From a methanotrophic endosymbiont of Bathymodiolus puteoserpentis (Logatchev) (GTDB lineage: Bacteria > Pseudomonadota > Gammaproteobacteria > Methylococcales > Methylomonadaceae), in the NCBI RefSeq assembly GCF_900128525.1, contig NZ_FQTQ01000206.1, forward strand, positions 1 through 64,000: a DNA stretch of 64,000 bases, read 5' to 3'. The notes beneath the pieces were generated by a model that was given only the letters and a program-made list of their open reading frames with translations, ran no database searches and was not told the DNA's origin. Shown here piece by piece: positions 1-64,000 of the stretch; position 1 is the first letter of the stretch, and every line of letters begins with the position of its first letter. The translations under genes and the position numbers were made by a program.

Positions 1-180
1 AGCTCATTTGTAGCCTCTGTAAATTGTTTGGTAGCTGTTTACTTTACACCTATGTCTTGTCTCAATTCAACCAGTGTATTGCTATCCGTTACTTTCAGAG
101 GTTATGCACTTATTATACGAATTCAGGATGTTAAAATTATGCCGGGTGATATTTTAGTGATTCCAGAAGCATTCTTTTAA
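1..180 (+). CDS. 3' end of a polysaccharide export protein (partial)
   Basis: An open frame runs in from the window edge and stops at 178-180. Its last residues, VKIMPGDILVIPEAFF, match the conserved C-terminus (PGD-I/V-PESWF) of Wza-like outer-membrane polysaccharide export proteins. These proteins regularly precede the chain-length gene in exosortase-A-type EPS loci. The 35-40 residues before this tail do not look like a normal SLBB domain, so the fragment may contain a frameshift or be decayed. A 147-bp spacer separates it from the next gene. The call rests on the tail motif and position only. Confidence 0.45.
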   Translation, partial: SSFVASVNCLVAVYFTPMSCLNSTSVLLSVTFRGYALIIRIQDVKIMPGDILVIPEAFF

Positions 181-327
181 ATAAAAATATATTAGTCTTT
201 GTTAGTAGCTTAGGGTTGCTTTATTGTGCTTTTAAGTTAAGGAAAGCCTGATATCGTTTTTGATGTTGAAATAATAGCTAATTAACTTTTTATTTCGTGT
301 AAATATAGATTATTTGAAAGGTAAAGA

Positions 328-1875
328 ATGCAAGATCAATTATCTGAAATTTTATTTTATGTCAAAGGGACATTAAAATATAAATGGCTAATCATTATTA
401 CGGCTTGGCTGATTAGTGTCGCGGGCTGGGTGTTTGTTAGTTCTATGCCGGATCAATACCAGTCTGAAGCTAAAGTAAGTGTAGATAGTGGCACTATGCT
501 TAGGCCTTTACTACATGGTATGGCTATACAATCAAACACGCGTGGATTAGTGCAAGTAATGCAACAACTGATGTTTACGCGCCCTAATTTGGAGAAAATT
601 GCTAGGTTAGCTGAATTGGATATTGATTCTAAAGACGAAGCGGGAAAACAGTCTCTCATTAGAGAATTAAAAAGCAGTGTTAAAATTTCTGGTGGTAGAA
701 ACGATATATTTTCTATTTCTTATGAAGATTCTAACCCTGCAAAAGCACAAGATATTGTTCATGCTGTATTGACTGTTTTTTCTGAACAGACTCAGCAAAG
801 AGGAATATCAGATACAGGAAGTGCACAGCAGTTTATTGAAGGACAGATACAAGAATATGAAGTACGCTTAAGAAATGCTGAAAAAGCAAGAGAAAATTTT
901 AAGCGAATTAATGCCGGTCTCTTACCTGATCAAGGTGGCGGTCAGTTAGGGGCATTAAGTGCTATAAAAGAACAAATTCAGGAAACTCAGATGGCTTTAA
1001 GTGAAATCAATTCTCGGTGGAAAGTATTAAAAAGTCAGATGAATGAAGCACTTGAACTCGGTAATGACGTGGAAGATGAGTGGGGGGTTTCTGATGTGGG
1101 GATGACACCATCTACTCCAGAGGATGCTAAAATTGCAGTACTAGAAGATAGAATGAGTGAGCTTTTATTGCAATATACGGAAAAACACCCTGATGTACTC
1201 AGCATAAAGTCAAAAATTCAAGATTTGCAGAAAAGTAAAGTGCAACGTTTAGAAAATATGCCAGAAGCCAGTATTATGAGTTCCGGAGCTATCAATAACC
1301 CGTATATACAATCTTTAAAAATTGCTTTAAATAATGCTGAAGCACAACGTGCATCTTTACGTTCAAGAATTGGCTTATTATCACAAAGGATGGCTAGTAT
1401 ACAAAAAGGAATGGATACTAGGCTAAGTATAGAAACAGAAATGCAAAATCTAGATAGGGATTATTCGGTTATCAAATCTAATTATATGCAATTAATTCAA
1501 CGTAGAGAAATGGCTTCCATGACTGAAAAAGCAGATAGTAGTCAGGGGATATTAAGGTTTAAAGTTGTTGATGCCCCGAGCAAAGCGCTTGCACCTACTG
1601 GGCCTAATCGTAAGTTCTTTAATTCAGTTGCTTTTGGTGTAAGTTTAGCTGTGGGCTTTGTTCTAGCCTTTTTAATTTATTTTATTAGGCCTACTTTTAT
1701 GTCTACTCGGCAAGTGAGGACAGTAACAGGCTTACCTGTATTAGGTAGTGTTTCTGTGCAATTAAAAGAGGGAGAAAAAATAAGGAAAGCTAATTTTCTA
1801 TTGTTTTGGTTTTTATTTTTTGGTCTTTTACTCGCTTATTTTCTGGTAATGAGTAATGCTTTAAACTTTAAGTAG
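328..1875 (+). CDS. XrtA-type EPS chain length determinant (Wzz/GNVR family)
   Basis: A 515-residue inner-membrane polysaccharide co-polymerase expected to set EPS chain length together with the downstream tyrosine kinase. A transmembrane segment lies near residues 19-36. A long charged, coiled-coil-rich periplasmic region follows. A proline-rich stretch (APTGPNRK, about residue 420) precedes a second membrane helix near 433-452, and a last helix lies near 488-507. This layout and length fit the family found at the head of PEP-CTERM/exosortase EPS loci. The ATG at 328 is preceded by GAAAGGTAAAG, a good ribosome binding site. The kinase gene starts 13 bases after the stop, so the two are probably one operon. 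Confidence 0.9.
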   Translation: MQDQLSEILFYVKGTLKYKWLIIITAWLISVAGWVFVSSMPDQYQSEAKVSVDSGTMLRPLLHGMAIQSNTRGLVQVMQQLMFTRPNLEKIARLAELDIDSKDEAGKQSLIRELKSSVKISGGRNDIFSISYEDSNPAKAQDIVHAVLTVFSEQTQQRGISDTGSAQQFIEGQIQEYEVRLRNAEKARENFKRINAGLLPDQGGGQLGALSAIKEQIQETQMALSEINSRWKVLKSQMNEALELGNDVEDEWGVSDVGMTPSTPEDAKIAVLEDRMSELLLQYTEKHPDVLSIKSKIQDLQKSKVQRLENMPEASIMSSGAINNPYIQSLKIALNNAEAQRASLRSRIGLLSQRMASIQKGMDTRLSIETEMQNLDRDYSVIKSNYMQLIQRREMASMTEKADSSQGILRFKVVDAPSKALAPTGPNRKFFNSVAFGVSLAVGFVLAFLIYFIRPTFMSTRQVRTVTGLPVLGSVSVQLKEGEKIRKANFLLFWFLFFGLLLAYFLVMSNALNFK

Positions 1876-1888
1876 AGGAAGGGTCAGA

Positions 1889-2722
1889 ATGGATATTTTA
1901 GAGAAAGCATTAGAGAAATCTGTACAAAAGAAAAACAGTAAAGTTAAAGAACCCAAAGCTCAGGATAGCTCCCAATTAAACATAGAAAATACGCAGCAGA
2001 CTGTTAATCTTGATTGGCACCATCTAGCTGCGGATGGATATTTGTCCCTTGAGCAAGTAAGGTCAGCGTTGATTGAAGAATATAGAATGATTAAGCGCCC
2101 TTTAATTACTAATGCTTTTGGCAATAGAGCGAAAGGAATAAACCGTGCAAATCTGATCTTAGTGACAAGTAGTATTCCTGGGGAAGGCAAATCATTTAGC
2201 GCGATTAATTTAGCGATTAGTATTGCTAATGAAAGAGACAAAAATGTCTTATTAATTGATGCTGATGTTGCTAAGCCTACTTTAGCAAAACGGCTTGGTC
2301 TACCAGACTCAAAAGGTCTTATAGAGTACCTAGAAAGTGATGATGTAGCTTTTACTGATATTTGTTTTAAAACAGATTTACCGGGTTTACAAGTGATTCC
2401 AGCAGGAAAGCGGCATGCCTTTTCAACTGAATTATTAAGCAGCGATAAAATGGCGAAATTTGTTGATGAATTAAGTCAGCGTTACCCAGATCGTATTGTA
2501 ATTTTTGATTCTCCGCCTCTATTAGCTGCAACACAAGCGGAAGTATTGGCGAGTCTAGTAGGGCAAGTTATTTTTGTGATTAGTGCGGAAACAACCATGC
2601 AAAGTACAGTGCAGGATGCTATTAAAAAACTAGAATCCGTGGATGTGGTTTTGGCACTATTGAATAAATCTAAACATGAGCTTACTTTAGATTATTATGG
2701 TTATGGACAATATGGCCACTAA
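1889..2722 (+). CDS. XrtA-associated tyrosine autokinase (BY-kinase)
   Basis: A cytoplasmic bacterial tyrosine kinase of the CpsD/Wzc-C type, 277 residues. It shows Walker A SIPGEGKS at about 95-102, Walker A' LLIDADV at about 121-127 and a Walker B-like IVIFDSPPLL near 199-208. The C-terminus carries a tyrosine cluster (LDYYGYGQYGH), the usual autophosphorylation tail. It should act with the chain-length protein encoded just upstream to control EPS polymerisation and export. Its 3' end overlaps the next gene by up to 26 bases, depending on which of three clustered ATGs is used there. Confidence 0.92.
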   Translation: MDILEKALEKSVQKKNSKVKEPKAQDSSQLNIENTQQTVNLDWHHLAADGYLSLEQVRSALIEEYRMIKRPLITNAFGNRAKGINRANLILVTSSIPGEGKSFSAINLAISIANERDKNVLLIDADVAKPTLAKRLGLPDSKGLIEYLESDDVAFTDICFKTDLPGLQVIPAGKRHAFSTELLSSDKMAKFVDELSQRYPDRIVIFDSPPLLAATQAEVLASLVGQVIFVISAETTMQSTVQDAIKKLESVDVVLALLNKSKHELTLDYYGYGQYGH

Positions 2723-4289
2723 AGGGCAAAGCCTTAAAGTGCGCAGACTTATTTTAATAAGTGTAGCGTATATTTTATTTGCTCAAGCACCAGCATTTGC
2801 AATTGATTTTATATTTACACCAAACTTAACAATACAAGAAACATACTCTGATAATATTCGTTTGGCTAGTAAAGGTCAGGAGCAAGGTGCATTTGTGACC
2901 GAGGTCAGTCCAGGTATTTCGATAAGAGGTATCAATGGAGGTCGTTTAAATGCTGATTTTAATTACCGTATGCAAAACTTATTTAATGCTGGAGGTGATG
3001 GACAAACACAAATTAACCACCAACTACAATTAAATACTGGCTATCAAGCTATACGTAATCGACTTAATGTTACTGCTAGAGGCAGTTATAATCAGCAAAA
3101 TATTAGTAATTTACGTGGTGGTGATAATATCAATAATCTCCGTGCTCGGACAAATGTATGGACAGCAGGTACTTCTGTTAATTGGACACCACGTTTTGGG
3201 CAATTTGCTAATGCTAATGTCAATATAGATTTTGATTATGTTGGCAATGATAGTGCTGACCAGCTAGCAAATTCCATGAATTTGAGAGAGTCTATTAATT
3301 TATTCAGTGGTCGTGATTTTAAGCATATCACTTGGAATGTAAATTTTGATAACTCAACTCAGTTTCGAGAAAATGAAGATGATGTCAGTTTTCAGAATAC
3401 TAATGCTACAGTAAGAACCTGGGTTGATAGGCGTTTTAATTTCTTTGGTACAGTAGGTTATGCTAATAATAGCTTTCAAGGGCTAGATACTAATAATAAT
3501 GGTGTTTTTTATACGGTAGGGGCGCAGTGGAAACCGAACTGGTATTTTGATGTTGAAGCAGGTTATGGTAATAACTGGCATGTGTCATCTAATCTTAGTT
3601 TAAGTCAGCGTACCCATTTAAGTGTGGGTTATTTTGATCGTTCTATTGGTTTAAATACGGGAGGAGCATGGAATGCTTCTTTATATCATCAAACAAAAAG
3701 ATCAACATGGAACTTTACCTATTTACAAGACACAACAACTGTTCAGCAAATCTTATTGCAGGATACTCCCTTTGTCGTTGTTGATGCGGCTGGCAATCCA
3801 CTACAGGGTACTGATGGACAGCCTATTATTTTTAATGCTAGTTTGCCTAGCTTAAATAATGATGTGCTTGTTAGGAGAACTGCGAATGCTTCAGTTTCTT
3901 ACACAACGGGGAAAAGTAGTTTTCAGTTAGGTGGTTTTTATGAAAAAAGAGACTACCAAAATTCAACGGCTGATCAGCAAACTGTTTATGGCGCTAATGC
4001 TTCTTGGAATTGGCAGTTTTCGCGTAGAACAAGTCTTTTGCTTTCTCCATCATGGCAACGCATTACGGGAGATGCCGTAGAAGTACCTACAAATGTAAAT
4101 GTTAATCAAGATCGTTATCAATTTATAGCAAGGATGACCCGTACAATATCGCTTAGCTTCCTTAGCTTCGGAAGAAGTAGACTCTTAAATGCAAGTATAG
4201 AGTATCGTTTTGTACAGCAAGATGCTGATTTAGCAGCGAATACCTATACAGAAAATAGAGTAGCAGCCAGCTTGTTTTGGAATTTCTAA
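2697..4289 (+). CDS. XrtA/PEP-CTERM-system outer membrane beta-barrel protein
   Basis: About 530 residues with an N-terminal signal peptide (RRLILISVAYILFAQAPAFA) and a body of alternating aromatic and polar residues ending in a C-terminal aromatic (FWNF), as expected for an outer-membrane barrel. The N-terminal part contains LTIQETYSDN, typical of the family found beside the chain-length factor and kinase in exosortase EPS loci. Its likely role is EPS secretion through the outer membrane. ATG codons at 2697, 2703 and 2712 are all possible starts, all overlapping the kinase gene. The 3' end is followed directly by the deacetylase, with no partner ATPase gene between them. Confidence 0.85.
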   Translation: MVMDNMATKGQSLKVRRLILISVAYILFAQAPAFAIDFIFTPNLTIQETYSDNIRLASKGQEQGAFVTEVSPGISIRGINGGRLNADFNYRMQNLFNAGGDGQTQINHQLQLNTGYQAIRNRLNVTARGSYNQQNISNLRGGDNINNLRARTNVWTAGTSVNWTPRFGQFANANVNIDFDYVGNDSADQLANSMNLRESINLFSGRDFKHITWNVNFDNSTQFRENEDDVSFQNTNATVRTWVDRRFNFFGTVGYANNSFQGLDTNNNGVFYTVGAQWKPNWYFDVEAGYGNNWHVSSNLSLSQRTHLSVGYFDRSIGLNTGGAWNASLYHQTKRSTWNFTYLQDTTTVQQILLQDTPFVVVDAAGNPLQGTDGQPIIFNASLPSLNNDVLVRRTANASVSYTTGKSSFQLGGFYEKRDYQNSTADQQTVYGANASWNWQFSRRTSLLLSPSWQRITGDAVEVPTNVNVNQDRYQFIARMTRTISLSFLSFGRSRLLNASIEYRFVQQDADLAANTYTENRVAASLFWNF

Positions 4290-4309
4290 AAAGACTTAAA
4301 AATACAGTA

Positions 4310-5137
4310 ATGAAAAATGCCATGACAGTTGATGTAGAAGATTATTTTCAAGTCTCTGCATTTGAATCGTATATCAAAAAATCACAGTGGGATACTTTAG
4401 AACATCGAGTACAAAATAATACCGAACGTATTCTTGATGTTTTCACTCAGCATAATGTAAAAGCGACTTTTTTTACCTTGGGCTGGGTGGCGGAGCGTTA
4501 TCCTGAATTGGTTAAAAGAATTGTTAACGAGGGCCATGAACTTGCTAGTCATGGCTATGAGCATATTCGTGTCACAGAGCAAACGCCGGTGCAATTTAGA
4601 GCTGATGTACGTAAAACGAAGAAATTATTAGAAGATATAGGAGGTATAGAAATACAAGGTTATCGGGCCGCTAGTTATTCTATTGGCCGCGACAATCTCT
4701 GGGCATTAGATATTTTGGCAGAAGAGGGGCATAAATACAGCTCTAGTATTTACCCAGTAAAACATGATTTATATGGCATGCCAGAAGCGCCACGGTTTGC
4801 TTATCATCCTATAGAAGGGCGTGATTTTAAGGAAATACCAATCAGCACATTAAAAATAGGTAATAAGAACTATCCTTGTGGCGGTGGTGGTTTTTTTAGG
4901 TTATATCCGTACTTTATCTCTCGCTGGGCATTTAATCGAATCAATAATACTGAGCAACAAGCTGGAATTTTTTATTTTCATCCTTGGGAAATTGATGCTG
5001 AGCAACCTAGACAAGAAAATTTAGCATTTAAAGCGAAATTTCGACACTATTTGAATTTACAGAAAATGGAAAGTCGTATTAAGTCTTTATTAGCAGATTT
5101 TGAATGGGATACGATGCAAGCCGTTTTTTTAAAATAA
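4310..5137 (+). CDS. XrtA-system polysaccharide deacetylase (NodB/CE4 family)
   Basis: A CE4 deacetylase of about 275 residues, expected to remove N-acetyl groups from the exopolysaccharide. The N-terminal TVDVEDYFQV carries the catalytic and metal-binding aspartate region. SHGYEHIRV gives the metal-binding histidines and GYRAASYSIG is the following conserved motif. The ATG at 4310 is preferred because the family starts with MTVDVEDYFQ-type sequence. An upstream TTG at 4277 would add 11 atypical residues and overlap the previous gene. Confidence 0.9.
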   Translation: MKNAMTVDVEDYFQVSAFESYIKKSQWDTLEHRVQNNTERILDVFTQHNVKATFFTLGWVAERYPELVKRIVNEGHELASHGYEHIRVTEQTPVQFRADVRKTKKLLEDIGGIEIQGYRAASYSIGRDNLWALDILAEEGHKYSSSIYPVKHDLYGMPEAPRFAYHPIEGRDFKEIPISTLKIGNKNYPCGGGGFFRLYPYFISRWAFNRINNTEQQAGIFYFHPWEIDAEQPRQENLAFKAKFRHYLNLQKMESRIKSLLADFEWDTMQAVFLK

Positions 5138-5230
5138 GTGAAGTGTAAATTCGGCCTTTAGTCGTAAATTATGCGTAAAAACTGTGGCTAAAGACACGCT
5201 CCTAAAAATATCAATTAATTTTTTACTACC

Positions 5231-6253
5231 ATGATAAAAATTTTAAGTCATCCGGATAAAAATCTCTGGCAACAATACGTAGAGAAAACACCAGCAGCTA
5301 CCTTTTTTCATCAAGTTGAATGGCAAGAAGTCATTGAACGCTCTTTTGGGCATAAAACTTATTATCTTTATGCAGAGCAGCAAGGCCAAATAACCGGTAT
5401 CTTGCCCTTAGTACATATTAAAAGCCTGTTATTTGGTAATGCCTTAGTATCTAATGCTTTTTGTGTTTATGGCGGCGTAGTTGCTGATAATGTTGATGCG
5501 GCTTTGGCTCTTGATCAAGAAGCTTGTCGATTAGGTAAAGAGTTAGCTGTTGATCATATTGAGTTTAGAAATAGAGAGCGCATAAATCCGGATAGACCCT
5601 ATAAAGAAGGTATGTATGTTACCTTTAGAAAAGAATTAGAATCTGATGTAGATAAGAATTTAGCGGCTATTCCTAGAAAACAGCGTGCAGTTGTTAGAAA
5701 AGGCATAAAAGCAGGTTTAGTCAGTGTGATTGATAATGATACTGAGCGCTTGTTTGAGGCTTATTCAGAAAGTGTACGAAATTTAGGTACGCCAGTCTTT
5801 CCTAAGAAGTACTTTAAAATACTAAAAGAGGTATTTAAAGAGCAATGCGAAGTGATCTCTATCGAGCATAAAGGAAAACTTATTGCTAGCGTTATGAATT
5901 TCTACTTTAGAGATGAAGTATTGCCATATTACGGAGGCGGTAAAGCTGAAGCCCGAGCCTTATATGCGAATGACTTTATGTATTGGGAAGTGATGCGGCG
6001 TGCTGTTGATAAAGGTGTGAAAATCTTTGATTATGGACGGAGTAAAATTGGTACAGGGTCTTATCGGTTTAAAAAGCATTGGGGCTTTAAAGAGGCACCG
6101 TTATTTTATGAGTTTGAGTTAGTAAAATCAGGTTCTATGCCAGATATTAATCCTTTAAACCCGAAGTACAAGTTTTTTATTGCTGCGTGGAAGAGACTAC
6201 CGTTAAGTGTTAGTCAAGTTATTGGTCCTCTATTAGCAAAAGATTTAGGCTAA
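5231..6253 (+). CDS. FemAB family XrtA/PEP-CTERM-associated protein
   Basis: 340 residues with a GNAT-like FemAB fold. Recognisable stretches are the N-terminal FFHQVEWQEVIERSFGH and the C-terminal FDYGRSKIGTGSYRFKKHWGF. This family is a regular member of exosortase-A EPS loci. It probably transfers an acyl or aminoacyl group to the polysaccharide or its carrier, but the substrate is unknown. A 93-bp spacer with a weak palindrome separates it from the deacetylase. Its 3' end meets the convergent gene at 6250 tail to tail with a 4-base overlap. Confidence 0.85.
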   Translation: MIKILSHPDKNLWQQYVEKTPAATFFHQVEWQEVIERSFGHKTYYLYAEQQGQITGILPLVHIKSLLFGNALVSNAFCVYGGVVADNVDAALALDQEACRLGKELAVDHIEFRNRERINPDRPYKEGMYVTFRKELESDVDKNLAAIPRKQRAVVRKGIKAGLVSVIDNDTERLFEAYSESVRNLGTPVFPKKYFKILKEVFKEQCEVISIEHKGKLIASVMNFYFRDEVLPYYGGGKAEARALYANDFMYWEVMRRAVDKGVKIFDYGRSKIGTGSYRFKKHWGFKEAPLFYEFELVKSGSMPDINPLNPKYKFFIAAWKRLPLSVSQVIGPLLAKDLG

Positions 6254-6981
6254 GGGAAAAGACGCAATAGAAATGGTATCAGCCATTGTAAAAAACTGAC
6301 TAAAATTAATAAAGCTGCTAGATAATACAGCGTTGTTATATGAAGCAAGCTATGTAAAAAATTAGTTAAATGATCTGTGCCTTGTATTGCTGTATTTGCT
6401 TGTTCTTCTAGCAGGGTATTATAGTTAATCGTACTTGCTTGCCTGCTATGTATTGGTATTTCTTGTGTCTTTTGAGTGCTAGATCCCATCTCAATATTTT
6501 GTAGGGCTGGAGTGATGGATATTTCAGACTGTATTAGCTGGTCCAGCTCCAAGGAAAATAAAAGATCATAAGCAAAGTCAGTGGCTAATGCATCAGCATC
6601 GGTCCATAGTTGCTTAGCTTGGGAGAGGGAGTTTAAAGTCTTAGATAGCAGCTCGTTATCCTGATAATCATTGATAAGCTTTTTACCCTGAGCTTTGAGA
6701 TCGTAGAGTTTTGGCTTGTGTTGTGCTTGTTGTGCATTAGATGGAAGATGAAAGCGCGCAGGAGTATCAATTTTATAATCGTTTGAGCGGTAGTCTCCTT
6801 TTGGCTTAGGTCTTTCTGGGTCGGTATTGAGAAGAGCTTTTATTTCTATTGATGGTTGTACTGGAAAATCGGCATGCGGATCAATTTGCACTAGTGCCGC
6901 ACTAACCAAGCCAGATAGAGCAAGCAATAAAGCAAAATAGCATAGCTTAAAGAGGGGTAAGTGTGGAAAGTTTTTTTTCAT
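6250..6981 (-). CDS. Hypothetical membrane-anchored protein
   Basis: I do not recognise this 243-residue protein. It has an N-terminal hydrophobic segment (about residues 12-30, ending VSAAL) that could be a signal peptide or anchor. A polar, glutamine- and leucine-rich middle follows, then a strong C-terminal membrane helix near residues 218-241. It is the only minus-strand gene within the first 25 kb and interrupts an otherwise co-directional EPS operon. It occupies roughly the place where a locus of this type might carry another EPS gene, but two hydrophobic segments are far too few for an exosortase. An ATG at 6979-6981 with little spacer to the divergent gene at 7038 implies a shared 56-bp promoter region. 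Confidence 0.65.
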   Translation of the reverse strand: MKKNFPHLPLFKLCYFALLLALSGLVSAALVQIDPHADFPVQPSIEIKALLNTDPERPKPKGDYRSNDYKIDTPARFHLPSNAQQAQHKPKLYDLKAQGKKLINDYQDNELLSKTLNSLSQAKQLWTDADALATDFAYDLLFSLELDQLIQSEISITPALQNIEMGSSTQKTQEIPIHSRQASTINYNTLLEEQANTAIQGTDHLTNFLHSLLHITTLYYLAALLILVSFLQWLIPFLLRLFP

Positions 6982-7037
6982 AATTTTGATTGTATAGCTT
7001 TATATGTATTTTGTAAAAAATTTGAAAAGAGTAGCGT

Positions 7038-8249
7038 ATGAAAAATTTATTATTCCTTGTGCACCGAATTCCTTATCCGCCCAATAAAGGAGATAAAATT
7101 CGTTCCTATAACTTTCTTAAAGGTTTAGCAAAAAATTACAATATTTATTTGGCTGCATTTATTGATGATGTAGAGGATTGGCAATATGTTGATAAAGTCG
7201 AAAATTTGACTGCGAGCTCTTTTTTTGTCAATCTTAATCCGTCTTTAGCTAAAATACAAAGCTTGTCAGGGTTCTTTACAAAAAAAGCACTTTCTATACC
7301 TTATTATCATAATAATAAAGTACAGCAATGGGTTAATAAAACGATCCGAGAAAATAAAATAGAAAAAATATTTATATATTCTTCGGTCATGGCTCAATAT
7401 ATTGAGGTCCATCAAACTGACTGCGTAATTGATTTTGTCGATGTTGATTCCGATAAGTGGTTACAATATTCGCAAAAAGCAAAATGGCCGATGAGTTGGA
7501 TTTATAAAAGGGAAGCAAAGTTACTTTTAGAATTTGATGCTAAAGTTGCCAAGTTAGCAAAGATGAGTATTTTTGTTTCTCAAGAAGAATCGCAATTATT
7601 TAGCAATTTAGTTGATATTAATCCTAAGAAAATTAGTTTCGTTAATAATGGGGTGGATACGGAATATTTTAGTGCCAATAAATCGTACAATTTACCTTAT
7701 AATAATCCTGAAAATATAATAGTCTTTACAGGAGCAATGGATTATTGGGCTAATGTTGATGCTGTTACTTGGTTTGTGCGTGAAGTATTGCCAAGAATAA
7801 AACACCAATGTGCCAGTGCTCAATTTTATATAGTAGGCTCAAACCCAACTAAAGACGTGCACGACTTAACTAGTGTGGAAGGTGTATTTGTTACTGGAAG
7901 AGTTGAAGATATTCGCCCTTATTTGAAGTTTTCATCTGTTGTTGTTGCGCCTTTACTTATTGCGCGAGGTATCCAAAATAAAGTATTAGAAGCGATGGCA
8001 ATGGGTAAAAAAATAATCGCTACTCGGCAAGCCATTGAGGGCATTAAAATAACCTCTCAAGAGGTTTATATAAAAGATAATGCTGAAGATTTTGCAAGGC
8101 AAGTACTTTTATTGTTAGACAATACTCAGGCAAGTTTTTATGTAGAAGAAAACCGTCAATTTGTGCAAAAGAATTTTAGTTGGGGTGCGAGTCTCAAACA
8201 GCTGACACATATAATAGAAACGGAACAGTTGATTAAACCGAAGGTTTGA
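7038..8249 (+). CDS. TIGR03087-like PEP-CTERM/XrtA glycosyltransferase
   Basis: A cytoplasmic GT4-type glycosyltransferase of 403 residues. The N-terminus [22 protein letters not shown] is diagnostic of the exosortase-associated family. The C-terminal donor-binding half contains [14 protein letters not shown] and the retaining-GT motif region [22 protein letters not shown]. It should add a sugar to the lipid-linked EPS repeat unit. The ATG follows a GAAAAGAG ribosome binding site, and wecB begins four bases after its stop, so this gene probably opens a new operon after the minus-strand gene. Confidence 0.88.
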
Positions 8250-8253
8250 GAGA

Positions 8254-9378
8254 ATGAAAAAAAGAATTTTAATTATTTTTGGTACACGACCTGAGGCCAT
8301 TAAAATGGCGCCTGTTGTGCAAGCCTTTCAAAATGATATGCGCTTTGAAACAAGAGTATGTGTGACTGCCCAGCATAGAAATATGCTAGATCAAGTTCTG
8401 GAATTATTTGCTATTAAACCAGATTACGATTTAGATATTATGAAGCAGAATCAAGCTCTAACAGGCATCACTTGTTCTATTTTGATGGGCTTAGAGCCTA
8501 TATTGCAAGAATTTTCCCCCGATAGAATTTTAGTGCACGGCGATACTTCCACTACATTTGCCGCTAGTTTAGCTGCCTATTACCAAAAGATTCCGGTGGG
8601 ACATGTAGAGGCCGGGTTGCGCACGCATAATATTTATTCACCTTGGCCTGAAGAGGCGAATCGAAAATTAACAGCTGTGTTGACTGATTTACATTTTGCA
8701 CCGACAAGTGCGGCGCGTGATAATTTGTTGCAAGAAAATATTGCTGAAAAAAATATTATGGTTACTGGAAATACGGTGATTGATGCTTTGCAGCATGTGC
8801 AAGACTCGATACAAAATAATACAGAGTTAAGATCACAGTTAGCGAGTCAATTTCCTTTTATAAATAGCGAAAAGAAAATTGTTTTGGTCACTGGTCATCG
8901 ACGCGAAAGCTTTGGCGATGGTTTTGAAAATATTTGCCAAGCACTTAGAGAATTAGCTTTACGTGAAGATATACAAATTATTTATCCAGTCCACCTAAAT
9001 CCACATGTACGTGAGCCTGTTAATCGTTTATTAAAAGATATTGAGCATGTCCACCTTATAGAGCCACAAGATTATTTGCCCTTCGTTTACTTGATGAGTA
9101 TTGCCCATATTATCCTTACTGATTCAGGCGGTGTTCAGGAAGAAGCGCCTTCTTTAGGTAAGCCTGTGCTAGTTATGCGTGATACAACGGAAAGGCCAGA
9201 AGCGGTCGTTGCAGGGACAGTAAAGTTAGTGGGTGCAGATAAAATAAAAATCATTCAGAATGTTTCATTACTTTTAGATGACCAGGATGAATATCATAAA
9301 ATGAGTTTTGCTCATAATCCTTACGGGGATGGTCAAGCTAGTCAGCGAATTATAGAGGGAGTCGCAGCATATGCATAA
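8254..9378 (+). CDS. wecB: UDP-N-acetylglucosamine 2-epimerase (non-hydrolysing)
   Basis: Converts UDP-GlcNAc to UDP-ManNAc, the precursor of ManNAc-uronic acid. 374 residues, the normal family length. [12 protein letters not shown] at the N-terminus, [26 protein letters not shown] and [20 protein letters not shown] are all family motifs, including the acidic and histidine residues of the active site. The gene overlaps the next one, wecC, by eight bases, and the two enzymes act in sequence. Confidence 0.95.
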
Positions 9379-10627
9379 AGCCGTTTTTAATAAAGTATCG
9401 GTGATAGGTTTAGGTTATATCGGTTTACCAACAGCAGCCGTTATTGCTTCACGAGGCATAGAGGTGATAGGTGTCGACGTGTCACAGCATGCGGTTGATA
9501 CGATAAATCAAGGTAAAATTCATATTGTTGAACCTGATTTAGATATGCTGGTGCAAAGTGCTGTAACGACTGGGAAACTTAGAGCAACAATAGAACCTGA
9601 GTCTGCAGATGTTTTTATGATCGCAGTACCTACGCCTTTTACTGATGGGCATAAACCTGATGTTTCCTATATAGAAGCAGCCGTTAAAAAAATTGCCCCT
9701 GTCTTGAAAAAAGGTAATTTAGTTATTTTAGAGTCTACTTCACCCGTTGGTACAACAGAAAAAATGTCTCAATGGATGAGTGAGATTCGCGCTGATTTGA
9801 AATTTCCACACCAGCTAGGTGAGCAGGCAGATATTCAGGTGGCTCATTGTCCTGAGCGTGTTTTACCAGGGTATATCATTCAGGAACTGGTCTCAAATGA
9901 TAGAGTTATCGGTGGCCTAACACCTTATTGCGCGGAAAAAGCAAAAGCGTTATATGAGATTTTTGTTAAAGCTAATTGCATTATTACGGATGCACGCACT
10001 GCAGAAATGGCAAAATTAACGGAAAATTCATTTAGAGATGTAAATATTGCATTTGCAAATGAGCTGTCTATTATTTGTGATAAATTAAATATTAATGTTT
10101 GGGAGTTAATTAAACTAGCTAACCGGCATCCGCGTGTTAATATTCTAAAACCCGGTCCAGGCGTTGGGGGGCATTGTATTGCTGTAGATCCTTGGTTTAT
10201 TGTTGACTCGGCGCCGGAAGAAGCGCGTTTGATTCGTACGGCGAGAGATGTCAATGATAGTAAGCCTGAGTTTGTATTAAATAAACTTAAACAAGTTGCC
10301 GAAGAATTTAAGCACCCTAAAATAGCTTTATTAGGCTTAGCCTTTAAAGCAGATATTGATGATTTAAGAGAGAGTCCTGCTGTTGGTATCGCTCAAAAAG
10401 TCATACAGGAAGCGCTTGGGGAGGTGTTTATTGTTGAGCCGCATATAACAGAGCTACCTGCTAAGCTACAAGCAGATAATGTAAGCTTAGTAAGCTTGGC
10501 TGAAAGCCTTGAAAAAGTAAATATTATTGTAACACTAACGGATCATACGGTTTTTAAACAGGTCAAGCCATCAGTTTTACAAGAAAAAATTATTATTGAT
10601 GCTCGTGGCATCTGGGAACAGGATTAA
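9371..10627 (+). CDS. wecC: UDP-N-acetyl-D-mannosamine dehydrogenase
   Basis: A 418-residue NAD-dependent dehydrogenase that oxidises UDP-ManNAc to UDP-ManNAcA. An N-terminal Rossmann motif [17 protein letters not shown] binds NAD. The catalytic cysteine lies in [15 protein letters not shown]. The C-terminal UDP-binding domain begins around [18 protein letters not shown]. It directly follows wecB, which makes its substrate. The next gene encodes a second, distinct dehydrogenase three bases further on. Confidence 0.94.
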
Positions 10628-10630
10628 ATT

Positions 10631-11902
10631 ATGTTGGAAAATACAAAAATTGCCATGATTGGCTTAGGTTATGTAGGTCTACCTCTTGCTGTTGAATTTG
10701 GCAAAAAATACACAACGGTAGGTTTTGATATTAACAGACCACGTATTGATGAATTAAAAACAGGGCATGACCATACTTTAGAGGTCAGTGATGAAGAGTT
10801 AGCCGGAGCTGATAAACTAAGTTATACCGCTGATATTGAAGATATTAAATCCTGTAATATTTATATTGTTACTGTGCCGACGCCCATTAATGAATATAAA
10901 CAACCTGATTTAAGCCCACTAGAAAAAGCAAGTGATTTATTAGGTAAGGTTATTAAACAGGGTGATATTGTTATTTATGAATCAACTGTTTACCCTGGTG
11001 CAACAGAAGAAGTTTGCGTACCTATTTTAGAGCAAGTGTCTGGTTTAAAATTTAACGAAAATTTTTATGTCGGCTATAGCCCAGAGCGCATAAATCCGGG
11101 TGATAAAGAGCACCGTGTTACCAATATTTTAAAAGTAACGGCGGGTTCTACAGAGGCTATTGCCGAACAAGTGGATCAGCTTTATAAAAGTATTATTACA
11201 GCCGGTACCCATAAAGCTAGCAGTATTAAAGTGGCTGAAGCTGCTAAAGTTATTGAAAATACCCAGCGTGATGTCAATATCGCTTTAATTAATGAATTAG
11301 CCTTAATTTTTAACCGCTTGGATATTGATACCGAAGAAGTTTTAATTGCTGCGGGAACGAAATGGAATTTTTTACCTTTTCGTCCGGGTTTAGTGGGGGG
11401 GCATTGTATTGGTGTCGATCCTTATTATTTAACCTATAAAGCGCAATCCATTGGTTATAATCCGGAAATTATTTTATCCGGACGACGCATTAACGATGGT
11501 ATGGGTGAATATGTTGTTTCTCGACTCGTTAAGCTTATGCTTAAAAAGCGTTTACATGTTCAAGATTCAAATGTTTTGATTATGGGGCTAACGTTTAAAG
11601 AAAATTGCCCAGATTTACGTAATACGCGTGTAGTTGATATTATCAAAGAATTAGAAACTTATGGTGTTAATATTCATGTTTATGACCCATGGGTTGACCC
11701 AGAAGAGGCAGTAGTAGAATATGGTATCAAGCCAATAGCTGCACTAGAAGAGGGGAAATTTGATGCTATTGTGTTAGCCGTTGCGCACGAGCAATTCAAA
11801 CAAATGGATATTAAGCAAGTTAGAGCATTAGGTAAGCCTGATTCAGTCATTTATGATCTTAAATATCTATTTCCAGCAGACTTAACAGATGAGCGATTAT
11901 AA
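10631..11902 (+). CDS. tviB: TviB-like UDP-N-acetylglucosamine 6-dehydrogenase
   Basis: 423 residues, same superfamily as WecC but of the TviB/WbpA type. It shows the Rossmann motif [29 protein letters not shown] and the catalytic-cysteine region [17 protein letters not shown]. The C-terminal domain contains [20 protein letters not shown]. The expected product is UDP-GlcNAcA (or possibly UDP-GalNAcA after epimerisation). Substrate choice cannot be proved from sequence. It lies between wecC and an epimerase gene, with three-base spacers on both sides. Confidence 0.88.
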
Positions 11903-11905
11903 ATA

Positions 11906-12910
11906 ATGAAAATAATGGTTACCGGCACGGCCGGATTTATAGGCAATCATCTTGCCATCAAGTTATTAGAAAGGGGTGATGAAGTTATTGGGATTGATAA
12001 TTTAAATGACTACTACGATGTCAATTTAAAGTTGGCGCGTTTAGATCGAATAAAAGATCATCCTAATTTTACTGATGTTAGAGCTGATATTTCTGATAGA
12101 GAGCGCATGGAAGCGTTATTTAAAGAGCATCAGCCACAGCGTGTTGTTAATTTAGCGGCACAAGCTGGTGTTAGATATTCCATAGAAAACCCACATGCTT
12201 ATATTGAAAGTAATATATTGGGTTTTTTAAATATCTTAGAAGGTTGCCGGCATAATAATGTAGAGCATTTAGTTTATGCATCTAGTAGTTCTGTTTATGG
12301 TGCTAATGAAAGCATGCCTTTTTCCGTGCATGACAATGTTGATCATCCTTTAAGTTTGTATGCAGCTTCTAAAAAGTCGAATGAGTTAATGGCGCATACC
12401 TACAGCAATTTATATAACTTACCGACCACAGGTTTGCGGTTTTTTACCGTATACGGTCCTTGGGGGCGTCCCGATATGGCTTTGTTTTTATTTACTAAAG
12501 CCATTCAGGAAGGTAAACCTATACAAGTTTTCAACTATGGCAAGCATCGCCGTGATTTTACCTATATTGATGATATTGTTGAAGGTATTATCCGGACATT
12601 AGATCATGTTGCGCAACCTAACCCTGACTGGAGTGGTAAAAATCCAGATCCAGGTACGAGTAAAGCACCTTGGCGAGTCTATAATATAGGCAATCAAAGC
12701 CCAGTAGAGTTAATGGACTATATTGAGACCTTAGAGAAATTTTTGGGTAAAAAAGCTGAAAAAGTATTGTTACCATTACAGCCTGGAGATGTTCCTGATA
12801 CTTATGCTGATGTTGAGGCTTTAGTGCAAGATGTAGGATATAAGCCAAATACCACGATTGAGCAAGGTATTGAGAAATTTGCCGCTTGGTATAATAGCTA
12901 TTACACATAA
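11906..12910 (+). CDS. NAD-dependent nucleotide-sugar (UDP-uronate) 4-epimerase
   Basis: A 334-residue extended short-chain dehydrogenase. [18 protein letters not shown] is the NAD-binding glycine motif, SSSVYG gives the catalytic serine and YAASKKS the Tyr-x-x-x-Lys pair. The [11 protein letters not shown] and [15 protein letters not shown] stretches resemble UDP-glucuronate 4-epimerases of the CapI type. It follows tviB, so its natural substrate may be a UDP-amino-uronate. It is the last gene of the wecB-wecC-tviB run. A disrupted Rpn-type gene starts 12 bases after its stop. Confidence 0.88.
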
Positions 12911-12922
12911 ACATATATCAGA

Positions 12923-13873
12923 ATGGGCAAACAGGATGTTATTTCTAAAAGTATTTTAAAGCGTATTTTTGTTGATGTTGCGACCTACTTATTTGGTTTA
13001 AAGTTGCATAATGTGCAGTTAATCGATACAGAACAGCAAAGAATAGAGGATCGACGTGCGGATTTAGTGGCTAGAGTGCAAGATGAAGCAGGAAATAAAT
13101 TCATTTTGCATATTGAAATACAAAATCAAAATCAGCGCATAATGCCAATAAGAATGCTGAGGTATTTGACGGATATTAAATTAAATCACCCTAATGAAAA
13201 GGTATTTCAGTATTTGCTTTACATTGGTCAGGAAAAAATGAATATGGCCAGTGGTATTCATAGTCAGCAACTCGATTATCAATACGCAGTCATTGATATG
13301 CACATGATTGATTACCAGGATTTTATGGCACAAAGTACTCCAGATGCAATTGTCATGGCAATCTTATGCGATTTTAAAGGTGTACCAGAAAAACAAATTG
13401 TTCATGGGTTATTAAGTAAGTTAGGAATGTGCATGAAATAACTTAGGCAACTTATAAAGTTGTTGCGTCAGGAATGGCAGTATAATTCCATTGCCATAAT
13501 TCTTAAATTGAACTTGCCTAAATTAATTTGTGCTCATTCCTTACTGCAGTTAACTCAAAATAGTTCGACGGAACAAAGAGAATATATTTCGATGTTAGAA
13601 ATTCTAGCGAATAATCGAAATTTAAACATAGATATACAGCAGGAGTTTGAGATGTTGAACCTAGAAATAGAACAACTGCCTAGCTATAGAATAGGTATGA
13701 AAAGAGGCGAGAGCCAAGGTGAGCTGCGCGGTGAAAAACGCGGTGAAAAACGTGGTGAGAAAATAAAAGCCATGCTTATTGCTAAAAAGTTGCTAGGCAC
13801 GGGTATGTCAATAGAGAAAATCTCTGAAATTACTGAGTTGTCATTGGATGAACTTGAAACACTAATCTACTAA
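12923..13873 (+). pseudogene. Rpn/YhgA-type PD-(D/E)XK nuclease gene split by a MITE
   Basis: Two adjacent open frames are the halves of one gene. The first part matches the intact paralogue at 20455 up to HGLLSKL. The second resumes at LQLTQNSSTEQREYISMLEIL. Removing bases 13424-13540 plus one TTA target duplicate leaves 831 bases in frame (276 codons plus stop), against 277 residues in the intact copy. The nuclease core shows ADL...HIEIQNQNQ (the D...ExQ element). The C-terminus carries three in-frame R-G-E-K repeats encoded by a 12-bp tandem repeat. Intact relatives are recombination-promoting nucleases or transposase-like proteins. This copy is almost certainly inactive. Confidence 0.9.
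13424..13540 (-). mobile_element. MITE copy 1 (117 bp)
   Basis: A non-coding insertion in the Rpn-type gene, bounded by GGAATGTGCATGAAATAACT on the left and by sequence whose reverse complement is GGAATGAGCACAAATTAATT on the right. TTAGGCAA continues both ends, giving imperfect inverted ends of about 30 bases. Flanking TTA at 13421-13423 and 13541-13543 is a 3-bp target duplication. It is shorter than copy 2 (151 bp) because about 34 internal bases are missing. It is drawn in reverse orientation relative to copies 2 and 3. No transposase is encoded. Confidence 0.9.
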
Positions 13874-13980
13874 GAAATGAACATTTTATAAAATCTGAAG
13901 TTTAAGGTCATGTAGTACTGCCAGTCCTTTCGGAAATTATTGAATTTTTATTTCTAACTCAATAGCATATAGGTATAACT

Positions 13981-15138
13981 GTGGCAAAAAGCGTACAACA
14001 ATTTCCACTTATTGCCCATGTAATTTATCGATTAGGCATTGGTGGTTTAGAAAATGGATTGATAAACTTAATTAATAATATGCCGGTTGATAAATATCGA
14101 CATATTATTATTTGTTTAAAAGGAAGCACTCAGTTTCGTGAGCGTTTAAAGCGTAAAGATGTACAGATAATAGACTTACAAAAAAAAGATGGGCAAGATT
14201 GGCGTTCATTTATAAGGTTTTATCGAATACTTAAACAATATAAAATCGATATTATTCATACGCGTAATTTAGCTGCAATCGAATATCAAGTGCCTGCATT
14301 TTTAGCAGGTGTAAAGTATCGGGTTCACAGTGAGCATGGCTGGGATACCTTCGATCCCGAAGGCAATAATAAGAAGTACCAATATTTAAGGCGTTTATTG
14401 AGCCCTTTAATAAAAGTATTTATTCCCTTATCTTTGCATTTGCAAGACTATCTTGTTGAAAAAGTAAAAATACCCAAGTATAAAATACAACGAATTTGTA
14501 ACGGGGTCGATATTACAAAGTTTTACCCAGAAAAAGTAAAACAGCTAGCCTCTGATTGCCCGCTGCCCTTTGATAAAAAAGGTATTTATATCGGTACTGT
14601 TGGGCGAATGCATGGCGTGAAGGACCAGATAACATTAGTTACTGCTTTCATTATGCTAATGCAAGCTCATCAAGAATTCATTGGGCAGGTATATTTAATA
14701 TTAGTTGGTGATGGGCCGTTAAGGCAGGAAGCAATAGATTTATTAGAAAAACATCAGTTATTGCAATATGCTTGGCTGCCCGGTGAACGAGAAGATATTG
14801 CAGACATTATGCGTGCATTGGATATTTTTGTACTGCCTTCACAAGCGGAAGGTATTTCTAATACTATTTTAGAAGCAATGGCAACGGGGTTACCGGTGAT
14901 AGCAACAGCAGTAGGTGGGAACCCAGAGTTAGTCAAGCAAGAAACAACAGGACTATTAGTTCCCCCGTCAGAACCAGAGGCCATGGCGCAAGCCATTTTA
15001 AGCTTACTGATTGATAAAGAAAAAAGGCAGCAACTAAGTGAGAATAGCCACCAAAGAGTGATAGATAATTTCTCAATTCAGGCCATGGTTACTAAATATA
15101 CTAGAGTATACGATTCATTAGGATTCAAAAGGAAATAA
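13981..15138 (+). CDS. TIGR03088-like PEP-CTERM/XrtA glycosyltransferase
   Basis: A GT4 glycosyltransferase of 385 residues. N-terminal HVIYRLGIGGLENGLINLINNMP is typical of the exosortase-associated family. RICNGVD, GTVGRMHGVKDQ and PSQAEGISNTILEAMATGLPVIA are the donor-binding motifs, including the E-x7-E element. The start is GTG at 13981. No in-frame ATG lies close by that would keep the conserved N-terminus. The amidotransferase gene begins one base after its stop, so the two are co-transcribed. Confidence 0.9.
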   Translation: MAKSVQQFPLIAHVIYRLGIGGLENGLINLINNMPVDKYRHIIICLKGSTQFRERLKRKDVQIIDLQKKDGQDWRSFIRFYRILKQYKIDIIHTRNLAAIEYQVPAFLAGVKYRVHSEHGWDTFDPEGNNKKYQYLRRLLSPLIKVFIPLSLHLQDYLVEKVKIPKYKIQRICNGVDITKFYPEKVKQLASDCPLPFDKKGIYIGTVGRMHGVKDQITLVTAFIMLMQAHQEFIGQVYLILVGDGPLRQEAIDLLEKHQLLQYAWLPGEREDIADIMRALDIFVLPSQAEGISNTILEAMATGLPVIATAVGGNPELVKQETTGLLVPPSEPEAMAQAILSLLIDKEKRQQLSENSHQRVIDNFSIQAMVTKYTRVYDSLGFKRK

Positions 15139-15139
15139 T

Positions 15140-17029
15140 ATGTGTGGCATTGTAGGTATCTTTGATCTAAACGGAAAGCGTGAAATTAACCGTGAATTGC
15201 TACATGTAATGAACGAAAGGCAATTCCATCGTGGCCCTGATGAAGGTGGCTTGCATATAGAGCCAGGTTTAGGATTAGGTCATAGGCGTTTATCGATTAT
15301 TGATTTATCCAGTGGTCAACAGCCGATGCACAGTGCTGATGGTAGCGTGGTTTTAACGTATAACGGTGAAGTGTATAACTTTCCTGAGTTGCGTAAAGAG
15401 CTAGAAGCCTTAGGGTATACCTTTAAAACTCATTGTGATACAGAAGTTATTGTTTATGCTTGGCAGGCCTGGGGGGAAGATTGTGTGTTACGTTTACGCG
15501 GCATGTTTGCTTTTGCTATCTGGGATAGGGATAAGCAAACTTTATTTTTAGCGCGTGACCGTTTAGGTATTAAGCCCTTATTTTATTCACAGTTAAAAAA
15601 TGGCCAGTTTATTTTCTCTTCGGAACTAAAAGCTTTAAAAGCACATCCTGATCTACCTAAAGAAATGGATCCAACTGCCATAGAGGATTATTTTGGCTTC
15701 GGGTATATTCCTGATCCAAAAACGATTTATAAAGAAGTTTATAAATTAGAGCCAGGCTATTGTTTAGCGCTTAAACGAGGTAATTCTCAATACCAGCCAC
15801 GCCAGTACTGGGATGTTCATTTTGAAACAAAACATCAAGGCACGGAACAGGAATTAAGTGCAGAACTTATTGCACGTTTACGTGAAGCCGTCGATATTCG
15901 TACCGTTGCGGATGTACCTTTAGGTGCTTTTTTGTCGGGTGGAGTAGATTCTAGTGCAATTGTTGCTATGATGGCGGGTTTATCAGAAGATCCAGTCAAT
16001 ACTTGCTCTATTTCTTTTGGCGACCCTAAGTTTAATGAGTCACAATTTGCTGCGAAAGTCGCCGAACAGTATCATACTAAGCACCGCGTAGAGCAGGTTG
16101 ATCCTGATGATTTTAGTTTAGTCGGCAGGTTAGCGGGTATTTATGATGAGCCTTATGCAGATAGTTCGGCATTGCCAACATATAGAGTCTGTGAGTTAGC
16201 AAAAAAACAGGCAACAGTCGTGTTATCGGGTGATGGTGGTGATGAAAATCTCGCTGGCTATCGGCGTTATCGATGGCATACTTATGAGGATCGTATGCGC
16301 TCTATTATGCCGGATGCAATACGTAAACCCTTATTTGGCTTAATGGGGAATGTATATCCAAAAGCGGATTGGGCGCCGAAAATATTTCGCGCAAAATCAA
16401 CTTTTGAATCCATCGCCCGTGACTCTATTGAAGGTTATTTTCATAGTGTTTCAGTGAACTCCAATGCAATTCGTGCATCACTGTTTAGTGAACAATTAAA
16501 AAATGACCTTCAAGACTATCAAGCGGTTGATGTCTTTAGACGACATATGCAAAATGCACCTAGCGAGGATGCTCAGTCTCTAGTACAATATTTAGATATT
16601 AAAACTTATTTACCAGGTGATATTTTAACTAAGGTAGATCGGGCTAGTATGGCGCATTCGCTTGAAGTGCGTGTGCCATTACTTGATCATAAGTTAGTTG
16701 AATGGATAGCTAAACTGCCTCCTGATTTAAAATTACATAAAAAGGAAGGCAAATATCTGTTTAAGAAAGGACTAGAGCCTTATTTGCCTAATGATATTTT
16801 ATATCGTCCAAAAATGGGCTTTGGCGTGCCGTTAGCCAGTTGGTTCAGAGGGGCACTAAAAGATCAAGTGCAAACCTCTTTGCTAGGTGAAACAATGCAA
16901 GGTTGTGGGTTTTTTGATCAGAAATTTTTGACCAAGGTGGTTGATCAGCATCAGAGTGGGTTAAGAGATTACAGCACTACTATATGGTCGTTGTTGATGT
17001 TTGAGCATTTTTTGCATGGCAGTGAATAA
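15140..17029 (+). CDS. XrtA/PEP-CTERM-system amidotransferase (asparagine synthase family)
   Basis: 629 residues with an N-terminal class-II glutaminase domain. Cys2 follows the start Met (MCGIVGIFD) and RGPDE and YNGEVYNF are intact. The C-terminal ATP-binding domain has SGGVDSS at about 265-271 and GDGGDENLAGYRRY. It probably amidates a uronic-acid carboxyl or another acceptor during EPS synthesis, as proposed for this exosortase-associated family, rather than making asparagine. It stands directly upstream of the PqqD/HprK-like cassette, which matters because related enzymes form the lactam in lasso peptides. A 224-bp spacer follows. Confidence 0.9.
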   Translation: MCGIVGIFDLNGKREINRELLHVMNERQFHRGPDEGGLHIEPGLGLGHRRLSIIDLSSGQQPMHSADGSVVLTYNGEVYNFPELRKELEALGYTFKTHCDTEVIVYAWQAWGEDCVLRLRGMFAFAIWDRDKQTLFLARDRLGIKPLFYSQLKNGQFIFSSELKALKAHPDLPKEMDPTAIEDYFGFGYIPDPKTIYKEVYKLEPGYCLALKRGNSQYQPRQYWDVHFETKHQGTEQELSAELIARLREAVDIRTVADVPLGAFLSGGVDSSAIVAMMAGLSEDPVNTCSISFGDPKFNESQFAAKVAEQYHTKHRVEQVDPDDFSLVGRLAGIYDEPYADSSALPTYRVCELAKKQATVVLSGDGGDENLAGYRRYRWHTYEDRMRSIMPDAIRKPLFGLMGNVYPKADWAPKIFRAKSTFESIARDSIEGYFHSVSVNSNAIRASLFSEQLKNDLQDYQAVDVFRRHMQNAPSEDAQSLVQYLDIKTYLPGDILTKVDRASMAHSLEVRVPLLDHKLVEWIAKLPPDLKLHKKEGKYLFKKGLEPYLPNDILYRPKMGFGVPLASWFRGALKDQVQTSLLGETMQGCGFFDQKFLTKVVDQHQSGLRDYSTTIWSLLMFEHFLHGSE

Positions 17030-17253
17030 GGCTATTTTTAAGTTTAAGTAACTTCTTATTATTAACAGGTACAGACGAGAGCTTATAGGGCTTTATTCAT
17101 GAATAGTAAGATATTACTTGATAATCGGATAAATAGTTGATTTATTAATACTTTAATATAATAATGAGGTATTGTTTTTCTTGTTAGGAAAAATAAAAAC
17201 TTAAGTAGAGTGGCATTGAATTTATTCTATTTTTATATAGGAATTAAGGGGGA

Positions 17254-18154
17254 ATGGTGAATAATATAAATCAGCTTCAAGAGAACACAACTGATAAGAA
17301 AAGTGATTCTGTACTTACTTCTAATGCGCGTCGTAGGTTGATTAAAGGAACTGCGATAGCGCTACCCGTTGTTATGACCTTAAGAAGTGGTGCGGCTATG
17401 GCGGCATCTAGTACGGAAAGTTGTATTGCACGTGACCAAAGAACAGCGGATAATTTAAATCCTAATAAATTTACTAAGGAATGAGCACAAATTAATTTAG
17501 GCAAGTTCAATTTAAGAATTATAATGATGCAACTCATAAACTTTATTTACACCTGAGGCAATGGAATTATACTGCCATTCCTGACGCAACAACTTTATAA
17601 GTTGCCTAAGTTATTTCATGCACATTCCTAATGCAGATACGGATCCATTTTTAAGAACTCCAATAACCATTACTAGGCTAATCAAGATAAAAGAGGTGAG
17701 GGATAGTAGCGGTAATAATCCAAAATGGGTTTATGATAAAAAGAACACGGCCAATGCCGATGGTACTTTTTTTAAAAGAAGGACTGTTTATGTACATGGT
17801 CATGGACTAACAGCCCTTCCTGCTGACTGGTTGAATACAACTGAACCACAGTTACAATTTAGTGATCAGTCTACTACAATCGACGTTTATAATGTATATA
17901 CAGATCCATCACCAGCAATAACGGCTGGAAATCATTTTAAACGATTAGCAAATAATTTTGTTCAGGATACGAGTTTTGGAAGCAATGGAATCAAGGAAAA
18001 ATTTGGCTTGGTTGTAACTGACCCGTTTGGAGGGATACAAACTGATGCTCTTAATGGCCCTAGAGTTGGGCAATTTGTAGATCATTCCGACTTACAAGCT
18101 AACAATCATCTTACAGGTTCTTGCTGGACTTCTTTAAATCCAAATGTTCCTTGA
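17254..18154 (+). pseudogene. Secreted twin-Arg-leader protein, candidate cassette substrate, split by a MITE
   Basis: A gene for a 248-residue protein interrupted by a 151-bp element. Before the insertion the frame encodes a leader with RRRLIKG followed by a hydrophobic stretch (TAIALPVVMTLRSGAAMA), a Tat-like or Sec signal, then SSTESCIARDQRT. After the insertion it continues NADTDPFLRTPITITR and ends SCWTSLNPNVP. Deleting 17478-17628 plus one TAA joins the frames exactly. I recognise no enzymatic domain. The stop (TGA, 18152-18154) overlaps the likely TTG start of the PqqD-like gene, so it heads a coupled operon. An ATG inside the element (17618) could re-initiate the 178-residue C-terminal part without the signal. 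The start has a strong AAGGGGG binding site. Confidence 0.8.
17478..17628 (+). mobile_element. MITE copy 2 (151 bp, longest copy)
   Basis: This copy starts GGAATGAGCACAAATTAATT and ends with the reverse complement of GGAATGTGCATGAAATAACT. It is flanked by TAA at 17475-17477 and 17629-17631, the same 3-bp target as copy 1 read from the other strand. It carries the internal segment AATGATGCAACTCATAAACT that copy 1 lacks. It supplies the premature TGA of the upstream half-gene and an ATG for the downstream half. Confidence 0.9.
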
Positions 18155-18441
18155 GTACTAAAATAATAACATGGCGAGTTATTCAGGGATCTGATTTATT
18201 GTTCGTAAATTGGGGTTCTGAAGTCATTGTCTATAATTCCTTATCAGGTGAAACTCATCAAATGGATGTTTTTTCGGCTACTGTATTAGAACAGTTGATG
18301 AGTAATAATTATATAGAGGAAGCATTGCTAAACGATATTTGTCGATTATATTCATTGGACAATAATTCCGAAAATCAACAATTAATAGCCTTAATCATCA
18401 ATAATTTTGATCAGCTAGGGTTAATAGAGCCCTGTTATTAA
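18151..18441 (+). CDS. HPr-rel-A system PqqD-family peptide chaperone
   Basis: About 96 residues from a TTG at 18151, whose TTGA overlaps the stop of the preceding gene. An upstream TTG at 18121 is possible but less likely. The fold signature is that of PqqD-like RiPP recognition elements: a short strand region (WRVIQGSDLLFVNWG), VYNSLSGETHQMDVFSATVLEQL, then a helical region ending FDQLGLIEPCY. PqqD-like proteins bind leader peptides and present them to modifying enzymes. It is followed by the HprK-like gene with a one-base overlap (TAATG). The placement makes the gene at 17254 a candidate client, but this is inference. Confidence 0.8.
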   Translation: MSTKIITWRVIQGSDLLFVNWGSEVIVYNSLSGETHQMDVFSATVLEQLMSNNYIEEALLNDICRLYSLDNNSENQQLIALIINNFDQLGLIEPCY

Positions 18442-19358
18442 TGAAATTAAAGCAATTAGGGTTAGGTAATCTAGTCAAACAGGCTGCAAGTAAAGAAGGG
18501 GTTTGTCTGGATATTGGTGCTTTTTGCGTTAGAGTAAAAAGTGATGAGATAATATTCTTAGAAACACTTGCTTTTTTATATCAAGATTTCCCTATTTTAC
18601 CTAGTGATACCTTTGCAGACTTTCATATTGTTATTACGCGTCCGAAGGGTGTACGGCACTATCTGAAGCCTCAAGTTATTTTTGTGACTGATGGACAGCA
18701 ACCGTTTGAGCCTTTTCCCCTTAGTCACGCATTTCCTTTATTTGAGTGGGGCTTAAACTGGTGTATAGCCCGTAGGTCTCATCAATACCTTATGCTTCAT
18801 GCAGCTGTTGTTGAGAAAAATGGTAAGGCGCTGATTTTACCTGCGCTTCCTGGTTCGGGAAAAAGCACCTTGAGTGCCGCATTAGCTATGAATGGGTGGC
18901 GGTTTTTATCAGATGAATTTACTATGATTCGGCCACAGGATGGTAAGATATTACCGATACCGCGGCCTACGCCTCTAAAGAATGCTTCAATTCAGGTAAT
19001 AAAAGGTACGTTTCTTAATGCCGAAATGGGTCCCTTGTTCCCAAAGACACGCAAAGGAACAGTTGCTCATCTTAGGCCACCCAAACAAAGTGTTGAGCAG
19101 TTAAAGGAAGCAGTATTGCCTGAGTTGTTGATTTTTCCAAAATTTCAAGCGAATACAGAAATACAACTTAATCTACTAAATAAGCCATACGTTGTTTTTA
19201 AATTGGCTAGTAATGCTTTTAATTATGAATTGATGGGGCGAACAGGCTTTGAACTGGTGAAGAATATGACTTCATCTTGTCGCTGTTACAACCTGACTTA
19301 TAGTCGTTTTGATCAAGTATTACCCTTGCTTGATGATTTGCTAATGCAAAACGTATGA
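18441..19358 (+). CDS. HprK-related kinase A
   Basis: A 305-residue P-loop protein related to HPr kinase. Walker A is ALPGSGKS at 135-142, followed by SDEF at 157-160 where HPr kinases have their catalytic acidic pair. No HPr protein is encoded nearby, and this subfamily occurs with a PqqD-like gene rather than with PTS genes. A related kinase phosphorylates the C-terminal residue of the lasso peptide paeninodin. Here the substrate is unknown and could be a peptide, protein or glycan intermediate. The gene overlaps the following nucleotidyltransferase gene by four bases (ATGA). Confidence 0.85.
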   Translation: MKLKQLGLGNLVKQAASKEGVCLDIGAFCVRVKSDEIIFLETLAFLYQDFPILPSDTFADFHIVITRPKGVRHYLKPQVIFVTDGQQPFEPFPLSHAFPLFEWGLNWCIARRSHQYLMLHAAVVEKNGKALILPALPGSGKSTLSAALAMNGWRFLSDEFTMIRPQDGKILPIPRPTPLKNASIQVIKGTFLNAEMGPLFPKTRKGTVAHLRPPKQSVEQLKEAVLPELLIFPKFQANTEIQLNLLNKPYVVFKLASNAFNYELMGRTGFELVKNMTSSCRCYNLTYSRFDQVLPLLDDLLMQNV

Positions 19359-20455
19359 CAATACCTGCCAATCACGTAAAAAAAATACTTATTAATTGTT
19401 TATGTTTTCCTGAAACAGTTAAAGAGTTAACTGTTTCAGAATGGGAGTTATTAATACGCTGTGCTAGACATTGTAAATTACTTGCTTACCTGAGATGGAA
19501 GCTTGATTCATGCGGTTTGATTGCATCAGTGCCCGCCCAGGTATTAACGCATTTTACAGCGGCACAACGCATTGTAGATTACCGGAATAGATTGGCAATG
19601 TGGGAATTAAACCGGATAAGGCGTGCTTTATATGCGAAGGATGTTGAAGTACTCGTATTAAAGGGAGGTGCTTATCAATTATTACAAATCCCTTTTGCTC
19701 AAAGCAGGCTGCTAGCCGATATTGATATTCTGGTTAAAAAAAGTGACATTCATACAGTAGAAACATGTTTGCAGCAACAAGGCTGGCAAACGGCGAAATT
19801 GGATGAATATGATCAGCAATATTACCGAACCTGGATGCATGAGGTTCCGCCTTTAAGGCATCAGGAACGTTTTATTGAGGTCGATTTGCATCATACAATA
19901 TTACCACTATCCAGTCGATTGCAGCCTTCCCCTGAATTGTTAATAGAAGATTCAATAGTTGTTGAAAATATAGCTTATAAAGTGTTTTCACCGGTTGATA
20001 TGATTTTGCATAGTAGTGTACATTTATTTTATGATGCTGAGTTAAATGGAGCTGATTTTAGGGATTTGGTTGATTTAAAAGAACTGATTGCTTATTTTCA
20101 ACCGCAGCAAGAGTTTTTCTTTGAAATACTGTTGGATCGAGCTAAGCAACTGACTTTGCAGCGGCCTTTGTACTACACACTCTACTTTATACATAATTTA
20201 TTAGATGCCCCCATTCCTGAAGAATATATTGAAAAAAATATTGGCAAACCCAGTTGGTTGACTAGAAAATTAATGTGCTACCTTGTGCCATTAGCTTTAA
20301 TACCCGAGCATCCAGATTTCCCTAGAAAAAAAGTGGCACTAGCCAGATGGCTGCTGTATGTTCGTTCACATTTTCTACGCATGCCTTTTTATTTGTTAAT
20401 ACCTCATTTATTACGTAAAAGCAGGATGCGAATGGCGGGGAAAGAGATGCATTAA
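19355..20455 (+). CDS. Nucleotidyltransferase family protein (NTP_transf_5-like)
   Basis: 366 residues. The nucleotidyltransferase core is visible as LKGGAYQLL (about 102-110) followed by LLADIDILVKK, whose D122 and D124 form the metal-binding pair. The C-terminal half is helical and basic. Members of this family sit in lasso-peptide clusters beside an HPr-kinase-like gene and also in exosortase EPS loci. It probably transfers a nucleotide to a small molecule, peptide or protein. It overlaps the kinase gene upstream (ATGA) and the nuclease-like gene downstream (TAATG), so all are translationally coupled. Confidence 0.8.
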   Translation: MTIPANHVKKILINCLCFPETVKELTVSEWELLIRCARHCKLLAYLRWKLDSCGLIASVPAQVLTHFTAAQRIVDYRNRLAMWELNRIRRALYAKDVEVLVLKGGAYQLLQIPFAQSRLLADIDILVKKSDIHTVETCLQQQGWQTAKLDEYDQQYYRTWMHEVPPLRHQERFIEVDLHHTILPLSSRLQPSPELLIEDSIVVENIAYKVFSPVDMILHSSVHLFYDAELNGADFRDLVDLKELIAYFQPQQEFFFEILLDRAKQLTLQRPLYYTLYFIHNLLDAPIPEEYIEKNIGKPSWLTRKLMCYLVPLALIPEHPDFPRKKVALARWLLYVRSHFLRMPFYLLIPHLLRKSRMRMAGKEMH

Positions 20456-21288
20456 TGGGTGAAAAAGATATTATTTCTAAACAGATTTTTAAGCGCATTT
20501 TAGTTGATGTGGCTACTTATCTGTTTGGATTAGAATTACAAAGTGCAGAATTATTGGAAACTGAACAGCAACGTATAGAGGATCGGCGTGCCGATTTATG
20601 CGCGCGCGTTGTGGATAAAAATCAACAAACCTTTATACTACACTTAGAAATACAAAATCAGAATCAGCGCATTATGCCTGAGCGTATGTTGCGTTATTTT
20701 ACTGATTTACGATTGCAGTACCCAAATGAAACAATATTTCAATATTTGTTATATATTGGTCGCGAGCCATTAAATATGAACAATGGTATTGATACTGAGC
20801 AATTACAGTATCGTTATTCGGTTATAGATATGCACCGAAAGAATTACCATGAGTTTCTTAATCAGCAAACACCAGATGCTGTAGTCATGGCGATTTTATG
20901 TGATTTTAATGGTGTGGAAAAGCATGAAGTAGTCCATGAGGTATTACGCAATTTGATCGCTTTGACTCAGGGCAATCAACAGCAGTTACGCGAGTATATC
21001 AGTATGCTGGAGATTTTAGCTAGTAATCGAAATTTAGGTCTTGATATTCGGCAGGAGTTTGAAATGTTACATGTTGAAATAGAAAAATTACCCAGTTTTG
21101 TTATGGGGGTAGAAAAAGGGCTAGAGCAAGGGATGGAGCAAGGGCTAGAGCAAGGGATGGAGCTCGGAAAAATGGAACAAACTAAAATAATAGCAAAACA
21201 GTTGCTTGGTTTTCATATGCCTGTTGAGAAGGTAGCTCAAGTAACAGGGCTTAGTGTGGCTGAGTTAAATGTGCTCAATAAAAATTAA
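20455..21288 (+). CDS. Rpn family recombination-promoting nuclease / putative transposase
   Basis: A 277-residue PD-(D/E)XK-type protein, the intact paralogue of the split gene at 12923. RRADLCARV and ILHLEIQNQNQRIMPERMLRY give the catalytic D...ExQ element. The C-terminal third has alternating QGLEQGMEQG repeats, encoded by a 24-bp tandem unit present about twice, then a short helical tail (VAQVTGLSVAEL). Its start overlaps the nucleotidyltransferase stop (TAATG), so it is expressed with the PqqD/HprK-like cassette. That could be chance insertion of a mobile gene or a functional link. Confidence 0.82.
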   Translation: MGEKDIISKQIFKRILVDVATYLFGLELQSAELLETEQQRIEDRRADLCARVVDKNQQTFILHLEIQNQNQRIMPERMLRYFTDLRLQYPNETIFQYLLYIGREPLNMNNGIDTEQLQYRYSVIDMHRKNYHEFLNQQTPDAVVMAILCDFNGVEKHEVVHEVLRNLIALTQGNQQQLREYISMLEILASNRNLGLDIRQEFEMLHVEIEKLPSFVMGVEKGLEQGMEQGLEQGMELGKMEQTKIIAKQLLGFHMPVEKVAQVTGLSVAELNVLNKN

Positions 21289-21419
21289 TACATCCTGAAT
21301 TCTTATTTCCATGCCTCATAAATATCTACAAAAAATCGTTTTGTAATTATGCCTTAGTACTGGCTGAGTTCGCAGAGTGAATTATGTGATTTTAATCAGA
21401 TTGAGTTAATTAATATAGT

Positions 21420-22661
21420 ATGACAGAACTGAACGTGGTGACTAAAAACTTGAAAATATTACATATCCTCGACCATTCTATTCCACTACACAGTGGCTAT
21501 ACTTTCCGTACTCGCGCCATTTTAGAGCAACAAAAAGAGCTGGGATGGAAAACTTTTCATGTAACGTCTGCAAAACATAGCGTTGCCGAACAAGATATTG
21601 AGGAGGTAGATGGACTACGTTTTTACCGTTCTCAACAACCTGCTGGATTATTAGCTAAACTTCCCGTGTTTAATCAATGGGCTATTGTTAAAAGCTTAAC
21701 AACGCGTTTAGATGAAATTATTCCTGAAATAAAACCTGATATTTTACATGCCCATTCGCCGGCTTTAAATGGTCTCGCCGCTATAAAAGCCGGTAAAAAA
21801 TACAATATCCCCGTGGTTTATGAATGTCGTGCCTTTTGGGAAGACGCGGCGGTTGATCATGGTACAACCAGTGAAGGTAGTTTACGATATCGGATTACTA
21901 AGGCTTTAGAAACCTATGTTTTTAAACAGGCACAAGCTGTAACTTGTATTTGCGAAGGCTTAAGGCAAGACATTATTAAGCGCGGTGTAGCAGAAAATAA
22001 AATTACCGTCATTCCTAATGCAGTGAATATAGAAAAATTCACCTTTGGACAAGAAGCTAAGCCTCAGCTTAAACAAGAATTAGGTTTACAGGCTAATACA
22101 GTGCTTGGTTTTATCGGTTCTTTTTATGCTTATGAAGGTATTCCATTAATTCTCGATGCATTGCCAGAAATCTTAAAACAACAACCCAATGTGCGTTTGC
22201 TATTAGTAGGAGGCGGTCCTCAAGAGCAAATAATTAAGGATAAGGTTAAGCAATTGCAGCTAGAATCTTTTGTTATTTTTACTGGGCGTGTCCCTCATGA
22301 CCAAGTTCAAGATTATTACAATCTAGTGGATATATTTGTTTATCCACGTTTGGTAATGCGCCTAACGGAATTAGTTACGCCTTTAAAACCATTAGAAGCC
22401 ATGGCGCAAGGACGGTTGGTTATTGCCTCTGATGTTGACGGACATAAAGAATTAATTAGAGATCAAGAAAATGGTATGCTTTTTAAGGCTAATGATGTCA
22501 GTTCATTAGTGGGCTGTGTGCTTAATTTATTAGCCCATTCTGAAAGTTGGCCAGCAATGCGACAAGCGGGTAGGCAGTATGTTGAACAAGAAAGAAATTG
22601 GCCGAATAGTGTCAGTAATTATGAGCAGGTTTATACTCGGTTATTAACGAAACTTAAATAA
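21420..22661 (+). CDS. TIGR04063-like PEP-CTERM/XrtA glycosyltransferase, exosortase A-associated
   Basis: A GT4 glycosyltransferase of 413 residues. It begins after a short polar leader with LKILHILDHSIPLHSGYTFR, which is characteristic of the exosortase-A-associated family. HAHSPALNGLAAIKAG, YECRAFWEDAAV, VIPNAVN and LKPLEAMAQGRLVIASDV are conserved. It should act at the cytoplasmic face on the lipid-linked EPS unit. It lies 132 bases after the Rpn-type gene and 13 bases before the next glycosyltransferase gene, so it appears to resume the EPS operon after the cassette. Confidence 0.9.
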   Translation: MTELNVVTKNLKILHILDHSIPLHSGYTFRTRAILEQQKELGWKTFHVTSAKHSVAEQDIEEVDGLRFYRSQQPAGLLAKLPVFNQWAIVKSLTTRLDEIIPEIKPDILHAHSPALNGLAAIKAGKKYNIPVVYECRAFWEDAAVDHGTTSEGSLRYRITKALETYVFKQAQAVTCICEGLRQDIIKRGVAENKITVIPNAVNIEKFTFGQEAKPQLKQELGLQANTVLGFIGSFYAYEGIPLILDALPEILKQQPNVRLLLVGGGPQEQIIKDKVKQLQLESFVIFTGRVPHDQVQDYYNLVDIFVYPRLVMRLTELVTPLKPLEAMAQGRLVIASDVDGHKELIRDQENGMLFKANDVSSLVGCVLNLLAHSESWPAMRQAGRQYVEQERNWPNSVSNYEQVYTRLLTKLK

Positions 22662-22674
22662 GAATTAATCTCTT

Positions 22675-23772
22675 ATGACGCTAAATATTGGTCTTATTGG
22701 TCCATTACCACCGCCTTATGGCGGAATGGCAAATCAAGCAAATCAACTCTATCAACTATTGCAACAAGAAGCAGGTATCCAAGTTAGTTTTGTGCAAACT
22801 AATGCACCTTATGCCAATAAGTTGATTGGAGGAATGAAGGGAGTTAGAGCCATTGTCCGATTACTTTCTTATGTAAGGAGGGTCTATAGGCTGACGGGAC
22901 AGGTTGATGTTATTCATGTTTTTGCAAATTCAGGATGGTCTTGGCAGTTATTTTCAGCTCCTGTAATTTGGATTGCTTGGTTAAGAAAAACCCCAATTAT
23001 TATTAACTATCGGGGAGGGGAGGCTGAGACTTATTTTGAAAAGTCTATTAAATGGGTCAGGCCATCAATGGATAAGGCTACAGTAATTGTGGTTCCTTCT
23101 GGTTATTTACAGCATGTATTTGATAAGTTCCATTTTAAAACTCAAGTTATACCTAATATTATTAATTTGGAACGATTTAAATTAGTGCGAAAAGAAAGCA
23201 TTAATATAAAGGCTCCACATTTAATTATAACTAGAAATTTGGAGACTATTTACGGAATAGCTACAGCTATCAAGGCAGTAGCGATAGTAAATAAGAAATT
23301 CCCTAATTTTAGCTTAAGTATTGCAGGTAGTGGCCCTCAAAAAAATGAGTTACTAGAGTTAGTAAAAAAATTAAAGCTGGAAAATAATATAAGATTTACA
23401 GGGAAGCTTAAACCTGATGAAGTGGCTACTTTATATCAAGAAGCTGATATTATGCTAAATCCTACAACAGTTGATAATATGCCTAATTCAGTACTTGAGG
23501 CGATGGCTAGTGGGGTGGCTATTGTAACGACAAATGTAGGCGGTATACCTTATATTGTAGAAGATAATAAAACGGCATTGTTTGTAGAAGTAAATAATGC
23601 AGAACTAATGGCAGAGAAAATTATAGAATTACTTCATGATAAACAGCTCTATACGCGTTTAGTTAGCAACGGAATCACTGAAGTTCAGCAATATTCTTGG
23701 ACTCATATTAAAATACAATGGATGAATTTATATCAGTTATTAGGGTCTAATAAATTGGATATTTCTCAGTAA
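22675..23772 (+). CDS. Glycosyltransferase family 4 protein
   Basis: 365 residues with a typical GT4 N-terminus (LIGPLPPPYGGMANQ). The donor-binding half contains VIPNIINLERF, LIITRNLETIYGIATAIKAV and PTTVDNMPNSVLEAMASGVAIVTT, which includes the E-x7-E region. The sugar specificity cannot be read from the sequence. It follows the previous glycosyltransferase gene closely and is separated from the next EPS gene by a small palindromic element. Confidence 0.88.
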   Translation: MTLNIGLIGPLPPPYGGMANQANQLYQLLQQEAGIQVSFVQTNAPYANKLIGGMKGVRAIVRLLSYVRRVYRLTGQVDVIHVFANSGWSWQLFSAPVIWIAWLRKTPIIINYRGGEAETYFEKSIKWVRPSMDKATVIVVPSGYLQHVFDKFHFKTQVIPNIINLERFKLVRKESINIKAPHLIITRNLETIYGIATAIKAVAIVNKKFPNFSLSIAGSGPQKNELLELVKKLKLENNIRFTGKLKPDEVATLYQEADIMLNPTTVDNMPNSVLEAMASGVAIVTTNVGGIPYIVEDNKTALFVEVNNAELMAEKIIELLHDKQLYTRLVSNGITEVQQYSWTHIKIQWMNLYQLLGSNKLDISQ

Positions 23773-23805
23773 TATGAGTTTAAATTAAGTTAAGCCTACA
23801 TATTG

Positions 23806-23926
23806 TCAGTATTTAGAGACCCCTAAGGATTTTACCAATTTTCACCCCCGAAACGACTTATCAATAGTTTAGAATAGTTTTTGGGAAGAAGTTCCCATTT
23901 TGATGGGGGGCTCTAAATATTTACTG
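23806..23926 (+). mobile_element. Second MITE-like element (121 bp) with 7-bp target duplication
   Basis: The ends are inverted copies: TCAGTATTTAGAGACCCC on the left and, on the other strand, CAGTAAATATTTAGAGCCCC on the right. The seven bases CATATTG flank it directly at 23799-23805 and 23927-23933, which looks like a target-site duplication. The interior holds a small palindrome (GGGAAGAAGTTCCC). It encodes nothing. It is unrelated in sequence to the GGAATG element seen elsewhere in the window. Confidence 0.65.
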
Positions 23927-23995
23927 CATATTGGATATTTTTGTTAAAAAATAAAATTGCCCCCTAAATAAAGATAACGAAAGGACATATATTTA

Positions 23996-25798
23996 ATGAC
24001 ATTACTAGCGGGTTGGGTAGAAACAATAATAAGAGCTAAAGATGCAGAACGATTATTAAAAAGACATATTAGTAATGCTCCAGGCTTTACAACAAAAGGT
24101 GTAAAAACTGATAGTTCTGTCTTTTATGCTTTGGCAGCAAACCAATACAAGATACATAATGTACAAGGTACGTTATTAGTTAACGCGGGTAATACCGAAT
24201 TAACTACTTCGGCGGAAGAAATCATTGGCAATTATCAGCAAAAAGGTGATACCTTTTTGGAATTCAATCCCATTGAGCAAGCACTGGTCATTATCGATTC
24301 TGATCAAAAGAAACTGATCTTAGCAACAGACCCAATTGGCCTTACGCAGTTGTATTATGCCCAGACTGATAAGGGCTTAGTTTTTGGTGCAACCGCTGAT
24401 AGTGTTATTGCTCACCCTGAAGTGAAATCTGATATTTCAGCGCAATCAGTTTACGATTATGTTTATTTTCATCATTGCCCTAGCCCCTGTACGATTTACC
24501 AACAGGTTAAAAAATTAGAAGGCGGGCAGACTCTTGTTTATCAAAATGGAAAAGTCCAGATAAAACATTACTGGATGCCTAAATTTCAAGAAACTATACC
24601 TAGCTCTACTGTGGAAATGGGTAAAGAGTTACAGCAAAAATTAATAGATTCAGTAGCGCGGTTATCTGTAGGTGAAAATGAAACAGGAGCATTTTTAAGT
24701 GGTGGACTAGACAGTTCTAGTGTCGCAGGTGCTTTATCCAAAGTTTACCCTAATAAAGCAAAAACATTTTCTATGGGGTTTCCGGTAGATGGCTATGATG
24801 AAATTGAATTTGCCAATATAGCGGCAGATCATTTTAAAACTCGGCAAACCGAATATTATTTAACCCCAGAAGATACTGTCAAGGCTATTCCTGATATTGC
24901 CGCGTACTATGATGAGCCCTTTGGCAATTCATCCGCATTAGCGGCCTATTATTGTGCCAAAGTAGCAAAAGATAATGGCATATCAGTTATTTTAGGTGGC
25001 GATGGTGGTGATGAAATATTTGCCGGTAATGAGCGCTATGCACAGCAACTAATTTTTGACTATTATCAACAAGTACCCAGTATCATCAGCAAGAGTATGG
25101 AAGGTGTACTAGACCACCTTCCTGCGTTATTAGCCAAACAAAAGTTATTTTTTAAAGCAAAGCGTTATATAGAGCAAGCCAAAATACCTTTGCCAGATCG
25201 TTTGCAGGATTATAATTTTTTACATCGTCATGCAGGCAGTGAAATATTCCAAGCTGATTTTTTACAACAGATTAATACAGAACAGCCATTAGATTTGCTC
25301 AGGGAAGCTTATCATCGACCAGAGCAAGCGAGTACTTTAAATCGCATGTTATACATGGACTGGAAAACGACTTTACATGATAATGACCTAGTTAAAGTGA
25401 ATAAAATGTGTGAAATGGCCGGTGTAACGGTTAGATACCCTTTATTAAGTCAAGAAATTATAGATTTATCCTGTAAAATTCCATCAAGCGATAAACTACA
25501 AGCTAAACAGCTACGCAAATTTTACAAACAAGCGATGGCCGGTTTTCTACCAGAAAAAATTATTAATAAATCTAAGCATGGATTTGGTTTGCCGTTTGGT
25601 ATTTGGTTAAAAGATTATCAGCCTTTAAAAGAATTGGCTTACGATAGTATTAATAGCTTAAAAAAACGTCCGTATTTTAAAGCAGAATTTCTCGACCATA
25701 CGATTAAAATGCACCAAAGTATTCATGCGGCTTATTATGGTGAATTAATCTGGATATTGATGATGTTAGAGTTGTGGTTTCAAGGAAAGGAAATATAG
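23996..25798 (+). CDS. Asparagine-synthase-like protein lacking the glutaminase cysteine
   Basis: 600 residues. The C-terminal ATP-binding domain is intact: SGGLDSS at about 235-241 and GGDGGDEIFAGNERY. The N-terminal domain still folds like a class-II glutaminase (LATDPIGLTQLYYA), but it begins MTLLAGWVET with no cysteine at position 2. It therefore cannot release ammonia from glutamine in the usual way. Loss of this cysteine is common in asparagine-synthase homologues that form amide or lactam bonds with an amine other than ammonia. It closes the EPS locus. Reaction and substrate are unknown. Confidence 0.8.
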   Translation: MTLLAGWVETIIRAKDAERLLKRHISNAPGFTTKGVKTDSSVFYALAANQYKIHNVQGTLLVNAGNTELTTSAEEIIGNYQQKGDTFLEFNPIEQALVIIDSDQKKLILATDPIGLTQLYYAQTDKGLVFGATADSVIAHPEVKSDISAQSVYDYVYFHHCPSPCTIYQQVKKLEGGQTLVYQNGKVQIKHYWMPKFQETIPSSTVEMGKELQQKLIDSVARLSVGENETGAFLSGGLDSSSVAGALSKVYPNKAKTFSMGFPVDGYDEIEFANIAADHFKTRQTEYYLTPEDTVKAIPDIAAYYDEPFGNSSALAAYYCAKVAKDNGISVILGGDGGDEIFAGNERYAQQLIFDYYQQVPSIISKSMEGVLDHLPALLAKQKLFFKAKRYIEQAKIPLPDRLQDYNFLHRHAGSEIFQADFLQQINTEQPLDLLREAYHRPEQASTLNRMLYMDWKTTLHDNDLVKVNKMCEMAGVTVRYPLLSQEIIDLSCKIPSSDKLQAKQLRKFYKQAMAGFLPEKIINKSKHGFGLPFGIWLKDYQPLKELAYDSINSLKKRPYFKAEFLDHTIKMHQSIHAAYYGELIWILMMLELWFQGKEI

Positions 25799-25884
25799 GG
25801 CGGACTTTAATCCGCTCAGTTAAATTTTTCGGTTTTTAAAAAAAGACACTGATTTCGGGCTTATACTTAAAACGAAAAATTAAG

Positions 25885-25923
25885 GTAGGGTACGTATTGC
25901 ATGCCTTTCGGTGCATACCCTAC
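25885..25923. repeat. Palindromic dispersed repeat (GTAGGGTA type)
   Basis: The sequence opens GTAGGGTACGTATTGCATGC and closes GTGCATACCCTAC, so the outer arms pair as a hairpin. A related arm (GTAGGGTATGCACC) occurs at 59646 next to the IS66 insertion. It lies downstream of the last EPS gene and may also act as a transcript end. Confidence 0.5.
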
Positions 25924-25979
25924 ATAAATTGTACCGGCTTAAAATACTAGCCCTGATTTCGTAGAAGAGTTAAATATAG

Positions 25980-26915
25980 ATGGATCATGATCAGAATTTC
26001 AAAAATTTAATACTCGAATACCCTAGGCAAGCATTGAAATTTTTTGCTCAAGAAGAAATTGGAGAGCATGACCTGGTTGATGCACGGATTATTCCAGTAA
26101 GAGAAGAGCAGTTGAAATCTAAACTTGGGGAGCGTTATCGTAAGTTAGATGTCCCATTATTAATTGAATGGCCTGATGGACAGCGGGAAGGTATACTCTT
26201 TATACTAGAAGAGGAAACTTTAATACGGCGTTTTTCTATTTATCGATTGGCTCATTATTGTTTAGACCTCTCTGAACTAATGGAAACAACTCGAGTTGTT
26301 CCTGTGGTCATTTTTTTGGGTACAGGAAATAAATGTTTGGCCCACTTGCAACTAGGCAGCGATCGGCAAACCTATTTAGATTTTAGGTATCTATTTTGTT
26401 ATTTAAAAAAACTTAATGCGGCTGATTATATGGAGAGTAACAATATAGTTGCTCGCTTAAACTTACCCAATATGCATTATGCAGCGACTTCTCGATTATC
26501 GATTTATGCGGCAGCACAGAAAGGCTTGGCAATATTAGAAACTAACCCGCGAATGCAAATAAAATATGCTGATTTTATTGACGCTTATGCAGCGCTTAGT
26601 GAAGAAGAAATGCAACAATATCAAAAAAGTTATGTGGCAACAGATGAGGTTATTATGGGCTTAGCGCAAATTTTAAGACAAGAAGGACTGGATCAAGGAA
26701 TTGAGCAAGGGCTTAAACAAGGCCGGCAGCAAGAATGTATAAACCTTATTTCGCGTTTACTCAGACGAAAATTAGGTATACACCCAGAGGTAGAGATAAT
26801 CCTTGAAACATTGACTAACTTGTCACTTGAAACACTAGAATCAATGACTGATGTATTACTGGACTTTAATGAAGTTGCAGATCTTAAGGAGTGGATTAGT
26901 CAACAACAGAATTGA
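25980..26915 (+). CDS. Rpn/DUF4351-like PD-(D/E)XK family protein
   Basis: A 311-residue soluble protein related to the Rpn/YhgA-type family but of a different subgroup from the two other copies in this window. LLIEWPDGQREGILFILEEE gives a plausible nuclease-core strand pair with acidic residues. The C-terminal region has the typical short Q-G repeats (EGLDQGIEQGLKQGRQQE) followed by helices. Such proteins are often linked to transposable elements or genome rearrangement. It has its own upstream hairpin and is not part of the EPS operon. Confidence 0.65.
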   Translation: MDHDQNFKNLILEYPRQALKFFAQEEIGEHDLVDARIIPVREEQLKSKLGERYRKLDVPLLIEWPDGQREGILFILEEETLIRRFSIYRLAHYCLDLSELMETTRVVPVVIFLGTGNKCLAHLQLGSDRQTYLDFRYLFCYLKKLNAADYMESNNIVARLNLPNMHYAATSRLSIYAAAQKGLAILETNPRMQIKYADFIDAYAALSEEEMQQYQKSYVATDEVIMGLAQILRQEGLDQGIEQGLKQGRQQECINLISRLLRRKLGIHPEVEIILETLTNLSLETLESMTDVLLDFNEVADLKEWISQQQN

Positions 26916-26941
26916 GTTCTTTTAATAGGCTTCCGTTGGAA

Positions 26942-26987
26942 GGGCTTTAGCCGCGACAGGTTACTCCACTATCGCGGCTAAAGTCCC
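26942..26987. repeat. Inverted repeat after the Rpn-like gene, terminator-like
   Basis: GGGCTTTAGCCGCGA pairs with TCGCGGCTAAAGTCCC across a 15-base loop, giving a strong hairpin. No T-run follows. A degenerate relative of this palindrome (CCTTTAGTCG...GGCTAAAGAC) lies at about 5154-5205, so it is probably a dispersed repeat that may also stop transcription. Confidence 0.55.
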
Positions 26988-27171
26988 CCTACTTAAGGTA
27001 CTCGCAATAAATAAGCTACTCATTAAAACTAGACTGGATTACAACGCTTGTTCCTAGGCTCCTGTTTTACTGCCATTAAGTTAAGGTTTTATTGTTTAAT
27101 AATCAATGGATTACACTGTAGGCTGGTAACTTCTCATTATTAAAGAGTACAGATAGTTTTTTCAGTTCGTT

Positions 27172-27238
27172 ATTCCTGCATGCTGTTAGCAGGAATCTAT
27201 TGTTGAGCATAGATTCCCGATAAAAAGACCTCGGGAAT
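27172..27238. repeat. Double-hairpin dispersed repeat (BIME-like)
   Basis: Two hairpins stand in tandem. ATTCCTGC (27172-27179) pairs with GCAGGAAT (27189-27196), and ATTCCCGA (27213-27220) pairs with TCGGGAAT (27231-27238). This is the form of a bacterial interspersed palindromic element. The surrounding 580 bases (26916-27499) contain no gene that I can support, only this and neighbouring palindromes. Confidence 0.5.
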
Positions 27239-27285
27239 GACGGTACTCTATAAGCGATTACCTGTGAATAATCAGAAATGACGTA

Positions 27286-27331
27286 GGCTGGGTTACGTTA
27301 TCTGCGCTTCGCTTGATAAGCTAACCCAGCC
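27286..27331. repeat. REP-like palindrome, copy A
   Basis: GGCTGGGTTACGTTATC pairs with GATAAGCTAACCCAGCC around CTGCGCTTCGCTT. The stretch GGGTTACGTTATCTGCGCTT and the following bases recur at 53904-53927 in copy B. It lies upstream of the IS110 transposase gene. Confidence 0.65.
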
Positions 27332-27523
27332 TTGTATCTTTCCAAACCATGATATATTGCTTAGCTAGCATTATATCAAAGTGCATGATCAGAGTTTGTA
27401 CCCATCCTTAGATGAAAGTCTGTGACGTAGATAAAACCCATGCACTATATTCTTAATACTGAATGGTATCCAAGTCCTTCCAGCATGGAATGAGACTGAA
27501 TGAACAAGGGGAGTATACAAGAA

Positions 27524-28498
27524 ATGAATACAATAGGTATTGATGTTAGTAAAGCTAAAATAGACTGTGCATGGCTTAGAGAGGAAGGAAAACTAAAATT
27601 TAAAGTACTTCCCAATACTAAGGCTGGCTGTAATGAATTAATTGAATGGTCATTAAAAAGCACTTCTTTGGAAATCACGCAGCTACATTTTATTATGGAG
27701 GCAACAGGAGTTTATCACGAACAACTGGCAATTCAGCTTCATAACGCAGGAGCAATGGTGTCTGTCGTTAACCCTGCACAAGTGAAGTTTTATAGCCAAG
27801 GCCTAGGAGTAAGAACAAAAAATGATAAAAAAGATAGTGCTATATTAGCGCGATATGGATTGAAAGAAAGTCCTAAGGCTTGGCAGCCAGAGCCCGTAGA
27901 AATACGTACTTTGAAGGCTTTAATTGCTCGCTTTGATGGCATTGAAAAGGACTTGCAACGAGAAAAGAATCGTCAAGAAAAAGCTGTTATTAGTAAAGCA
28001 CCTCAAGAAGTACTTAATTCAATAACACAAATGATTGAGCTTCTTGAAACTGAGCAAAAACGACTTGATAAACTGATTGAAGATCATATCAACAAACATG
28101 AAGAACTCAAAAAAAATAAAGAGCTGCTTAAGAGTATTCCTGGTGTTGGTAAGGTAATTGCCACTCGAATACTAATGGTTATAGGAAGTCGAGACTTTAA
28201 AAGTGCTAGCCAATGTTCTGCTTATTTAGGACTAGTTCCAGTAGAACATGAATCAGGAAGTAGCATAAGGGGGAGACCAAGGCTATCTAAAGCAGGCAAC
28301 CCTATCATTCGTGCGAAGCTTTATATGGCGGCGGTAGTAGCAATACAGCATAACCCTGATATTAATGCTCAATACGAGCGTTTAACGGCAAGAGGAAAAA
28401 GCAAAATGTCTGCTTTAGGGGCAGCAATGCGAAAATTAGTACAGATTTGTTTTGGTGTTCTAAAACACCAACAAACCTATCAACCACAAGTGACTTAA
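27524..28498 (+). CDS. IS110 family transposase
   Basis: About 324 residues from the ATG at 27524 (MNTIGIDVSKAKIDCAW). An ATG at 27500 would add eight residues. The N-terminal DEDD catalytic domain shows the first aspartate in GIDVSKAK and MEATGVYHEQLA. The C-terminal Transposase_20 domain shows SIPGVGKVIATRIL and AYLGLVPVEHESGSSIRGRPRLSKAGN, which includes the catalytic serine region. The frame is complete and looks functional. IS110 elements lack clear inverted ends, so I cannot fix the element limits. The left end of an IS1380 remnant abuts its 3' end. Confidence 0.9.
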   Translation: MNTIGIDVSKAKIDCAWLREEGKLKFKVLPNTKAGCNELIEWSLKSTSLEITQLHFIMEATGVYHEQLAIQLHNAGAMVSVVNPAQVKFYSQGLGVRTKNDKKDSAILARYGLKESPKAWQPEPVEIRTLKALIARFDGIEKDLQREKNRQEKAVISKAPQEVLNSITQMIELLETEQKRLDKLIEDHINKHEELKKNKELLKSIPGVGKVIATRILMVIGSRDFKSASQCSAYLGLVPVEHESGSSIRGRPRLSKAGNPIIRAKLYMAAVVAIQHNPDINAQYERLTARGKSKMSALGAAMRKLVQICFGVLKHQQTYQPQVT

Positions 28499-28836
28499 AT
28501 TAGCCCTTGTGATTGATTTGGAGAGATGGTATCTACTACTTGCCGTAGTACACGATCCGCCCATACCGTAGTCACTTTTGACATTGATGTTGCTCCACCT
28601 ATCATTCCAACCAGAGTTAATAGAATCGCATCAGATAAATGATAGTCTGCATTATCACCCCGGGGGTGTGCGACCTTTTGCTTTACCGTTGTTTCAAACC
28701 CTATTCTGTCTAAATACTTTACGACTGGGATAAGTCCGGCCTGGCTCGTCAATCCGTGTGCAGTGGATGAAATTTTGACTGAGCGTGTATGATTTCGGAC
28801 ACGTGATGAGGTTTTTGATGCTTTTGAGGACTTCAT
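28495..28836 (-). pseudogene. IS1380 family transposase, N-terminal fragment
   Basis: 113 residues that match the start of IS1380-type transposases (GLTSQAGLIPVVKYLDRIGF, HLSDAILLTLVGMIGGATSMS). The normal protein is several hundred residues, so the rest is missing. The break lies where the IS110 gene ends (about 28500). The non-coding part of the element continues to about 28926, where CCTGCACGCATTATACCC on the minus strand probably marks its terminus. That terminus abuts the truncated pilB. Confidence 0.8.
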
Positions 28837-28932
28837 TAAAACAATGAGATAGTAAAATCAGGAATATGATATTATATCATTGTTTAATAAGGATTTTTCT
28901 GGTTTGTTGGGTATAATGCGTGCAGGATTTAG

Positions 28933-29853
28933 GTGACACTTTCTCGCAATAAAGCCATTGACTTTCGTGTCAATACTTGTCCGACTTTATTTGGCGAAAA
29001 AGTAGTATTACGTATTTTAGACCCAACCAGTGCTCAGTTAGGTATTGAAAAGCTCGGATTTGAACCCGTACAACAAAAACTGTTCCTTGATGCCATTCAA
29101 AAACCCTATGGCATGATTCTAGTAACAGGCCCTACCGGTAGTGGTAAAACAGTATCACTGTACACTGGACTCAATATTCTTAATACCATAGAACGCAACA
29201 TTTCTACTGCGGAAGATCCTGTCGAAATTACGGTAGAAGGTATCAACCAAGTCAATATGAATATCAAAGCAGGGCTGACTTTTGCTGTTGCATTAAGAGC
29301 TTTTTTGCGTCAAGATCCTGACATCATCATGGTCGGAGAAATTCGTGATCTTGAAACCGCAGAAATTGCTGTAAAAGCTGCACAAACCGGCCATCTAGTA
29401 TTATCCACATTACATACCAACGATGCCCCACAAACATTGAATCGTTTACTACAAATGGGGATTCCAGCATTTAATATCGTCTCCTCAGTACTCCTAATTA
29501 TGGCGCAACGATTAGCTAGGCGCTTATGCCCGCACTGTAAAATAGACTCTGAATATCCGGAAGCAATATTATTAGATGCTGGGTTTAAAAAAGAAGAGAT
29601 AGGTACATTCACTGTTTTTAAAGCCGTAGGCTGTGATAAGTGTAATGATGGCTATAAAGGTCGAGTCGGTATTTATCAAGTTATGCCGATTACTGATGCA
29701 ATGCGAGCACGTATTTTAGAGGGTTGTAACGCAATGCAACTAGGTGAACAAGCGCAAGCCGATGGCGTAAATGACTTGAGACGCTCAGGCTTATTAAAAA
29801 TAATACAAGGCATCACTACTTTAGAAGAAATTGACCGCGTAACAAGAGAATAA
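28933..29853 (+). pseudogene. pilB: Type IV pilus assembly ATPase PilB, 5'-truncated
   Basis: The C-terminal 306 residues of PilB. Visible are Walker A GPTGSGKT, the Asp box region, Walker B ([15 protein letters not shown]), the His box ([11 protein letters not shown]) and the four-cysteine zinc motif (CPHC...CDKC). Full PilB is about 570 residues. The missing N-terminal half includes the domain that binds PilM/PilC partners. A TAG sits directly before the GTG at 28933, and the IS1380 remnant ends just upstream, so insertion or deletion removed the 5' half. The ATPase is probably not functional in pilus assembly. Confidence 0.85.
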
Positions 29854-29855
29854 TT

Positions 29856-31076
29856 ATGGCTGAAGATAAAGAACAAATAGATTTCACCTGGAAAGGCAAA
29901 GACAAAAACGGCAAAGTTATTAGTGGTGAAATAGCTGCTTTTAGTGATACTGTAGCGCGCGCTGAATTACGCAAGCAAAGTATACGAGTTATTTCTGTTA
30001 GAAAAAAGCCCAAACCATTATTTTCTAAAGCCAAAGCAAAAATCACCAGTAAAGATATTTCTATCTTTGCTCGACAACTTGCCACCATGCTTGAGTCAGG
30101 TGTTCCTTTGGTACAATCTTTTGATATTGTTGGTAAAGGCAATGAAAATCCCGCTATGGCTGAAATGCTACTGGCGATTAAAGCTGATATTGAAGGCGGG
30201 GATACATTAGCTCAGGCCTTAGGTAAACGGCCTATTTATTTTGATGAACTATTTTGTAACCTTGTTGAAGCCGGAGAGCAAGCTGGAGTATTAGAAGGCT
30301 TACTAGACAAAATTGCGACTTATAAAGAAAAATCTGAATCCATTAAAGCAAAAGTAAAAAAAGCCCTAACCTATCCGATTGCCGTTGTCGTTATCGCTTT
30401 TATTGTTACTGCTATTTTACTGATCTTTGTTGTCCCAGTCTTTAAAGAGTTATTTGACAGCTTTGGCGCAGAACTACCCGGTTTCACTTTATGGGTTATG
30501 GGGATGTCAGATTGGATGGTTGCCAATTGGTACTATGTTATTGGTGCTGTTGTTGCTGCCGTTTATACTTTTGGTTATTTTAAAAAGCGCTCTAAAGCTT
30601 TTAATCATTTCCTAGACCGCACTATGCTAAAGCTGCCTGTCGTTGGCATGATTTTACATAAATCAGCTATTGCCCGCTTTGCTAGAACATTGTCAACCAT
30701 GTCTGCTGCAGGTGTTCCTTTAGTTGATGCATTAGAATCTGTTGCGGGTGCTACAGGTAATATCGTGTATTACAATGCAGTTATGCAAATGCGCGAAGAT
30801 GTCTCTACAGGTCAGAACATGCAATATTCAATGCTGCAAACCAAATTGTTCCCGCATATGGTGGTACAAATGCTAGCAATTGGAGAGGAATCAGGCTCTA
30901 TCGATAAAATGCTAGACAAAGTGGCTGATTTTTATGAAGAAGAAGTTGACAACCTCGTAGACAATCTAAGTAGCTTAATGGAGCCGTTTATCATGGTTAT
31001 TTTAGGTACTTTAGTTGGGGGCTTGATCGTTGCTATGTACTTACCTATTTTCAAACTTGGTGCGGCTGTCGGTTGA
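29856..31076 (+). CDS. pilC: Type IV pilus inner-membrane platform protein PilC
   Basis: 406 residues, full length for the GspF/PilC family. The soluble N-terminal part FTWKGKDKNGKVISGEI is typical. Two homologous cytoplasmic domains (FARQLATMLESGVPLVQSFDIV and FARTLSTMSAAGVPLVDALESV) are separated by membrane helices near residues 172-195 and 223-240. A third helix lies near the C-terminus. It follows pilB by two bases as usual. The prepilin peptidase gene that normally comes next is replaced by recombinase genes. With pilB truncated, its present function is doubtful. Confidence 0.93.
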   Translation: MAEDKEQIDFTWKGKDKNGKVISGEIAAFSDTVARAELRKQSIRVISVRKKPKPLFSKAKAKITSKDISIFARQLATMLESGVPLVQSFDIVGKGNENPAMAEMLLAIKADIEGGDTLAQALGKRPIYFDELFCNLVEAGEQAGVLEGLLDKIATYKEKSESIKAKVKKALTYPIAVVVIAFIVTAILLIFVVPVFKELFDSFGAELPGFTLWVMGMSDWMVANWYYVIGAVVAAVYTFGYFKKRSKAFNHFLDRTMLKLPVVGMILHKSAIARFARTLSTMSAAGVPLVDALESVAGATGNIVYYNAVMQMREDVSTGQNMQYSMLQTKLFPHMVVQMLAIGEESGSIDKMLDKVADFYEEEVDNLVDNLSSLMEPFIMVILGTLVGGLIVAMYLPIFKLGAAVG

Positions 31077-31305
31077 TTTAAAATGTTGACAACTGCGCTG
31101 TAGTTATATAATGTTGACAGCGTGATTGTATTTCGATCTCCATCGAGATCTAACTGACTCTATTAAAATATTATGAGTCTCTAAAAAGCTGAATTATTAT
31201 CACAGCATTAGCATGTATTACTAGTACGCTAATGTATGGGTATGTAGCTAAACTGGTAGTTTACCTACATATAGTTGTTAATAATTTTAGCCTTAAGAGA
31301 CCTAC
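31077..31305. other. Spacer between pilC and the recombinase module
   Basis: No gene is supported here. The sequence AATGTTGACA occurs twice (31082 and 31111 regions), and a short palindrome (GATCTCCATCGAGATC) follows at about 31135. This is where the pil operon stops and foreign-looking sequence begins, so an attachment site or junction could lie here, but I could not pair it with a copy on the right side. Confidence 0.3.
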
Positions 31306-32832
31306 ATGCTATCCCGTGACGGAACAATACCTAGTGAAGTTTCTGTGGAAATTGTACCCCAACTTTTCTTTACTTAAGTTGGGGTCTATGACTCAGATGA
31401 CAAAGACACTAACCATTCATACTTTACTCTTTCAGATGATGACAGTTTAAAAGAAGCAAAGATCGACTCTTCTTTTGCAGACAAACCCACCCATTTTAGA
31501 AATATCTCAAACTATCATATAAGAGGTATTGACGAAGCTATTCATTTCCCCTTAATTGTATCAAAAGAAACATCACTTCCATTCCTAGTTGCATGTGATT
31601 TTTTATACAAGAGTTATACCCGTGATGCGCCTGCCAAAGAAACCGCCACCACTTCAACAATTAAGCCACATGCTCGCCAATTAGCACATATGCTAAATTT
31701 TTTTTATCGCAAGCGAGATGAGTTTAACTATTTAAATTTCAAATTTCCTATTGAGCGCCAGCGACCAGCATTCAAATATTGGCAACACTTGAGAAAAGAA
31801 ATTATTGATGGGGAAATGAGTACAGCCACTGCTCGACTTCACCAATCAACTTCAACATCTTTTTTTAAATACCTTCAAAAAATTGAATTAATTGACCCTA
31901 AAGCCGAGCTGTGGCGTGAAGAAACAGTTAATGTTCAATTTAATAACACTCTTCGGGGAAAAGTAAATAAACAAATCTCAAGACCAGTTCAAGGCATAAA
32001 AAAAGCAAAAAATAACACGCCCCTATCTTTAGGTTATATTCAAGATGGCGAACCGCTAAGGCCACTCAATGATGCTGAACAGAAAATATTAGTTACGGCT
32101 TTAACAAATATAGCGACCCCTTGGTTTAAATATCTCACATTAGTCTGCTTACTGACAGGAGCTCGTCTCGGAACTATTGGTACTTTACGTGAAAAACATG
32201 TAGAAATTCTTAAAAAACAAATGGCCTCAGGTGTCCCACCAACTCCATTTTTAAATGCAGGGTACATACAAACAGGTATTCAAACTAAACATGACAAGAC
32301 ACTTCGAATATATTTCCCCCATATTGCTATTAAATATCTTGTCAGATACTTATCCTCAGAAGTTAGAAAAAAACACGTAAAAACAGCCGAGAAAAAGGGC
32401 TTAATTTTTAATGATAAAAGCGATCAACATGTGTTTATAAATCAACATGGTGCTCACGTCTACTGGTCAAAATTTAATATCCACTTAATTAAAGACTACA
32501 TCTACCCCCTGACAGAGGCAGGCAATTGTGTATCTCATTTTACTAGCCAACACTTGAAACCAGCCATGCATTTACTTGGTTATAAAGGTGATTTTAGATT
32601 TCATTTCACTAGAGCGTCATTTGCTATGAATTTCTTTAAGAATCATTATCGAGCAAATATGTCAGGCCCTGAAATTAATGATCTACTAGAAAGGTTAAAA
32701 GAATTGATGGGGCATTCTGATATTAAAACTACTCAATCATATTTAAATCATTACAAGTCTGATTTAAATGACTCTCCCATTTCAATTGCAAATACTGAGT
32801 TCATTAATGATTTACTAAAAGGAATAATATAA
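31306..32832 (+). pseudogene. Tyrosine recombinase/integrase with an in-frame stop near its start
   Basis: The clear part begins at an ATG at 31690 and encodes 380 residues. It includes LTGARLGTIGTL (first catalytic Arg), the H-x-x-R box (FHFTRASFAMN) and LMGHSDIKTTQSYLNHYK with the nucleophilic Tyr. Coding-like sequence in the same frame extends 104 codons further upstream (for example FPLIVSKETSLPFLVACDFLYKSYT) without any ATG, GTG or TTG, up to a TAA at 31375. Beyond that, the frame continues to an ATG at 31306. The stop sits in a 9-bp perfect hairpin (CCCCAACTT...AAGTTGGGG). Either the gene is a pseudogene or a shorter protein starts at 31690. A second recombinase gene begins at the next base after its stop. 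Confidence 0.7.
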
Positions 32833-33885
32833 ATGTATACAGAAATAATATGGCAAGAAGGAGTACCTTGTGAATTACCTGATGTATTTAACCCATTCTT
32901 AATTCAAATTAACGGTGGTAGAGATTACCGTTCTCTTGGGAAACTAAGCGAGCCAAAGTCATATAAAAACAATGAATCAAAAATTGCTCTTGAATGGATT
33001 GCTCGCGAACTTTTATTTTTTATATTATTAGAACAAAATCAAGAATTATCAGAATCAAGGATAAGAAACTACATTAGCTCGGGAAACTGGATGATAAGAT
33101 ATTTAGCTGAACACAATCTAGATCTAATTGAAATTGAAAGCTACAAGGTAATAACTAAAATTTTTCAAAAAATTGCTTCAAAAACCAAAAGCAATACTAT
33201 CAACCGATCCAGTAGCTCAGAGAATGGAAATAGAACTGATATTCATTACTTACAAAACCTCAACCTTTTTTTGTCTTATCTTTATCCAGATGATGTTCAA
33301 ATTATTTCAGATCATCTTGATCATGGTAAAAAGATTGAATCTATTATTGAGCCACCCTCAGAATTTTGTGTCGTTGAATCTACAAGATACATAGCGCAAC
33401 GTATTAAGCATGAAGAGAACAAACACAGTAATGCCTTATCAATTCTAAAAGGAAATCCCACATTAACTGAGAACGAAATTACATCATTTTTCAAATCAAC
33501 TAAGGATTATAGAAATTGTTTTTTATATTTATTTATCGCCGTGACAGGTATAAATGGAACAAACTCAATGCTTATAACTCTAGAGGACTTGGATATTACA
33601 AATAATAAAAAAATATCTGGAAAGTCTATTTCTATTTATAAAAAAAGAGCAAATAAAATAGTTTTTTTTGAAATCCCAAAGGAAATATTAACTAAATTTA
33701 TCGCCCCTTTTATTAGTCTATTTAATACATATAACACCCTGTGTGATAAATTTGGGGTCAACTCAAAATTACATTTTATGGGGCAGCAGGTTCTTTGTGA
33801 AAGAAACGAGTATAGACATATTTTGCAATATTATACCTTCCGCTCTTGGACAAAACCAATTAAACAAAAAGTAATTGACCACTTA
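32833..33885 (+). pseudogene. Second tyrosine-recombinase-like protein, truncated by a MITE
   Basis: The ATG follows directly on the previous stop, so the two recombinases form a tandem unit. About 351 native residues remain. The protein reads like a divergent integrase: an N-terminal SAM-like helical part, LYLFIAVTGINGTNSMLIT at the place of the first catalytic box (where the usual Arg is not evident), and a C-terminal YYTFRSWTKPIKQKVIDHLG resembling the H-L-G-H region before the active-site Tyr. The GGAATG element begins at 33886 and replaces the end, so the nucleophile is lost. Tandem recombinases of this sort recall two- or three-recombinase transposition modules. Confidence 0.65.
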
Positions 33886-33962
33886 GGAATGAGCACAAAT
33901 TAATTTAGGCAAGTTCAATTTAAGAATTATAATGATGCAACTCATAAACTTTATTTAAACCT
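33886..33962 (+). mobile_element. MITE copy 3 (half element)
   Basis: The first 74 bases match copy 2 from GGAATGAGCACAAATTAATT through the internal AATGATGCAACTCATAAACT. TTA precedes it at 33883-33885. The right half and right end are absent. Sequence switches at about 33960 to the 3' side of a HAF-repeat gene fragment on the minus strand. The element therefore marks a rearrangement junction. Confidence 0.85.
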
Positions 33963-34222
33963 ACCATGCCACCTCCCGACGTCCAAATAAAGCCTTCATT
34001 GTTACTAGTTCCGACTACAACGTTGCCATCCCCGCTCACAGCCCAAGCCATTGATGAAACACCACCCTTAGGATTAGGAAATTTTCCTGTGAGGTCCCCT
34101 AATCCTAAGAAATACCCTTCAGAAAATGATGGAATAGGGGTGAGGAGTAATATACAAAAAAAAGGTAATACTAAAATAGTATGCTTTTGATAGATATTGG
34201 TGTTAGTAGTATTAGTAAGCAT
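33920..34222 (-). pseudogene. HAF-repeat secreted protein, N-terminal fragment
   Basis: 100 residues on the minus strand. A signal peptide (ILVLPFFCILLLTPIPSFS) is followed by YFLGLGDLTG and AWAVSGDGNVVVGTSNNEGFIWTSGGGMVGLN, the repeat pattern of HAF-type extracellular proteins. After GLN the frame runs into the half MITE, which supplies the last residues and the stop. Intact relatives have many repeats and are exported, often with a C-terminal sorting signal. Only the start remains here. Confidence 0.7.
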
Positions 34223-34434
34223 TGTTATAGGATTTTTATTTAAAAAAATGTAACTACTCAGCGTAACTTAAAATTATAACACATTTATTTTGAATTATAA
34301 TTACTAAAGTTTCGGGGTTCAAAAAAACCAAAAATACAACCGCAACCTATTGAAACTAAAACAAAAAAGACCTCAATAATGGTATAATATTGCCTGTACC
34401 ACCAACCAATATTAACCAAAAAAGAGGTCTTAGT
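34223..34434. other. Leader of an IS4-like element
   Basis: No gene is supported. Upstream of the transposase start lies an inverted pair AAGACCTC (about 34367-34377) and GAGGTCTT (about 34424-34431), flanking a TATAAT-like box in GGTATAATATTG. This is probably the element's own promoter and possibly a hairpin protecting it from outside transcription. The outer left end is not clear. Confidence 0.35.
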
Positions 34435-35001
34435 ATGAATACTGCCACAAAAATTCCTGGGCTACCAGCCCTAACCGCAGATTTGCTTCAAAGCAGTGAC
34501 TGTTTGGTGGACAACCTATTCGCCGATTTATGGAAATCAATGGGAATGAATGCCTTACTAAGCAAAGCGGGGTTTAACAAACGATCTGGAACGCCTATTA
34601 CTGAACTGGTTTACGTCTTAACTCTTTGGGTTTGGTTGAAAAAAGGCACCATTGGCATGTTTGCTCGTGAATCCTTACACTATTTCACAACGGCTGAAAA
34701 AGATGCACTATACTCAACACTGAATCGAGAGGACTTAAATTGGCGGAAGTTGAACCTTCAAACTGCGGTGAAAACGATTAAGCAAATGCCCTCTCAATCA
34801 ACAAAAGCCTTTGTTTTGGATGATTCCATTAAAATAAGGCATGGGAAAAAGATGGCTGGCGTCTCTAGTCATTTTGATCATACTTTAGGTCGGTCCGTCA
34901 TGGGGCAGCAAGTTTTAACTTTAGGTTATAGCTGTGAACAGGGTTTTGTCCCCTTAGATAGTGAGATATTTATCAGCAAAGTGGTTCTGTCGCAAGCATA
35001 G
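34435..35001 (+). pseudogene. IS4-like DDE transposase, N-terminal fragment
   Basis: The ATG at 34435 gives about 182 native residues. FVLDDSIKIRHGKKMAGVS carries the first catalytic aspartate region, and HFDHTLGRSVMGQQVLTLGY is typical of DDE transposases of the IS4-like group. The frame runs into the terminal repeat of an IS6 family element (GGTTCTGTCGCAA at 34983) and stops, so about half the protein is missing. Confidence 0.75.
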
Positions 35002-35265
35002 GCTAATTGTGGGATTTCTGTCGCATTTATGGGTAAATTCTGATATAATCCCCCCTTATTTCCCAATGTGCATAAAATAAAATCATGATCAGCTTTAAAG
35101 GGACACACTTCCCCAAAGACGTTATTCTTTATGCGGTTTTCTTTTATGTCAGGTACGGCGTTTCATATCGCGACCTTGAAGAGATCATGGAAGAAAGAGG
35201 GGTTAATGTTGATCATGCTACGCTCAATCGTTGGGTTATCCGTAAGGAATTGGATTTATTTTATC
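34983..35265 (+). mobile_element. IS6 family element, left part with truncated transposase
   Basis: GGTTCTGTCGCAAGCATA at 34983 is a typical IS6-family inverted end, interrupting the IS4-like gene. An ATG at 35085 opens a transposase start (FKGTHFPKDVILYAVFFYVRYG, SYRDLEEIMEERGVNVDHATLNRWVI) that normally continues for about 230 residues. Here it ends after 61 residues (stop near 35270). The right half and end are missing, cut at about 35250-35270 where unrelated sequence begins. Confidence 0.8.
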
Positions 35266-35273
35266 ACTGAATC

Positions 35274-35579
35274 CTAAATTGAGAATTGCTGCCAGCTCAC
35301 TGTAGGTGAGGTTTTTAACTGGAAGTGATGTTGGCTATTATGTTTTCTATATTTTATAAGTAAATCATCAACAAAAGCTTCAGCTTGAGCCAAAATCTCA
35401 ATATCTTGCTTGTCGTCATCATTGGTCAATAATTGAAACAATTGAGCTAATTGCATAACAGAGAAAAAATCTTCATAGCGAGATCCTTTCTGGTTGGAGT
35501 GACCGCCTGTTTGCTTGTTAGCAAAATACTTTTCAGCCTCTGAGCCAAATAAATTTTCTACCTGTTTATTTATTGTCAT
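35274..35579 (-). pseudogene. PD-(D/E)XK-like nuclease domain, truncated gene
   Basis: 101 residues on the minus strand starting with an ATG at 35577-35579. I do not recognise the family. The order of SRYEDFF (Glu), FVDDLLIKY (Asp) and HHFQLKTS (Gln-x-Lys) is what the core of a restriction-like nuclease fold looks like. Similar N-terminal domains begin large defence proteins. The frame breaks off where the IS6 fragment begins, so a larger gene has lost its remainder. The function is unproven. Confidence 0.4.
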
Positions 35580-35707
35580 TTTAAAAGAAAATTTAGCCTA
35601 TAAAATATTGAAGCCAATTAATAACTCAAGCCCAAGCGCGTCTCGTCTTACTCTGTTTATGTAAGCACTCGCTCAGTGCAACAGTCTACCATTATCTACA
35701 CAATAAA

Positions 35708-35935
35708 TTAACGGATATCAGTGAATTTACGCAACACTTCGCCCGTTTCTTCATTAGGCATTCTCATCATTCCGTTAATAAATTTATCGTCTTCGGCACC
35801 TAGAATGGATACCACAAGATTACCATTTTCTTTATGAGCCTCCGTTATTTTGACTATTGGATAGCTTTATAAGGGGAATTCATCGATATCATCACTTTTT
35901 ATTTTCACATTATCTGGACTATGCTCATCGCAACG
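35708..35935 (-). pseudogene. Decayed gene remnant
   Basis: On the minus strand, coding-like sequence reads HKENGNLVVSILGAEDDKFI and ends RKFTDIR with a stop at 35708-35710. Upstream of it, in a shifted frame, DEHSPDNVKIKSDDIDEFPL can be read before a stop. The two pieces look like one gene broken by a frameshift and nonsense codons. I do not recognise the family. The rest of 35580-36334 shows no other supported gene apart from a possible 26-codon frame at 36228. Confidence 0.3.
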
Positions 35936-36334
35936 AGTACATAAATAAGCAGCCCTGTAAAGATATCAAGCTGCCAATACGTTAAACGTTAACCCACCGT
36001 TTAATGTACTCGACCAGAATTAAAATCATCTCACTTGAGGGGATTTTTTTATGCCTTATTATTGATTCTTATAACATCCCTATATTGAAGTGGTTCTACT
36101 TTAGAAGCCTAAAGTATAGATACTCTTTATATTCAGCGCATTCACATAAAGAGGACGGTTAGTTTATAATAGATTTATTATCTGCAAAAAGAGAAATTAA
36201 CTTTCATTATGTTGACAAAAAATAAAAATGGCTAAAAGTATCGGAGTTATTGAGCTGAAGGCAGGTGCCAATATAGTAGAGCAGCACTTTAGTGACACTG
36301 TTGGCTAAAGTGAGCGAAGGGTGGGTGGGTAGAT

Positions 36335-37159
36335 ATGGATATTAGCTTGCAGGAGTATCATAATTTTCGGAGCTTTCTTAGTCGTTCGTGCGGTATTGAG
36401 GTGGGTGAAAATAAGCAATACTTGGTGAAAAATCGTTTGTCGAGTGTTTTGCGTGAATTTAACTTGGCTTCTTATGCTGAGTTGGTATCGCACTTGGAAG
36501 CTCATACTGTATTTTCTAATCGCTTAAAGTCTAAAGTGATTGATGCTATGACCACGAATGAAACTTTTTGGTTTCGAGATGACTCACAATTTTTAGCTTT
36601 AAAAAAAGAGGTTCTACCGGAGTTTTTTTTGAACATGCGAGGCGCGGTAAAAATTTGGTCAGCGGCTTGTTCTTCTGGGCAGGAGCCATATTCAATGAGT
36701 ATGTGCGTCGAAGAAATGACGCACTCTTATAGTGAACCTCTCAATGTACAGATAGTAGGTACTGATATTTCCGAGGCTATTTTAAATGTAGCGCGTACTG
36801 CAGTTTATTCTGATATGGCAATTAATCGAGGGCTAGATAGTAAGGTTAATGCGCTTTATTTTCAAAAAGTAGAGGCAGGGTATCAGTTAAAACCAGAAAT
36901 AGCGCGACGAGTTCGGTTTCAGCAATTAAATTTGTTGCAATCATTTTCTGATATGGGGCGTTTTGATATTATTTTTTGTCGTAATGTTTTGATTTACTTT
37001 TCGGACGAAGTAAAAAGGGAGATTTTGCATCGCTTGGTCAATGCGCTTGAGCCGGGCGGTTATTTATTTTTAAGTAGTACGGAATCAATACCTATGGATA
37101 TGGCAAGCCTTGTACCCGTTAGGGGGGGGCTGGCGTGTTACTTTAAAAAGGTTGAGTGA
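36335..37159 (+). CDS. cheR: Chemotaxis protein-glutamate O-methyltransferase CheR
   Basis: A 274-residue SAM-dependent methyltransferase that methylates glutamates on chemoreceptors. The N-terminal helical domain covers about residues 1-85. The SAM-binding motif is KIWSAACSSGQEPYSMSM near 105-122, followed by GTDISEAIL and FDIIFCRNVLIYFSDEV. Length and motif order fit the family. No other chemotaxis or flagellar gene lies nearby in this window, so its partner receptors are elsewhere. A GGGTGGGTGGG run just before the start is unusually G-rich. Confidence 0.94.
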   Translation: MDISLQEYHNFRSFLSRSCGIEVGENKQYLVKNRLSSVLREFNLASYAELVSHLEAHTVFSNRLKSKVIDAMTTNETFWFRDDSQFLALKKEVLPEFFLNMRGAVKIWSAACSSGQEPYSMSMCVEEMTHSYSEPLNVQIVGTDISEAILNVARTAVYSDMAINRGLDSKVNALYFQKVEAGYQLKPEIARRVRFQQLNLLQSFSDMGRFDIIFCRNVLIYFSDEVKREILHRLVNALEPGGYLFLSSTESIPMDMASLVPVRGGLACYFKKVE

Positions 37160-37202
37160 TACTTGGTAAGTATATTTAATAAAGTGGACTTTAGCCTATA
37201 TT

Positions 37203-37769
37203 TTATTTATTAGGTGCATTAAGTTCGAGCCTAATAAGCTGGTAAAGCTTAACCCAGTCGAAAAAAATTCCCGGATCAGTTTTACGCAGTGGTGCAATGT
37301 CACTGTGTCCTGTGATATTTTCTAAGCACAGCTTAGGATAGGTATGTATTAGGCACTGAATCAGCGTGGCAAGTTGCTGATATTGTACCTTGGTATAGCT
37401 TGTGTTCACTGTCCCTTCTAGTTCAATGCCAATAGAAAAATCATTACATTTCTTGCGCCCTTTATAGCATGAGTCTCCTGCATGCCATGCGCGTTGATTA
37501 AAGGGGACGTATTGCGTGATTGCGCCGTTGCGTTTAATCAGTATGTGACTAGAAACTTCTAAATGACAAATATCAGGAAAACTAGAGTGCCCCTCAGCAC
37601 TAAGCTGGTTGGTGAAGAGTTGATCAATATAAGGTGTATTAAACTGTCCCTCGGGTAAGCTAATGCAATGAATGACAATTAATGAAATATCAGCTGGATC
37701 GGTGCGTTGGTCGCAGTTTGGCGAAGCTATTTGTTGTGCCGGTGTTAGTAAGTGATTTTTAATGTGCAT
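37203..37769 (-). CDS. ampD: 1,6-anhydro-N-acetylmuramoyl-L-alanine amidase AmpD
   Basis: A 188-residue cytoplasmic zinc amidase that cleaves anhydro-muropeptides during cell-wall recycling. LIVIHCISLPEGQF gives the first zinc ligand (His), FSIGIELEG the conserved Glu region and GHSDIAPLRKTDPGIFFDW the second His and the Asp of the metal site. It reads towards cheR, with a 43-base convergent spacer. AmpD loss usually affects beta-lactamase induction, but no ampC or ampR lies here. Confidence 0.94.
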   Translation of the reverse strand: MHIKNHLLTPAQQIASPNCDQRTDPADISLIVIHCISLPEGQFNTPYIDQLFTNQLSAEGHSSFPDICHLEVSSHILIKRNGAITQYVPFNQRAWHAGDSCYKGRKKCNDFSIGIELEGTVNTSYTKVQYQQLATLIQCLIHTYPKLCLENITGHSDIAPLRKTDPGIFFDWVKLYQLIRLELNAPNK

Positions 37770-38206
37770 GCTAAGTCTGGTAGAGATTTTGTTGTTGGAT
37801 TAGCAGTATTTGCCATTATTTAATAATGTCTGATAATTTGCTGTTAAGTGCTATATATTTCTAATTGTAAACTAATTTTTAGCGTTTTTTATTCTTTGCT
37901 TATTTTTAAAGAGGTAATGCCAAGGTATTACTTTATTTTTTGTGTTGGACTTCTTGAAAATAAAACTACGGTCTGAACTATCGCATCTTCTGTTTTTTAT
38001 TATGGGGAGGGGAGTGCGTTAGGTATAAAAATATATCTATTATCAAGGGCTACTTTCTATGAAATAATGTGTACACAGAGTTATAGGCTTGTTACACGAT
38101 CATATTGTTAGTTTTATTGGTATTGGTTTGTGTGCGTTTGTATTTCTAGTAAGACTTGATAGTCTGTTGGTGTATTAAACTAAAATAATTGGTGAGAGAA
38201 TAAACG
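37770..38206. other. 437-bp AT-rich spacer
   Basis: No gene is supported on either strand. The only structure I noted is a short imperfect hairpin (GTAATGC CAAG GTATTAC, 37914-37931) followed by TTTATTTTTT, which looks like a weak terminator although no plus-strand gene ends before it. Promoters for the divergent genes at 37769 and 38207 should lie here. Confidence 0.35.
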
Positions 38207-38662
38207 ATGATTGAATTGGGAATAATTGTAGTAGCTTTTGTTTTTATATGGCTTTATGCAGGTAAAGGTGCATCAGAAACGACGAGTCAGCCAGAAGAAT
38301 CTGCGGTAGAGCACAAAGAGGTCGCGGCAGAGACCACTGAAGTTACGCCAGAAGTAGAAAGCGTCGAGCCAGTTACTGAGGCGGTGGTTACTAATGAAAC
38401 TGAGGAAAACTGTGTCGCTGTTAGTGTGGTGCCACAAGATTCAACGCTAAGACGTCATTATATGCAAAATTTGATGGCTAATAAGGAAGATGCTAGCAAA
38501 AAAATTCCTGAAGATTCTGCGTTAAGACGTCACTTTACTCAGCAGTTGTGTGTTGAAATTGCTGCTAATATGGTGGATAGGCCGACAGATTCAACTTTAA
38601 AGCGTCATTACGATGCTCAGTTATCTAGTGCTGTTGCTGATCGTTTAGAAGCATTGAAATAA
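38207..38662 (+). CDS. Membrane-anchored protein with three DSTLRRH repeats
   Basis: A 151-residue hypothetical protein. One hydrophobic helix near residues 3-15 (IIVVAFVFIWLYA) anchors an acidic linker of about 50 residues rich in Glu, Val and Thr. Three repeats of about 25-35 residues follow, each starting D-S-(T/A)-L-(R/K)-R-H-(Y/F) (near residues 78, 103 and 128) and each continuing with a Q-L or N-L pair. The repeats look like short amphipathic helices for binding a partner. I know no assigned function. A GGTGAGAGAAT stretch precedes the start. Confidence 0.7.
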   Translation: MIELGIIVVAFVFIWLYAGKGASETTSQPEESAVEHKEVAAETTEVTPEVESVEPVTEAVVTNETEENCVAVSVVPQDSTLRRHYMQNLMANKEDASKKIPEDSALRRHFTQQLCVEIAANMVDRPTDSTLKRHYDAQLSSAVADRLEALK

Positions 38663-38894
38663 AGGTTTGTATTTAATTTAACCTTAATCAAGGTAAGTGG
38701 CCATACTGAAACGATTCCTAGGTATGTATTGTTTAGGCGTAGATTTTTAGTGGTTTTGTTGGTGTTATGATGATTTACCTTGATTGCTTTTAGAGCAAAT
38801 CACTTCTTGTTTTTACTGAAAATAGGCTGGCTAATTCTTAGTTTATGCTTATTTCTTGGTTTCTTAGTTTTCATTCTTTATTCTGGAATAGTAC

Positions 38895-39725
38895 ATGAAT
38901 TATACAGCCCCTATAAATGTTAAACCTTTTCTGGATGAGGATATTGGTAGTGGTGATATTACTGTCGCCATTATTTCTGAAACTATGCAGGCAAGCGCAA
39001 AACTTATTACACGTGAGCCAATGGTTTGTTGTGGCCAGGATTGGTTTAATGCTGTTTTTAAAGAATTAAATGCAGATATAGAAATTGAATGGCTGGTTGC
39101 AGAGGGGCAGTGGGTTGAAGCGGGTATGCTTTTATGTACTTTGCGTGGTTTAGCCCGACCTTTATTAACAGGGGAGCGTACGGCACTGAATTTGTTACAA
39201 ACTTTGGCGGCAACGGCAACTTATGCGCGTCAATATGCCAATGCGGTTGCTGGTACTGGGTGTAAGGTTTTAGATACACGAAAAACTATTCCAGGCTTAC
39301 GTAATGCGCAAAAATACGCAGTTGTTTGTGGTGGCTGCCATAATCACAGAATGGGTTTATATGACGCTGTTTTGATTAAAGAAAATCATATTATGGCCGC
39401 GGGATCTATCGCTAAAGCAGTTGCTAAAGCAAGGCAAATTAGCGATAAATGGGTGGAGGTGGAAGTAGAAAACATGGATGAGTTACAGCAAGCGTTAGAT
39501 GCTCGGCCGGATCGAATTATGTTAGATAATTTTTCTGTGCTGCAATTATTAGAGGCAGTAAAAAAAGTTGCAGGAACTGTTGCTTTAGAGGCTTCAGGTA
39601 ATATTTCTTTGGCCAATATTCGTGAAATTGCAGAAACCGGTGTGGATTATATTTCTATTGGTGCTTTGACTAAAAATGTAACGGCGGTCGATTTGTCCAT
39701 GCGTATTGATTTGGTGGCAGGATAA
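38895..39725 (+). CDS. nadC: Quinolinate phosphoribosyltransferase (nicotinate-nucleotide pyrophosphorylase)
   Basis: 276 residues. Makes nicotinate mononucleotide from quinolinate and PRPP in NAD synthesis. EDIGSGDIT near the N-terminus, LLTGERTALNLLQ, LDTRKTIPGLRNAQKYAVVCGGCHNHRMGLYDAVLIKENH (split here by family motif boundaries) and VEVEVENMDEL are all diagnostic. The last adenine of its stop is the first base of the next gene's ATG, so the flavin reductase gene is translationally coupled. Confidence 0.95.
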   Translation: MNYTAPINVKPFLDEDIGSGDITVAIISETMQASAKLITREPMVCCGQDWFNAVFKELNADIEIEWLVAEGQWVEAGMLLCTLRGLARPLLTGERTALNLLQTLAATATYARQYANAVAGTGCKVLDTRKTIPGLRNAQKYAVVCGGCHNHRMGLYDAVLIKENHIMAAGSIAKAVAKARQISDKWVEVEVENMDELQQALDARPDRIMLDNFSVLQLLEAVKKVAGTVALEASGNISLANIREIAETGVDYISIGALTKNVTAVDLSMRIDLVAG

Positions 39726-40207
39726 TGCACAAGGTGAATGAGTTATTGCAGCAGATGTTGAGTCAGGGTGTTTATGTTGTCGGCGTAGTGGATGGTTCGG
39801 AAACAAATGCTTTTACTGCGGCTTGGGTAATGCAGGTTTCGTTTGCGCCGGTATTATTGGCTATTAGTATTAATCCTGAACATCACTCATACCGATTGTT
39901 GAAAAAAGGGGGCGTTTGTAGTGTTAATGTTTTAAGTCAGCAGCAAATGTTATTAGCTGAACATTTTGGGCGCTCAGGGCTTGAAGATAAAATGGCGCAG
40001 GGTACTTGGACGGCCACAGTAACAGGAGCGCCTGTGCTACAAGAAAGCTTGGCTTATTTTGATTGTAAGGTCAGACATGAGGTTGCCGCTGGAGATCATC
40101 AGTTGGTTATTTGTGAGGTAATTGATGCTCGGCAGCTAAATGCCGGTAGTCCGATGTTGTATAGTGATACCGGAACTATGGATAATAGCGCTGAATTTTA
40201 TGAGTAG
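39725..40207 (+). CDS. Flavin reductase family protein
   Basis: 160 residues, the length of FMN-binding flavin reductase-like domains. VYVVGVVDGSETNAFTAAWV and SVNVLSQQQMLLAEHFGRSG are the flavin-binding stretches, and HQLVICEVIDA is near the C-terminus. It would reduce FMN with NAD(P)H or act as the reductase of a two-component oxygenase. The partner is not in this window. The gene overlaps nadC by one base (TAATG). Confidence 0.87.
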   Translation: MHKVNELLQQMLSQGVYVVGVVDGSETNAFTAAWVMQVSFAPVLLAISINPEHHSYRLLKKGGVCSVNVLSQQQMLLAEHFGRSGLEDKMAQGTWTATVTGAPVLQESLAYFDCKVRHEVAAGDHQLVICEVIDARQLNAGSPMLYSDTGTMDNSAEFYE

Positions 40208-40280
40208 CTGGGTTGTTTGCTGCTTTACTGTTTATCTGGGTAAGCAATAAACTACACTCACCTAAAGCTTGGGTGAAAGT

Positions 40281-40670
40281 ATGAGTTCAAATAGAAGGAT
40301 ATGTGTTCGCGTTACTGAGTGTTTGTCGGTAGAAATCGAGAATGATTTAGGTGAGCGGATACATGGGGTAACTTTAGATATATCTAATCAAGGGATTGGT
40401 TTGTATTGTAGTACAGATGATCGAGATCGAATAACGCCGCAAGGTATTTTTGTTAGGCAGGGGCGTCCAGTAGAGGTGCAGGTTTATTTGAGGTTTTCTG
40501 ATGCGTTAGGGTGCGATGAGTTAATTAATGTGCGTTGTGGTGTCGTTTATTCGAGAAAACTCGCACAAGATCAGTGTCAAATTGGGTTGGGGTTTCTAGA
40601 TTTAGATGCTGATGCTGAGGCTCGTTTGACTCAGTTTATTCAAAATAGAAAACGAGCGCATAAAAGTTAG
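40281..40670 (+). CDS. PilZ domain protein
   Basis: About 129 residues from an ATG at 40281. A TTG at 40269 is a less likely start. Basic residues at the N-terminus (NRRICVRV) and TLDISNQGIGLYC correspond to the R-x3-R and D/N-x-S-x-x-G c-di-GMP-binding motifs of PilZ domains, followed by a beta-barrel region (VYSRKLAQDQCQIGLGFLDL). It should bind cyclic di-GMP and regulate surface or motility functions. The EPS or pilus systems are possible targets. Confidence 0.82.
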   Translation: MSSNRRICVRVTECLSVEIENDLGERIHGVTLDISNQGIGLYCSTDDRDRITPQGIFVRQGRPVEVQVYLRFSDALGCDELINVRCGVVYSRKLAQDQCQIGLGFLDLDADAEARLTQFIQNRKRAHKS

Positions 40671-40811
40671 GTGGGAAACCTTTGAGTGGAATAACGCACT
40701 ATAATCAGAAAATATAAAAATCTTAATGACCGCACACTGATAATTCAGTAAAATCATAACGATTATCCGGTTTTCCGGGTATCTGATGTGATCAGACATA
40801 ATTTATTCTAT

Positions 40812-40845
40812 AACGGGAAGGCTGTAAGGTGCTTCCCGTTTTGTA
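40812..40845 (+). terminator. Hairpin upstream of carA, terminator or attenuator
   Basis: AACGGGAAG (40812-40820) pairs perfectly with CTTCCCGTT (40832-40840) across an 11-base loop and is followed by TTTTG. It ends only about 20 bases before the carA start codon. It may be the end of the PilZ transcript or a leader attenuator for carAB. The weak T-run leaves this open. Confidence 0.55.
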
Positions 40846-40863
40846 CATTTAAGGTGGCTTATT

Positions 40864-41991
40864 TTGAACAAACCTGCACTATTAATGTTAGAAGATGGGA
40901 CGGTATTTCATGGGATATCGGTAGGCGCAGAAGGCTGTTCTGCTGGAGAAGTGGTGTTTAATACATCATTAACTGGGTATCAAGAAATCCTAAGTGATCC
41001 ATCTTATGCAAAACAAATTGTAACCTTAACTTATCCACATATTGGCAATGTTGGGACAAATAATGAAGACAATGAATCAACGGGTGTTTTTGCTAGTGGC
41101 TTGGTGATTCGTGATTTACCTATTGTCGCTAGTAACTGGCGCTCAGAAAAAGGCTTGTCGGATTATTTGCAAGATAATAATGTGGTCGCGATTGCTGAGA
41201 TTGATACACGTCAGTTGACGCGATTATTACGTGAGAAAGGTGCGCAACGTGGTTGTATTATCGCCGGCGATGTTTGTGATGAAGTTGTGGCAAAGGCAGC
41301 GATAAATGCATTTTCTGGTTTGAAAGGGATGGATTTGGCGAAAGAAGTCACTGTTTCTGAAGCTTATGAGTGGACGGAAAATACTTGGGATTTAGATGCA
41401 GGGTATACACAAGCTGAAAACCTGACTAAACATGTTGTCGCCTATGATTTTGGTGTAAAACGTAATATCTTACGTTTATTGGTCAATCGTGGTTGTCGCG
41501 TGACTGTTGTGCCTGCTACAACACCAGCGGTTGATGTATTAGCAATGAACCCAGATGGTGTGTTTTTGTCAAATGGCCCGGGGGATCCAGAGCCTTGTAC
41601 CTATGCAATTGAAGCAGTTAAAGCCATTTTGGAGCAAAAAATCCCTGTTTTTGGTATTTGCTTAGGGCATCAAATACTGGCTTTAGCGTGTGGTGCTAAA
41701 ACTGAAAAAATGGTTGTTGGGCATCATGGCGCTAACCATCCAGTGCAGCAAAAATCAACGGGGCGGGTGATGATTAGTAGTCAAAATCATGGTTTCGCTG
41801 TAGATGAAAAAACCTTACCAGATAATTTACAAGCAACTTTCCATTCTTTATTTGATGGTAGTTTGCAAGGAGTTGTACGTACTGATATTCCCGCGATGGG
41901 TTTTCAAGGTCACCCAGAAGCTAGCCCAGGCCCGCATGATGTAGAGTCTTTATTTGATGATTTTATAGTCATGATGAATCAAGCTAACTAA
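40864..41991 (+). CDS. carA: Carbamoyl-phosphate synthase small (glutaminase) subunit
   Basis: 375 residues, normal length. Hydrolyses glutamine and channels ammonia to CarB for arginine and pyrimidine synthesis. The class-I glutaminase nucleophile is the Cys in [15 protein letters not shown], and [12 protein letters not shown] supplies the catalytic His and Glu. The N-terminal domain has [10 protein letters not shown] and [17 protein letters not shown]. The start is TTG at 40864, giving the normal N-terminus ([14 protein letters not shown]). carB follows after 20 bases. Confidence 0.97.
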
Positions 41992-42011
41992 TAAATATAG
42001 AGTTAACAGAT

Positions 42012-45000
42012 ATGCCAAAAAGAACCGACATAAAATCCATATTATTATTGGGCGCTGGCCCGATTGTTATTGGTCAGGCTTGTGAATTTGATTATTCAGG
42101 TACTCAGGCCTGTAAAGCGTTGCGTGAAGAAGGTTACCGAGTTATTTTGGTAAATTCAAACCCAGCAACGATTATGACTGACCCCGATATGGCAGATGCC
42201 ATATATATCGAGCCAATTGATTGGCAGACGGTTGAAAAAATCATTGAAAAAGAGCGCCCTGATGCTGTATTACCAACGATGGGTGGGCAAACCGCATTAA
42301 ATTGTGCTTTAGATTTAGATGAGCACGGCATATTGGAAAAATACGGCGTGGAAATGATTGGCGCGACTAAGGAAGCCATTAATATGGCTGAAGATCGTCA
42401 GTTATTTAATGATGCGATGGCTAGGCTTGGTTTTGAAGTTGCCAAATCTAAAACGGCGCATAGCATGGAAGAGGCGTTTGCTGCGCAAGCCGAAGTAGGT
42501 TATCCGACCGTTGTGCGCCCCTCATTCACGATGGGCGGTAGTGGTGGTGGTATTGCCTATAATAAAGAAGAGTTTATTGATATTTGTGAGCGCGGATTAT
42601 ATTTATCACCAACTAATGAGTTATTGATTGAAGAATCAGTTCTCGGTTGGAAAGAATATGAAATGGAAGTGGTGCGTGATACTAAAGATAATTGTATTAT
42701 TATCTGCTCTATTGAAAATTTTGACCCGATGGGTGTGCATACAGGAGACTCTATTACCGTTGCTCCAGCGCAGACTTTAACGGATAAAGAATATCAGATT
42801 TTACGTAATGTTTCTTTAGCGGTGCTGCGTGAAATCGGTGTTGATACGGGAGGGTCTAATGTACAAGTGGCAATTAATCCAGCTGATGGCCGTATGGTTG
42901 TCATTGAGATGAATCCGCGCGTATCGCGTTCATCGGCATTAGCCTCTAAAGCAACGGGATTTCCGATTGCTAAAGTCGCGGCAAAATTGGCTGTTGGTTA
43001 TACCTTGGATGAATTACAAAATGAAATTACTGGTGGAGCAACACCCGCTTCATTCGAGCCGACGATTGATTATGTGGTCACTAAAGTACCCCGTTTTACT
43101 TTTGAGAAATTTCCGCAAGCGGATGATCGTTTAACAACGCAAATGAAATCCGTGGGCGAAGTGATGGCGATTGGCCGTACTTTTCAAGAGTCTTTGCAGA
43201 AAGCTTTGCGTGGTCTTGAAGTCGGTGTTGATGGCTTGGATGAAATCATTGATTTTACTGAGTCTGGTGCGGAAGAAAAAATGCAGCGAGAGATGCGTCA
43301 CCCAGGACCGGATCGTTTATGGTATGTGGCAGATGCTTTCCGCAGTGGTATGGCATTTGATGATGTGCATGAGGCGAGTAAAATTGATCCATGGTTTTTA
43401 GCGCAAATAGAAGATTTGGTGTTAACAGAGCAGTCATTGGTAACAAAAACTTTGGCAACTTTAGAAGAGGGACAATTATTCCGCTTAAAGCAAAAAGGTT
43501 TTTCTGATGCGCGTTTGGCTAAGTTACTAGGCACTAAAGAGCGTGATGTGCGAAAGTTACGTCATAAGCAGGCTATTCGTCCTGTGTATAAGCGTATTGA
43601 TTCTTGTGCTGCTGAATTTTCATCGGATACGGCTTATCTGTATTCAACTTATGAACGTGAATGCGAAGCGCGTGTTTCAGATAAAGAAAAAATTATTATT
43701 TTAGGCGGTGGCCCAAATCGTATTGGTCAAGGGATTGAATTTGATTACTGTTGTGTGCATGCCGCTTTAGCTTTGCGTGAAGCCGGTTACGAAACTATTA
43801 TGGTGAACTGTAACCCAGAAACCGTTTCGACTGATTTTGATACCTCTGATCGTTTATATTTTGAGTCTTTAACCTTTGAAGATGTGATGGAAATCATAGA
43901 TTTAGAGAATCCTAAAGGTGTGATTGTGCAATATGGTGGGCAAACCCCACTTAAATTAGCGCGTGATTTAGAGGCTGCTGGTGCGCCGATTATTGGTACT
44001 TCACCTGATGCCATTGATTTGGCTGAGGATAGAGAACGTTTTCAGCAATTAATTGAAAAATTAAATTTAAAACAGCCACCGAATGGCACAGCATCTTCGA
44101 CAGAGCAAGCGCTTAGTGCTGCAAAAGAGTTAGGTTTTCCTTTAGTGGTGCGTCCATCATATGTTCTTGGTGGCCGCGGCATGGAAATTGTTTATAACGA
44201 AGAGTCCTTGCAGCGCTATATGAAAGAGGCGATTAGCGTTTCCAATGAATCACCAGTGCTTTTAGATCGCTTTTTAGATGATGCGATTGAAATGGATGTG
44301 GATGCGATTTATGATGGTGAAACCTTATTGATCGGTGGCTTAATGCAGCATGTTGAGCAAGCGGGTGTACATTCTGGCGACTCGGCTTGTTCTTTGCCGC
44401 CGTATGATTTACCGGTACATTTCCAAGATCAATTACGCGTGCAAGTAAAGCAAATGGCTGAGGCATTAGGTGTGCGAGGCTTGATGAATACCCAGTTTGC
44501 GATTCAAGGTGAAAATATTTATGTATTAGAAGTTAATCCACGTGCTTCGCGTACTGCACCTTTTGTGTCTAAAGCAACAGGTTATCCATTGGCTAAAATT
44601 GCAGCACTTTGTATGGCAGGTATTTCATTAAAAGAACAGGGAATAACAGAAGAACGCATTCCTAATTACTTTTCGGTAAAAGAAGCGGTATTTCCTTTTG
44701 TTAAGTTTCCAAGTGTAGATCCTTTATTAGGGCCGGAAATGAAATCAACGGGCGAAGTCATGGGTGTGGGTAAAACCTTTGGTGAAGCTTTTGCTAAATC
44801 ACAGCGCGCTGCTGGCGTGGACCTTAGTCATAGTGGTAAAGTGCTAATTAGTATTCGCGAGGCAGATAAGCCTAAAGTGGTTGAGGTAGCAAAAATGTTG
44901 ATTGCAAAAAATTATCAAATTGTTGCTACACGTGGCACGGCGAAGGTTATTCAGGCAGCAGGCATTGAATGTGAGAAGGTCTGCAAGGTTAATGAAGGAC

Positions 45001-45230
45001 GGCCTAATACCGTGGATATGATTAAAAATGACCAGATTCAGTTGATTATTAATACCACTGAAGGCATTAAAGCAATTTCTGATTCCTTTACTATGCGTAG
45101 AGAGGCTTTGCAGCATCGGGTTACTTATTATACGACCATGGCGGGTGCAAAAGCAGCTTGCTATGCATTAGGCGAGCTGGGTGCTGGAGATGTCAATTGT
45201 TTGCAGGAACTGCATCGTACTTTAAATTAA
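42012..45230 (+). CDS. carB: Carbamoyl-phosphate synthase large subunit
   Basis: 1072 residues. Two homologous ATP-grasp halves are visible: [20 protein letters not shown] at the start and [20 protein letters not shown] at about residue 558. Each half has its own ATP-binding region ([17 protein letters not shown] and [17 protein letters not shown]). The C-terminal 140 residues form the allosteric domain ([29 protein letters not shown]). It synthesises carbamoyl phosphate from bicarbonate, ammonia and two ATP. Confidence 0.97.
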
Positions 45231-45259
45231 AATTCAATTTGAATTTTAATTTATTTATG

Positions 45260-45290
45260 GAAAGGCTGGCATTTGTCAGCCTTTCTTTTT
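45260..45290 (+). terminator. Rho-independent terminator after carAB
   Basis: GAAAGGCTG (45260-45268) pairs with CAGCCTTTC (45277-45285) around an 8-base loop and is followed by TTTTT. It lies 30 bases after the carB stop and before greA. Confidence 0.88.
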
Positions 45291-45327
45291 AAATGAATAT
45301 TGATTATTAAGTTTGTTGGAGTTTTAA

Positions 45328-45804
45328 ATGGATAAAGTACCTCTTACTGTTGTTGGCGCAGAAAAATTAAAAGCTGAATTAGAGGAATTAAAAACGGTTA
45401 CTCGGCCGCGAATTGTTGAAGCAATTGCCACAGCAAGAGAGCATGGTGACTTAAAGGAAAATGCTGAGTATCATGCAGCGCGGGAGCAACAAAGTTTTGC
45501 TGAAGGTCGAATAAACGAAATTGAAGGTAAGCTAGCAAATGCACAAATTATTGATGTGACAAAAATTGATGCACAAGGTAAAGTGATTTTTGGTGCAACG
45601 GTTGAAATAGAAGACTTAGAAACCGAGAAAAAAGTGACTTATCAAATTGTTGGTCAAGATGAGGCGGATATTAAGAAGGGGCGAATTTCGGTAGCTTCGC
45701 CTATTGCTAGAGCACTGATTGGTAAAGAGCTTGAAGATGTTGTTACGGTTAAAACACCGAACGGCGAAGTTGACTATGAGATTGTATCTATTCAATATAT
45801 TTAA
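45328..45804 (+). CDS. greA: Transcription elongation factor GreA
   Basis: 158 residues. The N-terminal antiparallel coiled coil ([41 protein letters not shown], given as the family region) carries the acidic tip that enters the RNA polymerase channel. The C-terminal globular domain includes [10 protein letters not shown] and [20 protein letters not shown]. It rescues backtracked polymerase by stimulating transcript cleavage. Its position after carB matches many gammaproteobacteria. Confidence 0.96.
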
Positions 45805-45809
45805 ATAGC

Positions 45810-45851
45810 CTATACCCATTGTTGATGTATACACATTGGCAATGGGTATAG
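45810..45851. terminator. Perfect 12-bp inverted repeat between convergent greA and yhbY
   Basis: CTATACCCATTG pairs with CAATGGGTATAG across an 18-base loop. It starts six bases after the greA stop and lies between two converging genes, so it probably ends transcripts or folds mRNA ends from both sides. There is no T-run. Confidence 0.55.
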
Positions 45852-45906
45852 TGTTGCAGGAGATTTATAAAAAACCTGGTGTTAGAAATTTTTGTACAGT
45901 GCAGTT

Positions 45907-46215
45907 TTAATAATCTCTACGTCTACTGCCTTGTTTCTTTTTCTTTGGTTCTACCTCGGGTTTTTTTCGGTAAATAACGATAACCTGACCTATACTTTGA
46001 ATTAGTTCCGCATTAGTTGCGGCGATTATGGCTTCTTGAATGAGTTTACGCGTATCTCTTTCAGCGCGGACTTTTATTTTAATTAACTCATGATTGTTGA
46101 GTGCCAGTTCAATTTCATTCAATACTGGGTCGGTTAAACCCGCTTGACCGATCATAATAACAGGCTGTAAGGAATGTGCTTTGCCTATCATTAGTTTTAA
46201 TTCTTCAGAATTCAC
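45907..46215 (-). CDS. yhbY: Ribosome assembly RNA-binding protein YhbY (CRM domain)
   Basis: 102 residues. The CRM-domain signature GKAHSLQPVIMIGQAGLT followed by VLNEIELALNNHELIKIKV is plain, and the C-terminus is strongly basic (KKKKQGSRRRD). The protein binds the precursor of the 50S subunit. It is divergent from rlmE with a 52-bp spacer, the standard gammaproteobacterial arrangement. Confidence 0.94.
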   Translation of the reverse strand: MNSEELKLMIGKAHSLQPVIMIGQAGLTDPVLNEIELALNNHELIKIKVRAERDTRKLIQEAIIAATNAELIQSIGQVIVIYRKKPEVEPKKKKQGSRRRDY

Positions 46216-46267
46216 TCTATATTTCCTTCGATATAATAAAAATAAGACAATTTTACACTAAATAGAT

Positions 46268-46888
46268 ATGGCACGAAGTAAAAGCAGTAACCAATGGATG
46301 CAAGAGCATGTCAATGATGAGTATGTGAAAAGAGCGAAAGCTCTAGGCTATCGCTCTAGAGCAACCTTTAAGTTAGTTGAAGTTTTAGAGAAAGATAAGT
46401 TAATCCTGCCACATATGAATGTAGTTGATTTGGGTGCAGCTCCTGGTGGCTGGTCTGAATATGTACGTAAAATTATTGGCAAAAAGCAAAAAGTGATTGC
46501 TTTAGATATTTTAGATATTGAGCCTATTGAAGGTGTTGATTTTATTTGTGGTGATTTCCGTGAGAATGAAGTTTATGAGCAGCTGACTGATGTTTTAGAT
46601 GGAGCGCCTATAGATGTTGTGCTATCAGATATGGCACCGAATATCAGTGGTAATAAAGCGATGGATCAGCCCAGCTCTATGTATCTATGTGAACTGGCAT
46701 TGGAAACTGCACAGGCGATACTAGTTGAAGGTGGCTCATTTCTAGTGAAAGTCTTTCAAGGGGTGGGGTTTGAGGAATATAAAAAACAAATTGACGCTTC
46801 ATTTGATAAGGTTTTGATTAGAAAGCCAAAAGCATCTAGGGCGCGTAGTAATGAAGTGTATATTTTAGGTAAGGGCTTTAAAAAATAA
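46268..46888 (+). CDS. rlmE: 23S rRNA (uridine-2'-O) methyltransferase RlmE
   Basis: 206 residues. Methylates U2552 of 23S rRNA late in 50S maturation. The SAM-binding motif is VVDLGAAPGGWSEYVRK. The catalytic K-D-K-E tetrad is supplied by YRSRATFKL (Lys), VLSDMAPNISGNK (Asp), FLVKVFQG (Lys) and the Glu in SNEVYILG. It normally forms an operon with ftsH. Here a 220-bp spacer with a possible 57-codon frame separates them. Confidence 0.96.
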   Translation: MARSKSSNQWMQEHVNDEYVKRAKALGYRSRATFKLVEVLEKDKLILPHMNVVDLGAAPGGWSEYVRKIIGKKQKVIALDILDIEPIEGVDFICGDFRENEVYEQLTDVLDGAPIDVVLSDMAPNISGNKAMDQPSSMYLCELALETAQAILVEGGSFLVKVFQGVGFEEYKKQIDASFDKVLIRKPKASRARSNEVYILGKGFKK

Positions 46889-46918
46889 GTCTTAGCCCTT
46901 ATTGTATTTAGATGAAGT

Positions 46919-47092
46919 ATGACTTATAAGGTAACACGCAGTAAAAAAACTTCCCTTTTATCAAAAAGAAGATGGCCAAAAGGTGGAGTGAGTTATCGAA
47001 AGTTGGATCTTAGGTTAAATAAAGTTAGTGGTAAGTCAGGGTTTATTAATGCTGATATGATCGCTGTGTTTTTTAGGTTAAAGGCCTTTTAG
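46919..47092 (+). CDS. Possible small basic ORF between rlmE and ftsH
   Basis: An ATG at 46919 opens 57 codons that fill most of the rlmE-ftsH spacer. The product would be very basic ([18 protein letters not shown] near the N-terminus) with no domain I recognise. The upstream GATGAAGT is a poor ribosome binding site. Chance is a real alternative. It is recorded because it is the only open frame in the 220-bp gap. Confidence 0.2.
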
Positions 47093-47108
47093 GGCTAGGG
47101 CGTACAAA

Positions 47109-49040
47109 TTGAACGATATGGTTAAGAATGTAATTTTATGGGTAGTCATTGCCGTTGTTTTGATGTCCGTATTTAATAATTTTGGTACGCGAGGAACTCA
47201 GCAGATATCAGTACTTTCCTATTCACAATTTATTGATGCGGTAAAAGCAGGACAAGTACAAGAGGTTATTTTAGACGATCACAATGGCATTAAAGGTAAG
47301 TTACAAGGGGGTAATCAATTTACTTCTTATGCCCCTAACGACCCCCATTTAGTCGATGATTTATTAGCTAATGGTGTGCAAATTAAGGCACGCCCAGCGG
47401 AAAATGAATCTATGCTGATGCAGATCTTTATTTCATGGTTTCCGATGGTATTACTGATTGGTGTCTGGATTTTCTTTATGCGCCAGATGCAAGGTGGCGG
47501 TGGTAAAGGGGGACCAATGGGCTTTGGCAAAAGCAAAGCGCGGTTGCTTGAGGAAGATCAGGTCAAGGTAACTTTTGCTGATGTGGCTGGTTGCGATGAA
47601 GCCAAAGAGGAAGTTGAAGAGATGGTGGATTTTTTAAAAGATCCGGCAAAATACCAAAAGCTAGGTGGTAAAATTCCACGTGGTGCGTTGTTGATTGGTC
47701 CACCAGGAACGGGTAAGACTTTGATAGCTAGAGCAATTGCCGGTGAAGCTAAAGTACCTTTCTTCACTATTTCAGGCTCTGATTTTGTGGAAATGTTTGT
47801 CGGTGTTGGCGCATCTCGTGTGCGTGATATGTTTGAACAAGCAAAACGCCATGCACCGTGCATTATCTTTATTGATGAGATTGATGCGGTGGGTCGTCAG
47901 CGTGGTGCTGGATTAGGTGGTGGTAATGATGAGCGTGAACAAACCTTAAATCAGTTATTAGTTGAAATGGATGGTTTTGAAGGTACAGAAGGTGTGATTG
48001 TTATTGCAGCAACTAACCGACCTGATGTTTTGGATGCGGCTTTATTACGCCCAGGGCGTTTTGATCGACAAGTAACTGTTGGTTTGCCTGATGTTAAAGG
48101 TCGTGAGCGTATTTTAAATGTCCATATGAGCAAAGTGCCAGCGGCTGATGATGTTGAAGTGAAATATATTGCTCAAGGTACACCTGGATTTTCAGGGGCT
48201 GATTTGGCTAATTTAGTTAATGAGGCGGCTTTATATGCAGCACGTATGAATAAACGTTTAGTAAGTATGATTGACCTTGAGAGGGCTAAAGATAAATTAA
48301 TTATGGGTGCTGAAAAACGCTCTATGGTTATGGATGAAAAAGAAAAGAAAATGACCGCTTATCATGAAGCAGGTCATGCTATTGTAGGCAAGATTGTGCC
48401 AGAGCACGATCCTGTTTATAAAGTGAGTATTATGCCGCGTGGTCGTGCTTTAGGTGTCACTATGTTTTTGCCTGAAAAAGATCAGTATAGTGCAAGCAAA
48501 TGTAAATTAGATAGCATGATCTCTAGCTTATATGGTGGCCGTGTTGCAGAAACACAGATTTTTGGTTGGGAACAGGTTTCTACAGGTGCGTCTAATGATA
48601 TTGAACGTGCGACTGAATTAGCTAGGAATATGGTGACTAAATGGGGCTTATCGCAACGTTTAGGGCCTTTAGCCTATAGCGAAGAAGAAGGCGAGGTTTT
48701 TTTAGGGCGCTCAGTAACGCAGCATAAGAGTGTTGCTGATGAAACTTCACACACTATTGATGAAGAAATTCGTTCTATTATTGATAAAAACTATGCGCGA
48801 GCTGAACAGATATTAAAAGATAATGAAGATATCTTGCATGCAATGGCTGATGCTTTAATGAAGTATGAAACGATTGATAAAGAGCAAATTAGTGATTTAA
48901 TGGCGCGCAAACCCGTAAGAGCCCCTAAAGGGTGGGATGATGATCCAACCCCACCTAATAAAAGTGTTAAAATCGATACCTCTGCTGATAAAAAAGGTGG
49001 TACTGATAAGTCTATTGGTAATACAGCAGAGCAAAATTAA
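47109..49040 (+). CDS. ftsH: ATP-dependent zinc metalloprotease FtsH
   Basis: 643 residues. A membrane-bound AAA+ protease for quality control of membrane proteins and short-lived regulators such as LpxC. Two N-terminal membrane helices are near residues 4-22 and 101-121. Walker A is GPPGTGKT, Walker [12 protein letters not shown] and the zinc site HEAGH. The TTG at 47109 gives the widespread MNDMxKN start. An ATG at 47118 is an alternative. folP, which usually follows, is absent. Confidence 0.96.
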
Positions 49041-49164
49041 GCCAAAAATCGGCTGGTACAGTGCTCTTGAAATATAAAAATGCTATAACTGTTTGTAACA
49101 TTACTGGTCTCTGAACTTTATAACTTATTTCGAGACCGCTGTACTAGTATATTAAGCTGGAGGA
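49041..49164 (+). other. Structured ftsH-glmM spacer
   Basis: Nested inverted repeats are visible. GTACAGTG (49056-49063) pairs with CGCTGTAC (49137-49144, one G-U pair), and inside it GGTCTC (49106-49111) pairs with GAGACC (49132-49137). The arms share one base. No protein frame is supported. It stands where folP is usually found. Confidence 0.35.
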
Positions 49165-49193
49165 GGGAGAATTTATATAATTCTCCCTTTTTT
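49165..49193 (+). terminator. Rho-independent terminator before glmM
   Basis: GGGAGAATT (49165-49173) pairs perfectly with AATTCTCCC (49179-49187) around TATAT, followed by six T residues. It separates ftsH from glmM, so glmM must have its own promoter or depend on readthrough. Confidence 0.9.
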
Positions 49194-49218
49194 GTGAGAT
49201 GAAAAAGGAAATAAAGCA

Positions 49219-50559
49219 ATGACAAAAAAATACTTTGGAACAGATGGTATACGCGGTACGGTAGGCGAATATCCTATTACGCCCGATTTTTTTCTCAAAC
49301 TTGGCTGGGCGGCTGGAAGAGTCTTTGCTCGTGAAGGTCAGGGTTTTGTTTTAGTGGGTAAAGATACGCGTATTTCTGGTTATATGTTTGAATCGGCTTT
49401 AGAGGCAGGTCTTGCGGCGGCGGGGGTAAATACACGTTTATTAGGGCCAATGCCTACGCCAGGAATTGCTTATTTAACTCGTACTCTACGAGCCCAGGCT
49501 GGGATTGTTATTAGTGCATCACATAATCCTTATTACGATAACGGTATTAAGTTTTTCTCTACTGAAGGAACTAAATTACCTGATGAACTAGAGCATAAGA
49601 TTGAATATTATCTTGACCAGTCAATGACTACAGTTGAATCGGCACAGCTAGGTAAAGCTCAGCGCATTAGCGATGCTGCGGGGCGTTATATCGAATTCTG
49701 TAAGGCGAGCATTCCGGCAAGTATTGATTTTAGTGGGTTACGTATTGTTGTTGATTGCGCTAATGGAGCTACTTACCATATTGCTCCACATGTATTCAGA
49801 GAGGTCGGTGCGGAAGTTATTGAAATCGCCACTGAACCTGATGGTTTAAATATTAATGAAAAATGTGGTGCAACCAAGACTGATTTATTAAAAAATGCAG
49901 TCATTAATTATCGTGCTGATTTGGGAATTGCCTTAGATGGCGATGGTGATCGCCTTATTATGGTTGATGATACAGGTGAAGAAGTTGATGGTGATGAGTT
50001 AATTTTTATTATTGCTAAAGCACGTAAAGTAGCCGGAAAATTACAGGGGCCTGTGGTCGGTACTCAAATGACTAATTTGGGTATGGAACATGCATTAAAA
50101 AAACTTAAAATTGATTTATTGCGCGCTAATGTAGGTGATCGCTATGTAATGGAGTTAATGCAGCAGCATGGTAGTCTCTTGGGTGGCGAAGGTTCTGGGC
50201 ATATTATTTGTTTGGATAGAACCACGACAGGTGATGGTGTCGTTGCTGCATTGCAGGTATTGGCAGAAGTGCATAGAACGGGTAAAAGTTTATACGCATT
50301 AAAATCTGAAATGAGTAAGTATCCACAAGTTTTAGTGAATGTAAAAGTGACCCAAAAGGTAGATCCAAATAGTAACGAAGTCATTCAAAAAGCAGTAAAA
50401 GTTGTTGAGAAAGAGCTAGGTGATAGTGGTCGAGTATTGCTCCGTGCATCAGGAACGGAGCCTTTAATTCGAGTGATGATTGAAGGGGTTAATGAAGATA
50501 TAGTAAGAAAACATGCACATGAATTAGCTGATGTGGTTAAGAATGCAATCACTGCTTGA
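49219..50559 (+). CDS. glmM: Phosphoglucosamine mutase
   Basis: 446 residues. Converts glucosamine-6-phosphate to glucosamine-1-phosphate for UDP-GlcNAc synthesis, which also feeds the wecB and tviB steps of the EPS locus. [15 protein letters not shown] at the start, [19 protein letters not shown] with the phosphorylated Ser, [13 protein letters not shown] for the metal and [12 protein letters not shown] at the sugar-phosphate loop are all present. Length is normal. Confidence 0.97.
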
Positions 50560-50611
50560 AATGAAGGGGTATAATCGCTTATTATATGTCGTTTAAATTC
50601 TGGGGATTGTG

Positions 50612-51364
50612 ATGCGTCGAGGATTAGTCATCGGTAACTGGAAGATGAATATTAATTGGCACAGTGCTATTGCGCTCGTTGATGGAATTGTTGCTGATAT
50701 GCCGGCTGTGAATGCTGATTTGGTTGTTTGTCCACCATACCTATACATTCCAGAAGTCAGTGCGCGTATTACTGATACGCGACTAATATGTGGCTCGCAG
50801 AATATTGCAGCGCATGCTGAAGGAGCTTATACTGGCGAGATTTCAGGTTCCATGTTGCGTGAGTTTGATTGTAAATATGCTATTGTAGGGCACTCGGAGC
50901 ATAGAAAATACTATGCCGATGATAATGTCGTGGTTGCAAAAAGGTATAGACAAGCTATTGCTTCAGGCATTGTTCCTATTTTAAGTACCGGAGACTCTCT
51001 AGCTCAGAGAAAACAGGGGACTACTTTTGAAGTCGTTGCTAAGCAGATTGAGGACGTCATTGATATTGCTGGCATTGATAGTTTTCATCATGCGGTCATT
51101 TCCTACGAACCCTTATGGGCGATTGGGACAGGAAGAACAGCGACAGGCGAGCAAGCACAGGAAGTATTGGAGTTTATACGTCGACTGATTGACAGTAAAA
51201 GTCCTGAAATTGCTGAAAAAATTCAGATATTATATGGCGGTAGCGTAAAGCCTGAAAATGCAAAAAATTTATTAGCTATGCCCGATATTGATGGCGTATT
51301 GGTTGGTGGAGCTTCGTTAGATACGGACTCTTTTTTAAAGATTTACTCTTCATTTCAAAATTAA
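50612..51364 (+). CDS. tpiA: Triose-phosphate isomerase
   Basis: 250 residues from ATG 50612 (a GTG three bases earlier is possible). It interconverts dihydroxyacetone phosphate and glyceraldehyde-3-phosphate. GNWKMN supplies the catalytic Lys, AIVGHSEHRKYY the His and ISYEPLWAIGTG the Glu and loop 6. LYGGSVKPENA is the phosphate-binding motif. secG starts two bases after its stop. Confidence 0.97.
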   Translation: MRRGLVIGNWKMNINWHSAIALVDGIVADMPAVNADLVVCPPYLYIPEVSARITDTRLICGSQNIAAHAEGAYTGEISGSMLREFDCKYAIVGHSEHRKYYADDNVVVAKRYRQAIASGIVPILSTGDSLAQRKQGTTFEVVAKQIEDVIDIAGIDSFHHAVISYEPLWAIGTGRTATGEQAQEVLEFIRRLIDSKSPEIAEKIQILYGGSVKPENAKNLLAMPDIDGVLVGGASLDTDSFLKIYSSFQN

Positions 51365-51366
51365 AA

Positions 51367-51750
51367 ATGTATCAAATTATTATAATCGGTCATATGGTAG
51401 TAGGTTTAGCAGTTATTGGGCTAGTATTAATACAGCATGGAAAGGGCGCAGATGCAGGCGCTGCATTCGGTAGTGGCTCCTCGGGTACAGTTTTTGGTGC
51501 GCAAGGTTCAGCGTCTTTCTTATCTAGAACGACTGGAGTTTTGGCGACTGTTTTTTTCTCGACTAGCTTAGCTTTAGCTGTTCTAAGTGGTAATACAGGT
51601 AACGATGCAGATATTATGGATACACCTGTTATTGACCCAATAGCCGCAGAAGTGCCAATGATTGAAAGTGAGCAGCAAGTAGTTAATGAACCAGCTCTTA
51701 CAGAAGATGAGCTACCCGTTATTGTAGATGAGCCTATTATACCTAAGTAA
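51367..51750 (+). CDS. secG: Protein-export membrane protein SecG
   Basis: 127 residues. Two membrane helices (about residues 3-20 and 53-72) flank the conserved LVLIQHGKGADAGAAFG and SGTVFGAQGSASFLSR stretch. An acidic C-terminal extension follows (ESEQQVVNEPALTEDELP), common in gammaproteobacterial SecG. It is part of the SecYEG translocon. tpiA-secG-tRNA-Leu is a conserved order. Confidence 0.95.
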   Translation: MYQIIIIGHMVVGLAVIGLVLIQHGKGADAGAAFGSGSSGTVFGAQGSASFLSRTTGVLATVFFSTSLALAVLSGNTGNDADIMDTPVIDPIAAEVPMIESEQQVVNEPALTEDELPVIVDEPIIPK

Positions 51751-51816
51751 TAAATTAGCCAATGTGCTTGTATTGGTAGACGGGCTGTATTGAGCAGTTT
51801 CGTTAAGGTTAAAAAT

Positions 51817-51902
51817 GCGAATGTGGTGGAACGGTAGACACGTCAGCTTGAGGGGCTGGTGCTAGCAATGGCGTGGGGGTTCAAATCCCCCCATTCGCAC
51901 CA
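51817..51902 (+). tRNA. tRNA-Leu (GAG anticodon)
   Basis: An 86-base class-II tRNA. The acceptor arm GCGAATG pairs with CATTCGC, followed by A and an encoded CCA. The D-arm region is GGTGGAACGGTAGACAC. The anticodon stem CAGC/GCTG encloses TTGAGGG, placing GAG at the anticodon. A long variable arm (TGCTAGCAATGGCG) is leucine-like, and the T-arm contains GGTTCAAATCC. Its place after secG is standard. Confidence 0.95.
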
Positions 51903-52261
51903 TTTTTAAAGGATTTATAACGATAGAAGGCATAATTGATATGCTTGATCAGTTTGTTTATACCTGTATTCAGGCTAGTACAATAGATAAATGATCGTAT
52001 AAGTTTGCGAAAGTATATAGAGCCCATGCCAAATAAGGTATTGGGCTTTTTTTATGTCTGTTATTCTTATAAGTAAATATTTATAAATAAGATTATGAGG
52101 TAGGTATACTTTGTTTAAACCAACATTTTTTGTGATAATTTTTACTATTTTGTAAACTTTATAAGAGCTAAAAACTTGTTGGAATAATATGATTTATGTT
52201 TGAAATAAGTTAGCTGTTACAATCGAAGCCTGCTTTTTTATAGCTAAAAGGTTATCGAATT
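51903..52261. other. Spacer after tRNA-Leu
   Basis: No gene is supported. It holds the terminator at 52022-52053 and an AT-rich stretch that should include the promoter of the gene at 52262. The nuo or rimP-nusA genes that often follow this tRNA are not here. Confidence 0.4.
52022..52053 (+). terminator. Rho-independent terminator after tRNA-Leu
   Basis: GCCCATGCC (52022-52030) pairs imperfectly with GGTATTGGGC (52037-52046) around AAATAA and is followed by seven T residues. It probably ends the tpiA-secG-tRNA transcript. Confidence 0.8.
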
Positions 52262-53809
52262 ATGACGGTTCAACTAATAAGATCACTCCAAAATCCTGTA
52301 CTGTATCCACATCCTGTCGATAGTTTTAAGCTGATTGAAACACATATTTCTTGGGTGCTTTTAACTGGCTCTTACGCCTATAAAATTAAAAAACCTCTAA
52401 ACTTAGGTTTTCTGGATTTTTCCTCTCTTGCTAAACGTGAGTATTATTGCCAAGAAGAATTACGTTTAAATTCACGTTTGGCTCCTGAAATATACCTAGA
52501 AGTCATTGCTATTTCTGGGAATAAAGAACAACCTGAGCTTAATGGGCTGGGTAAAGTATTTGAATATGCGGTTAAAATGCGACAATTTTCACCAGAAAAT
52601 ACCTTTGATAATTTATTATTGAATGGTTTTTTAAGTAGTGTGTATATAAAACAAACGGCGATGATTATTGCTGATTTTCACGGGCAAGTACCCTCGGCTA
52701 GTGCTAATACCTTATTTGGAGATTCTGCTAGTATTTTAGTGCCGGTTCAAGAGAATTTTAGTCAAATTAAGCAGCTAGGTGATTTGGTACAGTCGAGTAT
52801 TCTCGAATCATTAAATACTTGGTGTGCACAGCAGCACGCTGAACTTATGCCTATTTTTACGCAGCGTAAACAAAAAGGGTTTATTCGCGAATGTCATGGC
52901 GATTTACATTTGGGCAATCTCACTTTAATTGATAATCGAGTCGTGCCTTTCGATGGCATTGAGTTTAACCCTACTTTATATTGGATTGATGTTGTCAGTG
53001 AAGTGGCTTTTCTGGTGATGGATTTGCAGAGTAAACAGCGACATGATCTCGCCTATCAGTTTCTTAACGTTTATTTACAGAAAACGGGCGATTATTCAGG
53101 ACTTAAATTATTACGTTTTTATTTGGTTTATCGAGCGATGGTTCGCGCTAAAGTCGAGGCGATTCGTGCGCATCAGGACGCGTCAGAGGAAGAACAGAAA
53201 CAAGCCCTTAGTCGTTACCATAACTACCTACGATTAGCGCAGCGCTACACTCAGCCTACATTACAGCTGCTTGTTATTATGCAGGGTGTCTCGGGTTCAG
53301 GAAAAAGCTGGCTAGCTGAGCAAATAATTAATCATTACCAAATAATAAACTTACGTTCTGATGTCGAACGTAAGCGTGTACAGGTATGTGCTGAAAAAGC
53401 TAATGAGCAATATAGTGCTGAAAATCGCAATATAATTTACCAGCATTTATTAGGTCTTGCCAAAGATATTTTGCTGGAAAATTATAGTGTATTGATCGAT
53501 GCTACGTTTTTAGAGCAGCAGCAGCGGGCACTTTTTTTGCAGTTATCTAGGCAGTGCGGAGTGCCATTTATTATTATCCATACCGAGGCTGACCAGGCTA
53601 CTTTGCTTGAGCGTATTCAGAGTCGCAGTAAACAAACTGATAATGTCTCTGATGCTACGCCAGCTGTTTTAGAAAATCAACAAAATAGCCAGCAGGCATT
53701 AAGTGATGATGAATTGAAATATAGTATTTCAGTGGATACCGCTAGTTCTGATGATTTAGAGAGCTTGTGGGGGTTTATTAATTCTGTGTGGAAGAAGAGG
53801 GTGAAGTAA
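52262..53809 (+). CDS. Bifunctional aminoglycoside phosphotransferase-like / P-loop ATP-binding protein
   Basis: 515 residues with two parts. The N-terminal half (about 1-330) is an APH-like kinase fold: LTGSYAYKIKKPLNLGFLDFSS and the catalytic loop ECHGDLHLGNL with VPFDGIEFNP. The C-terminal half is a small P-loop kinase: MQGVSGSGKSWLA (Walker A, about residue 340) and LRSDVERKR. Proteins of this architecture are widespread and uncharacterised. The name does not imply antibiotic resistance. It converges on the DUF2058 gene. Confidence 0.85.
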   Translation: MTVQLIRSLQNPVLYPHPVDSFKLIETHISWVLLTGSYAYKIKKPLNLGFLDFSSLAKREYYCQEELRLNSRLAPEIYLEVIAISGNKEQPELNGLGKVFEYAVKMRQFSPENTFDNLLLNGFLSSVYIKQTAMIIADFHGQVPSASANTLFGDSASILVPVQENFSQIKQLGDLVQSSILESLNTWCAQQHAELMPIFTQRKQKGFIRECHGDLHLGNLTLIDNRVVPFDGIEFNPTLYWIDVVSEVAFLVMDLQSKQRHDLAYQFLNVYLQKTGDYSGLKLLRFYLVYRAMVRAKVEAIRAHQDASEEEQKQALSRYHNYLRLAQRYTQPTLQLLVIMQGVSGSGKSWLAEQIINHYQIINLRSDVERKRVQVCAEKANEQYSAENRNIIYQHLLGLAKDILLENYSVLIDATFLEQQQRALFLQLSRQCGVPFIIIHTEADQATLLERIQSRSKQTDNVSDATPAVLENQQNSQQALSDDELKYSISVDTASSDDLESLWGFINSVWKKRVK

Positions 53810-53833
53810 GTTTTAAAAAACGTTACTTGTAGG

Positions 53834-53876
53834 TTAGGTTAGATTTTTTTTGCGGAGCAATAAAAATCTAACCTAA
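53834..53876. repeat. Perfect 15-bp hairpin between convergent genes
   Basis: TTAGGTTAGATTTTT (53834-53848) pairs perfectly with AAAAATCTAACCTAA (53862-53876). It lies 24 bases after the upstream stop and can serve as a terminator. The motif TTAGGTTAGAT resembles the arms of the adjacent REP-like copy B. Confidence 0.65.
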
Positions 53877-53900
53877 CACATAGTTAGCTGTGCGTAAAAT

Positions 53901-53945
53901 GTTGGGTTACGTTATCTGCGCTTCGCTAGATAATCTAACCCAACC
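53901..53945. repeat. REP-like palindrome, copy B
   Basis: GTTGGGTTACGTTATC and its partner GATAATCTAACCCAAC enclose TGCGCTTCGCTA. The core is shared with copy A at 27286, 26 kb away. Both lie in spacers. Confidence 0.65.
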
Positions 53946-53961
53946 TATAAAACTATAGTCT

Positions 53962-54513
53962 TTACCACATCAAATCATCAGGAATTTGGAAGTCGGCGTA
54001 AGGGTCATCATTCGTGCTAGTTTCTTCTTGAATCTTATCATTCATTACCAATACATAACTATCATCACGCTGTTTAATTTTTTCGGCAACGATAGCAGGG
54101 ACAAGTTCGTAAGTTGAGTCATACTTTACAATGGCTAATTTTCCGTTGCTGATATGTTTGAGTGTCTGTTCACTGACATAAATCTTTTTGACGATATTAT
54201 TGTCTGAGAAATTATAAGCTACTCCATCATCACCTTTAGCTTTTGCCTGTGCATTTTCTTTGATCAGCTGTTTGATCTGAGCGAGAATTGCTTTCTCTTC
54301 TGCTAGCGCTTGTTTTTGTTGGTTTAATTCACGATCTTTCGCTTGCTTTTCAGTGCGGGCTTGTTGTGCAAGTAAGGTTGCCTCATCGGTTTGTGTGGTT
54401 TTACTGTTGCGTTGTTGCTTGGTTTGTTTATACTTTCCTTTTTTTACTTGATTCGCTTTGCTTTTATCAATAAGACCTGAGTTTAACAGTTGGTCTTGTA
54501 ATGAAATTGCCAT
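53962..54513 (-). CDS. DUF2058 family protein (YaiL-like)
   Basis: 183 residues. The N-terminus SLQDQLLNSGLIDKSKANQVKK is highly typical of the family. A lysine- and glutamine-rich coiled-coil region follows (about 20-95). The C-terminal domain is FSDNNIVKKIYVSEQTLKHI. Members are described as nucleoprotein or polynucleotide-associated, without firm function. It is divergent from lpxB with 90 bases between the starts. Confidence 0.9.
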   Translation of the reverse strand: MAISLQDQLLNSGLIDKSKANQVKKGKYKQTKQQRNSKTTQTDEATLLAQQARTEKQAKDRELNQQKQALAEEKAILAQIKQLIKENAQAKAKGDDGVAYNFSDNNIVKKIYVSEQTLKHISNGKLAIVKYDSTYELVPAIVAEKIKQRDDSYVLVMNDKIQEETSTNDDPYADFQIPDDLMW

Positions 54514-54603
54514 ACTTAATGCCTTTTGCTGTTTGATAGAGAATTTGAGTAAATTATAGTGTAATCGCTTATATTTTTAAATAGTATCGGAGTTGTAGCA
54601 TCT

Positions 54604-55758
54604 ATGAGTCATTTGTCCAAGAAAATCATGTTGGTGTCTGGTGAATCCTCTGGCGACCAACATGCAGCAAATTTATTTCTTGAACTAAGAAAGCGCAACC
54701 CTGAAATTCAAGGTATCGGTATGGGCGGAAAGAAGATGGCCGCGGCGGGTATTGATATACATTATGATTCGTCCACTTTGGGTGTTATTGGTGTTATTGA
54801 GGTGATTAAGCGCTATGCTGAAATCAACCGTGCTTTAAAAGCTATGCAGCAGTTATTATTGGAACAACGGCCTGATTTATTAGTTTGTGTTGATTATAAA
54901 GAGTTTAATTTTAAACTAGCGACTTTTGCCAAGAAAAATGGCATTAAAGTACTGTTTTACGTTAGTCCGCAAATTTGGGCATGGCGGCCAGGGCGGGTAG
55001 TTAAATACGGAAAAGTGATTGATATGATGGCCGTTATTTTTCCTTTTGAAGTGCCTTTCTATGAAAAAGAAAATGTGCCAGTACGTTATGTCGGACATCC
55101 TTCTGTCGATAAAGTGCATGCTAAACGTAGCAAAGAAGCAGATTTTCAAGAATTTGGTTTAGCCACAGGCCAACCTGTAATAGGTATTTTGCCCGGTAGT
55201 CGTACTGATGAAATCAATCGTATGTTACCGATTATGTTGCAAGCAGCTGAGGAAATACAAAAATCGATACCGGATGTGCAGTTTGTGCTACCTCAAGCGG
55301 ATTCAGTCAGTAATGAATTATTACAATCATCCTTTCAACACTCCAGTGTGCAAGTGAAAACCATTAAAAATCAGTTCTATGATGCGGTACAGTGCTGCGA
55401 TGCTGTAATGACAGTATCAGGGACGGCAACATTAGAGATTGCGCTATTAACAGTGCCGATGTTAGTTGCTTATAAGTTGTCTACGATTACTTATTTATTA
55501 GCTAAAATTTTAGTGGATACTGAGTTTATTGGCCTGCCTAATATTGTTGCAGGTAAGTCTGTTGTACAGGAATTTATTCAGCATGAAGCAACGCCACAAA
55601 ATTTAGCAGCAGAAATTTTACATATTTTGCGTAATAAAGACTATGCGGAGTCTATACGGGAAGGGTTAAGAGCTGTGCAAATTGAAATAGGCGAGGGTGG
55701 TGGTTCGGAGAATATGGCTAAATTAGCATTGGAGATGTTACAAGGAAAGACATGTTAA
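54604..55758 (+). CDS. lpxB: Lipid-A-disaccharide synthase
   Basis: 384 residues, full length. Joins UDP-diacylglucosamine and lipid X to form the lipid A disaccharide. VSGESSGDQHAANL at the N-terminus, VCVDYKEFNFKLA, YVSPQIWAWRPGR, YVGHPSVD and GILPGSRTDEI are all family motifs, and MTVSGTATLEIALLTVPM lies in the C-terminal half. The rest of the lpx cluster is not in the window. Confidence 0.96.
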   Translation: MSHLSKKIMLVSGESSGDQHAANLFLELRKRNPEIQGIGMGGKKMAAAGIDIHYDSSTLGVIGVIEVIKRYAEINRALKAMQQLLLEQRPDLLVCVDYKEFNFKLATFAKKNGIKVLFYVSPQIWAWRPGRVVKYGKVIDMMAVIFPFEVPFYEKENVPVRYVGHPSVDKVHAKRSKEADFQEFGLATGQPVIGILPGSRTDEINRMLPIMLQAAEEIQKSIPDVQFVLPQADSVSNELLQSSFQHSSVQVKTIKNQFYDAVQCCDAVMTVSGTATLEIALLTVPMLVAYKLSTITYLLAKILVDTEFIGLPNIVAGKSVVQEFIQHEATPQNLAAEILHILRNKDYAESIREGLRAVQIEIGEGGGSENMAKLALEMLQGKTC

Positions 55759-55919
55759 AAAATAGTGCTTTGAAATAGTGTGCGTAATGCACTAGCTATC
55801 AAGTTAAAATGTGGCTAAATTTTATATTTATCATAAATTTCAAGTTATAAACCGTTCTATGTGCTGGTAGGTAATTGAAGGCTCGTAGAGTATTTACTGT
55901 ATGTTAGAGCGATTCTGAT

Positions 55920-56462
55920 ATGACAAACATTCAAAAAAGGTTTAATGATAGTGTCGCTGAAAAAGCAGATTGGCAAATGCTAAATACAGCGACTGCCAGC
56001 TTTAATACTAGAAAGCTGGTTATTGATAATAATGACCGCATTAAATATAAAATGACGTGGTTTTTTCGTGGATTTCTTGGTCTTTTCATTATAGTCGGTT
56101 TAAGCGGATTATTTGAACATAAAGCTTTTGTGCTTTTTATTTTTCTTGGGCTTGTAGGGTTTTGTTTTAGTTCATTTCCTATTGTGTTTGACAAAAAAAG
56201 AAACCTTTTTTTTAGAGGAAGATCCTCTGAGTTATTTATGGATTATGTCGAAATAAACCTTTCGGAAATCTATGCATTACAGCTTATTGGAGAATGGGTT
56301 AGTGGGAGTGATGGTGGCGCGTATAATAATTACCAGATTAACCTAATAAATAAGGAATCAAAGCGCCTACATGTCGCTTGTTATGCAAGCAACAAAAAAG
56401 CCAAAGAGGATGCGTTAATATTGAAAAATTTTTTAGGGGTTAAGCTATGGGACTTAACCTGA
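55920..56462 (+). CDS. Hypothetical membrane protein
   Basis: 180 residues that I do not recognise. A charged N-terminal 45 residues precede two closely spaced membrane helices (about 51-67 and 69-88, FLGLFIIVGLSGLF and FVLFIFLGLVGFCF). A cytoplasmic C-terminal domain with a PH-like feel follows (FDKKRNLFFRGR, YQINLINKESKRLHV). It stands alone between lpxB and a convergent BI-1 gene. Confidence 0.65.
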   Translation: MTNIQKRFNDSVAEKADWQMLNTATASFNTRKLVIDNNDRIKYKMTWFFRGFLGLFIIVGLSGLFEHKAFVLFIFLGLVGFCFSSFPIVFDKKRNLFFRGRSSELFMDYVEINLSEIYALQLIGEWVSGSDGGAYNNYQINLINKESKRLHVACYASNKKAKEDALILKNFLGVKLWDLT

Positions 56463-56542
56463 GTTACTTATAATTACCTCAGAAAAACAATACTTTATCC
56501 GTAACACAAGGCTGTTATTTAAAGTACTTCAACCTGAGGCAT

Positions 56543-56569
56543 AAAAAAGCCCAGCAGAACTGGGCTTTT
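56543..56569 (-). terminator. Terminator of the BI-1 gene, possibly bidirectional
   Basis: GCCCAG (56549-56554) pairs with CTGGGC (56560-56565). On the minus strand the stem is followed by TTTTTT and on the plus strand by TTTT. It sits between convergent genes and can serve both. Confidence 0.85.
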
Positions 56570-56589
56570 CACCGTAGCTTGATGATTAA

Positions 56590-57258
56590 TTAATCATTAC
56601 CACCAAAGACACCTAATAACTGTAATAAGCTTAGGAATAAGTTGTAGATAGAAACATATAAAGAAATTGTTGCTAAGATATAGTTCGTTTCGCCACCATG
56701 AATGATTTCGCTAGTTTGGTATAAGATCAAGCCTGACATTAACAAAATGAACATAGCAGAAACAGCTAATGACATTGCTGGAATAGCAAAAACCATGGCG
56801 CCGATACCTGCTAGAAATGCCACTAAAATACCGACCATTAAGAAGCCGCCTAAAAAGCTAAAATCTTTACGAGTCGTTAAAGCATAAGCAGATAAACCGA
56901 TAAAAATAACGCCTGTACCGCCTAATGCGGTCATCACTAGCTCAGAGCCGTTACTGAAATTAGTTAAGTACATGCTAATGATTGGGCCTAAAGTTAAGCC
57001 CATAAAGCCTGTTAGTGCGAAAATAAACACCAATCCTAAGGCGCTGTTGCTAAATTTCGTGGTGGCAAACAGTAGCCCGAAATAACCAACCATCGTTACA
57101 ATTAGTCCTAAAGGCGGCATATTGAACATCATGGCTAAGCCTGCTGTTAATGCACTGAATAGCAGTGTCATTGAAAGCAGCATGTAAGTGTTTCTTAAAA
57201 CTTTATTAGTTGCCAGTGTACTTTCACTGGCTGGTGTAGCTGCAATATTTAATTTCAT
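56590..57258 (-). CDS. Bax inhibitor-1/YccA family membrane protein
   Basis: 222 residues with seven predicted membrane helices. The N-terminal polar part STLATNKVLRNTYMLLSMTL is typical of the YccA/YbhL group. GLVFIFALTGFMGLTLGPI and the C-terminal acidic pair region (LYQTSEIIHGGETNYILATISLYVSIYNLFL, split here as the family C-terminus) fit. E. coli YccA modulates FtsH, which is also encoded in this window, but a link is only inference. Confidence 0.93.
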   Translation of the reverse strand: MKLNIAATPASESTLATNKVLRNTYMLLSMTLLFSALTAGLAMMFNMPPLGLIVTMVGYFGLLFATTKFSNSALGLVFIFALTGFMGLTLGPIISMYLTNFSNGSELVMTALGGTGVIFIGLSAYALTTRKDFSFLGGFLMVGILVAFLAGIGAMVFAIPAMSLAVSAMFILLMSGLILYQTSEIIHGGETNYILATISLYVSIYNLFLSLLQLLGVFGGND

Positions 57259-57451
57259 TATGGGTAACCTTTATTAATGAATGAAGAACAAGCTTAATCT
57301 TACAAGACTTTTGCTCGATAAGAAAATACTTTCAATTACCTTATGTGGGTAATTATTCCCTATTTCAAGGAAATGCACTTAATTTCTTTTTGTTATAGAC
57401 TAAATTAGGGATAATAGCCGTTAGTGTTTACTGATTTTTATGGAGATTTTT

Positions 57452-58102
57452 ATGATCAAATCCTGGCGTTTATTTACCCTGGCTCTCGTTGCTTTGTCGC
57501 TTCCTGCTTGTTCAAGTATGTATTACAGTGGCTTAGAGAAAATAGGTATTCCAAAGCGAGATATTATGGTGCATCGTGTGGAAAAAGCCCGCGATACCCA
57601 ACAAGATGCCAAAGAACAGTTTAAAACGACGTTAGAACAGTTCAGTGCGGTAACACAGTTTAAAGGGGGCGATTTAGAGGCTGTTTATAATAAGTTAAAT
57701 AGCGAATATGAAGCAAGTAAAGATGAGGCAGCAGCAGTGAGTAAACGCATTGCTGATATAGAAGATGTTTCAGCCGCTTTATTTGCAGAGTGGAAAGATG
57801 AAGCAGATGAGTTTAGCTCTGCTGCGTTACGTCGCAATAGCTTACATAAATTGGCTGCTACCAAACAGCAATATGATAAATTGATTAGTGCAATGCATCG
57901 TGCTGAAGCAAAAATGCCACCCGTTCTAGCCGTGTTTAAAGATCAAGTGCTGATTTTAAAACATAGTCTTAATGCGCAAGCGATTGCTTCTCTTAAAAAT
58001 GATTTAGCGAGTGTTGAGTCTGATGTCAATACCTTGATTAAAGCGATGAATCAATCCATAAGTGAAGCAGATGACTTCATTAAAACGATGGAAAAAAATT
58101 AG
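57452..58102 (+). CDS. DUF2959 lipoprotein
   Basis: About 216 residues from ATG 57452. An ATG at 57440 would precede the GGAG binding site and is less likely. The leader LALVALSLPACSSMYYSG has a lipobox (LPAC) for lipid attachment. YYSGLEKIGIPKRDIMVHRVEKARDTQ is the family signature, and the rest is coiled coil. Function is unknown. It is 54 bases upstream of another lipoprotein gene. Confidence 0.88.
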   Translation: MIKSWRLFTLALVALSLPACSSMYYSGLEKIGIPKRDIMVHRVEKARDTQQDAKEQFKTTLEQFSAVTQFKGGDLEAVYNKLNSEYEASKDEAAAVSKRIADIEDVSAALFAEWKDEADEFSSAALRRNSLHKLAATKQQYDKLISAMHRAEAKMPPVLAVFKDQVLILKHSLNAQAIASLKNDLASVESDVNTLIKAMNQSISEADDFIKTMEKN

Positions 58103-58155
58103 GCATTTAATGCCTATAGTTCAAAAGTGTAAATTTTTATTAAAAGGAAAAAAGA

Positions 58156-58683
58156 ATGATGACAAAACATATACTAGCACTAACCGCTTCAAGCTTATTA
58201 ATACTGACGTTGACAGGCTGCGCAACGCAACAAGCCGATATTGCCGCTGTTGATCAGGGTTTGAATACTGCACAAGCGGTTAAAAGCGCTGACTTAACTG
58301 GCTTACTTACACAACAATTAGGTGTGACTCCTACGCAGGCGGCAGGGGGCGCGGGTGCATTATTTCAAGTTGCTCAGTCTAAAATGTCTGTGGGTGATTT
58401 TCAGCAGTTGACTCAGTCAGTACCAGAAGTAAATGGTTTAATAAAGAGTGTTACGCAGTCTAAACCGAGTGGATTATCGCAAATTGCGTCAGGTGCTTCT
58501 GCGTTAATAGGGGATGAAAGCAATACTTTAGGTGCTGCTGCAGATTTGTATAGTACTTTTGAATCTTTAGGGTTATCGGGTGATATGGTGAGTCAATTTG
58601 CTCCTGTTATCACGGATTATGTTTCTAAAAATGCAACACCTTACCTTACTAAAGCATTAACTTCCGCTCTAACTGGGCTGTAA
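58156..58683 (+). CDS. DUF2780-like lipoprotein
   Basis: 175 residues. The leader (LLILTLTGCATQQ) carries a lipobox. The mature part, with LLTQQLGVTPTQAAGGAGALFQVAQSKMS and PVITDYVSKNATPYLTKAL, matches the DUF2780 pattern (VcgC/VcgE type), a helical domain of unknown function. It was probably co-transcribed with the DUF2959 gene. Confidence 0.8.
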   Translation: MMTKHILALTASSLLILTLTGCATQQADIAAVDQGLNTAQAVKSADLTGLLTQQLGVTPTQAAGGAGALFQVAQSKMSVGDFQQLTQSVPEVNGLIKSVTQSKPSGLSQIASGASALIGDESNTLGAAADLYSTFESLGLSGDMVSQFAPVITDYVSKNATPYLTKALTSALTGL

Positions 58684-58850
58684 GTTAAGTGGGTCAGGCT
58701 TGGTAGTTGGTACTAGGCCTGGTATTATACCCCCTCTCAACTAAGGCGGACGGTCACACATGCACTTTAATAAATTGCAAAAGTTGACTAACCCTCCAGT
58801 ATTAACCTATTATCAGAAGCCTATCATTCTCTACTAACAATAATAAAAAT

Positions 58851-59468
58851 ATGAATAATAGCTTACAAAGTTTAACTAAATACCCCTCGCTATCATCAGT
58901 CCTAGCAATTTTTACCATTCTTCTAGTCAGTATTTTTAGCGTTAATTCTGCTAACGCCCATCGAGGAGCAAAAGGTGAAGGGGATGCATGCCGAATTTAT
59001 GTGGGCACAGAAGTCGTACACTTCTCAGCCTATACACCTACTTTTACCAAAGGTGAGAGTTATTGCGAAGCAATCCCTAATATTGGTTTAACGCATATTG
59101 TTATTGATTATGAAGGCAAAAAATTACGAGGCTCCACGGTTGAGTTTGAAATTACAAAAGAACCAGAAGGAACGCGTATTTTTTATCAAAAACCTGAGAA
59201 AATAAAAACAGGCTCAATGGATGCTAAAGTTGATTTTAGCCAGTTTGGCGCGGGTGAATATTTAACACATGTTACTATTGTCAACCAAGGTGAAAAGTTA
59301 GATTCTCATTTACCTTTTACTGTAGGTATAGAGATTGATGAGGATAATATTCCTTATAAATTGATTATTCCCATTATTTTAGTCATTATTAGTTTGATTG
59401 CGATGAATATTGTGGTCAATAAAAAAGAAAAAGAGAAGCAGGCAAGTAGGGCTGACGATACTCACTAA
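58851..59468 (+). CDS. Secreted membrane-anchored hypothetical protein
   Basis: 205 residues. A signal peptide (about 16-36, ending SANA) leads to HRGAKGEGDACRIYVGTEVVHFSAYTP, with His and Cys residues near the new N-terminus. A beta-rich domain then follows (STVEFEITKEPEGTRIFYQ, YLTHVTIVNQGEKLD), and a C-terminal membrane helix near 170-190 with a basic cytoplasmic tail. The HRG start and two cysteines would suit metal binding, but this is speculation. I do not recognise a named family with certainty. Confidence 0.65.
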   Translation: MNNSLQSLTKYPSLSSVLAIFTILLVSIFSVNSANAHRGAKGEGDACRIYVGTEVVHFSAYTPTFTKGESYCEAIPNIGLTHIVIDYEGKKLRGSTVEFEITKEPEGTRIFYQKPEKIKTGSMDAKVDFSQFGAGEYLTHVTIVNQGEKLDSHLPFTVGIEIDEDNIPYKLIIPIILVIISLIAMNIVVNKKEKEKQASRADDTH

Positions 59469-59645
59469 TAATAAGGAATTTACTTGAATGGTGGTATTTT
59501 TAGGCTTTATCGTATTCTGCAACTCTCACAGCCTATGGGGTTATCCGTAACCGCAGGCTTTGTGAGTTATTAAAAAACAGACAGTGAAAGTAATTGTAGG
59601 GTATAGAAAATTATGCTTACTACTTTAAGCCAGTACATATTTATG

Positions 59646-59672
59646 TAGGGTATGCACCCACCGCATACCTTA
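59646..59672. repeat. GTAGGGTA-type palindrome next to IS66
   Basis: GTAGGGTATGCACC and GCATACC can pair. The first arm resembles the repeat at 25885. The IS66 target duplication starts at its right edge (59671), so the IS probably inserted at or in a dispersed palindrome. Confidence 0.4.
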
Positions 59673-59758
59673 TAAACGTAAGCGTCAATTAAACCACACA
59701 TTCTAAACCGCCTAAAATAAGTGCAAACTAAGCTTTTCATTTCAAAATGGGAGGCTAT

Positions 59759-60112
59759 ATGCACCAATACCAAGATCACACACTTATCCAAGAGCATATC
59801 GCAAACTGGAAAGCGAGCGGATTAACTCAGGTGGCTTATTGTCAGCAGCACGCTATCAAGCCGCATATTTTCAGCTATTATAAAAAGAAGTTTTCTGCTG
59901 CACCGGCTGCTGCCAAAAAGGATAAGCTGATGCCGGATAAGCTGATGCCGGTTAAATTGATCCCTGAGGGGGTTGCTACGCTAAGCACATCCCCTGTTGT
60001 CCCCCTCATTAAAATCAGTCATGCCAATGGCTTTAGCCTGGAAATTTCGCTAAATTCAGAGATGTCTTCCTTAAAACCCGTGCTTGAGCTAGTGGGCTCC
60101 ATTGCATGTTAG
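59759..60112 (+). CDS. tnpA: IS66 accessory protein TnpA
   Basis: 117 residues from ATG 59759, which has GGAGG just upstream. An ATG at 59747 would place that site inside the gene. The N-terminal helix-turn-helix region IANWKASGLTQVAYCQQHAI is typical of the IS66 first open frame. A short duplicated stretch (DKLMPDKLMPVKLIP) lies in the middle. It overlaps tnpB by seven bases. Confidence 0.9.
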   Translation: MHQYQDHTLIQEHIANWKASGLTQVAYCQQHAIKPHIFSYYKKKFSAAPAAAKKDKLMPDKLMPVKLIPEGVATLSTSPVVPLIKISHANGFSLEISLNSEMSSLKPVLELVGSIAC

Positions 60113-60462
60113 TGGGGCTTTCTGTTCATCAGGTGTATCTGGCAACGGGCTTTACCGATATGCGTAAATCCATTAATGGTCTGTCTTTAATTGTTTCCGA
60201 ACAGCTTGGACAGGATCCTTTTGCCGGTAGTGTTTTTGTTTTTTGTAATCGCTCTCGCGATAAGCTTAAAATCCTGTATTGGGAGTGTAATGGATTTTGG
60301 TTGTATTATCGGCGCTTGGATAAGGGCAAGTTTCATTGGCCGATGGATGCGAGTGCTTCACCCTTATCTTTAACGCCGCGTGAGTTACAGTGGCTATTGG
60401 CAGGATTGGCGTATCAAAACGTGCAGGCACATCAGCCGGTTGTGGGCTTGCAAAACAATTAA
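60106..60462 (+). CDS. tnpB: IS66 accessory protein TnpB
   Basis: 118 residues. The sequence VYLATGFTDMRKSINGLSLIV is the signature of IS66 Orf2, and DKLKILYWECNGFWLYYRRL is also conserved. The protein is needed for transposition, with unknown biochemistry. A 150-bp spacer with a palindrome separates it from tnpC. Confidence 0.95.
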   Translation: MLVGLSVHQVYLATGFTDMRKSINGLSLIVSEQLGQDPFAGSVFVFCNRSRDKLKILYWECNGFWLYYRRLDKGKFHWPMDASASPLSLTPRELQWLLAGLAYQNVQAHQPVVGLQNN

Positions 60463-60615
60463 GAGGTGATTTTGGCGTGCAGTTAAGCGGCCTTAATCCG
60501 GTGTGTTAAGGGCCGCTTAAATCGGACTGAAAATACGCAATAACCTGCTTATTTTATTACGCTAAAACTCAGTAAGTACGTGTGTTACAGCGGTTTTTTA
60601 GGTATAATAGTAACT

Positions 60616-62172
60616 ATGAAATCAACGGCAAACACACTCCCTTATGAGACCGAAAACCTGCAAAAACAGTTGCTGGATTCTCGGTCAACGATTGTTCAGT
60701 TACAGGAAAAAATCCGTTGGTATGAAGAGCAGTTTCGCTTATTAAAACAAAAACGCTTTGGCGCTTCGAGTGAAAAAAATCCTGATCAAATGCAGTTGTT
60801 TAATGAAGCAGAATCGATTCTTGATAGTTTAAAGCCAGAAGAACAAGGTGAACAGGAAGAAACGGTCAGCTACACACGCAAAAAGCCAGGCCGTAAAGCG
60901 TTATCACCGGATATCCCACGTGAAGTGGTGCGTTATGAATTACCTGAGGCGGAACAAGTGTGTGCCTGTGGTCATGCTTTACATGAAGCCGGTGAAGATA
61001 AATCGGAGCAGCTGGAAATCATTCCAGCAACCCTTAAAGTCATTGAGCATGTGCAGGTAAAATACGCCTGCCGTGCTTGTGAAACGGGCATGACCAGTGC
61101 GCCAAAGCCCGCCCAACCGATTCCACGCAGTTTCGCCTCCGCGAGCCTACTGGCGTATATCATCGTGGCAAAATTTATGGATAGTTTACCGCTGTACCGC
61201 CAAGAAACTATTTTTAAACGCTTAAGTATCGATCTATCACGCGCAACACTATCAAACTGGATGTTAAAGTCCGCTGAGTTGCTGGAGCCCTTTTATGACC
61301 GACTGCATTTTTATCTCATTCAGCAGAAAATTGTGCAAGCCGATGAAACGACCCTGAATGTTATTCAGGATGGTCGAGAGACAAAATCTAAATCCTATCT
61401 GTGGCTGTACCAGAGTGGCGGCCATGATAACCAGCGCCCGGTTGTTTTGTATGACTACCAAGCCACGCGCGCAGGCACGCATGCGGCTAATTTCTTGCAG
61501 GGTTTTTCCGGCCATCTGCAAGTCGATGGTTATGCGGGGTATCATGCGCTGGCCTCCGAGCATTGTATTCTCGTCGGTTGTATGGCACATGCCCGACGTA
61601 AATTCGATGAAGCGTTAAAAGTACTGCCTAAAGCCAGTCGACAAAATAAACACGGACTGACTCAAACGGCTTTGCGCAAATTTGCACGACTGTATGCGAT
61701 TGAAAAACAGATCAAAGCGTTGAGCACCGAGCAACGCTATGTCATCCGTCAGGAAAAAAGTAAACCGCTGATGTTGGAATTAAAGCAATGGTGCGAGGCT
61801 AATGTCACTAAAACCGCAAAAGAAGCCGCGATAGGTAAAGCCATTCGCTATACGCTCAATCAATGGGATTACTTAGTTCGTTATCTTGAAGACGGCAACT
61901 TGCAAATTGATAATAATGCCGCAGAACGACACATCAAACCGTTTGTTATTGGGCGCAAAAACTGGCTCTTTAATCAAACACCACGGGGCGCCAAAACCAG
62001 TGCATTGTTGTATAGTTTAGTGCAAACCGCTGTTGCTAATAACTTAGAGCCTTTTGCTTATATCAAATATCTGCTGACTGAATTGCCTAAACTGGGGCGA
62101 CATTATGAACCAGAAGCATTAGATCAGTTTTTACCCTGGGTAATGACTGAAAAAATTCCGCCTTTAAAGTAA
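60616..62172 (+). CDS. tnpC: IS66 family transposase TnpC
   Basis: 518 residues from ATG 60616 (an ATG at 60580 would add 12 residues). An N-terminal coiled coil and LLKQKRFGASSEKN precede a zinc-finger-like part (CACGHALHE...CRAC). The DDE catalytic core includes VQADETTLNVI, HLQVDGYAGYHAL and the C-terminal NNAAERHIKPFVIGRKNW. Complete and apparently functional. Confidence 0.95.
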   Translation: MKSTANTLPYETENLQKQLLDSRSTIVQLQEKIRWYEEQFRLLKQKRFGASSEKNPDQMQLFNEAESILDSLKPEEQGEQEETVSYTRKKPGRKALSPDIPREVVRYELPEAEQVCACGHALHEAGEDKSEQLEIIPATLKVIEHVQVKYACRACETGMTSAPKPAQPIPRSFASASLLAYIIVAKFMDSLPLYRQETIFKRLSIDLSRATLSNWMLKSAELLEPFYDRLHFYLIQQKIVQADETTLNVIQDGRETKSKSYLWLYQSGGHDNQRPVVLYDYQATRAGTHAANFLQGFSGHLQVDGYAGYHALASEHCILVGCMAHARRKFDEALKVLPKASRQNKHGLTQTALRKFARLYAIEKQIKALSTEQRYVIRQEKSKPLMLELKQWCEANVTKTAKEAAIGKAIRYTLNQWDYLVRYLEDGNLQIDNNAAERHIKPFVIGRKNWLFNQTPRGAKTSALLYSLVQTAVANNLEPFAYIKYLLTELPKLGRHYEPEALDQFLPWVMTEKIPPLK

Positions 62173-62293
62173 ATGGAATGGTTTGGCTAGGTGGGTTTAA
62201 TTGACGGTTACTTATAAACTGTATTCAAGCAGCGAAAACAGGCGCATAGCAAGCAAGTTACAAAACTGTTTCCACTGATGTTAGCAAAACACT

Positions 62294-63010
62294 TTAATAT
62301 TCCACATCGTAGTAGATATTTTGTACATCATCCAAATCGTTAAGCATATCTAAAAATTTTTCAAACATTTCTAAATCTTCGCCGCTGATAGGTTTTGTGA
62401 TTTGTGGTAAAAATTGAACCTCATCTATTTCAAAGTCAATTTCTCCCAAAGTGTCAATTAGCGCTTGTTTCGCTTTAAAATATTCAGCTTGAGGTGCGAA
62501 TACAGTAATTTTTCCACCTTCACTTTCAATGTCAGAAACATCAATATCAGCCATTAGTAATGCCTCGAGAATGGCCTCTTCATCATCATGTGTAAATGAG
62601 AAAATGGCCGAATGGTCAAACATATGGCTAGCAACGCCTTGAGTACCAATTTTACATTTTGATTTAGTAAAACACTGGCGCACATCCCCAAAAGTACGAT
62701 TAGGGTTGTCAGTCAGACATTCGATAATGACCATACTATTACCAGGACCAAAACCTTCATAGCGAGCAGGAGCATAATCTTCTCCACCGCCACCTTTAGC
62801 TTTGTCTATCGCTTTCTCAATAACATGGCTAGGTACTTGATCTTTTTTAGCACGCTCAATCAAGCCGCGTAATGCTAAGTTGCCATCCGGATCAAATCCG
62901 CCAGATTTGGCGCAAACATAAATTTCACGGCCATATTTACTATAGACTTTTGCTTTGGCATCTGATGTCTTTGCCATAGATTCTTTACGGTTTGCGTAGG
63001 CTCTACCCAT
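62294..63010 (-). CDS. yebC: YebC/PmpR family regulator
   Basis: 238 residues. [23 protein letters not shown] at the start, [18 protein letters not shown] in the middle and [13 protein letters not shown] towards the end place it in the YebC family. The N-terminus differs slightly from the standard MAGHSKW form (MGRAYANR), which marks the YeeN-like subgroup. Members act as DNA-binding regulators or as ribosome-associated factors for polyproline stretches. Confidence 0.92.
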
Positions 63011-63140
63011 GAGTTTGTTTCTCCACTAATGATGATGGTGTAATTCGATGAATTTTACAGGGAAATATTTTTTGATAAAATTATTAAAAATGACAGTTAA
63101 GGAATTCTAGTTTTTTGAGCAAAAAAAATGATAGGTACAA

Positions 63141-63166
63141 AAAAAGCCAGTCCATGCTGGCTTTAT
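63141..63166. terminator. Hairpin terminator in the yebC upstream spacer
   Basis: AAAGCCAG (63143-63150) pairs with CTGGCTTT (63157-63164) around TCCATG. A-runs precede and T-rich sequence follows, so it can work in both directions. The remainder of 63011-63432 shows no gene. A run of eight C residues at 63300 is unusual for this AT-rich sequence. Confidence 0.75.
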
Positions 63167-63432
63167 TTTAATAACTTCTAACGGGTGAGAGCCGTAATCA
63201 TAAAGCCTTATTTAACAGGTCTTGTGATTATTGTAATTACTGAAAAAGTTATTACATTACTTTCAATGTGCTTATATTAATGCAGGCACTAAAAAAATCC
63301 CCCCCCAGCCCAAATAATTGCACTGTCGTCGGGTGATTATACGAATTTAACGATCATTAATCCACATAAAAAGCTTTACTACCTATTTTGCACTTCGCAT
63401 GTTGCTACACTACGGTTTGACATTAATAATTA

Positions 63433-63630
63433 GTGGAGCGGAGGTATGAATTAAATCCTCCTAAATTATTAAACAATACTAATTGGCAGCTACGTTTGCA
63501 TGTGGAAGGTGAGTTACTGGGTAAAATCCGATTGAGTGTGAATAAAGGCCCGACTTTTGGTTATGACCGATTTAAAAAAGAGATTGAAAAATTAATGGGC
63601 AGAAGGCTGAAAACCAAGAAAGTTGGGTGA
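63433..63630 (+). pseudogene. REP-associated tyrosine transposase (RAYT), C-terminal fragment
   Basis: 65 residues. LLGKIRLSVNKGPTFGYDRF followed by KKEIEKLMGRRLK matches the C-terminal part of Y1/REP-associated transposases (pattern L-L-x-x-I-R-x-x-x-N-K-G, then E/D-R-F-K-x-x-I-E...G-R-R). The catalytic HUH and Tyr domain is missing. The hairpin at 63702 may be its cognate REP sequence. Confidence 0.6.
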
Positions 63631-63701
63631 CCTACTAGGTGATGAAAGAAAATAGATGATATTTAAAGTGCATCTGGCTCTAATTATTTCTAATAAGTAA
63701 A

Positions 63702-63720
63702 CCCCCAGCTTTGCTGGGGG
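63702..63720. repeat. REP-like hairpin beside the RAYT fragment
   Basis: CCCCCAGC pairs perfectly with GCTGGGGG around TTT, 71 bases after the RAYT-like stop. Short GC-rich hairpins of this kind flank RAYT genes. Confidence 0.55.
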
Positions 63721-63757
63721 ACTCATAAAGTTTGACAATTACGGGAATCATCGTGAT

Positions 63758-63803
63758 AAAGTAAATGGAATGGTTTGGCTAGGTGGGTTTAATTGACGGT
63801 TAC
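63758..63803 (+). mobile_element. Solo right end of the IS66 element (46 bp)
   Basis: These 46 bases are identical to the right end of the complete element (62166-62211), including the terminal TTGACGGTTAC. No other IS66 sequence is attached. The end abuts the sucA fragment at 63804. Confidence 0.9.
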
Positions 63804-64000
63804 TTACCTCCAGAATTTGAGCTGCATCCGCGCGTCTCTAAAATCATGGATAATCGACGTAAAATGGCAGCTGGAGCAACGCCTTTAGACTGGGGTTTTG
63901 CAGAGAATATGGCTTATGCTACTTTATTGATGGATAAGAAGAATGTACGTTTAGTCGGCCAGGATGTTGGCCGTGGTACTTTTTTTCATAGGCATATTAT
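63804..64000 (+). pseudogene. sucA: 2-oxoglutarate dehydrogenase E1 (sucA) fragment, continuing past the window
   Basis: The frame runs LPPEFELHPRVSKIMDNRRK, then PLDWGFAENMAYATLL and VRLVGQDVGRGTFFHRH up to the window edge, matching the middle of the E1 subunit of 2-oxoglutarate dehydrogenase. The 5' part should number several hundred codons. It is not upstream; an IS66 end is there instead. The gene appears to be split by IS66-mediated rearrangement, so the TCA-cycle enzyme may be lost unless another copy exists. Confidence 0.82.

Follow-up and report, generated by a model that had tools for sequence, protein, structure and literature searches.

The closest described systems are the paeninodin and pseudomycoidin lasso-peptide clusters, which combine a separate RRE protein with an HprK-like kinase and a nucleotidyltransferase. 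In paeninodin biosynthesis, PadeK is reported to place a phosphate on the C-terminal Ser of the precursor, and in pseudomycoidin biosynthesis PsmK phosphorylates before PsmN hexosylates (PMC9266682). Lasso leaders are also reported to follow a rule of Thr at the penultimate position (PMC10368454). In the biosynthesis of PQQ, an RRE chaperone (PqqD, with PqqE) likewise hands a leader to an enzyme, there a radical SAM enzyme. NCBIfam further names an HPr-rel-A system with a kinase (TIGR04352) and a PqqD-family chaperone (TIGR04353), family names that, judged as names alone, say nothing on a substrate; an open literature search showed no paper on the system described here among the matches listed. 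Here we offer three families of exported proteins as likely substrates for these already named families, with a single conserved Ser proposed for each motif. If this is true, RiPP-style leader-guided modification reaches Tat-exported proteins of roughly 120–300 residues, and the reading bears on the matrix of exosortase-type exopolysaccharide (EPS) producers.

The window, a stretch of 64,000 nucleotides from a methanotrophic endosymbiont of Bathymodiolus puteoserpentis, had been predicted to hold four genes in a row: an Asn-synthase-like enzyme (15140–17029), a PqqD-like chaperone (18121–18441), an HprK-like kinase (18441–19358) and a nucleotidyltransferase (19355–20455). All four are real and lie on the plus strand, but the first and second do not adjoin: the interval between them (17030–18120) holds a gene for a Tat-leader protein. 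The predicted overlaps of 1–4 bases among the last three can be read from the coordinates: one base between the PqqD-like and kinase genes and four between the kinase and nucleotidyltransferase genes, with the latter also overlapping the next gene by one base. By family scores, the three proteins are a putative PqqD-like leader-binding chaperone (TIGR04353, 40.1 bits; cut-off 35), an HprK-related kinase A (TIGR04352, 384 bits; cut-off 200) and an NTP_transf_5 nucleotidyltransferase (PF14907, 179.9 bits; cut-off 31.2). The window kinase and chaperone are thus members of the HPr-rel-A system, both over cut-off and adjoining with the one-base overlap. A PADLOC scan of five proteins gave no match, and an anti-phage role was dropped.

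As the original prediction required of the PqqD-like protein, its structural model (pLDDT 90.2) has the predicted RRE fold, and the top PDB matches in Foldseek were lasso B1–leader complexes (TbiB1 with leader, 5v1v, E = 3.8e-4; 6jx3), with PqqD itself (5sxy) also among them. The kinase keeps its P-loop and the catalytic residues H120, K141, D158 and E159; these H, K, D and E residues are 100% conserved in 108 loci. This D-E pair differs from the D-D motif reported for lasso kinases (PMC9266682). By sequence, its nearest relatives among solved structures include HPr kinases (2qmh, 1jb1), though weakly (E = 0.014). The nucleotidyltransferase residues KG, R, DxD and D are present in the window and throughout a 103-row alignment, while a sequence search for its solved relatives returned two chance-level matches only.

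To survey the gene set, we drew 398 genomes from the phylum and found the TIGR04352 kinase over cut-off in 61. Of 108 loci, 100 have a nucleotidyltransferase match beside the kinase (some of the other eight stop near the kinase), and a PqqD-like gene passed a strict filter of place and length in 81 of 98. We regard the gene set as beyond chance, given the number of genomes with the kinase and the regularity with which the nucleotidyltransferase stands beside it. Because of kinship among the sampled genomes, co-occurrence probabilities are indicative only. A substrate-like ORF with a Tat leader lies close to the cassette in 102 of the 108 loci, and no match to it was found elsewhere in the flanks searched (up to ~10 kb, some shorter). 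Among the six loci without one, two end at contig ends, two are in genomes with a leader protein on another contig, and L085 and L133 have no substrate near the cassette. Locus L002, a second and weak match in the genome from which the window comes, was excluded. On sequence grounds, the constant set that holds is the putative substrate, the PqqD-like protein, the HprK-related kinase A and the NTP_transf_5 nucleotidyltransferase.

The Asn-synthase-like gene does not share this constancy. It had been counted as a member of a four-gene set, together with a twin-Arg-leader gene expected to accompany the PqqD/HprK pair; the leader gene does so, whereas an Asn synthase (TIGR03108) is close to only 13 of the 108 cassettes within those flanks, and the four-gene set fails. 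The protein in the window scores best as an XrtA/PEP-CTERM-system amidotransferase (TIGR03108, 1081.8 bits; cut-off 816.9), and its score against the lasso cyclase model NF033535 (260.6 bits) is far under the cut-off of 525. Judged by these family scores, the gene belongs to the exopolysaccharide locus and lies outside the cassette.

This bears on whether the locus could be a lasso variant, in which the Asn-synthase-like enzyme would close a macrolactam ring that the kinase and nucleotidyltransferase decorate. The RRE protein, HprK-like kinase and nucleotidyltransferase are indeed common to lasso clusters (PMC9266682), and families A and C of the substrates described below resemble paeninodin and pseudomycoidin in conserving a Ser close to the C terminus. 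However, the enzyme that would close the ring is under the cyclase cut-off and absent from most loci, and the B2 protease family (PF13471) had no match in 14 of the 15 cassette genomes searched, the window's own among them, in keeping with the missing B2 of the original prediction. The single match, in genome G024, is ~550 kb from the cassette in a separate cluster, beside a PqqD-like ORF (identified by eye) and an HprK-like ORF that scores only 42.2 bits against TIGR04352, compared with 246.1 bits for the cassette kinase of the same genome. Nor are the exported proteins short lasso precursor peptides: they are proteins of roughly 120–300 aa with a Tat-like leader. We therefore ruled out a lasso cluster on family scores, the absent B2 and the lack of an Asn synthase in most loci, and consider a lasso variant highly improbable.

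The cassette-linked Tat-leader proteins fall into three families with unrelated cores (A, B and C) and similar leaders; strains with intact cassettes include Zooshikella harenae (L041) for family A and Duganella and Massilia (L033, L061) for family B. Profile alignments of the leaders gave probabilities of 97% for A with B (E = 3e-11), 88% for B with C and 67% for A with C, the last a weak alignment from a family C profile of six rows, and core alignments between families reached at most 1.6%. In the family A alignment of 33 rows, all rows that include a leader have the twin Arg (the window's second part, row win2, is without leader), and in family B it is present in 40 of 40 chosen rows and 98% of all 49. 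TatC was found in 15 of 15 cassette genomes. A Pfam/NCBIfam scan of 18 exported proteins and the two window parts found none over cut-off, and a model of family B (pLDDT 77.4) had no PDB match (best E = 3.2), so no known fold could be assigned to that substrate. A leader common to differing cores and encoded beside an RRE protein is a RiPP-type feature.

The leader profile also tracks the kinase. Searched against the 398 genomes, it matched 41 at E ≤ 1e-5, and all 41 are among the 61 kinase genomes. Of these 41, 15 had supplied rows to the profile and 26 had not (several being in the same genera as rows). At 1e-3, five of 49 leader-hit genomes are without a kinase over cut-off and 17 of the 61 kinase genomes have no match, ten being from the family in which C proteins turned up; family C leaders are missed by the profile. 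Six leader proteins on contigs other than the kinase's, found by leader alone, all end in [ST]CxxS[FL], and a protein that passes the TIGR04353 cut-off comes after five of the six, which suggests that the leader predicts substrates even away from the kinase contig. A seventh such match (G149, contig C423) is weak (E = 3e-4). Against generic Tat signals from 30 loci in 10 kinase-free genomes, the leader model scored no higher than 20.8 bits, reached by one protein, whereas 85 of 86 cassette leaders scored above 20 (median 45.7), with the model having been trained on them. As the model was trained on cassette loci, the 26 non-row genomes and the six off-contig proteins are its less dependent tests.

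These observations also weigh on the possibility that the kinase and nucleotidyltransferase act elsewhere, on HPr-like proteins, EPS sugars or regulators, and that the Tat protein is merely a co-regulated surface protein. Such a role would fit the weak kinship to HPr kinases and the frequent placement of the cassette near EPS and PrsK/PrsR/PrsT genes. It is hard to reconcile with a leader protein at nearly every locus, with like leaders on unrelated cores, with the restriction of strong leader matches to genomes that have the kinase and with pairs of substrate and PqqD genes on non-kinase contigs of the same genomes, and we consider it unlikely. The broader proposal of a modification pathway for a secreted protein has good support: the RRE fold, the kinase residues, the leader gene and the finding of strong leader matches in kinase genomes alone all point to it.

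The best reading, by analogy, is that the cassette works like the lasso kinase/nucleotidyltransferase pair while not being a lasso system. It probably tags one conserved Ser on small exported proteins before export. We infer that the PqqD-like protein, through its RRE, would bind the twin-Arg leader in the cytoplasm and hand the substrate to the HprK-related kinase, which would phosphorylate a conserved Ser. The NTP_transf_5 enzyme would then add a nucleotidyl or sugar group to the phosphate, or in its place, and the modified protein would leave through Tat and lose its leader to signal peptidase. Chaperones that attend Tat leaders are a general idea, and leaders are removed by signal peptidase, so a lasso-type B2 protease would not be needed. 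Taken as a whole, this mechanism of leader-guided Ser phosphorylation of Tat-exported proteins seems to us reasonably likely.

Candidate target residues differ between the families. In families A and C, which have a C-terminal [ST]CxxS[FL] motif in common, the kinase target would be the second Ser, which is identical in 33 of 33 family A rows. This alignment comprises 27 rows obtained by clustering, five added by hand because of the look of their sequence (L029, a short ORF of 82 aa, L040, L041, L066 and L071) and the window's second part. A count of 24/24 for the motif in family C is circular, with rows picked by the motif and A rows mixed in, and was set aside. None of the 49 family B proteins has the C-terminal motif, so one modified-Ser rule cannot cover all substrates, and a single C-terminal rule was rejected. 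Family B instead has two near-invariant Ser residues (SGxxSG) directly after the leader, present in 98% and 96% of the 49 rows, and one of them would be the target. R24, R25, S55 and S59 are invariant in the 40 chosen rows, a selection that omits nine of the 49 members, six of them more divergent or incomplete.

The motif Ser could instead owe its conservation to folding or to disulfide bonding. Phosphorylation might also be an intermediate, with the activated Ser being crosslinked or eliminated (for example, to a thioether with the neighbouring Cys) and the final product, as a result, being phosphate-free. A Cys adjoins the Ser motif (CxxS) in 91% of family A rows and lies near the SxxxS pair in family B, where C-x(1,4)-S-x3-S occurs in 43 of 49 proteins when sought anywhere in the protein and without a shuffled control. 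Against this, the recurring neighbours to which the family scan gave a name are XrtA/EPS and regulatory genes, with no lyase or cyclase recognised among them, an absence that applies to the named families, three scanned families having stayed nameless. We judge a phosphate-free product to be quite unlikely.

The cassette had been described as embedded in an exosortase-type EPS locus. EPS families of the XrtA set are present in the window (TIGR03007, 03018, 03016, 03006, 03019, 03088, 03108 and 04063), and such a setting is common but not constant: an EPS marker is near the cassette in 50 of 108 loci, and in 36 of the 71 with wide flanks, which weakens a constant link to EPS loci. The XrtA/PEP-CTERM system partly shares its loci with the cassette, and 24 of 34 XrtA genomes have the kinase. 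In contrast, PEP-CTERM models matched none of the 18 scanned substrates, and 37 kinase genomes have no XrtA over cut-off. The window's own genome is one of these, with a best exosortase A match of 157 bits (cut-off 208), while a general exosortase (TIGR02602) scores 166.2 bits, over its cut-off of 105.55. Locus L178 presumably has sulfotransferase-like neighbours. Since the cassette often serves an XrtA-type exopolysaccharide producer, the tagged protein is probably destined for the cell surface or matrix. A bolder version, which we consider doubtful, is that the NTP_transf_5 enzyme makes a glycosyl-phosphate (or nucleotidyl) anchor joining the protein Ser by a phosphodiester to XrtA-type exopolysaccharide, with the PqqD-like protein binding leaders in RiPP fashion and at the same time acting as a chaperone for Tat leaders.

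In the window, the substrate gene is split. Its 5' part (17254–17484, plus strand) encodes the twin-Arg leader (approximately 17329–17409, RRRLIKGTAIALPVVMTLRSGAAMAAS) and the start of the mature region; the leader scores 57.3 bits against the leader profile (E = 5.2e-15), with the same leader being one profile row. An ORF at 17618–18154 (plus strand) carries the 3' part, with substrate sequence from approximately 17630 and an end that reads TGSCWTSLNPNVP. Within it lies the C-terminal motif SCWTSL (18119–18136, plus strand), whose second Ser (codon 18131–18133) is the proposed modification site. The gene is interrupted by a 153-bp repeated element (AGGAATG...CATTCCT; 17477–17629, no strand assigned), which we take to be IS-like. 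The interrupted gene is the sole leader-bearing gene found in this genome, so the modification pathway may be idle here, as far as the sequence indicates. One or other half of the element matches at least about 40 further places in the genome (40 of 110–111 candidates scored), and joined copies also occur on contig C62 and, in a shorter form, at 13424–13541.

The cassette of PqqD-like chaperone, HprK-related kinase A and nucleotidyltransferase (NTase) is real and widespread. In the window, all four genes of the original prediction were found on the + strand by family scan: an XrtA/PEP-CTERM amidotransferase (15140–17029, TIGR03108), an HPr-rel-A system PqqD-family chaperone (18121–18441, TIGR04353), an HprK-related kinase A (18441–19358, TIGR04352) and an NTP_transf_5 nucleotidyltransferase (19355–20455, PF14907). 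The last three overlap by 1 and 4 bases as described, but the four do not stand in an unbroken row: an exported-protein gene in two pieces, previously overlooked, separates the amidotransferase from the PqqD-like gene. Such leader-bearing exported proteins are newly recognised likely substrates of the cassette.

Loci were assembled in three collections: 30 from the genome sample, with the window's genome among them (a weak match, L002, was excluded); 68 named loci with flanks of up to 10 kb; and 40 wider stretches drawn from 40 of the 61 genomes that carry the kinase (18 of these 40 also appear among the 30). The latter two form a 108-locus set (L032–L139) in which no kinase pair is ≥90% identical. 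An NTase match adjoins the kinase in 100 of the 108 loci, a PqqD-like ORF was present in 81/98 under a strict filter, and a TIGR03108-type amidotransferase lies close to 13/108 cassettes. A substrate-like ORF from one of three families lies close to the cassette in 102 loci (B, 63; A, 30; C, 9), with no such match outside the cassette vicinity in the flanks of the 108 loci examined. Among the six misses, L081 and L089 are at contig ends, L134 and L139 come from genomes (G268 and G022) with a leader protein on another contig, and the flank search found no substrate-like ORF near the cassettes of L085 and L133. The L085 cassette, with PqqD-like ORF and NTase, is on a contig labelled Phycisphaeraceae, reflecting either inter-phylum transfer or a misbinned contig. 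Two loci, L046 (5689–7107) and L090 (7640–9570), carry two family B leader proteins in tandem with one cassette each; in L046, the kinase and NTase precede both.

Conserved Ser residues recur across the substrate families. The family A alignment comprises 33 rows: clustering supplied 27, five were placed manually and one is the second part of the window's gene. The second Ser in the C-terminal motif [ST]CxxS[FL] is identical in all 33, and the twin Arg and a leader Pro are present in all leader-bearing rows. Using a slightly different family A set, [ST]CxxS[FLVIM] occurred within the last 45 residues of 29/32 proteins (shuffled expectation 0.14). In family B, for which clustering gave 49 members, two Ser downstream of the leader are conserved at 98% and 96%, and C-x(1,4)-S-x3-S occurs anywhere in the protein in 43/49; a 40-row alignment of chosen members retained only R24, R25, S55 and S59 as invariant. 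Family C, from nine loci in one family of sampled genomes, ends in GFTC[FY]ASLQ. Profile–profile alignment gave leader probabilities of 97% for A–B (E 3e-11), 88% for B–C and 67% for A–C, and at most 1.6% among the cores; the best A–C core alignment comprised eight columns at the C-terminal end of each profile, the site of the C-terminal motif. Neither the two window parts nor eight family A proteins and ten others exceeded any Pfam or NCBIfam cut-off; some scanned substrates had weak sub-threshold family matches.

The kinase (TIGR04352) was over cut-off in 61 of 398 genomes in one draw. A 40-position leader profile run against the same 398 matched 49 genomes at E ≤ 1e-3, of which 44 have the kinase; at E ≤ 1e-5 it matched 41, every one a kinase genome. 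The hypergeometric and Fisher values calculated for co-occurrence across the sample ignore kinship among genomes. Fifteen of the 41 contributed profile rows and 26 did not, though several of these share genera with rows. Of the 61 kinase genomes, 17 have no leader match, and ten of those belong to the genome family that contains the family C loci. Six leader proteins detected at E ≤ 1e-5 are encoded on a different contig from the kinase. They were retrieved through the leader alone, yet each has the family A motif at its C terminus, and downstream of five of them comes a TIGR04353 protein that exceeds the cut-off. In G268, the sole TIGR04353 match accompanies the distant substrate, not the kinase. 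Generic Tat signals were present in all ten kinase-free genomes checked (35 matches), and at 30 loci of kinase-free genomes they scored at most 20.8 bits on the leader model and 17.5 on the leader profile; 86 cassette leaders had a median of 45.7 bits on the leader model, which they trained.

Lasso B2 protease had no match in 14 of 15 cassette genomes searched. The sole match, in G024, is in a lasso-like cluster separate from the cassette (L178, G024:C1:2783000-2793000, 3800–8196), beside a PqqD-like ORF identified by eye and an HprK-like ORF scoring only 42.2 bits for TIGR04352, against 246.1 for the cassette kinase of this genome, which carries both systems. The cluster also holds ORFs that, by eye, we take to be sulfotransferase-like.

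We infer that the cassette performs leader-guided modification of exported proteins. The predicted PqqD-like structure (48 rows, pLDDT 90.2) resembles the lasso B1–leader complexes 5v1v, 5v1u and 6jx3 and PqqD 5sxy in a structure search. Kinase H, K, D and E are conserved at 100% across 108 loci; the lasso kinase motif is His-Lys-Asp-Asp (PMC9266682), with Asp as its last residue where the cassette kinases have Glu. NTase KG, R, DxD and D are conserved (103 rows), and TatC is present in 15/15 cassette genomes. In the proposed mechanism, the chaperone would bind the leader, the kinase would phosphorylate the conserved Ser, the NTase would then attach a further group, and Tat would export the modified protein. 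This step order and chemistry are suggested by analogy with PadeK and with PsmK acting with PsmN, the latter described in a review (PMC9266682) as possibly a glycosyltransferase or a true nucleotidyltransferase. Among the papers listed from the open-access literature, none deals with this system, and a term search found no mention of HPr in two RRE papers (PMC7470986, PMC12710340) and the 2006 PEP-CTERM paper (PMC1569441).

Genes surrounding the window's cassette form an XrtA-type EPS set by family scan, including chain length determinant, tyrosine autokinase, TIGR03016, deacetylase and FemAB-like proteins and the glycosyltransferases TIGR03088 and TIGR04063. A second amidotransferase-like protein (23996–25798) reaches only 292.8 bits for TIGR03108 (cut-off 816.9), its N-terminal glutaminase domain being matched only partly (GATase_7, 27.2 bits). 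The locus is of XrtA type although the only exosortase A match in this genome, on contig C173 (L140, 1627–2475), is sub-threshold (157 bits versus 208); that protein passes the general exosortase family TIGR02602. Across the sample, XrtA was over cut-off in 34/398 genomes, and the kinase was present in 24 of these versus 37 of the 364 others. XrtA/EPS or PrsK/PrsR/PrsT-type markers occur in 50/108 loci, and in 36 of the 71 with >8 kb on both sides. Ten representative neighbours scanned for families included PrsR, PrsK, PrsT, an acyltransferase and EpsB_2; three matched no named family.

The window's substrate gene is interrupted by a repeated 153-bp element (17477–17629), which separates a 5' piece with the twin-Arg leader (17254–17484, + strand) from the remainder (17618–18154, + strand; C-terminal end TGSCWTSLNPNVP). 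One or other half of the element matches at least about 40 further places in the genome, mostly at 97–100% identity, with 40 of 110–111 candidates scored; a joined copy is on contig C62. The insertion is probably recent, judging from sequence, because the element halves barely differ from other copies and the reading frame downstream is still open as far as the motif. Apart from the split gene, the leader profile matched nothing in this genome, where the cassette is possibly idle. A shorter joined copy with both end sequences (13424–13541, − strand) sits between two parts of an Rpn-like ORF (12923–13441 and 13460–13873), which it appears to split, and a further left end of the element is at 33886.
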